Assembly (NCBI GenBank): GCA_014764515.1
Contig: JACXWD010000026.1
Coordinates: 1 to 40,198, forward strand
Length of the DNA: 40,198 nt
Direction of reading: 5' to 3'
Source: Candidatus Polarisedimenticola svalbardensis
Lineage (GTDB): Bacteria; Acidobacteriota; Polarisedimenticolia; Polarisedimenticolales; Polarisedimenticolaceae
Part shown: positions 1 to 40,198 of the stretch, in pieces
How the letters are laid out: each line of letters begins with the position of its first letter
Position numbering within the stretch: position 1 is the stretch's first letter
Translations under genes and position numbers: made by a program
The notes under the pieces: model-generated
What the model saw: only the letters and a program-made list of their open reading frames with translations
The model's database searches: none
Told to the model about the DNA's origin: nothing

Positions 1-563
1 GCGCTCATCTCGACGTCCAGAATCACATAAGGCTTGAAAACCGGCTCACCGGTGTCCTTCTGAACCACATTGGAGGAGATAAACGGGAAAGCGGCCCCCT
101 TGATCCTCTTCATGAAGGCGTCGTAACCAAGATTCAGGTCCCGGAGGCCGACGTTGGCGGCCCGGTATCCCAGTTTCCCCATCCCTTCCACCAGCCCGCG
201 GGTCTTGGCATCACCTGCCGGACTCGGGTTGTCGGAGATGTTGCCGCTGTCCAGCAGGAGCTGTGTGCTTTCGGGGAAGTTCGTCTTGAGCTGATCGATT
301 AACCAGGCCCTCCGGGCCAGGCCCCCTGCGGGGTTCTTCTTTCAGCCGCAGGGATCGACGTACCCGATGACGTCGCCGGTATAGAGCAACGTCAGGTCCG
401 CACCAGGTCCAGGGGCGATCATCGCGCCGCGAGGAGGCCGGAAACTGACCTGGCCTTCTTCTTCGGCCTGTGCGTAAGCGATCTGGCCTCCCCCGACCGC
501 CAGTGCGGCCAGCGTCAAAGCGGCGAACGCGAGACGCAGATCTCCCCGATTGAGACTTTTCAT
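1..563 (-). CDS. Selenocysteine-containing metallophosphatase / 5'-nucleotidase-like protein (partial, UGA read through)
   Basis: The start ATG (563-561) has GGGAGGG about 9 nt upstream and opens a signal peptide (basic MKSLNRGD, hydrophobic core to about residue 26, AYAQA cleavage-like site). Residues 58-73 read LTLLYTGDVIGYVDPCG and then meet TGA at 344-342. In the same frame the next 113 codons are open to the window edge and read KKNPAGGLARR, LLLDSGN, NVGLRDLNLGYDAF and FPFISSNV. That is the usual order of secreted calcineurin-like metallophosphatases (UshA/5'-nucleotidase type), in which 'G-Y-x-x-PCGC-x-x-N-x-x-GGLARR' normally has Cys at this spot. So the UGA most simply encodes Sec74 in a Cys72-Gly73-Sec74 motif, with a SECIS-like hairpin just downstream. 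The family normally hydrolyses nucleotides or phosphate esters in the periplasm; the role of CxU here is inference. The C-terminal half lies outside the window. A sequencing error or nonsense mutation is the alternative. Confidence 0.8.
301..344 (-). promoter_or_regulatory. Candidate bacterial SECIS element downstream of the UGA
   Basis: On the minus strand the TGA (344-342) is followed 28 nt later by the apical loop GGA (313-311). The loop is closed by CCTGGCCC (321-314) pairing with GGGCCTGG (310-303): seven Watson-Crick pairs and one U-U mismatch, extendable by G-U pairs at the base. Known bacterial SECIS elements have an apical loop roughly 16-37 nt after the UGA with a G among its first two loop bases; both hold here. 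A second small hairpin, CCCC-GCA-GGGG (333-323), could form instead. GC-rich coding DNA forms hairpins easily, so this supports rather than proves recoding. Confidence 0.6.
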
Positions 564-587
564 CAATGCTGCCCTCCCAGGCATGGA

Positions 588-615
588 TTGCCACAAGACC
601 GTCAAAGTATACGAT
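588..615 (+). promoter_or_regulatory. Sigma-70-type promoter for maf
   Basis: TTGCCA (588-593) and TACGAT (610-615) are separated by 16 nt, matching five and four of six consensus bases. The predicted transcript would start near 622, about 50 nt before maf. Confidence 0.4.
606..611 (-). promoter_or_regulatory. -10 box for the selenoprotein gene
   Basis: TATACT (611-606, minus) lies about 43 nt upstream of the ATG at 563. The -35 region (TGGCAT near 634-629) is weak. The GTATAC core is shared with the divergent maf promoter, so the two may compete. Confidence 0.35.
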
Positions 616-673
616 CGGGGCGATGGCGATGCCACCGGCGGTCCGATTTTGCGACGGCCAAGTTCCTGATAAG

Positions 674-1303
674 ATGCGGCTTATGCAAAAGATCGCCCTC
701 ATCCTGGCCTCGGCGTCTCCCAGGCGAAAGGAGCTTCTGCGCCGGGTAGGACTCCAGCCTGAAGTCCATCCTCCGGATGTGGATGAAACCATCATCGCAG
801 GCGAGAGCCCTGCCGCACTGGCGACCCGGCTTGCTTCCGCCAAGTGCAGGCAGGTGGCGGACGCCCTCGATGCAGGGAGTGACCGGCTCATCCTGGCGGC
901 GGACACGGTGGTGGTGGTCGACCAGGCGATTCTCGGAAAGCCGGTAGACCAGGATGATGCCCGCTGCATGCTGGAATCGCTCAGCGGCAGGACACACCAG
1001 GTCATGACGGGGGTGTCCCTGCATCGCACCGATACCAGACGGCAGGCGGATGGAATCGGTGTCACCGACGTGCGGTTCCGGGTTCTCGATACAGCCTGGA
1101 TCGACTGGTATCTCGCCACCGGAGAGCCGCAGGACAAGGCCGGAGCTTATGGTATCCAGGGTGCGGGAGCCGTACTCGTCGATTCGATCCGGGGCTCCTG
1201 GTCCAATGTGGTCGGTCTTCCGCTGGAGATGTTGCCGGGATGGCTGGAGGCTCTCGGCCTCAGCTTCCAGGACCTGTCCGTTCAGCCGACCAGGCTGCCG
1301 TAG
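674..1303 (+). CDS. maf: Maf-like nucleoside triphosphate pyrophosphatase
   Basis: Maf/YhdE-family enzymes hydrolyse non-canonical or modified NTPs (such as dTTP/UTP or m7GTP) to monophosphate and pyrophosphate in the cytoplasm. The N-terminal signature ILASASPRRKELL is present, followed by VDETIIAGESP, LILAADTVVVVD (the conserved acidic pair) and LSGRTHQVMTGV, then a C-terminal KAGAYGIQGAG motif, all in family order. Length is 209 aa, normal for the family. ATG at 674 was chosen; ATG at 683 (MQKIALILAS) is equally possible, as no clear Shine-Dalgarno decides. The upstream open frame to 566 has no family resemblance. The gene is divergent from the selenoprotein gene, and its last 22 nt overlap the 3' end of gcvH tail to tail. 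Confidence 0.9.
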   Translation: MRLMQKIALILASASPRRKELLRRVGLQPEVHPPDVDETIIAGESPAALATRLASAKCRQVADALDAGSDRLILAADTVVVVDQAILGKPVDQDDARCMLESLSGRTHQVMTGVSLHRTDTRRQADGIGVTDVRFRVLDTAWIDWYLATGEPQDKAGAYGIQGAGAVLVDSIRGSWSNVVGLPLEMLPGWLEALGLSFQDLSVQPTRLP

Positions 1304-1656
1304 GCCTCGGCGTCCATCAGTTCATCCAGTTCCCCCGGCTCGGCCAGTTTGATCCTGACGATCCAGCCGCCTCCGTGAGGATCCTGGTTCACTATCTCGG
1401 CCTGTTCCTCGAGAGCTTCGTTGATCTCGAGAACGACGCCGGTGACTGGTGAAAACAGCTCGGAGACCGCCTTGACCGATTCGATGTTACCCAGGGTCTC
1501 ACCGGCCTTCAGTTCCTGGCCGACTTCCGGAAGTTCCACGAAAACGATGTCCCCGAGTTCCTTCTGGGCGTAGTCGGTGATCCCGATGGTGCCGATATCG
1601 CCGTCTACAGCGACCCATTCGTGATCTTTCGTGTACTTGTAATTGTCTGGAAACAT
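1282..1656 (-). CDS. gcvH: Glycine cleavage system H protein
   Basis: GcvH carries the lipoyl arm that shuttles the aminomethyl group between the P, T and L proteins of glycine cleavage. The protein is 124 aa and collinear with the family: FPDNYKYTKDHEWV at the N-terminus, GITDYAQKELGDIVFVELPEVG, and GNIESVKAVSEL with lipoylated Lys62, then SPVTGVVLEIN and NQDPHGGGWIVRI. ATG at 1656 follows gcvT by 5 nt with GCGAGG upstream. A TTG at 1665 that would overlap the gcvT stop is an alternative. It is co-transcribed with gcvT; gcvP is not in the window. Confidence 0.96.
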   Translation of the reverse strand: MFPDNYKYTKDHEWVAVDGDIGTIGITDYAQKELGDIVFVELPEVGQELKAGETLGNIESVKAVSELFSPVTGVVLEINEALEEQAEIVNQDPHGGGWIVRIKLAEPGELDELMDAEAYGSLVG

Positions 1657-1661
1657 TGTCT

Positions 1662-2753
1662 TCAACCTCGCTTGTAGAACGGTGTCGGCACCACCACCGC
1701 CGGTGCGGTGCGGTTCCTTATCCCTACTTCAAAATGTGTGCCTGGTTCCCACATCCCTGCCGGAAGGTAGGCCATTCCGATACTCTTTTCGAGGAACGGT
1801 GCGAAGGTGCCGCTGGTAACCGTGCCGATTTCACGGCCTTCCCTGAGGACCGGGTAGCCGTGCCTGGCGATGGCTCGCCCTTCCATTTCGAAGCCGACCA
1901 GTTTCCGGGCCAAACCCTCTTCCCGCTGTCTGGCCAGGCTGTCCCGCCCGATGAAGTCGCCTTTCTTCATCTTCACGATCCAGCCCAGGTTGGCCTCAAG
2001 TGCGGTGGTCGTGTCGTTGATGTCGTTGCCGTACAACGCCATGGATGCTTCCAGCCGCAGGGTATCCCTGGCGCCCAGTCCCACCGGGATCAGGCCGGAT
2101 GGCGCTCCTGCTCCCAGCAAGCTCTCCCACAACCGGGCCGTGGCATCGGCGGGAGCATAGATCTCGAACCCGGCTTCCCCGGTGTAGCCTGTTCTGGACA
2201 CGATGCAGCCGACTCCATCGACCTCGGTTTCGGCGAACGAGTAATACCGCATCGCCGAAAGGTCGGTGGTTGTGAGCTGGCTCAGGATCGCCGGCGCCTC
2301 GGGACCCTGGAGCGCCAGCTGGCCGTATGCGGCGCTTTGATCCTCGACGTTGACGTCAAATCCCTGCGTGTGGTTCAGGAACCAGTCCCGGTCCTTGTCC
2401 AGGTTGGCGGCGTTGACGACGGCGAGGTACCGCCTGTCGGCCAGGCGATAGATCAACATGTCGTCAACGAAGGCTCCGTTGGGCAACATGAGGCCGGTGT
2501 AGTGCGCCCGGCCCACCTCCAGGCGGGCGACGTTGTTGCACGTCAGATTCTGGAGATAATCCAGGGCCCCGGCGCCCTCGACGATGATCTCCCCCATGTG
2601 GCTGACGTCGAAAAGGCCGGCCCGGGTCCGCACCGCCATATGCTCGTCCACGATCCCGGTGTACTGCACAGGCATTGAAAAACCGGCAAACGGAACCATG
2701 CGGGCGCCTGCCTTGACATGGGCATCGTGGACCGGTGTTTTCATTGACTCCAT
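1662..2753 (-). CDS. gcvT: Glycine cleavage system T protein (aminomethyltransferase)
   Basis: GcvT transfers the methylene carbon from aminomethyl-lipoyl-GcvH to tetrahydrofolate, releasing ammonia. The protein has the usual length (363 aa) and motifs: KTPVHDAHVKAGARMVPFAG at the start, FDVSHMGEI, LTCNNVA, VFTSRTGYTGEAGFEIYAP-like folate-binding region, LRLEASMALYGNDI, and a C-terminal VTSGTFAPFLEKSIGMAY barrel segment. ATG at 2753 (MESMKTP) is preceded by GGGTGAG; ATG at 2744 (MKTPVHDAH) also fits the family. The open frame extends upstream to 3224 but that part is unrelated. It lies 40 nt after hemD and directly before gcvH. Confidence 0.95.
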   Translation of the reverse strand: MESMKTPVHDAHVKAGARMVPFAGFSMPVQYTGIVDEHMAVRTRAGLFDVSHMGEIIVEGAGALDYLQNLTCNNVARLEVGRAHYTGLMLPNGAFVDDMLIYRLADRRYLAVVNAANLDKDRDWFLNHTQGFDVNVEDQSAAYGQLALQGPEAPAILSQLTTTDLSAMRYYSFAETEVDGVGCIVSRTGYTGEAGFEIYAPADATARLWESLLGAGAPSGLIPVGLGARDTLRLEASMALYGNDINDTTTALEANLGWIVKMKKGDFIGRDSLARQREEGLARKLVGFEMEGRAIARHGYPVLREGREIGTVTSGTFAPFLEKSIGMAYLPAGMWEPGTHFEVGIRNRTAPAVVVPTPFYKRG

Positions 2754-2793
2754 CAGGCTCACCCGGGTATCGGAAAAATGGCGAAGGGCGATA

Positions 2794-3585
2794 TTAGCAC
2801 AGCGGGGCGGGGCCGAAAGCGGCCGCGAACGCCGCGGCGACCCCCTCTGCCGTAGGCTCACCGGCGGTTGCATGGGGAGGGTATCCGGCCGCCTCCATCG
2901 CCCCGGCCGTGACCCTGCCGATGGCGACCCTGACGACCTTGCGGAAACTCTCGATCCGATCCGGCGGTAACGCCTCGAACACCGCGCGGAAGGTGGACGG
3001 TGACGTGAACAGAACGCCGTGGTAGCGACCGGCCGTAAGATCGGCTCCGATTTCGGGGCAGCCGGTGTGAGGCACCGTTCGGTAGAATATCGCCTGAACG
3101 ACCTCTGCCCCTGCTTCCTCCAGGATATTGCCCAGTGCAGGTCGGGCGGTTTCCGGTCGCACCCACAGCACCCGCTTGCCTGCGATCGGTTCACCGGACA
3201 GCCCTGCGGCAAGACCGTCGGCATCGGCGATGTCGGGGATCAGATCCGGTCGGTAGCCGGCATCCTGCAGGGCGTCCGCCGTTCCGGGGCCGACCACCGC
3301 AAACCGCACTGTCCCGGGGACCGCTGCCCGTCCCGAATCCCGAAGCCGGTCCAGGAAGAACCTGAGACCGGTGGGACTGGTCAGCACCAGCCAGTCGAAA
3401 GACGAAAGCTCGCTCACGGCCCGGTCTGCCGAGGAAGGATCGACTGGAGATTCGAAGTCGATGGCCGGACGGTGAAAGATCCGCCCTCCTGCCTTCGCCA
3501 CCTGCTCCAGGAGCCGTTCGCCTCGTTCCTGCGGGCGGGTCACCAGGATCCTTCGACCGGCCAGAGGATTGGTCGGGACGTTCAT
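2794..3585 (-). CDS. hemD: Uroporphyrinogen-III synthase
   Basis: HemD cyclises hydroxymethylbilane to uroporphyrinogen III, inverting ring D, in tetrapyrrole synthesis. The family is poorly conserved, but the recognisable pieces are present: LAGRRILVTRPQERGERLLEQV at the N-terminus, FDWLVLTSPTGLRFFLDRL, FAVVGPGTADAL, HGVLFTSPSTFRAVFE and VVRVAIGRVTAGAMEAAGYPP near the C-terminus. Length is 263 aa, as expected. The ATG (3585-3583) overlaps the hemC stop in an ATGA arrangement, implying translational coupling. Position after hemA-hemC supports the call. Confidence 0.92.
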   Translation of the reverse strand: MNVPTNPLAGRRILVTRPQERGERLLEQVAKAGGRIFHRPAIDFESPVDPSSADRAVSELSSFDWLVLTSPTGLRFFLDRLRDSGRAAVPGTVRFAVVGPGTADALQDAGYRPDLIPDIADADGLAAGLSGEPIAGKRVLWVRPETARPALGNILEEAGAEVVQAIFYRTVPHTGCPEIGADLTAGRYHGVLFTSPSTFRAVFEALPPDRIESFRKVVRVAIGRVTAGAMEAAGYPPHATAGEPTAEGVAAAFAAAFGPAPLC

Positions 3586-4532
3586 GAGGGCGCCGGCGGC
3601 TCCGCCTCTTCCGCCGCCTGGCGGGCCTGCTCCAGCATCCTGGCCGCCCCGGCCTGCAGCATCCGTTCCGCAAGCCGCCGGCCGATATCCTCGGCCGTGT
3701 CCGGTGTCCCGGTCTCCTGGTCCCGGAGGAGATTCCGCCCTTCCGGATCGCCGACAACGGCCCGAACCAGCAGGTCGTTTCCTGCCCACGTGGCGAAGCC
3801 TGTGGCCGGAGCGAGGCATCCGCCGCCCAGGTGGTGGAGGAACGAGCGCTCGGCCTGGACTATCTTGCGGGTAGGGCCATGCTCCAGGACCCGGACCGCA
3901 GTGTTGGCGTCGGGGTCGTCGATCCGTGTTTCAAGGCCGAGAATCCCCTGGCCCACCGCAGGCAGGCAGCTTTCTTCCGGGATCGGTTGCACCGGAATCT
4001 CGTCCATGCCCAGACGCTGCACACCTGCAAGGGCCAGGATCAGTGCATCGTAACGCTTCTCACCCAGTTTTCGGATCCGGGTCTGGAGGTTGCCCCGTAT
4101 CGGGCGGATGATCAGGTCGGGACGGAGGTTGAGGAGCTGGGTCCGGCGGCGAAAACTTCCGGTGCCCAGCACCGCTCCCTTGGGGAGCGTGTCCAGGTCG
4201 AACCCCTGGGGTGACATGATGGCGTCCCGGGGATCATGGCGTTGGCTGACCGCCACTAGATGCAGCCGGTCGGGCTGGGCTGTGGGAAGGTCTTTCAGGC
4301 TGTGCACCGCCAGATCGATCCGGCCGGAAAGCAGGGCCTCCTCGATTTCACGGACGAAGACGCCGCGGGCACTGGTGGCCCCCAACACCTTCATGTTGCG
4401 GTCCCCTTCCGTTTTGATGATCGACTCTTCAACCTCCAGACCTGGGTTCGCACGGCGCAGCTCCGCGGCAACATGCCGCGCCTGCCACAGGGCCAGTGCG
4501 CTTCCCCGGGTTCCCAGTACAAGCTTCTTCAA
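3582..4532 (-). CDS. hemC: Hydroxymethylbilane synthase (porphobilinogen deaminase)
   Basis: HemC polymerises four porphobilinogens into hydroxymethylbilane using a dipyrromethane cofactor. Family motifs are clear: LVLGTRGSALALWQA at the N-terminus, IKTEGD, HSLKDLPT, PRDAIMS, LGTGSFRRRTQL, RPIRGNLQTRIRKL, PAVGQGILG, and GGGCLAPATGFA, whose Cys is the cofactor attachment site. Length 316 aa is normal. The start codon is TTG (4532-4530), overlapping the hemA stop as TTGA; no ATG is available at the conserved N-terminus, so this start is well supported. Confidence 0.96.
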   Translation of the reverse strand: MKKLVLGTRGSALALWQARHVAAELRRANPGLEVEESIIKTEGDRNMKVLGATSARGVFVREIEEALLSGRIDLAVHSLKDLPTAQPDRLHLVAVSQRHDPRDAIMSPQGFDLDTLPKGAVLGTGSFRRRTQLLNLRPDLIIRPIRGNLQTRIRKLGEKRYDALILALAGVQRLGMDEIPVQPIPEESCLPAVGQGILGLETRIDDPDANTAVRVLEHGPTRKIVQAERSFLHHLGGGCLAPATGFATWAGNDLLVRAVVGDPEGRNLLRDQETGTPDTAEDIGRRLAERMLQAGAARMLEQARQAAEEAEPPAPS

Positions 4533-5869
4533 GATTCAGGCTCCTTGCCGCCTTCCACCAGGTGGGTGGGACCGGCCTTTTGGTTTTCATTGGGCGCTTC
4601 CGCCTCGCCGTCCGACCGGATATGGAAGATCTCCTGATACCGGGCCACGGCGTCCACCGCCTCACCCCGGCCGGCTGCATCCTTGAGGTAGCGGATCGGC
4701 TGATGGAGGATTTTCTGGACTACCGACCGGAGTAGGTTGTGAACCTGCAACTCCTGCTCGGGAGTCAGCGGGCCGAGCTTGGAGCGGAAGCGGGAGTACT
4801 CGGCGGCTCCAACACCATGGAGCTTCTCCCGGAGGTGCACCAGCGCCGGCGCAACCTTCAGCGATTCCAGCCAGCGCTGAAAATCGGTGACTTCATCTTC
4901 AATGTACCGTTTGGCGTCCTCCGCGGACTTGCGGCGCTCGTGAAGATTTTCCTCCACAACCCCTTCCAGATCGTCCACGTCGTACAGGTACACGTTGTCC
5001 AGCTGGTTGACTGCAGGGTCCACATCACGGGGCACGGCGATGTCTATCAGAAACAGCGGCCGGTTGCGCCTGGCCCGGATCGCCTTCCGGACGGTCTCCC
5101 TGTCAAGAATGATCCCCGGCGCAGCGGTGCCGCTGACAACGATGTCCACCGACTCAAGCCAGGACGTGGCGCCATCCCAGTTGCTGGCGGTGCCCTCGAA
5201 TTTCTCCGCAAGATCCGCAGCCCTTGTGTACGTTCTGCTGGAAACGATGATCTTTTCGACGCCATGGGATCGGAGGTGGGTGGCCACCAGTTCGCTCATC
5301 TGCCCCGCACCCAGCAGGAGCGCCGACTGGCCGTCCAGGGCGCCGAAAATCTTCCTGGCCAGCTCCACCGCCGCAGAAGCGATGGAAACCGGATGCCGCG
5401 ATATGCCGGTTTCGGTCCGGATCTTCTTGGCCCCCGACAGGGCGCTCCGGAGCAGGCGGTCCAGCACCGGTCCGACCGTACCGGCCTGCCGGGCCGCGGC
5501 ATACGCAACCTTGAGCTGGCCCAGGATCTGGGGCTCGCCCAGGACCATCGATTCCAGACCGCTGGCCACCCGGAACACGTGACGCACCGCATCGGCGTCG
5601 TGGTACTGGTAGCTGTAGCGGTCCAGCTCTTCGGAGGTGATCCTGCCGGCCTCCTGAAGATATGCCCGAACGCAATCGACGCCACGATCACCTTCGCATC
5701 GGGCCAGGATCTCCACCCGGTTGCAGGTGGAAAGAATAAACGCTTCGGTAATCTTCTCCCGGTCCGTGAGTTCCTTAAGGCCGGCGGCCAGCTCTTTTTC
5801 CTGATAGGCCATCTTCTCCCGGAGAGATACCGGGGCGCTCTGATGGCTGACTCCGATCAGCGTAATCAT
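4529..5869 (-). CDS. hemA: Glutamyl-tRNA reductase
   Basis: HemA reduces glutamyl-tRNA(Glu) to glutamate-1-semialdehyde with NADPH, the first committed step of C5-pathway heme synthesis. Seen: MITLIGVSHQSAPVSLREK, FILSTCNRVEILA with the catalytic Cys, FRVASGLESMVLGEPQILGQ (substrate and tRNA contacts), a Rossmann segment LLLGAGQMSELVATHL, and a C-terminal dimerisation helix rich in charged residues. Length 446 aa is typical; a short low-complexity tail follows the dimerisation domain. The ATG lies one nucleotide after the stop of the ccsA/hemX-like gene. Confidence 0.96.
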   Translation of the reverse strand: MITLIGVSHQSAPVSLREKMAYQEKELAAGLKELTDREKITEAFILSTCNRVEILARCEGDRGVDCVRAYLQEAGRITSEELDRYSYQYHDADAVRHVFRVASGLESMVLGEPQILGQLKVAYAAARQAGTVGPVLDRLLRSALSGAKKIRTETGISRHPVSIASAAVELARKIFGALDGQSALLLGAGQMSELVATHLRSHGVEKIIVSSRTYTRAADLAEKFEGTASNWDGATSWLESVDIVVSGTAAPGIILDRETVRKAIRARRNRPLFLIDIAVPRDVDPAVNQLDNVYLYDVDDLEGVVEENLHERRKSAEDAKRYIEDEVTDFQRWLESLKVAPALVHLREKLHGVGAAEYSRFRSKLGPLTPEQELQVHNLLRSVVQKILHQPIRYLKDAAGRGEAVDAVARYQEIFHIRSDGEAEAPNENQKAGPTHLVEGGKEPES

Positions 5870-5870
5870 G

Positions 5871-6662
5871 TCAGAGGTTGATCCCGATCACGGTCAGGAG
5901 ACCGAGCACGAACCCTGCAATGGTCAGGTACGCCGCCTTGCGCCCCCGGAACCCCCGGGCAAGCCGGGCGCCCAGCACGACGGCAAAGATGGTCCAGGCC
6001 AGGATCGGAAACAACGGCTTGGTGACGGCGAGCTTGACGTTGTCATGCTCCATGGCCAGCAGTCCGATACCGGTAACGATACCGACGGTGAACAACGGGA
6101 AGCCCCAGACCAGGGCTTCCAGTCCCGCCTTGTCCGCCTTGTGAAGGGAGGGCAGCCTCCGTAACCATGGGCCGGACTGTTTCCGCTTCAGGGCCCTGTC
6201 CTGCAGGACGTAGACCAGGCTCATGGCGGCGGCGACGAAGAACGCCGCCATGCCGAGTGTGGACAGGGAAGTATGGAACAGCAGGATACCTTTGCTGGCC
6301 ATCACCGGCTCGGTCATGCTGTGCTTCTGGGGGAGCACGATACCGAGGACCGAAAGGAAAAACGCCATCGGAGGAAGCACCATCCCCAGAGCCGGTACCT
6401 TCCAGCGGGCGTTCACCACCAGGTACCCGACCAGCACCAGCCATCCCAGGGCCATAAGGAAATCGGCCAGGTTGCTCATGGGCAGCCGGCCGGTTGCCCG
6501 GACGTAGAGGATGATCGCCGCCAGTTGCAGCGCCGCTGCCGCCGAAAGGGCGATGGTCGAGCCGATCTTGGCCGCAACCGAACGGTTGACCGTCGCCAGG
6601 ATCGTCAGCACGATACCGACGGTATACGCCGCCAGGGACAGGGAAAACAGGATGGAGCCCAA
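5871..6662 (-). CDS. CcsA/HemX-family cytochrome c assembly-like membrane protein
   Basis: The protein is 263 aa and almost entirely hydrophobic, with about eight predicted membrane spans. Conserved-looking histidines sit in QKHSMTEPV and LLFHTSLSTLGMAAFFVAAAMSLVYVLQDRALK. This is the layout of the CcsA/CcmC/HemX family. HemX-type members typically precede hemA-hemC and influence glutamyl-tRNA reductase levels, while CcsA proper delivers heme for cytochrome c maturation. The tryptophan-rich WWD heme motif of true CcsA is not obvious, so a HemX-like role is favoured by context. It heads the heme block and sits 1 nt from hemA. Confidence 0.8.
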   Translation of the reverse strand: MGSILFSLSLAAYTVGIVLTILATVNRSVAAKIGSTIALSAAAALQLAAIILYVRATGRLPMSNLADFLMALGWLVLVGYLVVNARWKVPALGMVLPPMAFFLSVLGIVLPQKHSMTEPVMASKGILLFHTSLSTLGMAAFFVAAAMSLVYVLQDRALKRKQSGPWLRRLPSLHKADKAGLEALVWGFPLFTVGIVTGIGLLAMEHDNVKLAVTKPLFPILAWTIFAVVLGARLARGFRGRKAAYLTIAGFVLGLLTVIGINL

Positions 6663-6717
6663 ACCGCTCTCTCCTTATGGAATACCCGCTCGCTTCAGAC
6701 CTTTAGGCTAGCATTGA

Positions 6718-7080
6718 TCAAGGTGAACCGCACCGGATAAACGATTCCACTTCCCGCACGGCCACGTCCTGAATCGCGGTCAATTGCCGGTACCGGCGGT
6801 GCTCGAGAAAACCGAGCCTTCTGGCCAGGTACAGATAGTACCGGGCTTCCATGAGCCAGGACCGTGTGGATGCCAGTAACCTGCCCTCCTCGTCGCCACC
6901 TCGCTTCATGGAAGACGCCGCCACCAGGGCCCCTCCGGAGGCGGAACAGAGTCGCCGGATCTCCCGGGCAAGATCGCCTCCTTCAAGCCTGTCCATCGTG
7001 CGGGCCGCCTTGAACGCCTCTAAGGTGAAATGATCCACTGAACGAAACAGCTTCCCTCCAGCCGTCGCCCCCCAATTCAC
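6718..7080 (-). CDS. Four-helix-bundle protein (23S rRNA intervening-sequence / bAvd-like family)
   Basis: A 120-aa, mostly helical protein. The order of elements, FTLEAFKAARTMDRL, DLAREIRRLCSASGGALVAASSMKRGG, LLASTRSWLMEARYYLYLARRLGFL and a final RYRQLTAIQDVAVREVESFI helix, follows the S23/IVP four-helix-bundle family, although it is divergent. The preferred start is GTG at 7080, overlapping the prepilin stop as GTGA; this implies coupling to the pilin gene. Family members occur in rRNA intervening sequences and beside diversity-generating retroelements. No reverse transcriptase or template repeat is visible here, so the function is unknown and may be linked to the pilin. Confidence 0.7.
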   Translation of the reverse strand: MNWGATAGGKLFRSVDHFTLEAFKAARTMDRLEGGDLAREIRRLCSASGGALVAASSMKRGGDEEGRLLASTRSWLMEARYYLYLARRLGFLEHRRYRQLTAIQDVAVREVESFIRCGSP

Positions 7081-7673
7081 CGCATCACCCAGCGTTGGTC
7101 GGCGCGGCGATACCGCCACACCCGAATCCGGGTACTGGGCCCGTAGAGCACAACGGCGTACAACCTGTCGACCCCGTCGGTGAGGTACAGGGTTCCGCTG
7201 GATGATCGGCCAAGGGGGCTGAACGACACGATGTTTGACCGGCCGAACTTCACCGGGTCCTGCAGATTCCCCAGCCAGCCGGAGCCGGGTGGAAGCTCCC
7301 TGACGGCGTCGAACGGGAATCCGGGTCGGACCGATCCGATCATGTCCTCGAGCCGGAACGGGCCTTCAAGTACCGGATCGGTACCGTCTCGTACTTCCGC
7401 GGTGCGGAGACCGTTGCCGTTGCCGTCTTCCACGGTGCTGAACATCCACCGTTCGCTCTCCTTATGAAAATACAGACCGCGGTACCGTCGAAGCGCCACG
7501 CTTTGAGAGCGCAACTTTCGGAAGGTGCCGACCATGTGCCTGGCGCCGGCGGCGCAGCGACCCTCGGCCCGCATTGTTGCAGCGGCGGGAAGGACCACTG
7601 CAAGACCGAGACCGGCCAGGGCGAGAACCACAAGCAGCTCCGTGATGCCGAAGCCTCGCTTCGTAATCATCAT
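7077..7673 (-). CDS. GspH/FimT-type pseudopilin (type IV pilin-like)
   Basis: The N-terminus MMITKRGFGITELLVVLALAGLGLAVVLP is a class III signal: a prepilin peptidase site after KRG, mature Phe1, Glu5, then a hydrophobic helix. The C-terminal domain contains FRKLRSQSVALRRYRGLYF, the GspH/FimT pattern for minor pseudopilins that prime assembly of type IV pili or type II secretion pseudopili. Length 198 aa fits. ATG at 7673 or 7670 can be used. It lies between the ComEA-like gene and the four-helix-bundle gene, downstream of the sigma-54 promoter. No other pilus genes are in the window. Confidence 0.85.
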   Translation of the reverse strand: MMITKRGFGITELLVVLALAGLGLAVVLPAAATMRAEGRCAAGARHMVGTFRKLRSQSVALRRYRGLYFHKESERWMFSTVEDGNGNGLRTAEVRDGTDPVLEGPFRLEDMIGSVRPGFPFDAVRELPPGSGWLGNLQDPVKFGRSNIVSFSPLGRSSSGTLYLTDGVDRLYAVVLYGPSTRIRVWRYRRADQRWVMR

Positions 7674-7696
7674 GTGCCGTTCCGGGAGACGTGAGA

Positions 7697-7740
7697 CCGT
7701 ATGCCCGGAGGCCGGTCAAAGCCTCCGGGGAACCGTACGG
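7697..7740 (-). other. Nested stem-loop between comEA-like and prepilin genes
   Basis: A perfect 9-bp stem (CCCGGAGGC at 7704-7712 with GCCTCCGGG at 7721-7729, 8-nt loop) sits inside an outer CCGTA/TACGG pair (7697-7701, 7736-7740). There is no T-run, so it may be an mRNA processing or attenuation structure rather than a full terminator. Confidence 0.45.
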
Positions 7741-7745
7741 GATGG

Positions 7746-8075
7746 TCAGGTACCTGACTTGTCCACCTTCAGGTGGGGCCTGAGCTTGGCCAGGGATTTT
7801 TCACCTACACCTCGAACCTTGAGAATGTCTTCAACCCGGCGGAACGGCCCGTGCTCCTTCCGGAATTCAACGATGCGATCAGCCAGGGCAGGGCCGATAC
7901 CCTTGACCTGCATCAGCTGTTCACGACTCGCCGAGTTCAAATCGACCTGGGCGGTGCCGCTCTCCTTTTTTTCAGCCGCCGCCAGGGTCAGGGTTCCGCC
8001 GGCCGCAGAGAGGGCGACCATCAGGCCGATGCAGACCACGGCGTTCCATATCCGTCTCTTTCCAAATCCGTTCAT
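7746..8075 (-). CDS. ComEA-like exported helix-hairpin-helix DNA-binding protein
   Basis: The 109-aa product has an N-terminal membrane anchor or signal peptide (basic MNGFGKRRIW then a hydrophobic stretch to about residue 32). It is followed by a paired HhH domain: VDLNSASREQLMQVKGIGPALA and FRRVEDILKVRGVGEKSLAKL, with the GIG and GVG hairpins that contact the DNA backbone. ComEA proteins bind incoming DNA in the periplasm during transformation, drawn in by type IV pili. The start ATG at 8075 has GGAGG 7 nt upstream, deciding it over longer frames. First gene after the sigma-54 promoter and followed by a pilin gene. Confidence 0.88.
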   Translation of the reverse strand: MNGFGKRRIWNAVVCIGLMVALSAAGGTLTLAAAEKKESGTAQVDLNSASREQLMQVKGIGPALADRIVEFRKEHGPFRRVEDILKVRGVGEKSLAKLRPHLKVDKSGT

Positions 8076-8178
8076 CGCAATCCTCCGGGTGGCTGACGCC
8101 ACCTTCCGCCCCCGCACCGTACTGCCCCGTCGCGGAGCAGGCCCGGATATGGAGGGCACCTTGGTAGACCGGCGGAAT

Positions 8179-8194
8179 TGCAAGCGGTGTGCCA
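8179..8194 (-). promoter_or_regulatory. Sigma-54 (-24/-12) promoter
   Basis: On the minus strand TGGCAC (8194-8189), 5 nt, then TTGCA (8183-8179) matches the RpoN consensus TGGCAC-N5-TTGCA with the exact GG/GC spacing. A transcript would start near 8168, about 93 nt before the comEA-like ATG. Pilin genes are often RpoN-dependent, through PilR-type activators. Confidence 0.65.
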
Positions 8195-8273
8195 GGAGTT
8201 CGGTACGGTTTACAGGATTGTGGATAGATGAACCGACCGGAAGCGAGGTAGAACGGACCGTATGCGGACAGGA

Positions 8274-9611
8274 TCAGAACAGGGACTTCAGGACATCCAA
8301 CAGCCGGGTTTTGATGACATCGAAGGTCAGAACCGCACCGAAGAAGGTCAACAGCAACACCATCCCCGCCTGCATGGCCCGTTCCTTGACCTGCTCGGAC
8401 AAGTCCCGTCCCATAACCGACTCCACCGCCAGAATCAGGATATGGCCGCCGTCCAGGATCGGGATCGGAAGCAGGTTCAGGATGCCCAATTGGAGGCTGA
8501 TGAACGCCAGAAAGGTCAGAAAAGTCTCGAGGCCGGACTGCACGGCGAACCGGGAGAACTGGGCGATCTCGAGAGGGCCGGAAAAGGCCCGGATGGAAAG
8601 CTGGCCGGTGAACGCCTTCTTCAGTACGAAAAACAGTGTGCCCGACCGCTCCACGGTCACACGGATCGACGCTGTTGCGGCCGCCCCCGGGCCTAGCGGC
8701 CGTTTGGGAATCAAGGTGTACAGGGTGACGCCGATCTTGCCCTTGCCGTCTTCGTCCCGCGGGGTCAGGGTCACCGGAAACTGCTTTTCCTCACGCTCGA
8801 TATGGAGCGTCACCGCTCGGCCGGGGTTCAGGGACAGCAGAGCCCGGAGGGCGACCTCTCCGATCGGGTTCTGGTCATCGGCACCAACGATCTCGTCTCC
8901 CGACACCAGTCCGGCAAGCTCCGCCGGTGAATCCGGAACGACAGCTCCGACTATAGCCGGTACCCCGGAGCCGCTGGTCCTGAGCTCCCACCCCGGGAAT
9001 CCCATGTGGAAGCGCTGGTCGGAGCCGGTCATGACGTCTACGGTCAGCTTTTCCCCATCCCGGTCAATGAGGACCGTGCGGCTCGAATCGGGAGACATCA
9101 GGATTTCCTCGAATTCGACCTGGGGATCGATGGTGTCCCGACCTTCGATCTCGAGGATGCGGTCCCCCGGCAGGATGCCGGCAGCCTCGGCTCCGGTACC
9201 GGCATACACCGCAACCACCACCGGGCGCTCCCCTGGAGTCGCTTCGCCGAATGCCCACAGTACGGCCCAGGTCAGAACCAGGGCCAGGATGATGTTGAAT
9301 ACCGCACCGGCAACATAGACCAGGAAGCGCTGCCAGCGTGATCGGGTCAGAAACTCATCCTGGCTTCCGGTGCGGCGCTCGTCGGATTCGTCACCGGCCA
9401 GCCGAACGAAGCCACCAAGGGGCACCGCCGCTATACGGTAATCGGTTTCACCCCTCCGAAACCCGACCAGCCGCGGGCCGAAGCCGATGGAAAACACGCG
9501 GACGCCGATGCCGAGCATTTTAGCCACCAGGAAATGACCCAACTCGTGGATAAACACCAGGATCCCGAGAACCAGGACAAACGAGCCGAAGGTCTGCAGG
9601 AAGCTCAGCAT
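8274..9611 (-). CDS. rseP: RseP-family site-2 intramembrane zinc metalloprotease
   Basis: Site-2 proteases cut transmembrane anti-sigma factors or signal-peptide remnants within the inner membrane. The zinc-binding HELGH (His22-Glu23-His26) lies in the first membrane helix. Two PDZ domains follow in the periplasmic loop (AAGILPGDRILEIEG and LAGLVSGDEIVGADDQ), and the LDGG motif of the third catalytic helix (PIPILDGGHI) is near the C-terminus. Length 445 aa is normal for two-PDZ members. The start overlaps the end of dxr by 7 nt. The order uppS-cdsA-dxr-rseP is a common bacterial arrangement. Confidence 0.95.
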   Translation of the reverse strand: MLSFLQTFGSFVLVLGILVFIHELGHFLVAKMLGIGVRVFSIGFGPRLVGFRRGETDYRIAAVPLGGFVRLAGDESDERRTGSQDEFLTRSRWQRFLVYVAGAVFNIILALVLTWAVLWAFGEATPGERPVVVAVYAGTGAEAAGILPGDRILEIEGRDTIDPQVEFEEILMSPDSSRTVLIDRDGEKLTVDVMTGSDQRFHMGFPGWELRTSGSGVPAIVGAVVPDSPAELAGLVSGDEIVGADDQNPIGEVALRALLSLNPGRAVTLHIEREEKQFPVTLTPRDEDGKGKIGVTLYTLIPKRPLGPGAAATASIRVTVERSGTLFFVLKKAFTGQLSIRAFSGPLEIAQFSRFAVQSGLETFLTFLAFISLQLGILNLLPIPILDGGHILILAVESVMGRDLSEQVKERAMQAGMVLLLTFFGAVLTFDVIKTRLLDVLKSLF

Positions 9612-10768
9612 GACCGGGATCTTTCGCCTGCGATGTCCAGCGCCGTGCGCCGGACGTCCTGGTCAAGCGCCAGAAGTTCCTGCAGGCTTCCCACGGAGGC
9701 ACAGGACGAACGGCCGAGAGTTTCCGAGATGATGGCCGGGATGTCGGTGAAACCGGCCCGGCCGTCGAGGAACGCCTGTACCGCCACTTCGTTTGCGGCA
9801 TTCAGGACGGCTGTGGACGTTCCGCCGGCTTCAACCGCCTGGTAAGCCAGCGCCAGGCAAGGGAACCGGTCGGTGTCGGGACTGTCGAATGTCAGAGGGC
9901 CGGCGCCTACCGGGTTGAACGGCGGCAGCGGTCCTTCCACACGCCTGGGCCAGGTCAGTGCGTACTGGATCGGGTGGCGCATGTCCGTGGCGCCGAGTTG
10001 GGCCTTGAACGATCCGTCCACGAACTCCACCATGGAATGGATCACGCTTTGGGGATGCACGACGACCTTGATCTGTCCGGCGGGCATATCGAACAGCCAT
10101 CGCGCCTCGATCACCTCCAGACCCTTGTTCATCAGGGTGGCGGAATCGATGGTTATTTTCGGCCCCATTTTCCAGGTCGGGTGGCGAAGAGCCTGTTCCA
10201 CTGTGACGGCGTCCAGCAGGGAGGCCGGCGTATCCCTGAACGGACCACCGGATGCGGTCAGCCAAAGGTTGCGCACCTCCCCGTCGTCCTCACCACGGAG
10301 ACACTGGTGGATGGCGTTGTGTTCGCTGTCCACCGGCAGTATCGCAGCTCCCGACCGTGCGGCGGCGGCAGTCATGAATTCGCCGCCCACTACCAGAGCT
10401 TCCTTGTTGGCCAGAGCTAGATCGATACCCTGTTGAAGGGCGGCATGAGCCGACGGAAGGCCGACGGCGCCTACCAGGCCGCATACGACCAGATCGGCGC
10501 CGCTCCCTGCCGCAGCTTCAAGGATGCCCTCTTTACCGTGGACGATCCGGCAACTATCGCCGAATCGCCGCTTCGCCTCGGCAGCGGTTTCCCCATCCGC
10601 CGTACAGACCAGATCCGGCTTGTACGCCGCCACCTGCCGTTCCAGGAGATCCAGATTCCTCCCGGCAGCCAGCGCCGCAATGCGGTACTCCCCCACTGCA
10701 TGGTCCACAACGGCGAGAGTGTTTGTCCCGATGGAGCCGGTGGAGCCCAGTATGGACAATCGCTTCAC
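9605..10768 (-). CDS. dxr: 1-deoxy-D-xylulose-5-phosphate reductoisomerase
   Basis: Dxr converts DXP to 2-C-methyl-D-erythritol 4-phosphate with NADPH in the MEP isoprenoid pathway. The NADPH-binding LGSTGSIGTNTL is at the N-terminus; catalytic-domain motifs include LANKEALVVGGEF, LPVDSEHNAIHQCL, TASGGPF, HPTWKMGPKITIDSATLMNKGLE and VHPQSVIHSMVEF. Length is 387 aa. The start is GTG (10768), overlapping the cdsA stop as GTGA. The product feeds undecaprenyl synthesis by the neighbouring uppS. Confidence 0.97.
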   Translation of the reverse strand: MKRLSILGSTGSIGTNTLAVVDHAVGEYRIAALAAGRNLDLLERQVAAYKPDLVCTADGETAAEAKRRFGDSCRIVHGKEGILEAAAGSGADLVVCGLVGAVGLPSAHAALQQGIDLALANKEALVVGGEFMTAAAARSGAAILPVDSEHNAIHQCLRGEDDGEVRNLWLTASGGPFRDTPASLLDAVTVEQALRHPTWKMGPKITIDSATLMNKGLEVIEARWLFDMPAGQIKVVVHPQSVIHSMVEFVDGSFKAQLGATDMRHPIQYALTWPRRVEGPLPPFNPVGAGPLTFDSPDTDRFPCLALAYQAVEAGGTSTAVLNAANEVAVQAFLDGRAGFTDIPAIISETLGRSSCASVGSLQELLALDQDVRRTALDIAGERSRSC

Positions 10769-11577
10769 GTCGGGAACTCCAGGAAGAAGATGTAATAATA
10801 GTAGAGCACCGGGGCCGAAAATATCAGGCTGTCCACCCGGTCCAGTACGCCGCCATGTCCCGGCAGCAACCCGGAGGAATCCTTGGTCCCGGTGGCGCGC
10901 TTCAGCATGCTCTCGGCAAGGTCGCCCAGGATCCCCATACCTCCCAGAAGCAGGCCGAGAATCACGGAGTGAAACACCGGCAGCGCCTGGTAGAACCAGA
11001 AATGTGCCACCAGTCCGCCGCCCACCGCCGCCACCAGGCCTCCAGCGGCGCCTTCCCAGCTTTTCTTCGGCGATACGCCTGGAGCCATGCGATGACGGCC
11101 GAACAGTGTGCCGACGTAAAACGCACCTGTATCGGAGAACGAGACGCAGATGAACAGCAGCAGAAGCAGGTCCTCACCGGTTTCACCCGGAAGGAGCCGG
11201 ATCTCGATGAGGTAGGACAGCATGTAGGCGAAGCAGAACACCGGAAAAAGGGTGGACATGGAACAGGACAGCATCTCTTCCGGATCCTTGCGCACGAACA
11301 AGGGGCTGACCAGGATCAGGATCACGGCGGCCACCAGGGGAACTTCCGGGCGTACCGGCGCTGCAAAACTGCTGGCCATCCAGACCAGCGCCAGGGTGGC
11401 CAGCAACCCCTGGATGCGGCAGGGAGTGTATCCCTTCCCTCGAAGGAGTTCATACGCTTCCAGAACACCGATGCAGATCACGATGCCGAACAGGATTTCG
11501 AAGACCCAGGAGGGAGTCTTCTTCACCACGAGAAGGAGCCCGACAACCAGGATGAGCGCGGTGATGATTCTCTGCAT
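10765..11577 (-). CDS. cdsA: Phosphatidate cytidylyltransferase
   Basis: CdsA makes CDP-diacylglycerol from phosphatidate and CTP at the inner membrane. The protein (270 aa) has about seven to eight membrane segments and the family signature at the C-terminal third, S-x-L-K-R-x4-K-D-x-x-x-L-x-x-HGG-x-x-DR-x-D, seen as SMLKRATGTKDSSGLLPGHG followed by GVLDRVD. ATG at 11577 starts the hydrophobic N-terminus directly. It lies between uppS (18 nt upstream) and dxr (GTGA overlap). Confidence 0.95.
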   Translation of the reverse strand: MQRIITALILVVGLLLVVKKTPSWVFEILFGIVICIGVLEAYELLRGKGYTPCRIQGLLATLALVWMASSFAAPVRPEVPLVAAVILILVSPLFVRKDPEEMLSCSMSTLFPVFCFAYMLSYLIEIRLLPGETGEDLLLLLFICVSFSDTGAFYVGTLFGRHRMAPGVSPKKSWEGAAGGLVAAVGGGLVAHFWFYQALPVFHSVILGLLLGGMGILGDLAESMLKRATGTKDSSGLLPGHGGVLDRVDSLIFSAPVLYYYYIFFLEFPT

Positions 11578-11595
11578 CGGTTAAGGGTGTCCGGG

Positions 11596-12414
11596 TCAGC
11601 CGCGCAGGGCGGCGGGAGGCTTGACTGTGCCTTCGTCCGGGTTCAGCCCACCGTACCGGCGCTCCCTGTTCTGGAAGTCCACGAGAGCCTCGAATATATG
11701 CCGGCGGCGAAAGTCCGGCCACAAGGTTTCCGTGACATGGATCTCGGCGTACGCGATCTGCCACAGCAGGAAATTCGAGACCCGCATCTCCCCGCTGGTT
11801 CGAACCATGAGATCCGGGTCCGGGCAGTCGCCGGTGTAGAGCCGCTTCCCGAAAAGCTCCTCGGTGAGATCGTCCGGGTCCTGGCCGCTGCGCAGCAGAC
11901 TGCGACAGGCGTCAACGATCTCGGCCCGTCCGCCGTAGGACAAGGCGATGTTGAACAGCAGTCCGGTGTTCTTCGCCGTCGCCTCTTCAGCTCGCGTCAA
12001 TTCCCCCTGGACCGAATCGGCCAGGTCACCGATGCGGCCGATGACCCTGAATCGGATGTTGTTCCGCATCAGGGTGTCCAGCTCCTTCCGGACGTATTCC
12101 TTCAGGAGGCCCATGAGCGTGTCCACCTCGGCCCGGGGTCGCTTCCAGTTCTCCTGGGAGAAGGCGTACAGGGTCAGAACACCGAGCCCCAGGCGGGCGG
12201 ACACTTCCACCGTCTCACGAACCGACTTGATACCTGCCCGGTGGCCCGCCACCCGAGGCAGACGCCGTTTCCGCGCCCAGCGGCCGTTGCCATCCATAAT
12301 GATGGCGACATGGGTCGGCAGCCGGCCCAGGTCCAGCCGTTGCAGCAGTTCCTCTTCCAGGCTGCCGGGCCTGGCCAGTTCTGACTGGTCAGCGCTAAGC
12401 TTTTCATTCTTCAT
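11596..12414 (-). CDS. uppS: Isoprenyl transferase (undecaprenyl diphosphate synthase)
   Basis: A cis-prenyltransferase that elongates farnesyl diphosphate to the C55 lipid carrier for peptidoglycan and LPS. Motifs: HVAIIMDGNGRWARKR with catalytic Asp, AGHRAGIKSVRE, LTLYAFSQENWKRP, LFNIALSYGGRAEI, and DLMVRTSGEMRVSNFLLWQ plus a C-terminal LWPDF. Length 272 aa includes a roughly 30-residue acidic N-terminal extension before the conserved core; the start codon is ATG at 12414. Confidence 0.96.
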   Translation of the reverse strand: MKNEKLSADQSELARPGSLEEELLQRLDLGRLPTHVAIIMDGNGRWARKRRLPRVAGHRAGIKSVRETVEVSARLGLGVLTLYAFSQENWKRPRAEVDTLMGLLKEYVRKELDTLMRNNIRFRVIGRIGDLADSVQGELTRAEEATAKNTGLLFNIALSYGGRAEIVDACRSLLRSGQDPDDLTEELFGKRLYTGDCPDPDLMVRTSGEMRVSNFLLWQIAYAEIHVTETLWPDFRRRHIFEALVDFQNRERRYGGLNPDEGTVKPPAALRG

Positions 12415-12499
12415 AGGATACAGTTCATTGTACCGGCCACCGGCAACGTTACAGACTCTCGGGACTCCTGCACGATATTAATCCTGAACAGGGTTCGCA

Positions 12500-13492
12500 T
12501 CAACCGTTGAATCCGTTCGGATTCCGGCGATGCCAGTTCCAGGCGGTCCGGATGATCGACGGCAGGTCGGCAATCCGGGGATCCCAGCCGAGTGCTTCCC
12601 GTATCCGGAGGGAGGATGCGACCAGCACCGCCGGATCCCCGTCCCGCCGAGGCCCGTCTTCCACAGGCACCGGTTGGCCGACTACCTGTTCCACGGCGCG
12701 AATGACCTCCCGGACGGAAAACCCTTCGCCGTTCCCCAGATTGAAGGAGGCGCCGCCCACCTCACCACGGTCCATCGCCCCAAGGGCCAGGACATGAGCT
12801 GCGGCAAGATCGGAGACATGGACGTAGTCCCTCACACAGGTGCCGTCAGCAGTCGGGTAGTCGGTCCCGAAAACCTTCAGCGGTGACGTCGGGTTCATGG
12901 CGGCCCGGATGAGCAGCGGCACCAGGTGGGATTCATGGGCATGATCCTCGCCGATGTCCCCTTCCGGATCGGCTCCGGCGGCGTTGAAGTATCGCAATGC
13001 GACGTAGCGCAGGCCGTACGCCTTGCGGTACCAGGACAGGGCTCGTTCAAATGCCAGCTTGGTTTCACCGTAAGGGTTGGTCGGAGCAGTCGGGTGGTCC
13101 TCGGTAATCGGGACCTGGACCGGTTCGCCGTAAACGGCGGCGGTGCTGCTGAACACCAACCCCTTCACGCCGGCCTCCCGGACCACCTCCAGGAAAGCCA
13201 GGCTGTTCACCAGGTTGTTGCGGTAGTACTTGGACGGGTTCACGACCGATTCGCCGACCTGGCAGTTGGCCGCCATATGCACCACATACTCCACGGCGTG
13301 GTCCCGGCAGATCGTTCTTACCAGATCTCGATCGGCGAAATCTCCGACATGGAGGAGACCGGCCGGCACCGCTTCCCGGTGACCTTCCGAAAGATCGTCA
13401 AGCACTACCACAGGGTGGCCGTCCTCCTGCAGACGGCGCACGATGTGGCTCCCGATATAGCCGGCACCGCCGGTTACAAGTACACTTTGCAT
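12500..13492 (-). CDS. galE: UDP-glucose 4-epimerase
   Basis: An extended short-chain dehydrogenase that interconverts UDP-glucose and UDP-galactose (or the GlcNAc forms). The NAD-binding VTGGAGYIGSHIVR starts at residue 5. Catalytic Ser/Thr (VFSSTAAVYGEP) and Tyr-x-x-x-Lys (NPYGETK) are present, as are the RYFNAAGADPEGDIGE and DYPTADGTCVRDYVHVSDLA signatures typical of GalE. Length is 330 aa. ATG at 13492 has GGAG 6 nt upstream, which rules out the longer frame to 13543. It likely supplies nucleotide sugars for envelope polysaccharides. Confidence 0.95.
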   Translation of the reverse strand: MQSVLVTGGAGYIGSHIVRRLQEDGHPVVVLDDLSEGHREAVPAGLLHVGDFADRDLVRTICRDHAVEYVVHMAANCQVGESVVNPSKYYRNNLVNSLAFLEVVREAGVKGLVFSSTAAVYGEPVQVPITEDHPTAPTNPYGETKLAFERALSWYRKAYGLRYVALRYFNAAGADPEGDIGEDHAHESHLVPLLIRAAMNPTSPLKVFGTDYPTADGTCVRDYVHVSDLAAAHVLALGAMDRGEVGGASFNLGNGEGFSVREVIRAVEQVVGQPVPVEDGPRRDGDPAVLVASSLRIREALGWDPRIADLPSIIRTAWNWHRRNPNGFNG

Positions 13493-13502
13493 CTGCACTC
13501 CT

Positions 13503-14276
13503 TTATGCCCGGTCCGGCGCAGGCTCATACCCAACGATCTCAAGGGTCAACCCGCGGGACGGGGCGGTCTTGCCTGCGAGATAACGGTTTCCCGTATCCA
13601 GAATATCATCGATGCGGTCCACTCCGAACCGCCCGATCCCGATCTCCAGGACCGCGCCAACCATGTTCCTGACCATGTGATTGAGAAAACCGTCGGAGCG
13701 GAAACGGAAGGTGGTGCAGTTCTCGGAGTCCCGGTTCATCTCCGCCAGGGTCAGGTTACGGACCCGGTTGCCCGGGGGAGCCGCCACACCGGCGAAGCCG
13801 GACCAGTCCCGACGACCGGGAAGCCGTGAGACCGCTGCCGCCATAAGATCGAAATAGAGGGGCACCGGGCAGTGGCAACTGTAGCGGGCCTGGAACGGAT
13901 CGGCGTGGTGAGAGTGGTCCAGAACATAGCGGTAAGTCTTGGAGCACGCCATGTGCTGGGAATGGAATTCGGCCGGGACGGTTTTCAGATCGATCGGCCG
14001 GACATCCTCGGGTAGCATCCGCCGCAGGGCATGGAGCAGATCCCGGTCGTTCAGCCGGCAACGGATCAGGCAGTCGGCGACCTGGCCCTCGGCATGAACC
14101 CCGGTATCCGTCCGTCCGGCGCCTCGCAGGCTGACCATGTCACCGCCGTTCAACCGACGGAGTACCCGGAGCAGGTCCCCCTGAACGGTCCGTATCCCGG
14201 GCTGGTACTGCCAACCGGAGAAATCGGTGCCGTCATAGGCCAGCAGCAACCGGATGCGGCGTTGTGCGGCGGTCAA
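13503..14276 (-). CDS. truA: tRNA pseudouridine(38-40) synthase
   Basis: TruA isomerises U38-U40 in the anticodon arm of many tRNAs. Seen: IRLLLAYDGTDFSGWQYQP, VQGDL, GAGRTDTGVHAEGQVA with the catalytic Asp, and FLNHMVRNMVGAVLEIG at the C-terminal core. The best start is TTG at 14276, overlapping the stop of the upstream gene as TTGA and giving 257 aa, a typical length. The longer frame to 14336 would run antisense-like proline/glycine residues with no family match. Confidence 0.93.
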   Translation of the reverse strand: MTAAQRRIRLLLAYDGTDFSGWQYQPGIRTVQGDLLRVLRRLNGGDMVSLRGAGRTDTGVHAEGQVADCLIRCRLNDRDLLHALRRMLPEDVRPIDLKTVPAEFHSQHMACSKTYRYVLDHSHHADPFQARYSCHCPVPLYFDLMAAAVSRLPGRRDWSGFAGVAAPPGNRVRNLTLAEMNRDSENCTTFRFRSDGFLNHMVRNMVGAVLEIGIGRFGVDRIDDILDTGNRYLAGKTAPSRGLTLEIVGYEPAPDRA

Positions 14277-15196
14277 TTTCCAGGCCGGGGCGACAGACCC
14301 AGGCTCCGTGTCACCGTATCCAGGGTTGCCGCGCATCCAAGAGGAAGGACCCGCTTCCCGGGGATATGGCCGAACGGGAGGTCGTGGACAACCGGCACGT
14401 TCAGGTCGCCCAGGAGATCCTGAAGCATCGATTCCAGGGAGCGGTCCGGTGGGAAGCGGCGCCGGGCCGGCGGCGGGTTGAACCTGCCGAGACAGATGCC
14501 GGCGATGCGATCCAGGGCTCCTGACATCCGCAGGTGGGTCAACGCCCGGTCCAGGCGATAGGTTTCCTCACCCACGTCCTCCAGGGCCAGAATCGCCCCG
14601 TCCAGAGACGGCATCCAACGGGTGCCCAGCAGGTGCACCAGGACGGTCAGGTTCCCGCCCAGCAACCGGCCGCAGGCCTTCCCCGACACCAGCACCTGGC
14701 CTTTGCGGAATTTCAGCTGATCGTCCTTCCCGCGAAGAAGCCTTCCGAATCCTGCCTTGTGATGGGACTGCTGCAGACCGATCTCGGTCACTACCGGACC
14801 GTACAGCCAGGTGGTGCCCGATTTCCTGAGAGCAGCCATGGCCAGAGCGGTGATATCGCTATAACCAATGAAGGTCTTGCCGGATCGACGCAACGCTGCC
14901 CAGTCCACCAGCGGCAGGATCCGGGCGCTGCCGTACCCTCCCCGGGCGAACCAGATCGCCTTCACTTCCGGATCCCGAACCATGGTGTTGAGATCGTCAG
15001 CACGATCGCCATCGTCTGCCGGGAAATACCCCTCCAGGCCGCCGACGTGATCCCCGACCCGAACCGTGTACCCGGCTTTGGTCAGAAAACGGATGCCGGA
15101 GCGCAAAGCCGCCGGGGCCGGGGCGAACCCGGGCGCAACGACGCCTATGGTGTCTCCCCTTTTGAGGAGCGGCGGTGGTTCAGTAGGTGGTGTCAC
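14273..15196 (-). CDS. LD-carboxypeptidase (S66 family, LdcA-like)
   Basis: S66 peptidases cleave the L-D bond of murein tetrapeptides during peptidoglycan recycling. The 307-aa protein shows LKRGDTIGVVAPGFAP at the N-terminus, AIWFARGGYGSARILPLVDW (oxyanion and substrate region), FIGYSDITALAMA with the nucleophilic Ser, and C-terminal ALEDVGEETYRLDRALTHL carrying the catalytic Glu. The His partner is likely in PVVHDLPFGHIP. Start GTG at 15196. It is coupled to truA by a TTGA overlap. Confidence 0.92.
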   Translation of the reverse strand: MTPPTEPPPLLKRGDTIGVVAPGFAPAPAALRSGIRFLTKAGYTVRVGDHVGGLEGYFPADDGDRADDLNTMVRDPEVKAIWFARGGYGSARILPLVDWAALRRSGKTFIGYSDITALAMAALRKSGTTWLYGPVVTEIGLQQSHHKAGFGRLLRGKDDQLKFRKGQVLVSGKACGRLLGGNLTVLVHLLGTRWMPSLDGAILALEDVGEETYRLDRALTHLRMSGALDRIAGICLGRFNPPPARRRFPPDRSLESMLQDLLGDLNVPVVHDLPFGHIPGKRVLPLGCAATLDTVTRSLGLSPRPGN

Positions 15197-15231
15197 GCTT
15201 CACTCTCAATACCGGCCGTCTCCCTCTGCCG

Positions 15232-15250
15232 AAAACTCCGGCCCTGCCGG
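15232..15250 (-). terminator. Weak terminator-like hairpin downstream of rnpB
   Basis: CCGGC-AGG-GCCGG (15250-15238, minus) followed by AGTTTT, about 40 nt after the rnpB 3' end. The T-tract is short, so termination may be partial or the RNA may be processed. Confidence 0.3.
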
Positions 15251-15288
15251 CGCCTGTCACCCTGCGCCCCGGCAGAACCGACTGCCGT

Positions 15289-15692
<404 letters not shown>

Positions 15693-15704
15693 AACGACGC
15701 TGAA

Positions 15705-15710
15705 AGTATA
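15705..15710 (-). promoter_or_regulatory. -10 promoter element of rnpB
   Basis: TATACT (15710-15705, minus), about 7 nt before the expected transcript start and about 12 nt before P1 of RNase P RNA. No strong -35 was seen. Confidence 0.5.
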
Positions 15711-15739
15711 CCGCTATCGGGGATCGAAATCCGGTCGGA

Positions 15740-16396
15740 TCAGGCGATAGGGACCTGCAGTCCCGGCAGGAAAGGCTCAAATACGGTCACCGGAAGGATT
15801 CCCTGTCGGATCACACGAGGCTGCGCCTGCGACAGATCGACGACGGTGGAGGGCGCCCCCCCTGGAGTCGGGCCGCCGTCCAGGATCATATCCACCCCCC
15901 GGGGGAAATCCCGGAACACCTCCACCGCGTTGCGATGGGGCTGTTCTCCGTGGCGGTTGGAGCTGATTCCGGAAATCGGCCGCCCGAGAGCTGCCGCCAG
16001 ATGACGGGGCAGGGCCAGCCCCGGGACCCGGATGCCTACGGTGCCCCGTCCGCCGGAGACATCCGGCGGCACTGCCTTGGAAGCACGGACCACCAGCGTC
16101 AGCGGTCCGGGCCAGAACGCCCGGGCAAGAGCATGGAAGGAATCGGGAAGCTCCTCGGCCACCTGTCCGGCCATGGTGCGGTCACTGAGCAACAGCAGGA
16201 CCGGCGAGCCGCTGTCCTTCCCCTTCAACCGGTTCACCGCTCCCAGGCTGGAACGGCTGAAAGAGTCGACGGCCAGACCGTAAAAGGTCTCGGTGGGGAT
16301 TGCCACGACGCCGCCCCTGTCAAGGACCCCTGCCGCCAGCCTTATGCGGTCCGCTCTGGGATCGTCAGGTGATACCGGGATGATCTGGGCTGCCAT
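15740..16396 (-). CDS. L-threonylcarbamoyladenylate synthase (YrdC/Sua5 family)
   Basis: Makes threonylcarbamoyl-AMP from Thr, bicarbonate and ATP for the t6A37 modification of ANN-reading tRNAs. The YrdC core is complete in 218 aa: GVVAIPTETFYGLAVDS, NRLKGKDSGSPVLLLL, LARAFWPGPLTLVVRA, VGIRVPGLALPRHLAAALGRPI, ISGISSNRHGEQP, and ILDGGPTPGGAPSTVVDL. No C-terminal Sua5 domain, so it is the TsaC-size form. Start ATG at 16396, divergent from the SpoU gene across a 71-bp gap. Confidence 0.93.
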   Translation of the reverse strand: MAAQIIPVSPDDPRADRIRLAAGVLDRGGVVAIPTETFYGLAVDSFSRSSLGAVNRLKGKDSGSPVLLLLSDRTMAGQVAEELPDSFHALARAFWPGPLTLVVRASKAVPPDVSGGRGTVGIRVPGLALPRHLAAALGRPISGISSNRHGEQPHRNAVEVFRDFPRGVDMILDGGPTPGGAPSTVVDLSQAQPRVIRQGILPVTVFEPFLPGLQVPIA

Positions 16397-16467
16397 ACTG
16401 GATTACCTCACGCGATCACCGGAGTTTACAGCCATCCCCGGCGAAAAACACCCTATTTGACGCTATC

Positions 16468-17283
16468 ATGACGACGATGATCGGTAAGGGAAACCAGTTG
16501 GTTCGGCGGATCCGGATCCTGAGGCGGGATCGGACGGAGCGGGTTCGCCAGGGAGTATTCCTGGCTGAGGGTATCCACCTCTGCCAGGAGGCCCTGGCCT
16601 CAGGGGTTGAACTGGAACAGGTGGTCTACAGCGACCGGCTGTCGACTACCGACGAAGGCGCCGCTCTGCTGGCGGCCCTTCAGCGTTCCGGCGCTGTTCT
16701 GGACGAGACCTCGGCAACGATCCTCGATTCCATGCAGGACGTCCGTTCGCCACAGCCGGTTCTCTCCCTGGTCCGAATGGGAGCTGCCGCCTTTGACGAC
16801 CTGCTGAACCCTGAACGGGAGACCGCGCTGCTGGTGGTGGCCCACGACATCCAGGATCCCGGGAACCTTGGAACGATCATCCGCACGGCCGATGCCGCCG
16901 GAGCCACCGGCCTGATCGCCACCGGCAGCGGCGTAGACCTGCACCACCCACGGACCGTGCGATCCACCATGGGCTCCCTGTTCCGGCTCCCGACGTTGCA
17001 TTGTCCGGATATCCTGGACGTCATTCTTCGGCTGGAACAAGAGCGGTTTTGGAAGGTTGCCGCAGAGACCGGAACCGGCCCCCGGCCCGAGGAGGTGGAC
17101 TGGAGCCGCAAGACTGCCCTGTTCCTTGGCCCTGAGCGAGGCGGCATACCCGATGAGGCCCGCAGCCGCATGGACAGTTCCCTCACCATACCGATGGCGA
17201 CCGGGGTGGACAGCCTGTCGGTTGGAGCAGCGGCGGCGGTAATCCTGTTTGCCGCGAGGCGGGTCAGGAACCCTGCCGAATGA
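16468..17283 (+). CDS. SpoU/TrmH-family RNA 2'-O-methyltransferase
   Basis: SPOUT enzymes methylate the 2'-OH of rRNA or tRNA using S-adenosylmethionine bound in a trefoil knot. The N-terminal substrate-binding domain begins with VRRIRILRRDRTERVRQGVFLAEG. The three SpoU motifs follow: VAHDIQDPGNLGTIIRTADAAG, ALFLGPERGGIP, and IPMATGVDSLSVGAAAAVILF. Motif 3 has VDSLSVG where many members have NSLNVSV. Length 271 aa. ATG 16468 is used; 16477 is possible, as no Shine-Dalgarno is seen. The 3' end overlaps the histidine kinase gene tail to tail by 20 nt. Confidence 0.9.
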   Translation: MTTMIGKGNQLVRRIRILRRDRTERVRQGVFLAEGIHLCQEALASGVELEQVVYSDRLSTTDEGAALLAALQRSGAVLDETSATILDSMQDVRSPQPVLSLVRMGAAAFDDLLNPERETALLVVAHDIQDPGNLGTIIRTADAAGATGLIATGSGVDLHHPRTVRSTMGSLFRLPTLHCPDILDVILRLEQERFWKVAAETGTGPRPEEVDWSRKTALFLGPERGGIPDEARSRMDSSLTIPMATGVDSLSVGAAAAVILFAARRVRNPAE

Positions 17284-19606
17284 TCCTCAGGCGAGGCCTG
17301 TCAGGAGGATGGTCCCCTGAATCTTCAGGGCCGTCATCCCCTTCTCCGGCTTCCGCCATCGGGAGCGTGAAGCTGAACGTGGACCCATGTCCGGGCTCGC
17401 TCTCCACATGGATGGTGCAGCCGTGCAGCCTCAGGATGTTGTGCACGATGGAGAGACCGATACCGGCGCCGCCTTCCGACTCTGCTGCGGTTCCGGCCCG
17501 ATCGGCCCTGTAGAACCGATCAAAGACCTGTTTTTGATCCTCGGCAGGGATCCCGATACCGGTGTCCCGGACCTCCACCGCCACCAGGCCGGCATCCCCC
17601 TGCCGGGTCATCACCTCGATCATCCCGCCGTCCCGGTTGTACTTCACCGCGTTGCTCAGCAGATTGGTGAAGACCTGGAACAGCTTCTCCCGATCTCCGT
17701 GAACCCTGATTCCAGGCTGGTCCTGCCGGATGGACAGGGTCAGGTTCTTCGGCCCCAGCTTGGGCCGTATCAGATCTTCACATTCTTCCACCAACTGGTG
17801 CAGGGGGAAGACGGTGAGATGGAGGCGGTCGTTGCGGGCAAGGTTCAGGAGCCCGTCGATCATGGCAATGAGGCGGTCGATGTTCTTGAGTGAGAGGGTT
17901 AACCCTTTTTGCTGCTCCTCGGTGACGCTCCCCAGCCTCCCCTTGAGGATCATTTCGGTGTAGCCTCGGACCGACACCAGCGGGGTCTGCAGTTCATGGG
18001 AAACGTTCCCCAGCAATCTTGATTTCATATCGTCCAGCTTGACCAGTTCCAGGTTGTACTGCTCCTGCTCGGCCATCTTCTGGCGCAGATCCGCGTTGGT
18101 GCGATCCAGTTCCCGGCTGGAATCGATCAATGCGTTGATATTCGCCTGCAGCTCCGCCTCCTTGCTTTCCCTGTCCGCCTCCCCTGCCTGCTCCGAGGTT
18201 CGATCACTGCAGCTCAACATCCGGCCCAGGTACTGCCCCTGGCTGTCCAGGAGGGGCGTCACGGAGAGGTCGAGGGCACGGCCTCCCACTCGACCGGGTA
18301 CTGTGTCCCGCACCGGGTTCCGGTTGGCGGAGGCCAGGAAGGCCGCAACGTCGGCACCGTCGTCTCCCCTGTGACGGAGCAGCCGCAGGATCTCCCCTTC
18401 CGGCAATCCCAGGACCCCGGCCGATTCCAGGCCGAACAGCTCCAGGAACGCCCGGTTGGTCAGATGTACCAGGGGGCCTTCCGCCGTTTCAACCAGGACA
18501 AGGATCCCCTCCGGCGCCGCCTCCAGAACGGCGTCCAGCCGAGCCTCATTCCTCCTCAGCTCATCCTCGAATCGCGCCTGCCCGGTAACGTCCCTGAAGA
18601 TCGCCAGTATGGCCGGCCGGCCCTGGTACCGGATCGGAGAGCCCTTCATCCGGACCGGCAGATCGCCTTCGTCATCCTCCCGGCGCAGCGTCATGCGGAA
18701 CGGCTCCGGCGTACCTTTTTGCTCGATCCCCTGCAGCCGCTCCCGTACCTGGAGCAGGTCGGCGGTACCGACCAGGCTCTGGAACGGGCGGCCTTCCACC
18801 GTTCCGTCTTCCAGGCCAAGCATCGCTGCAAGGGGCGAGTTGGCCTGGACAACCTCACCGTCGCACAGAACCGCCACCCCGTCGGCGATGCCCTCCATCA
18901 GGAGATCCTGCTGCTCCTCCGCAGCCGCCAGAAGGGTTGTGAGCTTGTCCAGCTCCGCCTCATCACGGATCACCAGGACAAAACCGGTGGCGGGCGTCGG
19001 ACCGGTATCCCCCTTTTTGAGAAGCCGGACGGTCAGATCGGCGTGGAACGGTGTGCCGTCGTTCCGGACCATGTCGCCCTGGAGCCGGATTCCCGACTCC
19101 CGCAGCGACTTCCGCGCCAGCTTGGGGAGCAGTTCTTTCCAGAACTCCTCTTCGAACAACACTGACGCCGGCTGGGACAGAACATCGCCGGGCCTCCACC
19201 CGAACAGATCACAGGCGTTGCCGTTCACCGTCCTGATGTTGCCGTCGTGATCGGTGGTGATGATGGCGGTGTCGGGAACCGCCTGCTCCAGAACGGTGAT
19301 CCGTTCCCGGGACCGCTCCAGTTCCCCGGCGTGGACGTTCATGTCCTGGCCCAGGCGCTGCACCGAATCGGCCACCAGGGACATGGCGGAACGGCGCCCT
19401 ATTTCCGGTCGGCTGCGCATCCGTCCGGACCGCATCTCCTCGAGGGCAATGACGATCTCCCGGATTTCATCGGCCTGGCGACGCCGCCCGAGGAAGATCA
19501 GGGCGCACAGGGCAACCACTGCGAACAGCAGGAACAGACCGAGCCCGATCACGAGGACTTCCTCGCTCACTCCCTCAGGCAACGATAGCGCCAATCCTGC
19601 GATCAT
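17264..19606 (-). CDS. Multi-PAS membrane sensor histidine kinase
   Basis: 780 aa with ATG at 19606. One N-terminal membrane helix (about residues 16-39) is followed by a short linker helix. Three PAS-like modules come next: about 105-215 (AIITTDHDGNIRTVN), 228-345 (GIADGVAVLCDGEVVQAN) and 352-470 (AAPEGILVLVETAEG). A coiled coil (about 475-525) leads to HisKA with phospho-acceptor His537 (GNVSHELQTPL). The HATPase domain has N box NLLSNAVKYN, G1 DTGIGIP (681-687) and G2 GAGIGLSIV (713-721). A single helix with no periplasmic sensor suggests it senses cytoplasmic or membrane cues. It lies 19 nt after the EAL gene; the receiver protein two genes upstream is a likely partner. Confidence 0.93.
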   Translation of the reverse strand: MIAGLALSLPEGVSEEVLVIGLGLFLLFAVVALCALIFLGRRRQADEIREIVIALEEMRSGRMRSRPEIGRRSAMSLVADSVQRLGQDMNVHAGELERSRERITVLEQAVPDTAIITTDHDGNIRTVNGNACDLFGWRPGDVLSQPASVLFEEEFWKELLPKLARKSLRESGIRLQGDMVRNDGTPFHADLTVRLLKKGDTGPTPATGFVLVIRDEAELDKLTTLLAAAEEQQDLLMEGIADGVAVLCDGEVVQANSPLAAMLGLEDGTVEGRPFQSLVGTADLLQVRERLQGIEQKGTPEPFRMTLRREDDEGDLPVRMKGSPIRYQGRPAILAIFRDVTGQARFEDELRRNEARLDAVLEAAPEGILVLVETAEGPLVHLTNRAFLELFGLESAGVLGLPEGEILRLLRHRGDDGADVAAFLASANRNPVRDTVPGRVGGRALDLSVTPLLDSQGQYLGRMLSCSDRTSEQAGEADRESKEAELQANINALIDSSRELDRTNADLRQKMAEQEQYNLELVKLDDMKSRLLGNVSHELQTPLVSVRGYTEMILKGRLGSVTEEQQKGLTLSLKNIDRLIAMIDGLLNLARNDRLHLTVFPLHQLVEECEDLIRPKLGPKNLTLSIRQDQPGIRVHGDREKLFQVFTNLLSNAVKYNRDGGMIEVMTRQGDAGLVAVEVRDTGIGIPAEDQKQVFDRFYRADRAGTAAESEGGAGIGLSIVHNILRLHGCTIHVESEPGHGSTFSFTLPMAEAGEGDDGPEDSGDHPPDRPRLRIIRQGS

Positions 19607-19625
19607 GACCGGACCCTGCCCTCCT

Positions 19626-20933
19626 TCAGTTTCCCGCGGCTTCGCCGGGCATTCCCGGCGCCGCGAACAGGAATCCCTGGCCGAACCGGACTCCCAGATC
19701 CCGGATGGCCGTACTCTCGGCCTCCGATTCGACCCCTTCGGCGATGACGGCACTCCCCAGCCTGCCGGCAACCTGTACCAGCGATGTCAGCGCTTCCTGT
19801 TTGATGAGATGACTGTCGATGTCCCGGATCAGGCTGCCGTCCACCTTGAGGTAGTCGGGGCACAGCCGTTCCATGGTGGCCAGGCTGGCATAGCCCGAAC
19901 CGACGTCGTCCAGGGCGATGCCGAAACCCCGGGAACGCAGCGGCGCGATGGCGGCGGCGGTTTTGGCCGTGTCCTGGTCGGCGTCAGGCTCGGACAGCTC
20001 CAGCACCAGGTCTCCGGGGGTCAGGGCCGCCTCGGCCAGGAGATCCACGATCCGACCGCTCTGCCATTCCGGGTCGGACAGGCTCTGAGGCGTCACGTTG
20101 ATGAACAGCTTTCCGAGACCGTCCATACGGCAACAGGAACAGAGCGCCGTGGTGCGGCACAACCTGTCCAGAGCGGCGGTTTCACCTGCCGGGCCGGAAG
20201 CGGCAAACATGGAAACCGGCATTTCGTAAATGCTGCCCCGGGGACCGCGGGCCAGCGCTTCGTGGCCCAGGGTCTCGCCGGTGAACAGATCAATGATCGG
20301 GTGGAACAGGGTGGTGACGTCCGAATCCTCGATGATCCGCCGCAGTTCGTCGGCGCCGGCACGGTCCCGGCTCTGTTCCAGGCGCTCTTCCCGGTTACGG
20401 GCCTCCTCAACCGAGCCGTGGATGCGGCGCTCAAACCGGTAGTACGGGTTCTCCGACAGCAGGGCATGGCCGACCTGGAAACCGAGTCTCGGGTTCAGCC
20501 CGGCGAATTCGTCGTCATCGAATTGCGATTCCAGCCGTTCGGCCACCGTCACACCGATGGTGGCCAGCTGCCCCGCATCAACTTCAAGAGATCCGGGGAT
20601 CTTCGGTATGAAGATGATGAAGCGGTCGCCGGCAACGGCGTTGACCGACAACATGGAACCTTCGGGCAGTACATCTCCCACCATGGCGGTCAGACCGGCC
20701 GCCACCCGGGACAGGATGCGGTCCAGGGTCTGCCAGCCGTACAGCGATTCCACCAGCGGCAAGCCGGACATGCCGACGTGAAGCACGCCGATCTGCCGGC
20801 GGGCGTCCAGCCGGGACTGCAGTTCATTCACCAGCAACGGGTAGGCGGGCAGCCCGGTGGCCGGGTCGTGCAGGGCGCTCTTGAGGCGGAGGTACTCGGT
20901 GCGGTAGTGCATCGGTTCCGGCTTGCGGATCAT
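19626..20933 (-). CDS. EAL-domain protein with degenerate GGDEF
   Basis: 435 aa. The N-terminal half resembles a GGDEF fold (DPATGLPAYPLLVNELQSRL at about residue 23), but the active-site loop reads AGDRF instead of GGDEF, so cyclase activity is unlikely. The C-terminal EAL domain keeps most phosphodiesterase residues: HEALARG, INVTPQSL, LELSEP, ALDDVGSGYASL, DYLKVDGSLI, VIAEGVES and GQGFLF. It may hydrolyse cyclic-di-GMP or act as an effector; DDVGSG replaces the usual DDFGTG. The start overlaps the receiver gene stop as ATGA. Confidence 0.9.
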   Translation of the reverse strand: MIRKPEPMHYRTEYLRLKSALHDPATGLPAYPLLVNELQSRLDARRQIGVLHVGMSGLPLVESLYGWQTLDRILSRVAAGLTAMVGDVLPEGSMLSVNAVAGDRFIIFIPKIPGSLEVDAGQLATIGVTVAERLESQFDDDEFAGLNPRLGFQVGHALLSENPYYRFERRIHGSVEEARNREERLEQSRDRAGADELRRIIEDSDVTTLFHPIIDLFTGETLGHEALARGPRGSIYEMPVSMFAASGPAGETAALDRLCRTTALCSCCRMDGLGKLFINVTPQSLSDPEWQSGRIVDLLAEAALTPGDLVLELSEPDADQDTAKTAAAIAPLRSRGFGIALDDVGSGYASLATMERLCPDYLKVDGSLIRDIDSHLIKQEALTSLVQVAGRLGSAVIAEGVESEAESTAIRDLGVRFGQGFLFAAPGMPGEAAGN

Positions 20934-21322
20934 GACGCCGCCCCTTCCAGGGACATGAACACGTCCCGGACCCTGCTCACCAGTTCATCCACCTGGAACG
21001 GCTTGGTGATGTAATCCACGGCTCCCAGCTGCATGCCCTGGGACTTGTCCCGGATCTCCCCCTTGATGGAGAACATCACCACTGCCAGATCATCGAGCCC
21101 GCCGTCGGCCCGTATGAGCCGCAGCGTCTCCCAGCCGCTCATCCGCGGCATGTTGATGTCCAGCAGGACCAGGTCGAACGACTCGCCAAGGACCGCATCC
21201 AGCGCTTCTTCGCCGCTCCCGGCCGTCTTCAGGTCGTACCCCTCGGTCGCCAGGATCGTCTCCGCCAGCTCGCGGATCTCCACCTGATCATCCACCACCA
21301 GAATCTTGCGGTGTTCGGTCAC
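20930..21322 (-). CDS. Single-domain response regulator (CheY-like receiver)
   Basis: 130 aa with no output domain. Acidic pair Asp11-Asp12 (ILVVDDQ), phosphorylation site Asp55 (LVLLDINMP), and Lys in YITKPFQVDELV are all present; the switch position is Ser in VVMFSIKG. Start is GTG at 21322 with GGAGGAG 6 nt upstream; the longer frame to 21409 lacks this. First gene of the receiver-EAL-kinase operon, so phosphotransfer from the kinase probably modulates the EAL protein or another partner. Confidence 0.93.
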   Translation of the reverse strand: MTEHRKILVVDDQVEIRELAETILATEGYDLKTAGSGEEALDAVLGESFDLVLLDINMPRMSGWETLRLIRADGGLDDLAVVMFSIKGEIRDKSQGMQLGAVDYITKPFQVDELVSRVRDVFMSLEGAAS

Positions 21323-21524
21323 AATACTCCTCCGCACACGCACCAGGTGCGCACCATATGTAAGGCCCAAGCTTACACGGCGCCAATTCCCGGAGCAATG
21401 CCGGTTCACGTAACAAAGTTACGGTGAAAACCCGCGCTGCAATTGACTTTTACGTAATTGACAGCGCCGTATTCCGGCCTGTCGGCTGATTCGGGATCGG
21501 GGAGAGAAAGGAGGGAATCCGGAT
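21323..21524. other. Intergenic region with inverted repeat upstream of the receiver operon
   Basis: A 202-bp gap between the receiver gene start and the 3' end of the antitoxin gene. It contains a perfect inverted repeat CGTAAC-AAA-GTTACG (21409-21423) and A/T-rich TTTTACGTAATTGAC next to it, about 90-130 bp upstream of the receiver start, suiting an operator. No gene is evident in it. Confidence 0.4.
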
Positions 21525-21836
21525 TCAGCCGTCGGTCCCTGTTCCGGGAACAAAAGACACCTGGAGCCGTTGACCCAGGGCGGCCGCGATACGCTGCAAC
21601 ATGGACAGCGAATGTCCTTCGTAGTCGGCATCTTCGAGCCTGGCGATGACCGGCTGCTTTGTATTGATCAGCCTGGCAAGCTCGGCTTGAGTCAACCCCG
21701 CCTCGTGCCGCACATCGTAGATCATCTGGGCAATCCTGCTGTTCAGCGTTTCTTCCGCAATCATTCGTCGGAGTTCAGGATCGTCGCCGGTTACCTGATC
21801 CAGAATCTCCAGCGCGTCACTGGTCTTTCTACCCAT
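21525..21836 (-). CDS. HigA-type XRE-family antitoxin
   Basis: 103 aa. An N-terminal helical part (MGRKTSDALEILDQVTGDDP, RRMIAEETLNSRIAQMIYDVR) precedes an XRE helix-turn-helix: AGLTQAELARLINTKQPVIARLEDADYEGHSLSMLQRIAAALG. Such antitoxins bind the RelE-like toxin and repress their own promoter. The ATG (21836) overlaps the end of the toxin gene by 8 nt, the toxin-first HigBA order. The antitoxin is intact although the toxin frame is broken. Confidence 0.88.
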   Translation of the reverse strand: MGRKTSDALEILDQVTGDDPELRRMIAEETLNSRIAQMIYDVRHEAGLTQAELARLINTKQPVIARLEDADYEGHSLSMLQRIAAALGQRLQVSFVPGTGTDG

Positions 21837-22221
21837 CGTTCAGTAGCTCTCCTTCATAAGAATGTCCCAAATAATCTCTTTCAGTGTCTGTCTTACGACG
21901 GACGGCACGATCGATCACAGCGTCCGGAACTTTTCCTTCTTTGATCAGGCCAGCGGCCAGCACCACCCGGTTCCGACCATTGAAAAAGTAAAGAATGCGC
22001 AGCTGTACGTGCCCTCTCCGTGTTCGCAATTCGTAAATGCCGTCTCGAAGGTAATCACACTCTGGTCGTCGGAGTGCATGACCCTGTACAGCAAGGCGCC
22101 GGATTTTCGCGAGGCATTTGGCGTACCCTCACCGATCCGACTTCCGCAGTGCTACCAACCATTCAAGAACCGGCACCTTTCCCGACTTCTCGCGGTAGAA
22201 GACAACCTTGGTCCGGGGCAT
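21829..22221 (-). pseudogene. HigB/RelE-type toxin gene interrupted by an in-frame UGA
   Basis: From ATG 22221 the frame reads MPRTKVVFYREKSGKVPVLE and WLVALRKSDR, then TGA (22131-22129), then GYAKCLAKIRRLAVQG, LRRPECDYLRDGIYELRTRR, VQLRILYFFNGRNRVVLAAG and KVPDAVIDRAVRR to the stop at 21829. Both parts join in one frame as a normal HigB/RelE-ParE toxin (mRNA interferase) of about 130 residues. CGA-to-TGA at an Arg codon is the simplest cause. No convincing SECIS-like hairpin follows, and family members do not use Cys/Sec here, so a nonsense mutation is favoured. A 66-aa C-terminal fragment could still be translated from 22029 but lacks the N-terminal strand and helices. Confidence 0.82.
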
Positions 22222-22238
22222 GCCTGGTCCGTCCAATA

Positions 22239-22256
22239 TATAGCATTATTGCTATA
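22239..22256. promoter_or_regulatory. Palindromic operator of the HigBA locus
   Basis: Perfect inverted repeat TATAGCA-TTAT-TGCTATA, 18 bp before the toxin ATG, in an A/T-rich patch resembling a -10 region. This is where a HigA-type repressor would be expected to bind. Confidence 0.55.
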
Positions 22257-22338
22257 GAGGCAACCCTGGGGACCAACGATTTAACGAATAATTATGTCCG
22301 ATGAAAAGGAAATTGGACCTGAACTTTTGCGAAATCCA

Positions 22339-22354
22339 GTTTCCGAAAGGAAAC
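22339..22354 (-). terminator. GTTTCC hairpin downstream of the tRNA-Gly repeat array
   Basis: Minus strand GTTTCC-TTTC-GGAAAC, a 6-bp stem with a 4-nt loop. Nearly the same hairpin occurs at 25277-25292. No good T-run follows, so its terminator role is uncertain. Confidence 0.35.
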
Positions 22355-22370
22355 CACAATTGAACGCTTT

Positions 22371-22578
22371 GGAGCGGGAAACGGGACTCGAACCCTCCAA
22401 CAACGCGCGCGAAGCGCCACTCTCCGGGGACCGAGGACCGTTGGGGGCCACAACTGACACTACCGGGGTTATTTGGAGCGGGAAACGGGACTCGAACCCT
22501 CCAACAACGCGCGCGAAGCGCCACTCTCCGGGGACCGAGGACCGTTGGGGGCCACAACTGACACTACCGGGGTTATTT
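22371..22578. repeat. Two 104-bp tandem repeats carrying tRNA-Gly 3' ends
   Basis: Units 22371-22474 and 22475-22578 appear identical and are followed directly by the real tRNA gene, whose 3' end forms a third partial copy (22579-22603). Each unit is 25 bp identical to the tRNA T-loop-to-acceptor end (starting GGAGCGGGAAACGGGACTCG on the plus strand), then 79 bp of unrelated GC-rich sequence. The pattern is what repeated site-specific integration at a tRNA 3' end, or tandem duplication of an att-like segment, would leave. No integrase is nearby. Open frames across it are tRNA-antisense artefacts. Confidence 0.9.
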
Positions 22579-22653
22579 GGAGCGGGAAACGGGACTCGAA
22601 CCCGCGACCCTCAGCTTGGGAAGCTGATGCTCTACCAACTGAGCTATTCCCGC
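22578..22653 (-). tRNA. tRNA-Gly (anticodon CCC)
   Basis: Complete cloverleaf on the minus strand: acceptor GCGGGAA/TTCCCGC, D arm GCTC-AGTTGGTAGA-GC, anticodon stem CAGC/GCTG around loop TTCCCAA (anticodon CCC), T arm GCGGG-TTCGAGT-CCCGT, discriminator T and an encoded CCA (22580-22578). It decodes GGG. Its 3' end is repeated twice downstream. Confidence 0.95.
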
Positions 22654-22671
22654 TCTCTCTTGACCAGCGGG

Positions 22672-22677
22672 ATCATA
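22672..22677 (-). promoter_or_regulatory. Extended -10 of tRNA-Gly
   Basis: TGTTATGAT on the minus strand, with TATGAT at 22677-22672, about 19 nt before the tRNA 5' end. A partial -35 (TAGACC) lies 17 nt further upstream. Confidence 0.4.
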
Positions 22678-22702
22678 ACAGAGAGGGGCAACCCGGTCTA
22701 GA

Positions 22703-24400
22703 ATGGTTCCGATGGAATTCACGACGAACAACTCACTGACGTTTCTGCGGCTGGTGGTGGTTTTGATCTCCCTCGCCATCGGGGCCTGCTCCGGACCAGG
22801 CGGACCTGAACCCCGTATGGTGGAGGTCCTGCAGACATCGGAGTCGGGGCACAAGATGGCCTCTGTGGAACCGGTACCGTTTCAGGCAGGGAGCGCCGAC
22901 GGAACGGTCATAGCCATTTATCCGGAGAGACTGAAGCAGACCATCGACGGCATCGGATCGTCGTTCACCGAATCCTCCGCTTTTGTCCTGGCCCACCTGG
23001 AACCGGAACGACGCCGGGAGGTCATGGAGCAGATCTACGGTGAGGCCGGCGCCAACTTCACACTGACCCGAACCCATATCGGGTCATGCGATTTCTCCGT
23101 GGAGGGGAAGTATTCCTACGCCGACAAGCCGGACGACAAGGATCTGACGGCGTTCAGTATCGCACCGGACCAGGCCGGGTTCGATCCGGCGGATTATCCC
23201 GGCATCCAGGATGCGAGCTATGACCTCCTGCCGATGATCCAGGAAGCGCTGGAGATCAAGCAGGGCCAGAAAGAATCCGAGCTTAGGATCATCGCATCGG
23301 CATGGACGGCGCCGCCCTGGATGAAAACCATCGGGACCTGGTACGTCCCAGGATCGACCGAGAACAATTGGCAGGGCGACGGTGGTTGGCTGAAGCCGGA
23401 GTACGTCTCAACCTATGCCGACTATCTCCTCAGGTACCTGGAAGCCTATGGCAGCGCCGGAGTCCCGATCTGGGGGCTGACCCCGGTGAACGAGCCTCAC
23501 GGCAACGGCGGCAACTGGGAGAGCATGCATTTTTCGCCGGAATCCCAGAACGACTTCGTGAAGAACCACCTGGGGCCCCGCCTGGCGGAGAGTGATCATT
23601 CGGATGCAAGGCTCCTGATCTACGACCAGAACAGGGATGGTCTCGAAGAATGGGCCGACGCGATTCTCTCCGATCCCGACTCTGCAAAACAAGTGTACGG
23701 CGCCGCCGTGCACTGGTATTCCAGCACCTTCAAGGTGTTCGAGGACAGTTTCGAACGGGTCCACGAGAAATACCCGGACTGCAGCATCATCCACACCGAG
23801 GGTTGCATCGACAGCCTGGGGGTGGACGCCCCCGCCGGGATCGAAGACCCGGCCCGGTTCAAGGAAGCAGGCTGGTTCAAGAACGATGCGTTCTGGTGGA
23901 ACGCCAACGCCACCGACTGGGCGTACAGCGCCACCTGGGCCGGGGAGGCCGTCGCCGACCACCCGGTCTACACACCGGTGCACCGTTATGCCCGGAACAT
24001 CATCGTCAGCCTGGACCACTGGGTCGGCGGCTGGGTGGACTGGAACGTCGTCCTGGACCGGGACGGCGGGCCGAACCACGTAGGGAACTTCTGCGGCGCC
24101 CCGATCATGATCGATACTGCGACACAGGAGGTGTACTACACACCGATCTACTACGTCCTGGCCCAGTTCAGCCGCACCATCCGTCCCGGCGACCAGGCGG
24201 TCCGAACCGAGCGCACGCTGGCCGGGTTGGACCCGGACGCCCTGCATGCCTCTGCAACGATCAACAATGACCGGCTACTCAGCGTCCAGCTGTTGAATAC
24301 AACCAAGGAAGACATCGCCTTCAAACTACAGGTCGCGGATAGTTACGCCGACGTCACGATCCCGGCGAACTCGGTTCAGACCGTGCGGGTTCAGCTGTAG
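22703..24400 (+). CDS. GH30-family glycoside hydrolase lipoprotein
   Basis: 565 aa. The N-terminus has a lipoprotein signal (hydrophobic 15-27, then IGAC with Cys29), so the enzyme is probably anchored in the envelope. The (beta/alpha)8 domain follows the GH30 glucosylceramidase-like pattern: IDGIGSSFTESSAFVL, YGEAGANFTLTRTHIGSCDF, IIASAWTAPPWMKT, WGLTPVNEP with acid/base Glu264, and SIIHTEGC with nucleophile Glu366. A C-terminal beta domain ends in PANSVQTVRVQL. Likely substrates are beta-linked glucosyl, xylosyl or related glycans; the exact one is unknown. ATG at 22703 or 22712. The last 47 nt overlap the convergent HTH gene. Confidence 0.92.
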   Translation: MVPMEFTTNNSLTFLRLVVVLISLAIGACSGPGGPEPRMVEVLQTSESGHKMASVEPVPFQAGSADGTVIAIYPERLKQTIDGIGSSFTESSAFVLAHLEPERRREVMEQIYGEAGANFTLTRTHIGSCDFSVEGKYSYADKPDDKDLTAFSIAPDQAGFDPADYPGIQDASYDLLPMIQEALEIKQGQKESELRIIASAWTAPPWMKTIGTWYVPGSTENNWQGDGGWLKPEYVSTYADYLLRYLEAYGSAGVPIWGLTPVNEPHGNGGNWESMHFSPESQNDFVKNHLGPRLAESDHSDARLLIYDQNRDGLEEWADAILSDPDSAKQVYGAAVHWYSSTFKVFEDSFERVHEKYPDCSIIHTEGCIDSLGVDAPAGIEDPARFKEAGWFKNDAFWWNANATDWAYSATWAGEAVADHPVYTPVHRYARNIIVSLDHWVGGWVDWNVVLDRDGGPNHVGNFCGAPIMIDTATQEVYYTPIYYVLAQFSRTIRPGDQAVRTERTLAGLDPDALHASATINNDRLLSVQLLNTTKEDIAFKLQVADSYADVTIPANSVQTVRVQL

Positions 24401-24920
24401 GAAGGATGGATCGATGATCACGTTTCATGCCCAATGTCGCCCCCTGAAGAGCCAGGTTCGTATCGCGAATAATCTCAGCACATTCAAGCATGGCAGTATC
24501 CACCTGCTTACCCTGCTCCAGCAACCATCGTGAAACGTCTGTCCAACTCCAGAGGCAGGCCTTTCCCGTGACGCCACCAATTGGAGTGGGAAATTTCCCG
24601 CGTCCCCGACTCCCCTGGATCAGTAACCGGATGTATTCCCGGGTCCAACCCAACCTTCTGGCGATCTCGGACGCATTCACCACATCGCTCGGCTCTACAT
24701 GACTTACATTCAGCCCATGTCCAGCAGCTCGTACCGACGTGATCGCAGAAAGAACAGCGGCCTCGAACGAGACCGCCACCCGATCAAACTCAAGAAACGC
24801 CACTCCGCCCCTGAACCCTAACAGCGCATCATCGCATCCTGCGCTATACAGGGAATCTTCCAGGCCGGCTTCCGATTCACCTGCAACCCGGAGAATCAGT
24901 GCAAAGTTGAATGACTGCAT
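24354..24920 (-). CDS. HTH DNA-binding protein of a two-gene toxin-antitoxin-like module
   Basis: 188 aa from ATG 24920, with GAGG 7 nt upstream and 4 nt after the small upstream gene. The N-terminal part (FNFALILRVAGESEAGLEDS, GGVAFLEFDR, FEAAVLSAITSVRAAG) is a ferredoxin-like alpha/beta region. Residues about 85-115 form a helix-turn-helix (VNASEIARRLGWTREYIRLL) followed by GRGKFPTPIGG and SWTDVSRWLLEQGK, like excisionase/MerR-type DNA binders. I do not recognise a named family; the arrangement suggests antitoxin and repressor. The last 15 or so residues are antisense to the GH30 gene, so the C-terminus is probably not native. Confidence 0.75.
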   Translation of the reverse strand: MQSFNFALILRVAGESEAGLEDSLYSAGCDDALLGFRGGVAFLEFDRVAVSFEAAVLSAITSVRAAGHGLNVSHVEPSDVVNASEIARRLGWTREYIRLLIQGSRGRGKFPTPIGGVTGKACLWSWTDVSRWLLEQGKQVDTAMLECAEIIRDTNLALQGATLGMKRDHRSILPTAEPARSEPSSPGS

Positions 24921-24924
24921 TCTT

Positions 24925-25137
24925 TTACCTCGAACCATGCTCGCACCTGGCGATGACCCTGCGGATTTGGCGTGCGTGGTTTCCGTTGTTACTGGGTGTG
25001 GACCAGATTGAAATCATGCAACCCTCGCGCGTCTTCTCCGGACATTTGAGCCGCCCCCACGCATGGGATGACTTTCCTGATGGAACGAATCGCCAACCGC
25101 AGCTCTCCGCGAATTGGATCGCCGCCTCAATCACCAT
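24925..25137 (-). CDS. Small HicA-like protein, first gene of the two-gene module
   Basis: About 70 aa from ATG 25137: MVIEAAIQFAESCGWRFVPS, then GKSSHAWGRLKCP, CMISIWSTP, and NHARQIRRVIARCEHGSR. A short alpha-beta protein with a Gly-x-x-SHxW centre and a C-terminal basic helix recalls HicA-type double-stranded-RNA-binding-fold mRNA interferases (catalytic His in G-S-H), but the Cys/Trp/Pro-rich pattern is different and I know of no name. ATG 25161 is possible, but the predicted transcript start falls at or just after it. A toxin role is inferred from size, order and the operator. Confidence 0.65.
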   Translation of the reverse strand: MVIEAAIQFAESCGWRFVPSGKSSHAWGRLKCPEKTREGCMISIWSTPSNNGNHARQIRRVIARCEHGSR

Positions 25138-25165
25138 TATCGGGTGCGTTGGTCGGTGCATTACT

Positions 25166-25196
25166 AAGTTACTTCCATAGTTGACACTTGTCAACT
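25166..25196 (-). promoter_or_regulatory. Promoter with overlapping palindromic operator for the two-gene module
   Basis: A perfect inverted repeat AGTTGACA-CT-TGTCAACT (25179-25196) contains a consensus -35 (TTGACA, 25194-25189 minus). A -10-like TAACTT (25171-25166) follows after exactly 17 nt. A repressor bound to the palindrome would cover the -35 box, as in autoregulated toxin-antitoxin operons. Confidence 0.65.
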
Positions 25197-25276
25197 ACTG
25201 CCAAATTCAGGTTTCGCTTGAGGTAGCACGGTAACCAGGAGAAGTGGAAAAATGCGGGATTGAAAGAAGAGAGTCA

Positions 25277-25292
25277 GTTTCCGAACGGAAAC
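25277..25292 (-). terminator. Intrinsic-terminator-like hairpin after the oxidoreductase gene
   Basis: Minus strand GTTTCC-GTTC-GGAAAC, 12 nt after the stop of the saccharopine-dehydrogenase-like gene, followed by pyrimidine-rich TGACTCTCTTCTTTC. Related to the hairpin at 22339-22354. Confidence 0.5.
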
Positions 25293-25303
25293 CGCAGTTT
25301 CAT

Positions 25304-26521
25304 TTACTCGATGACCTCGAACGTCACGCCTGCATTTTTCTGCAATCGTTCGATCAGAATATTGCCCATCGCAGAAGCGGGTGTATGGAAACCGCCTCCA
25401 ACCGTCAGTTGGTCCAGCGCCAGGCAGACGGCGCTCTCCGCCAGCATCTTTGAGGTCGATCCGTACCCAGGGTCCATATCCCCTGTAACCCTGGCACCCG
25501 ACGATCCGCCAAGGAACCGCATTTCCCAGTTGCCGTTCTTCTGTTCCTCCGGCGTCGGTCCTTCACCCGGCTGAGGCAGGCGGGGTGCGATCAGGCGGCG
25601 GATCGGGCCGATGGAGAGAGCGCCCAGGGCGGCAGCCATAACACCGGACACCGCAGTCGCCTTGAGCGCTCCGCCGACTCCCCTGCCGGTGAGCATCGAC
25701 TCCTGGTAGCTGAAATCCGGGCCATACAGGTCCGGCATCAGCGCCGCCGAGCGACGTACGATCCGGGTGTTGATCCCGGCCATTATGAACGGGGCCGTCC
25801 ACTTCCGGAAGTCGTCATCGTATGAGGGAGACATCCGGTCCCTGCCGTCGGGCCCGTTGCGCTTCCCTTCCGGGTTCAGGGAATACGGATTGACCAGGAT
25901 GCGGCGGACCGAACGGTCGTTCCCCGCCTCTTCCAGCAGGTTCAGCATGCTGGCAACGGTTCCACCGCTGGCCTTGCCGTTGAGCCTGGCAACGCCGCCC
26001 TTGATCCGGGGGCCGGGGGCGCCGTGGCGGGACTGCATCTCCCGCTGGAGAAAATACACACCCAGGTCTGACGGGATGGAGTCGAAGCCGCAGGTCGGTA
26101 CGATCCTGGCTCCGGTCTCGACCGCCTGGGCGTTGTGGGCGTCCAGCATGCGGCGGATCCAGTGCGCCTCGCCTGTCAGGTCACAGTAGCCCGTACCCGC
26201 CCGGACGCAGGCGGCGACCAGTTCAGAACCGTAGCGGGCATAAGGTCCGACCGTGGAACAGACGACCCGTGTGCGCTTCGCCAGAGCGGCCATCTTGTCT
26301 TGGTCGTGGGCATCGCCAAGGACTACGGGCAGATCCGGCGCACCAAGGCCTTCCCGGACTGCTGCCAGCTTGACCTCGTCCCGGCCGCCGATGGCCCAGC
26401 GCAGGACGTCCCAATCGTAGTTCTCAGCCAGGTGCCGGGCTACCAGTTGGCCGGTAAACCCGGTGGCTCCCCACAGGATCAGGTCGAATTCGCGATCATG
26501 GCGCCTCACGGACGGCGTCAT
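25304..26521 (-). CDS. Saccharopine-dehydrogenase-like NAD(P)-binding oxidoreductase
   Basis: 405 aa. An N-terminal Rossmann motif (FDLILWGATGFTGQLVARHL), RWAIGGRDEVKL, VVCSTVGPYARYGSELVAACV, YCDLTGEAHWIRRM and CGFDSIPSDLGVYFLQ match the saccharopine-dehydrogenase-like / trans-acting enoyl reductase family. That family includes eukaryotic SCCPDH and mycobacterial lipid enoyl reductases; real saccharopine dehydrogenase activity is unlikely. A hydrophobic segment (GVMAAALGALSIG) near residue 300 suggests membrane association. The ATG overlaps the OmpA-like gene stop (ATGA), so it is translationally coupled to an envelope protein. Lipid modification is an inference. Confidence 0.88.
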   Translation of the reverse strand: MTPSVRRHDREFDLILWGATGFTGQLVARHLAENYDWDVLRWAIGGRDEVKLAAVREGLGAPDLPVVLGDAHDQDKMAALAKRTRVVCSTVGPYARYGSELVAACVRAGTGYCDLTGEAHWIRRMLDAHNAQAVETGARIVPTCGFDSIPSDLGVYFLQREMQSRHGAPGPRIKGGVARLNGKASGGTVASMLNLLEEAGNDRSVRRILVNPYSLNPEGKRNGPDGRDRMSPSYDDDFRKWTAPFIMAGINTRIVRRSAALMPDLYGPDFSYQESMLTGRGVGGALKATAVSGVMAAALGALSIGPIRRLIAPRLPQPGEGPTPEEQKNGNWEMRFLGGSSGARVTGDMDPGYGSTSKMLAESAVCLALDQLTVGGGFHTPASAMGNILIERLQKNAGVTFEVIE

Positions 26522-27963
26522 CCCTCGCTGATGACGATCTCGACTCGGCGGTTCTGGCTGCGACCTTCCTTCGTGGCGTTGTCGGCGATCGGCTTGGTCA
26601 TGCCGAATCCCTCCGAGCTGAGACGCTTTGGTTCCACCCCTTCGCCGGACAGGAATTCCAGCACGGACAGGGCCCGGCGCTTGGACAGCTCCAGGTTGTA
26701 CTCCGCGCTTCCGGTGGAGTCGGTATGGCCCTCGACGATCACCTTGAGGTCGGGGATGACCAGCAGAATCCCGGCCAGCTTGGCGATCGCCTGCTTGGCT
26801 TCCGTCTTCAGGGTCGCTTCGTTGACGTCGAACAGGATGTCCGGCAGGTTGACCACGTACCCCCGGGCCGAATTGCGGGTCTCGGCCACATGGGACAATG
26901 CGCCTGACAGCCGGTCGCTGAGTTCGGTTTTCTCCTGTTGCAGCCTGGCGCTGGCCACTTCCAGCGACTCCTTTTCCTGTCGCAGCGACACCATCCCCGC
27001 TTCCAGGGTTTCGGTTTCCTCACGCAAGGATTCAGTCTGCAGTGTCATCCTTTCCTGCTCCACCCGGAGCCGTTCCGCTTCGGCCCGGGAGGTGGCCACC
27101 GCCTCGTCGGCTTCCCTGGCCGAAGTTTCCGCATCGGCAGCCCGCTGCACCAGCGCGTCCATCTCCGCCCGCCGGGTGGCGATCTCCTTTTCGATTTCGA
27201 TCCCCTCCTTGCGGCGCAGGGCGATGTTGATCGCTTCGTTGCTCATGGCTACCGACCGCCGGGCCGCATCCACCAGCTTGCGGCTCCTGGAAGACTTGCG
27301 CGCCAGATCGTTGGCCTCGACCAGGGCGTCGTCGGCCTCGTTGTAGATCTGGTTGGCGTACGCGGACGCGTCGTTTTCCGTCGCCAGCTCAAACGCCTTG
27401 CGGGCCTGCAGCAGCGGCAGCGGTATGGTCGAGTCCCAGGCGATATTGGTGATGCTGTCCAGCGCCGGGTTGGGAGAGGGACCGAACCGGTCGAATTCGA
27501 ATCCGGTGGACGGCGCCTTCTTGTCTCTGGACGCGGCATTGATGTAGGTCACCAGGCTGGACGGCTGGTTGACCAGGTAGAACGGTTCCGCGGTGACGAT
27601 CAGTGCGAATGCCTTCTTGCCTGTGGTGAATTCCAGCTTGCCGTTGGCCTCGTCCACCAGGAACTCACCCAGGTTCTCGGCCTGGCCGTCCCTGGACACC
27701 GCCCACAGGACATAACAGGTGACGTCGCCGGCGAACAGTATCGCCGGTTTCAGGTCCTGGTATTCGGCCTCGATCCGGGACTGGCCTTCCCGGAACGTCA
27801 CCTTGGCCTTGATCCGGCCGGCGGCGGCGCTTCCAAGGGCTCCCACGAACAGGTCAACGGTGCGGCCCTCGGGGAAGGTGGTGGTCTGCAGTTCCATGGC
27901 GTGGGTGGCGCCGGCGCCCAGCGCCAGAACGGCCAGCAATACAATTGCGGATGCTCGTTTCAT
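26518..27963 (-). CDS. Exported OmpA-domain protein with long coiled coil
   Basis: 481 aa. A signal peptide (MKRASAIVLLAVLALGAGATHA) precedes a roughly 150-residue beta-rich domain (TVDLFVGALG, AEYQDLKPAILFAGDV, FALIVTAEPFYLVNQPS), possibly a DUF-like sandwich. A helical region (about 190-370) is rich in Glu/Arg/Leu heptads. The C-terminal OmpA/MotB peptidoglycan-binding domain has VNLPDILFDVNEATL, IVEGHTDSTGSAEYNLELSK and GFGMTKPIADN...RSQNRRVEI. It probably tethers the envelope to peptidoglycan. AGGAGG lies 5 nt before the ATG. Coupled to the downstream oxidoreductase. Confidence 0.9.
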   Translation of the reverse strand: MKRASAIVLLAVLALGAGATHAMELQTTTFPEGRTVDLFVGALGSAAAGRIKAKVTFREGQSRIEAEYQDLKPAILFAGDVTCYVLWAVSRDGQAENLGEFLVDEANGKLEFTTGKKAFALIVTAEPFYLVNQPSSLVTYINAASRDKKAPSTGFEFDRFGPSPNPALDSITNIAWDSTIPLPLLQARKAFELATENDASAYANQIYNEADDALVEANDLARKSSRSRKLVDAARRSVAMSNEAINIALRRKEGIEIEKEIATRRAEMDALVQRAADAETSAREADEAVATSRAEAERLRVEQERMTLQTESLREETETLEAGMVSLRQEKESLEVASARLQQEKTELSDRLSGALSHVAETRNSARGYVVNLPDILFDVNEATLKTEAKQAIAKLAGILLVIPDLKVIVEGHTDSTGSAEYNLELSKRRALSVLEFLSGEGVEPKRLSSEGFGMTKPIADNATKEGRSQNRRVEIVISEG

Positions 27964-28009
27964 CGGTTCCTCCTGCCCCTTGACCGGGGCTCACTCTCGC
28001 GCTGCACCC

Positions 28010-28037
28010 ATTAGATGTCCTAACCGAGTTTCGTCAA
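28010..28037 (-). promoter_or_regulatory. Sigma-70-type promoter of the OmpA-like gene
   Basis: Minus strand TTGACG (28037-28032), 16 nt, TCTAAT (28015-28010): five of six consensus bases in each box. Transcription would start near 28003, about 40 nt before the ATG. Confidence 0.6.
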
Positions 28038-28087
28038 CAGGAAACTATGGCCTAAAGGCCGATTCCCAACAGAAAGCCTCACTTTGT

Positions 28088-28093
28088 TATACT
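28088..28093 (+). promoter_or_regulatory. -10 box of the NSS transporter gene
   Basis: TATACT on the plus strand, 31 nt before the GTG start. The -35 (TTCCCA near 28063) is poor and 19 nt away. A small GGCC-TAAA-GGCC hairpin (28049-28060) lies just upstream. Confidence 0.4.
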
Positions 28094-28123
28094 CCTCGTC
28101 CGTTTTCAGGGGGGATTTCCAGA

Positions 28124-29524
28124 GTGGGTACAGAAAGAGGCAGTTGGAATTCACAGTTGGGTTTTGTTCTGGCCGCCGCCGGCAGTGCCATCGGCCTGGG
28201 AAACCTCTGGAAATTTCCGTACATCACCTGGCATAACGAGGGCGGGGCCTTCGTTCTGGTTTACCTGCTCTGCATTTTGATGGTCGGGCTGCCGATCATG
28301 ATGGCCGAGATCCTCATCGGCAGGAAAACCCAGAAGAGTCCGGTAGGCGCCATGGTGGAAGCGGTAGGCAAACGCTGGGCCTGGGTCGGCGGCCTGGGGG
28401 TGTTCACCGGTTTCGTGATCCTTGGGTATTACTCGGTGATCGCCGGCTGGACCTTGCGGTACTTCGCCACCTGCCTGGGATGGAGTTTTAGAGGGTTCCA
28501 GTCCTCCGAATCCACCGGTGAGGCATTTACCGCCTTCGCCGCCAACGGCGGCCTGCAGCTGATACTGTGCGGCGCTTTCATGTTCGTCACCGTGTTCGTG
28601 GTCCGGAGAGGGATCGGCGGCGGCATCGAAAAGGTTGCCCGGTTCCTCATGCCGGTGCTGTTCGCCATCCTGGTGCTACTGCTGGTCAGCGCTCTGAGTA
28701 TGGAAGGGGCGCGGGAAGCACTGTCGTTCATCTTTATGCCCGATTTCGCCAACCTGCCGGCCACAGGCGTTCTGGAGGCGCTGGGACATGCGTTCTTCAC
28801 CCTGTCCCTGGGGATGGGGGCGATGATCACCTACGGGTCGTATCTCTCTCACAAGCAATCGGTAGTCAGGGCTTCCGCCATCGTCGTCGCCCTGGACACC
28901 CTGATCGCCCTGGCGGCGACCACCATCATGTTCTCGGTGATCTTCTCGAGCCCGGGGATGAAGGAGCAGATCAGCGGCTCCACCGTAGGGATGCTGTTCA
29001 TCTCCCTGCCGGAGCTTTTTTACACCCAGGTTCCCTTTGGCTCGATCCTGGCGCCGCTGTTCTACGTCCTGGTCGCCTTCGCGGCGCTGACCTCCACCAT
29101 CTCCCTGATGGAAGTGATCGTCAGCTACTTCATCGACCAGCGCAAGATGCCACGAGCCGCCGCCTCATGGATGTGCGGACTGGGGACGTTCATCCTGTCG
29201 GCGCTATGTGCGTTGTCTTTCGGAGGGGTGCCCTGGCTGTCCAAGTTCAGTTGGGTCTATCGCGGCACCGATGACGCCAAGGAAGGGCTGTTCCAGCACC
29301 TGGACTACCTGGCGTCCAACTGGCTGCTCCCGGTCGGCGGGTTCTTCATCACCATCGCCGTCGGCTGGTTCATGACCCGCAAGAGCACCGAGAAGGAACT
29401 GATAGCCGACGACAACCCGGGCTGGTTCTACTACCCGGTCTGGCGGTTCATTATCCGGTACGTCTCCCCGGTGGCCGTTGCGGTGATCATAATTTTTGTG
29501 ATCCGGGGGAAGGATTTCAGCTAG
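28124..29524 (+). CDS. Neurotransmitter:sodium symporter (NSS/LeuT) family transporter
   Basis: 466 aa with about 12 membrane helices. Helix 1 carries LAAAGSAIGLGNLWKFPY, the unwound sodium and substrate site of LeuT-fold transporters. Later helices include GFVILGYYSVIAGW (helix 3), SLGMGAMITYGSY (helix 6, unwound G-x-G region) and FAALTSTISLMEVIVSYF (helix 8 with the sodium-site Thr/Ser pair). It probably imports an amino acid with Na+. The start is GTG at 28124 with AGGGGGG about 9 nt upstream; the frame is open far upstream but antisense to the OmpA-like gene. Its 3' end overlaps mnmA tail to tail by 8 nt. Confidence 0.93.
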   Translation: MGTERGSWNSQLGFVLAAAGSAIGLGNLWKFPYITWHNEGGAFVLVYLLCILMVGLPIMMAEILIGRKTQKSPVGAMVEAVGKRWAWVGGLGVFTGFVILGYYSVIAGWTLRYFATCLGWSFRGFQSSESTGEAFTAFAANGGLQLILCGAFMFVTVFVVRRGIGGGIEKVARFLMPVLFAILVLLLVSALSMEGAREALSFIFMPDFANLPATGVLEALGHAFFTLSLGMGAMITYGSYLSHKQSVVRASAIVVALDTLIALAATTIMFSVIFSSPGMKEQISGSTVGMLFISLPELFYTQVPFGSILAPLFYVLVAFAALTSTISLMEVIVSYFIDQRKMPRAAASWMCGLGTFILSALCALSFGGVPWLSKFSWVYRGTDDAKEGLFQHLDYLASNWLLPVGGFFITIAVGWFMTRKSTEKELIADDNPGWFYYPVWRFIIRYVSPVAVAVIIIFVIRGKDFS

Positions 29525-30605
29525 AGTTCCGCACCCAGCCTCCGCCCAGCACCAGGTCTCCGTCGTACGCCACCGCAGCCTGCCCCGGGGTGATCGCCCT
29601 CTGAGGCTCGTCGAACCGGATCGTGGCCGAGCCGTCGCCATGATCGGTGATGGTGGCCGGCGCGCCTTCATGGGTGGAGCGGATCCGCACCGTTCCCTGC
29701 ACCGGTCCCGACGGTTTTTCGAACGGGATCCACCGCACCCGGTCGATGACGCACGATCCGGACAACAGGTCGTCGCCTGTCCCGATGGTGACCCGGTCGG
29801 TGCCGGGGTCGATGCCGATGACGTAGAGCTTGTCGGCGCCCTGAACGCCCAACCCCTTGCGCTGTCCCACGGTGAAGCGGCCGATGCCGTCATGGGAAGC
29901 AAGCACGTTCCCCTCCCGGTCCACCATCTCACCCGGCTTCACCGCTTCCGGACCGCGTTCCCGCGCAAGGAGAGAACGATAGTCGTCCCCTTCCGCCACG
30001 AAGCAGAGGTCCATGGACTCGGTCTTGGACGCTACCGCCAGCCCGAACTCCTCGGCTCGTTGCCGGACCTCTTTCTTGGTCATCCGGCCCAGGGGGAACA
30101 GGATGTGCCGGCGCTGTTCTTCAGACAGGTCGAACAGGAAATAGGACTGGTCCTTGGTCTCGTCCACCGCCTTGCGCAGAAGGGTGCGGCCGCTGACCGG
30201 GTCCGGCTCCAGGATGGCGTAATGTCCTGTGGCCACCCGGTCGGCTCCCACCGCCCGGGCCCGGCCCAGCAGACTTCCGAACTTCATGAACGTGTTGCAC
30301 CGGATGCAGGGGGAAGGGGTCTTTCCTGCTGCGTAGTCGTCCAGGAACGGGTCCAGAACGAATCTCCGGAACTCGTCTTCCATATCCAGGGTGTAATGAG
30401 GGAAACCGAACCGGCCGGCCACCAGCCTTGCGTCCCGAAAATCGTCCGGCGAGCAGCATTTGCCGTAGCGCTCCTCTTCACCGGCCAGTTGGTCCACCAG
30501 CTTCATGGAAAACCCGACCAGCCGGTCGCCGCCCTCGGCCAGGATCGCAGCAGCCACCGACGAATCGACGCCGCCGCTCATGGCCACCGCCACCGTCCCT
30601 TTCAT
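29517..30605 (-). CDS. mnmA: tRNA-specific 2-thiouridylase
   Basis: MnmA adenylates and thiolates U34 of tRNA Lys, Glu and Gln with sulfur relayed from a cysteine desulfurase. Seen: PP-loop AVAMSGGVDSSVAA at residue 5, SPCIRCNTFMKFG with the first catalytic Cys, ADRVATGHYA, DQSYFLFDL, MDLCFVAEGDDYRSLL with the second Cys, and GQRKGLG in the C-terminal part. Length 362 aa. The ATG (30605) overlaps the stop of the desulfurase gene as ATGA, which pairs the enzyme with its sulfur donor. Confidence 0.96.
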   Translation of the reverse strand: MKGTVAVAMSGGVDSSVAAAILAEGGDRLVGFSMKLVDQLAGEEERYGKCCSPDDFRDARLVAGRFGFPHYTLDMEDEFRRFVLDPFLDDYAAGKTPSPCIRCNTFMKFGSLLGRARAVGADRVATGHYAILEPDPVSGRTLLRKAVDETKDQSYFLFDLSEEQRRHILFPLGRMTKKEVRQRAEEFGLAVASKTESMDLCFVAEGDDYRSLLARERGPEAVKPGEMVDREGNVLASHDGIGRFTVGQRKGLGVQGADKLYVIGIDPGTDRVTIGTGDDLLSGSCVIDRVRWIPFEKPSGPVQGTVRIRSTHEGAPATITDHGDGSATIRFDEPQRAITPGQAAVAYDGDLVLGGGWVRNSS

Positions 30606-31777
30606 CGTCTCGCCTCCCGGATCCGGTTCACCTGTACCGGCAGGACCGAAAGGAACCGGTTCACGTCTTCGAGGGTGCTGTTCCATCCCAGGGATACCCG
30701 GATGGCGCCACGGGCCTCCTCCTCGGTCAGGCGCATCGCCTGAAGAACGTGGGACGGCTCCACGGCGCCGGAAGCGCAGGCCGATCCTGTGGACACGGCA
30801 AACCCGGCCATGTCCAGCCCGATGGCCAGCATCTCCCCCTCGATACCCGGCACGGCGAAGTTCACCGTGTTCGGTAACCGGTTGGCCGCCTGGCCGTGGA
30901 ACCGGATTTCCGGGAGCAGTTCCCGGAGCTGGGTTTCGATCCTGGCCCGCAGCTTCAACAAACGGCCCGACTCGGTTTTCAGGTTGTCGAGGCATGCGTT
31001 TGCGGCGGCACCGAATCCGATCACCGCCGGCAACGGAGGAGTCCCTCCCCGCCTGCGCTTCTCCTGTGCCCCTCCGTGAACCAGGGGGGCCAGCATGATC
31101 CCCTTGCGAACGGTGAGGGCGCCGGCCCCGGGCGGTCCTCCGATCTTGTGGGACGACAGCGCCAGGAAGTCGGCAAACGACTCCGCTGCACCCAGCGGCT
31201 TCTTGCCGGCGATCTGAACCGCGTCCACAAGGAAGGGAACACCTGCCCGCCGGCAACCTTCCCCGACTTCCTTCACCGGCTGAAGCACTCCGGTCTCGTT
31301 GTTGGCCCACTGCAGAACCGCCAGGACCGTACCCCGGTCCAGCCGGGCCAGGAACCGGTCCGGGTCCACCCGGCCGTCCCGGTCACAGGGCACTTCCTCA
31401 ACAGTGAATCTGCGGGATGTGAAGGCCCGGGCCGCCCCGAACACCGCCGAATGCTCCACGGCGCCGACGACGATCTTCCGCAGGCCCGAGGGCGCCCGGT
31501 CACAGACGCCGCGGATCGCCGCTTCGATAGCCTCCGACCCTCCGCTGGTGAAAACCAGCGAACCGCCTGGCACACCGGCCAGTTCCGCCACCTGCTCCCG
31601 GGCGTGTTCCATGGACTCCATGGCCGCCCTGCCCTCGGCATGGAGAGACGACGGGTTGCCGGCAGGACTGTCGATCCACTCCGCCAGAGCGGCGGCAGCC
31701 TCCGGTCGCACCGGGCTGGTGGCATTGTGGTCCAGGTACACCCTGGCAGGTGCTTCCCGGCCGTCGTCGAGGATCAT
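30602..31777 (-). CDS. Cysteine desulfurase (NifS/IscS-like)
   Basis: A PLP enzyme that takes sulfur from cysteine as a persulfide. 391 aa from ATG 31777: RVYLDHNATSPVRPEA, FTSGGSEAIEAAIRG, VGAVEHSAVFGAAR, LQWANNETGVLQPV, DAVQIAGKKPL, SSHKIGGPPGAGAL with the PLP Lys, and STGSACASGAVEPSHVLQAM with the persulfide Cys in the IscS-type loop. Coupling to mnmA suggests a main role in tRNA thiolation. It might also handle selenium for the Sec candidate in this window, but nothing here shows that. Divergent from ileS across about 70 bp. Confidence 0.94.
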   Translation of the reverse strand: MILDDGREAPARVYLDHNATSPVRPEAAAALAEWIDSPAGNPSSLHAEGRAAMESMEHAREQVAELAGVPGGSLVFTSGGSEAIEAAIRGVCDRAPSGLRKIVVGAVEHSAVFGAARAFTSRRFTVEEVPCDRDGRVDPDRFLARLDRGTVLAVLQWANNETGVLQPVKEVGEGCRRAGVPFLVDAVQIAGKKPLGAAESFADFLALSSHKIGGPPGAGALTVRKGIMLAPLVHGGAQEKRRRGGTPPLPAVIGFGAAANACLDNLKTESGRLLKLRARIETQLRELLPEIRFHGQAANRLPNTVNFAVPGIEGEMLAIGLDMAGFAVSTGSACASGAVEPSHVLQAMRLTEEEARGAIRVSLGWNSTLEDVNRFLSVLPVQVNRIREARR

Positions 31778-31850
31778 TTTGAGCGTTCTCCGTCCATAGT
31801 CCGCCTGGAATGCGTGTGTTACATTACCGGTTTCAATCGGGGTGCGCCAA

Positions 31851-34811
31851 GTGTCTACGGAATTTGAACTTAAAAGCACGATCAACCTGCCGAAAACCAG
31901 GTTCCCCATGAAGGCCGGGCTCCCGAACAGGGAACCTGTGACCCTCTCGTGGTGGTCGAAGATCGATGTGTTCAACCGGATCCGGAAGAGCCGTGAATCA
32001 GCCGAACCGTTCGGCCTCCACGACGGCCCGCCCTACGCCAACGGCCATATCCATCTGGGCCACGCCCTGAACAAGATCCTGAAGGACATCGTGGTCAAAT
32101 CCAGGACGATGATGGGGTACGACGCCCATTACATCCCGGGCTGGGATTGCCACGGCCTGCCGATCGAACATCACATGGACAAGAAGCTCGGCTCCAAGAA
32201 GGCGAAGATGACCGCCCTGCAGTTCCGGGCCGCCTGCCGTGAGTACGCCGAGCGGTTCATCGTTATTCAGGGAGACGAGTTCCAGCGCCTGGGTGTGATG
32301 TGGGACCGGGCCACCGACACGGCGGAGCACGACGCTGACGCGCCGAACCGTACGGCGATCTACCGCACCCTGGACAGAACCTATGAAGCGGAGATCATCC
32401 GCCAGGTCGGCCGCTTCTTCGAAAACGGCGCGATCTACCACGGCGAGAAGCCGGTGCACTGGTGCCCGTCCTGCCGCACCGCCCTGGCGGAAGCCGAGGT
32501 GGAGTACGAAGACCGCACCGACCCGTCGGTATACGTCAAGTTCCCGGTGGAAGGCCTGGAGGCAAAGGTGCCGGAACTGGCCGGTCGCAAGGTCGTGCTC
32601 CTGATCTGGACCACCACGCCCTGGACCCTGCCGGCCAACCTGGCGGTCGCCCTCCATCCGGAACTGCCGTACGTCGCCGTTGAGGTCGGTGAAGAGGTCC
32701 ACATTATCGCCGAGGGCCTCCTTGAAGAGGTCCGGGGGAAACTTTCCTGGGGCGACACACCGGTAATTGCCCGGTTCACCGGCGCCGAGCTTGTGGGCCA
32801 GGGCGACGATTACATCGGAACCGGGGCCCGGGTGGAACGGCCCTACCCTACAGCCTCAGGCCCCGGGGCCGGCCCCGGCCTGGTGATCCTGGGGGACCAC
32901 GTCACCCTGGACGCAGGCACAGGCAACGTCCATACCGCACCGGGCCACGGCGCCGAGGATTTCGTCGTCGGCAAGGAGTACGACCTGCCGCCGTTCAACC
33001 CGGTGGGCGACAACGGCTGCTTCCTGCCGGACCGGGTCGGCCCGGACTGGATGAAGGGCCAGTTCGTCCTGAAGGCGAACGCGAAGATCGTGGAGGACCT
33101 GGAACAGCGCGGCCTGCTCATGCTCCACGAAGACTATTTCCACAGCTACCCCCACTGCTGGCGCTGCAAAAGCCCGGTTCTGTTCCGGTCCACACCCCAG
33201 TGGTTCATCTCCATCGACCATCAGGATCTAAGGGGCCGGGCGGTGAAGGCGATCCGGGAGGCGAAGTGGCTGCCGGCGTTCGGCGAGGATCGCATCGCCG
33301 GCATGGTGGAGAACCGGCCCGACTGGTGCATCTCCCGGCAACGGACCTGGGGCGTTCCGATCCCGGCGGTGTTGTGCTCCCACTGCATCGACGAAAACCC
33401 GGATGCGTTCATCCGGGACCAGGCGTTCTTCCGCCACATGGAAGACCTGGTCCGGCAGGAAGGGTCCGACGCCTGGTACGGAGCCCCCGAGGGCGACGGC
33501 CACAGGCCGTATGCCTCCGACGAGGAGCGGAGGGACCGCCTGGTTCCCGCCGGCATCGGCTGCCCCCATTGCGGGGAGCGCTCCGGTCTGTCGTTCCACG
33601 AGCACATCGTCGACGTCTGGTTTGAATCCGGCGTTTCCCATTCCGCCGTCCTCGGAAGAGACGACAAGCACCCCTGGCCCGCCGACCTGTACATGGAAGG
33701 TCACGACCAGTACCGGGGCTGGTTCCATTCCTCGCTGCTGGTGGCGGTGAACGACCGGGAGACGGCGCCGTACAAAGAGGTTGTCACCCACGGCTTCACC
33801 CTGGACGGCGACGGACGGAAGATGTCCAAGACCCTGGGGAACACCATCTCTCCCCTGGATGTGGTCAACCGGCGCGGCGCCGACATCCTGCGGATGTGGG
33901 TGTCCATGGTGGACTACCTGGAAGACATGCGGATCTCCGACGAGATCATGGACCGCAACTCCGAGTCGTACCGCAAGATCCGGAACACCTTCCGCTACCT
34001 TCTGGGCAACCTCAACGGGTTCGACCCGGACCGGGACCTCCTTCCTTACGAGGAGATGGAAGAGATCGACCGCTGGGCGTTGCAGCAGCTGGACCTGTTC
34101 CGGGAGAAGCTGGTGGAGGCGTACCGTAAGCACCACTACCACGCCGTGTACCACGGACTCCAGAATTTCTGCGGCGTGACACTGTCGTCGTTCTACCTGG
34201 ACATCATCAAGGATCGGCTTTACACCTACCCCACTTCCGGGAAGGGACGTCGATCGGCCCTGACGGTGCTGTACAGGCTGGCCACCGATCTATGCCGGCT
34301 CATGGCGCCGGTCCTCTGTTTCACCGCAGAGGAGATCTGGCAGGAACTGGAGACCCTTCACGGACGGGAGCCCTGGACAGACGCCACGATCCATACGGAA
34401 CGGTTCCCGGAAGCCCTGGTGAAGAACCGGGACCAGCCTCTGATCGACCGTTGGCAACGTTTGATGGACCTGCGCTCCGAAATCTCTCCGGCCCTCGAGA
34501 ACGCCCGCAAGGACAAGCTGATCGGCACCTCCCTGGCTGCCAAGGTGGTGCTGGAGGGGCCGGATGAAATCACCGACTTCCTGGGCAGCTTCGGCGACAA
34601 CCTGAAGTACTACCTGATCACCAGCGGTGTGGAGTTCGGCCCTGCCGGGGAATCCGCCCTGGAATCGGAACGTGTACCAGGGTTCCGGATCGGCGTGCTG
34701 GCCGCCGACGGCGTCAAATGCCAGCGTTGCTGGAACTTCACTACCGACGTGGATTCGGCCCCGGACTACCCGGGCTGTTGCGGACGGTGTGTGGAACATA
34801 TCCGCGCATGA
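31851..34811 (+). CDS. ileS: Isoleucyl-tRNA synthetase
   Basis: Class I synthetase charging tRNA-Ile, with CP1 editing of Val. Motifs: GPPYANGHIHLGHALNKILKD (HIGH variant HLGH), GWDCHGLPIE, WTTTPWTLPANLAVA (editing), TAPGHGAEDF, WFESGVSHSAVL, YMEGHDQYRGWFHSSLL, and DGRKMSKTLGN (KMSKS). The C-terminus has a zinc-knuckle set of Cys (CQRCWNF and CCGRC). Length 986 aa. GTG at 31851 follows GGGG by 8 nt; GTG at 31842 is possible. No T-box leader is seen. First gene of the plus-strand operon. Confidence 0.97.
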   Translation: MSTEFELKSTINLPKTRFPMKAGLPNREPVTLSWWSKIDVFNRIRKSRESAEPFGLHDGPPYANGHIHLGHALNKILKDIVVKSRTMMGYDAHYIPGWDCHGLPIEHHMDKKLGSKKAKMTALQFRAACREYAERFIVIQGDEFQRLGVMWDRATDTAEHDADAPNRTAIYRTLDRTYEAEIIRQVGRFFENGAIYHGEKPVHWCPSCRTALAEAEVEYEDRTDPSVYVKFPVEGLEAKVPELAGRKVVLLIWTTTPWTLPANLAVALHPELPYVAVEVGEEVHIIAEGLLEEVRGKLSWGDTPVIARFTGAELVGQGDDYIGTGARVERPYPTASGPGAGPGLVILGDHVTLDAGTGNVHTAPGHGAEDFVVGKEYDLPPFNPVGDNGCFLPDRVGPDWMKGQFVLKANAKIVEDLEQRGLLMLHEDYFHSYPHCWRCKSPVLFRSTPQWFISIDHQDLRGRAVKAIREAKWLPAFGEDRIAGMVENRPDWCISRQRTWGVPIPAVLCSHCIDENPDAFIRDQAFFRHMEDLVRQEGSDAWYGAPEGDGHRPYASDEERRDRLVPAGIGCPHCGERSGLSFHEHIVDVWFESGVSHSAVLGRDDKHPWPADLYMEGHDQYRGWFHSSLLVAVNDRETAPYKEVVTHGFTLDGDGRKMSKTLGNTISPLDVVNRRGADILRMWVSMVDYLEDMRISDEIMDRNSESYRKIRNTFRYLLGNLNGFDPDRDLLPYEEMEEIDRWALQQLDLFREKLVEAYRKHHYHAVYHGLQNFCGVTLSSFYLDIIKDRLYTYPTSGKGRRSALTVLYRLATDLCRLMAPVLCFTAEEIWQELETLHGREPWTDATIHTERFPEALVKNRDQPLIDRWQRLMDLRSEISPALENARKDKLIGTSLAAKVVLEGPDEITDFLGSFGDNLKYYLITSGVEFGPAGESALESERVPGFRIGVLAADGVKCQRCWNFTTDVDSAPDYPGCCGRCVEHIRA

Positions 34812-35356
34812 GCCTCATCGGCGACTTTGCAACCAGGAGACGCTACTTCGGCGGTGCAGCCGTAGTGATCGTGCTGGACCAGGCTACGAAAATAGCCGCC
34901 CATGCATTCCTCCCAGGGAAGGACGCGGTGGTGGTGATCCCCGGGTTCATGAACCTGGCGTACTCCCGGAACCCGGGAGGGCTGTTCGGCCTGTTCGGCA
35001 CCTGGAGCAACGCCTGGCGGACCAGCCTGCTCACCCTGCTTCCGATTGCCGCAGTCCTTCTCATAGGGCTGTTCCTGGCCCGTACGAAGGAGCAGGACCG
35101 CCGCACCTTGTTCGGACTGGCCATGATCCTGGGCGGCGCCACCGGCAACCTCATCGATCGGGTGTTCCGGGGAGAAGTCGTAGACTTCCTGGACGTTTAC
35201 GCCTCCACCCAGTTCCTGGCCCGCTGGTTTGTGAAACAATTCGGCACGGCACACTGGCCGACCTTCAACATCGCCGACTCCGCCATTGTGATCGGCGCCG
35301 GTCTCCTGATCCTGGACGTCCTGCGGCCCGGACAGCCTGCCGAATCGGAGGAATGA
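34808..35356 (+). CDS. lspA: Lipoprotein signal peptidase (signal peptidase II)
   Basis: LspA cuts prolipoprotein signal peptides after Lgt acylation. 182 aa, four membrane helices. Family motifs: VVIVLDQATKIAA, MNLAYSRNPGGLFGLF, and the two catalytic aspartates in GNLIDRVFRGEVVDF and PTFNIADSAIVIG. The insert between the motifs (YASTQFLARWFVKQFGTAHW) is longer than in E. coli. The ATG overlaps the ileS stop (ATGA). The ileS-lspA-lgt order groups lipoprotein processing, which would serve the GH30 lipoprotein in this window. Confidence 0.96.
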   Translation: MSLIGDFATRRRYFGGAAVVIVLDQATKIAAHAFLPGKDAVVVIPGFMNLAYSRNPGGLFGLFGTWSNAWRTSLLTLLPIAAVLLIGLFLARTKEQDRRTLFGLAMILGGATGNLIDRVFRGEVVDFLDVYASTQFLARWFVKQFGTAHWPTFNIADSAIVIGAGLLILDVLRPGQPAESEE

Positions 35357-35362
35357 ACCGTC

Positions 35363-36190
35363 GTGTTCCCGGTACTGCTCGACTTCGGGGTCCACAACCT
35401 GCCGTTCTTCGGCGAGACCCACCTGTTCATTCCGACATACGGCGTCCTGTACGCCGGCGGCGCGGTCATCGCCTGGATCTGGCTGATGCGCCGGGCGCGA
35501 ACCCTGAAGGTCCCGGACGAGCACATGTTCAACCTGTGCTTCTACGGCCTGCTGGCAGGGCTGCTGGGAGCGAAACTGTTCCTGATCCTGGTGGAATGGC
35601 GTTACTACCTGAACAACCCGATGGAGATCCTGGGAACGATACGATCCGCCGGCGTTTTGATCGGCGGCGTCATTGCCGGAGCCGCCGTCTTCATCTGGTA
35701 CTGCAGGCGGCACAACCTCCCGACTCTGACCCTGGCCGACGCCTTTGTGGCCCCCCTGGCGGTAGGCCAGGCAGTTGGCCGCCTTGGTTGCTTTTCGGCA
35801 GGTTGCTGTTACGGCAGCCCAACCGAGGGTCCTCTTTCCGTCACCTTCACCGATCCGGTGGCGGCGGCACAGACCGGAGTCCCCCTGAATATCCCGTTGA
35901 TACCGACCCAGTTGACCGAATTGACCACCGACCTGCTGCTGGCGATTCTGTTGACTTTCCTGTGGCGGAAACGCGTCTCCCCTCCCGGCACCGTCCTCTG
36001 GACCTATGTCCTGGTTTACTCGTGCCTGCGGTTCCTTATCGAATTCGGGCGGGGCGACGACGTGCGGGGGCTCTGGTTCGGAGGAGCCCTTTCCACATCC
36101 CAGATCCTGGCCCTTGTGGCAGGCCTGGCGGCGGCGGCCATGCTTTTACGCGGCCGCAAGCAACGGGCCCTGGAGTTGAACAATGGATGA
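35363..36190 (+). CDS. lgt: Prolipoprotein diacylglyceryl transferase
   Basis: Lgt moves diacylglycerol from phosphatidylglycerol onto the lipobox Cys. 275 aa with about seven helices: FFGETHLFIPTYGVLYAGG, YYLNNPMEIL, RSAGVLIGGVIAG, and GQAVGRLGCFSAGCCYG, the Lgt signature region with its key Arg. This motif has three Cys (CFSAGCCYG) where many members read N-F-x-N-x-E-x-Y-G. The C-terminal YSCLRFLIEFGRGD is also typical. Start is GTG at 35363 with GGAGG about 11 nt upstream. Overlaps rluD by 8 nt. Confidence 0.94.
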   Translation: MFPVLLDFGVHNLPFFGETHLFIPTYGVLYAGGAVIAWIWLMRRARTLKVPDEHMFNLCFYGLLAGLLGAKLFLILVEWRYYLNNPMEILGTIRSAGVLIGGVIAGAAVFIWYCRRHNLPTLTLADAFVAPLAVGQAVGRLGCFSAGCCYGSPTEGPLSVTFTDPVAAAQTGVPLNIPLIPTQLTELTTDLLLAILLTFLWRKRVSPPGTVLWTYVLVYSCLRFLIEFGRGDDVRGLWFGGALSTSQILALVAGLAAAAMLLRGRKQRALELNNG

Positions 36191-37136
36191 GGGCGAAGTC
36201 ACACTGGTAGCAGGCCCTGAGGAGGTTGGCGTCCGCCTGGACCGGTTCCTGGTGAGCAGTTTCCCGGAGACCACCCGGTCTGTGCTCAGAAAATGGATCG
36301 ACGGCCAGCGGGTTTTTGTAGACGGCGCCAAGCCGGGGAAGGCCGGCATGCTGCTGACCCTGGGCATGAGGATTCAGGTCCTGGTACCGCCGGCCTCCGA
36401 GCACACGCCGGCAGGCGAGGAAATCCCGATTGCGGTTCTCCACGAAGACGATCACATCATCATTGTGAACAAGCCTGCCGGGATGGTGGTCCACCCGGCA
36501 CAGGCCTATCCGGGTGGAACCCTGGTAAACGCGCTGCTGGGGAGAGGCACGCGCCTGTCCGGCGTGGGTGAACGGGGACGTCCGGGGATCGTCCACCGGC
36601 TGGACCGGGACACTTCCGGGGTCATGGTCGTGGCCAAGAGCGATGTGGCCCATCATGGCCTGGCCACCATGTTCGCCGACCGGGAGATCGACAAGACCTA
36701 CCATGCTCTGGTCTGGGGATCTCCCGATCCTGAAGAAGACGAGGTGCGCTCCCCTATCGGGCGATGCCGCCAGAATCCGACCCGTATGGCGGTGGGCGGC
36801 ATCCGGAGCCGGCCGGCGATTACGCGCTACCGCACCGTATCGAGTTTTCCGGGTTTCTCCTGGCTTGAGATCCAGTTGCTCACCGGCAGGACCCACCAGG
36901 TCCGTGTGCACATGAGCGCCCTGAACCATCCGGTCGTCGGCGACAAGGTCTACGGTGGCGTCCAGTGGAAAGGGCTGCAGGATCCGGCCCGCCGCAACCT
37001 CCTTAAGAAATTCGACCGTCACGCCCTGCATGCCTCGGTGCTAGCCTTCAACCATCCGGTCACCGGGGAGCGGATTTCGTTCACGGCGGAACTGCCTGAG
37101 GAGATGTCCGAGCTTTTGACGATGATGCGAACATGA
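36183..37136 (+). CDS. rluD: RluD-family 23S rRNA pseudouridine synthase
   Basis: 317 aa. An N-terminal S4 RNA-binding domain (VRLDRFLVSSFPETTRSVLRKWIDGQRVFVDG) precedes the catalytic domain. That domain has IIIVNKPAGMVVHPA, GIVHRLDRDTSGVMVVAKSD with the catalytic Asp, LLTGRTHQVRVHMSALNHPVVGDKVYGG and RHALHASVLAFNHPVTGE. RluD modifies U1911/1915/1917-type sites in helix 69; the RluC/RluD split cannot be certain by sequence alone. Coupled to lgt and to the next gene by short overlaps; lgt-rluD neighbours are common. Confidence 0.93.
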   Translation: MDEGEVTLVAGPEEVGVRLDRFLVSSFPETTRSVLRKWIDGQRVFVDGAKPGKAGMLLTLGMRIQVLVPPASEHTPAGEEIPIAVLHEDDHIIIVNKPAGMVVHPAQAYPGGTLVNALLGRGTRLSGVGERGRPGIVHRLDRDTSGVMVVAKSDVAHHGLATMFADREIDKTYHALVWGSPDPEEDEVRSPIGRCRQNPTRMAVGGIRSRPAITRYRTVSSFPGFSWLEIQLLTGRTHQVRVHMSALNHPVVGDKVYGGVQWKGLQDPARRNLLKKFDRHALHASVLAFNHPVTGERISFTAELPEEMSELLTMMRT

Positions 37137-38008
37137 TCCCTGCCGTCGCCCTGATAGGAACCGGGCGGTTGGCATCGGCCCTTGCGCCGGCCCTTAAGGG
37201 GGCTGGGATCAGGGTGGTATCGGTGGTGGCCCGAACCGAAAGTTCGGCCGGCAGGTTCAGGAGGCAATTCCCCCGGCTGGCCGGCGTCACCGGAACGACC
37301 CTGCGAGGGAAACCGGGGCTGCTCCTGCTGGCGGTGCCGGACCGGGAGATTGAAGCAACCGCCGCCGTCCTGGCCCGGTTCCCTGTCCGGCCTGATGGGG
37401 TGGCGCTGCACCATGCCGGAGGCCTGGGCCGGGAAGTACTGGAACCCCTGAGATCCGCAGGTCTGGCTACCGGCGTCCTGCACCCGCTGCAGGTCATGGG
37501 CATCGCCGGGCACAAGGTACTTGAAGGAAGTTATGCACGGATCGACGGTGAGCCCCGTGCCCGCCGCCTGGCAGCCGAACTGGCAGCCGAACTGGGCATG
37601 ACCGCGCTGAAATTCCGCCGCCGCCCGGACCGGGAGGCACTGTCCGCCTACCATGCCGGAGCCGCTCTGGCCTCCAATGACCTGGTCGCTCTCCTGTCCC
37701 TGGGGACGGACCTGCTGGTGGCATCCGGGGTCGGCCGGGCCCAGGCCCTGGACGCCCTTGCAACCCTGGCCGGCGGCGCGATCCGCAACCTCCGGGAAGG
37801 CGGCGTCCCAGGGGCGATGACCGGCCCGGTGGCTCGTGGAGATACGGTGACGGTCTCCGCCCACCTGGATCGTCTGGAAGAGCTTTCGCCGGAAGCTCGG
37901 GAAATCCACCGGCTCCTGAGCCGCAGGCTCCTGGATCTTTCCCGCTCCGGGGGCGTGAAGGAACGGAGCAGGATGGGGCGGATCCTGGGCCGTCGCCGGT
38001 CCAGCTAG
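37133..38008 (+). CDS. Rossmann-like / DUF2520 protein
   Basis: 291 aa. The N-terminal NAD(P)-binding fold has AVALIGTGRLASALAPALKGAG, LLLLAVPDREIEATAAVLA and GVALHHAGGLGREVLEPL. The C-terminal helical DUF2520 domain contains YHAGAALASNDLVALLSLG and LATLAGGAIRNL, with GAMTGPVARGD as in ketopantoate reductase or pyrroline-5-carboxylate reductase-like proteins. Substrate unknown; family members often lie near pantothenate genes, which are not seen here. The ATG overlaps the rluD stop. Followed by 55 bp without a gene. Confidence 0.88.
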   Translation: MIPAVALIGTGRLASALAPALKGAGIRVVSVVARTESSAGRFRRQFPRLAGVTGTTLRGKPGLLLLAVPDREIEATAAVLARFPVRPDGVALHHAGGLGREVLEPLRSAGLATGVLHPLQVMGIAGHKVLEGSYARIDGEPRARRLAAELAAELGMTALKFRRRPDREALSAYHAGAALASNDLVALLSLGTDLLVASGVGRAQALDALATLAGGAIRNLREGGVPGAMTGPVARGDTVTVSAHLDRLEELSPEAREIHRLLSRRLLDLSRSGGVKERSRMGRILGRRRSS

Positions 38009-38063
38009 CCCGACGCCGAACGCCAAGGTATATTGATTCCCCAATCCTGGTGGAGAGAATTGT

Positions 38064-38645
38064 ATGACCGGTACACAAAAAAGCCGCACCCTGGCAGCTC
38101 TGTTCGCAGCCGCCGTCCTGGCCATGTCCCTGGTCCACGGCGCCGGCCAACGCCGACCCGGGGTCTCCGACCTCAGGCTGACCCCGCAGACCAATGCGGG
38201 ACATTGGCATGGAACCTGGGTGTACAAATCCAGGCAGCAACGCATCGTGCTGTGGCTCAGGGAAGATGAATCGGGCAAGCCTGAATACCGGATGCAGTAT
38301 CAGAGCACGAGTACGCCGGAGGCGTTCATTACCGACTGGGCCGGCCGAGCGGATTACGCCGTAGCCGGCACCGACGCCGTGTTTCATCTTGCGGCGACCG
38401 AGCGGGATGCCGACACCATCCAGGGGACCCTGGAGTGGGACCTGCAGTTCGAGAAAGGCGGCCGCAAACGAGCGGGGAAATTCCTGATCTACCGTGGCGG
38501 CGCCGGGCGGCACCTGGTCATACATTTCCATGAGCAGTCCCTGACGGTCCGGAAAGGCGACAAGGAAGCGACAGAAAACTCCTCCAGCGCCTGGACCTTC
38601 ATCAAGTACTCCAAACGCCTCGTACTCTGGGAAGAAATCTTCTGA
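38064..38645 (+). CDS. Exported protein of unknown function
   Basis: 193 aa with a signal peptide (MTGTQKSRTLAALFAAAVLA to about residue 28). The mature part is beta-rich with alternating hydrophobics: HWHGTWVYKSRQQRIVLWLR, PEYRMQYQSTS, GTLEWDLQFEKGGRKRAGKF, RHLVIHFHEQ and AWTFIKYSKRLVLWEEIF. It recalls a lipocalin or beta-barrel-like fold but no family is recognised. ATG at 38064 has GGAGAG 7-12 nt upstream. It lies 2 nt before the GH84-like gene, so the two exported proteins probably act together. Confidence 0.8.
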   Translation: MTGTQKSRTLAALFAAAVLAMSLVHGAGQRRPGVSDLRLTPQTNAGHWHGTWVYKSRQQRIVLWLREDESGKPEYRMQYQSTSTPEAFITDWAGRADYAVAGTDAVFHLAATERDADTIQGTLEWDLQFEKGGRKRAGKFLIYRGGAGRHLVIHFHEQSLTVRKGDKEATENSSSAWTFIKYSKRLVLWEEIF

Positions 38646-38647
38646 TC

Positions 38648-40057
38648 GTGTCTCATCGACCGCTGATACGGCTCCTGCTGTTCCTGGCCCTGGCAATCGT
38701 CCCGGCCCTGGCCGGCCCTGTGGATCCGTTCCCGGTCCGCATGGTGAAACTTCAGGGCGATCCGGCCGCTGCCGCGACCCGGGCTCACCTGGCATACTCA
38801 CGTTCCCTGGGGTTCAACGCGGTTTGGGTTTACGGACACCAGGCCGGTGTGTGGACCGACGGCGACATCCGTCTCAACCCGGAATTCCTGGACCTTGCAG
38901 ACTGGTGCCGGAACCAGGACATGACCATCTTCGTCTCGGTGAACCCTGTTGCGGCCACCGGTGGCGATTTCATTTTCCATGAGAAGTCCGGGGAGAAACG
39001 GATCGCGCGGTTCCTGCGTAAGCTGCGCCGCAAGGCCGGCGTCCATGATTTCGTTCTGTCTTTCGACGACATGCCGACCCGGCTCACCGATCTCAACGAT
39101 TTCCTGACTTACGGAGCGAGCACCGCACCCGCCCATCTGGATCTTACCCGGCGACTGTACCGCCGCATGAACAAGAGCGACACATTCTGGCTGGCCGCAA
39201 CAGCGTATTGCGACGCTCACCTGGGGGACGGCAACGGGCCGTACACCAAGCCGTTTCTGGAACGGCTGTCCACGCTGGACCCGGACATCGGGCTGATCTG
39301 GACCGGCCCGGAGGTTCTGTCCCGGTCCATCACCGGTGACGATATCCGCAACGCCCGAAGGCGTCTGGGCGGCAGGAAGATCCTGCTGTACGACAACTAC
39401 CCGGTGAACGACGACGGCCGCCGCCTCTCCCTGGGCCTGGTCCTGGGACCGCTGCGCAACCGCTCGCCGGAGATCGCCGGACATGTCGCCGCCTACCTGG
39501 CTTGTCCGATGAACCAGGTTGGGGCAAGCCGTCTCCCCCTGCGAACGGTGGCCGAATACCTTGCCGACCCTGCAGGCTACGATCCGGACCTGTCCTGGCA
39601 GGGTGCCATCGCCGATCTTGCTGGGGACGACCCTGCCGCCCTGGATGCGCTGAAGACCCAGGCGATGGAGTGGGGAGGCTGGATAGGAGGCCGCAACTAC
39701 CATCACGCAGATGAGAGCAGTATCTTCACGGCCGCCCGGGAGCTGGCTCATCCGGCCTACGTCGCCCGTTGGGGCTACACCCTCAAACGGTATCCGGACC
39801 GGATCGCCGCCCTCTCGAAGCTGAGCGACACCTGGTTCCGGGACGACCTGTTGCTGGCCATGAAACGCCGCCTGGCTGTGGCCCGGGTGTTTCCGCTGAT
39901 CGTGGAGTACCGGGCGCGCAAGGCCGCAGGGCGCAAGGATGCAGACGACATCCTGCGAACCATCCTGACGGTGCGCGAACGTACCGCCGAGCGTCCGGTC
40001 CGACTGCTGCTGGAGAGCTTCCTGGAAGAGGCTGGAGTTCCCTCCGAAGCTGAGTGA
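38648..40057 (+). CDS. Exported GH84-like beta-N-acetylglucosaminidase domain protein
   Basis: 469 aa with a signal peptide (RPLIRLLLFLALAIVPALAG). The middle shows GH84-type landmarks: TIFVSVNPVA, FVLSFDDMPTRL with an acidic Asp-Asp pair where GH84 enzymes have their catalytic aspartates, and DIGLIWTGPEVLSRSIT followed by GRKILLYDNYPVNDDGRR, which matches the W-x-G-P and DN-x-P-V-N-D signature. GH84 enzymes cleave terminal beta-GlcNAc from glycans. Start GTG at 38648. Last gene of the ileS operon; with the preceding exported protein it forms an envelope or glycan add-on. Confidence 0.78.
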   Translation: MSHRPLIRLLLFLALAIVPALAGPVDPFPVRMVKLQGDPAAAATRAHLAYSRSLGFNAVWVYGHQAGVWTDGDIRLNPEFLDLADWCRNQDMTIFVSVNPVAATGGDFIFHEKSGEKRIARFLRKLRRKAGVHDFVLSFDDMPTRLTDLNDFLTYGASTAPAHLDLTRRLYRRMNKSDTFWLAATAYCDAHLGDGNGPYTKPFLERLSTLDPDIGLIWTGPEVLSRSITGDDIRNARRRLGGRKILLYDNYPVNDDGRRLSLGLVLGPLRNRSPEIAGHVAAYLACPMNQVGASRLPLRTVAEYLADPAGYDPDLSWQGAIADLAGDDPAALDALKTQAMEWGGWIGGRNYHHADESSIFTAARELAHPAYVARWGYTLKRYPDRIAALSKLSDTWFRDDLLLAMKRRLAVARVFPLIVEYRARKAAGRKDADDILRTILTVRERTAERPVRLLLESFLEEAGVPSEAE

Positions 40058-40069
40058 AAGAGGCCTGGT

Positions 40070-40092
40070 TGGCGACCCCAACGGGATTTGAA
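40070..40092 (-). other. Possible tRNA 3'-end fragment
   Basis: On the minus strand TTCAAAT-CCCGT then TGGGGTCGCCA reads as a T-loop, the 3' T-stem, acceptor 3' strand, discriminator and CCA. The 5' T-stem half and the rest of a tRNA are absent. This resembles an att remnant; it may also be chance. Confidence 0.35.
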
Positions 40093-40102
40093 GCGAGGAT
40101 AG

Positions 40103-40135
40103 CCCGGAGTATCTGTTGATATTTCGGGTTTTTTT
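40103..40135 (+). terminator. Strong intrinsic terminator of the ileS operon
   Basis: CCCGGAGTATC (40103-40113) pairs with GATATTTCGGG (40118-40128) through 11 bp including two G-U pairs, with a TGTT loop, followed directly by seven T (40129-40135) and CTTTC. It lies 46 nt after the last gene of the operon. Confidence 0.9.
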
Positions 40136-40198
40136 CTTTCTTGCACCCCTCGAAACAGGCTGATATCACGGTGGCGTGGACGCTATTTGGACACCGTG

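Follow-up and report, generated by a model that had tools for sequence, protein, structure and literature searches.

How should we understand a reading frame that begins like an exported protein, is interrupted by a single UGA, and then stays open to the very end of the DNA? Such a frame lies at the edge of the window, the stretch of 40,198 bases analysed here, which is the whole of contig C137 of genome G000. When the minus strand is translated from 563 to 1, a signal-peptide-like start is followed by only one interruption, the TGA at 344-342, which comes directly after ...YVDPCG and is followed by 113 open codons up to the contig end, just as the first-pass annotation had described it. Considering all the evidence below, we regard it as very probable that the frame belongs to a genuine selenoprotein gene, which is a short member of the NF041198 family lacking hemes, and that its product would be a periplasmic redox protein and not a phosphatase. 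The features on which the discussion depends are as follows.

1..563, minus strand: 5′ part of the UshA-like predicted selenoprotein gene, 187 codons including the UGA, with the rest on contig C142
342..344, minus strand: UGA predicted to encode selenocysteine within the motif C-G-U (TGA in 22 of 30 homologues, TGC or TGT in 8 of 30)
302..322, minus strand: bacterial SECIS-type hairpin within the coding sequence, GCCUGGCCC-GGA-GGGCCUGGU, with a G in the apical loop of three nucleotides
683..1303, plus strand: maf, the divergent neighbour of the UshA-like gene

Elsewhere the window carries a complete RNase P RNA of bacterial class A (15285-15692, minus strand, 302.5 bits) and a tRNA gene (22581-22653, minus strand, 73.5 bits).

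Since the window is the entire contig, the gene ends there at the contig end and not at a stop codon. The remainder is found on another contig (approximately G000:C142:2-490): the last 15 bases of the gene strand on C137 are the first 15 of C142, the frame runs through, and the ORF closes immediately 5′ of ruvX, to give a joined protein of about 346 amino acids. The family model tells the same story, in that the window part ends at profile position 157 and the model picks up position 159 onward at the first bases of C142. The join is supported further by the same-genus genome G001, in which the gene is unbroken on one contig and the gene order is identical. This arrangement, with maf divergent from the UshA-like gene and ruvX and mltG following it, is kept throughout the order and is shared with one further family of the class. 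That the frame from 563 to 1 together with its part on C142 makes up a true selenoprotein gene is well supported, and it had been spotted correctly from sequence alone. It is a clean case: a standard gene caller would cut this selenoprotein short, and the contig end splits it further.

What stands at the UGA position in other organisms? Homologues were searched in 120 related genomes and found in 73 of them, many being flagged with one internal TGA. In the alignment of the best 30 sequences among these homologues, the column is occupied by Sec (TGA) in 22 and by Cys (TGC or TGT) in 8, and by no other residue, so that the variability of this column which the first-pass annotation had named as an argument against its reading did not appear. 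Chance would not explain this: in the same-genus homologue, too, this codon is UGA, and the sequence on either side of it is 78% identical. Within the order of the window's genome the gene is present in 10 of 10 genomes, as a UGA form in eight and a Cys form in two. The motif had been described as PCGC, which holds for C-G-C/U, invariant in the alignment of homologues, but not for its Pro, at whose position P, D, T, E and Q all occur.

A second sign is expected in the RNA. Each of the UGA genes can form a GC-rich hairpin about 20-40 nt 3′ of the UGA, with a three-base loop starting with G. The window's gene carries such an element, a stem-loop shortly after the UGA with a G in its apical loop, as looked for in a bacterial SECIS; its stem has one internal U-U mismatch. 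Across 21 distinct UGA genes, 93% of the pair cells hold standard pairs, and two pairs show changes on both sides. Their covariation score of 0.244 compares with 0.096 after shuffling and at most 0.081 when the partners are slid. Compared with a synonymous-codon null, every UGA gene folds more stably than expected, if singly only to a modest degree (P lies between 0.0025 and 0.17, and is 0.10 for the window's own hairpin when judged by energy), while most Cys genes are not more stable than the null, the folding energies being weak. In one Cys gene (L029) the stem is broken, yet the same GGLARRA peptide is encoded. Because the sequences are related, these hairpin tests are supportive and not independent.

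Decoding of UGA as selenocysteine needs its own machinery, and the first-pass annotation had asked for it in the same genome. There, a tRNA-Sec is found at 73 bits, which ARAGORN also calls, together with selA (485 bits), selB (326 bits) and selD (366 bits), all of them above the cut-offs. The selD gene has an in-frame UGA of its own, in a CAGU motif (L062:1501-2439 = G000:C54:14872-15810), and is by its sequence a second predicted selenoprotein gene of this genome. Contamination of the assembly is given as 4.9%, but the finding is repeated, as a UGA gene with tRNA-Sec and selA, in each of two other genomes, G001 and G004, the latter holding all three together on its one contig. Loss of the machinery along with Sec was not found in the genomes with a Cys gene: tRNA-Sec is kept in all of them and selA in all but one. 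In this exception (G018) tRNA-Sec is above the cut-off and selA has no match, which may come from missing sequence or from another route. The two Cys forms of the order, L029 in G003 and L023 in G007, likewise sit in genomes which still have tRNA-Sec and selA. Sec has thus been exchanged for Cys in G003 and G007 without loss of the Sec machinery. As the Sec form and the Cys form are each found where this machinery is present, comparing them is a natural way to see what selenium contributes.

Could the UGA be nothing but a sequencing error, or the mark of a pseudogene truncated at this point? A lone in-frame stop close to the 5′ end of a gene, at a contig edge, is what one might expect of either. 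However, the same UGA codon is found in 21 independent homologues from at least eight families, the frame 3′ of it is conserved with 48-78% identity among members of the order, the hairpin is kept in UGA genes and degraded in most Cys genes, and the genome has the genes to decode Sec, so that we reject this explanation as highly improbable. Just as little credit can be given to the idea that a reassigned code or a suppressor makes UGA stand for Trp or Cys here, and it is rejected too: the open frame would agree with it and nothing more, whereas TGA is a stop for other genes of the genome (the UshA-like gene's own terminator is followed by ruvX), elsewhere the column holds Cys, and the genome has tRNA-Sec, selA, selB and selD. 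For the reading as a selenoprotein, which the first-pass annotation had proposed from the window, the Cys/Sec column, the Sec decoding genes and the homologues all agree, and the SECIS-type hairpin comes in addition.

If the gene is a selenoprotein gene, what does its product do? The gene had been called a metallophosphatase with phosphatase activity. The fold part of this name survives: the model predicted for the same-genus homologue (pLDDT 90) agrees with 5′-nucleotidases and SoxB in their N-terminal domain, its confidence being lowest in the loop with the Cys-to-Sec motif (mean pLDDT 59 over residues 31-40). But at the two-metal site, six of the seven ligand positions of the 5′-nucleotidase family are replaced in the window's gene. 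Compared with solved 5′-nucleotidases, D-x-H has become D-V-I, GD has become GN, GNHE has become GLRD, the histidine of SH/TH is A, and GGHSx is GAYGG. The lost equivalents are H43, D84, N116, H217, H252 and Q254 in E. coli UshA numbering; the motif comparison rests on alignments with solved structures. Only the first Asp is left of the ligand positions, and it varies within the family, in which the invariant positions are C-G-C/U and structural glycines. Phosphatase activity is therefore doubtful for this protein, and, the metal site having been lost, the name UshA-like misleads as to function. Might the protein still work as a selenoenzyme of metallophosphatase type, similar to a nucleotidase or a thiosulfohydrolase, with Sec as a metal ligand in place of the lost His or Asp? 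Its fold and best sequence relatives are those of 5′-nucleotidases and SoxB, and C-G-U comes directly after the position of the D-x-H metal motif and may be near the former site. As six ligand equivalents have been exchanged and the one Asp that is left varies in the family, we consider this unlikely.

The reading that we prefer is a periplasmic selenothiol redox protein, which is most likely the role of this UshA-like protein. We propose that SelB and Sec-tRNA(Sec) are brought in by the hairpin just 3′ of the UGA, which would then be read as selenocysteine in C-G-U, and that the protein is exported to the periplasm by its signal peptide. There, a calcineurin-like N-terminal domain that keeps little of the two-metal site and is without a substrate-binding domain would act not as a phosphatase but in redox reactions, because those parts are lost, with Cys-Gly-Sec as the active group forming a reversible selenenylsulfide pair.

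With what would such a pair exchange electrons? Most relatives in the class have a C-terminal domain of Cytochrome_C554 type with four CxxCH motifs, and in this long form electrons may pass to or from the fused four-heme domain. The window's gene ends after the metallophosphatase-like domain, the C-terminal multiheme part of NF041198 (profile about 400-511) being absent, and the heme domain is missing also from seven of the nine other members of the order. Such a short form would exchange electrons with a separate partner. No cytochrome gene or other partner was found beside the short-form gene, next to which maf, ruvX and mltG are conserved; separate small multiheme cytochromes of the genome, for example on contig C177, could be candidates. 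The one on C177 (L013, G000:C177:30681-30983) is small, exported and similar to the multiheme C-terminal domain which the long form has and the short form lacks. In a tree whose root is not fixed, the distribution of hemes takes at least two changes and that of Sec and Cys three, and the Cys replacements L023 and L029 sit inside the Sec group. Loss of the hemes in the window's order is the simple reading since the outgroups have them, and it possibly occurred more than once, or with regain. Tentatively, and with somewhat more doubt than confidence, we suppose that the short form is an offshoot of the metallophosphatase fold which became metal-free and turned into a selenothiol redox enzyme, the four-heme fusion coming first and being uncoupled later in this order while Sec was kept. 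If this is true, a redox family has been built on a dead phosphatase scaffold.

How does the gene stand among known systems? The first-pass annotation knew of no description of the family as a selenoprotein, which was wrong. UshA-like (COG0737) selenoproteins with CxU were reported in the 2008 GOS ocean survey, with 76 selenoproteins and 92 Cys homologues in the passage concerned (PMC2398784), and they also stand in the lists of reviews of 2022 and 2026, so the family is already known. The GOS proteins share motif and superfamily with the window's gene; they are marine metagenome fragments, and that passage is silent both on a heme domain and on metal ligands being lost. The short form had no match in Pfam, scans of genome contigs and viral contigs with single proteins as queries gave no relatives, and there was no close match in the plasmid search and none in the defence library. 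NF049981, UshA-like (seleno)protein family 2, matches weakly along the first 83 positions, at 35 bits where its cut-off is 140, and is listed with CxxU, not CxU. Like E. coli UshA and other periplasmic 5′-nucleotidases, and like the thiosulfohydrolase SoxB, the window's gene has an N-terminal calcineurin-like fold (TM about 0.7), but it differs from them in the absence of the C-terminal nucleotide-binding domain, in the loss of most metal ligands and in the C-G-U insertion. By far the best family match is NF041198, UshA_like_PCGU, an NCBIfam model named UshA-like (seleno)protein, although the window fragment (108 bits) and the complete same-genus L020 (167 bits) both fall below its curated cut-off of 275. 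The window's gene has the C-G-U/C motif of its UshA-like domain, within P-C-G-U as in the model, and aligns in the calcineurin-like domain over profile 20-276, whereas profile 280-519 or so, the four-heme cytochrome part, is absent from the window's type. What is new here is thus only a hemeless member scoring below the cut-off of NF041198, which adds a hemeless branch to the known UshA-like family.
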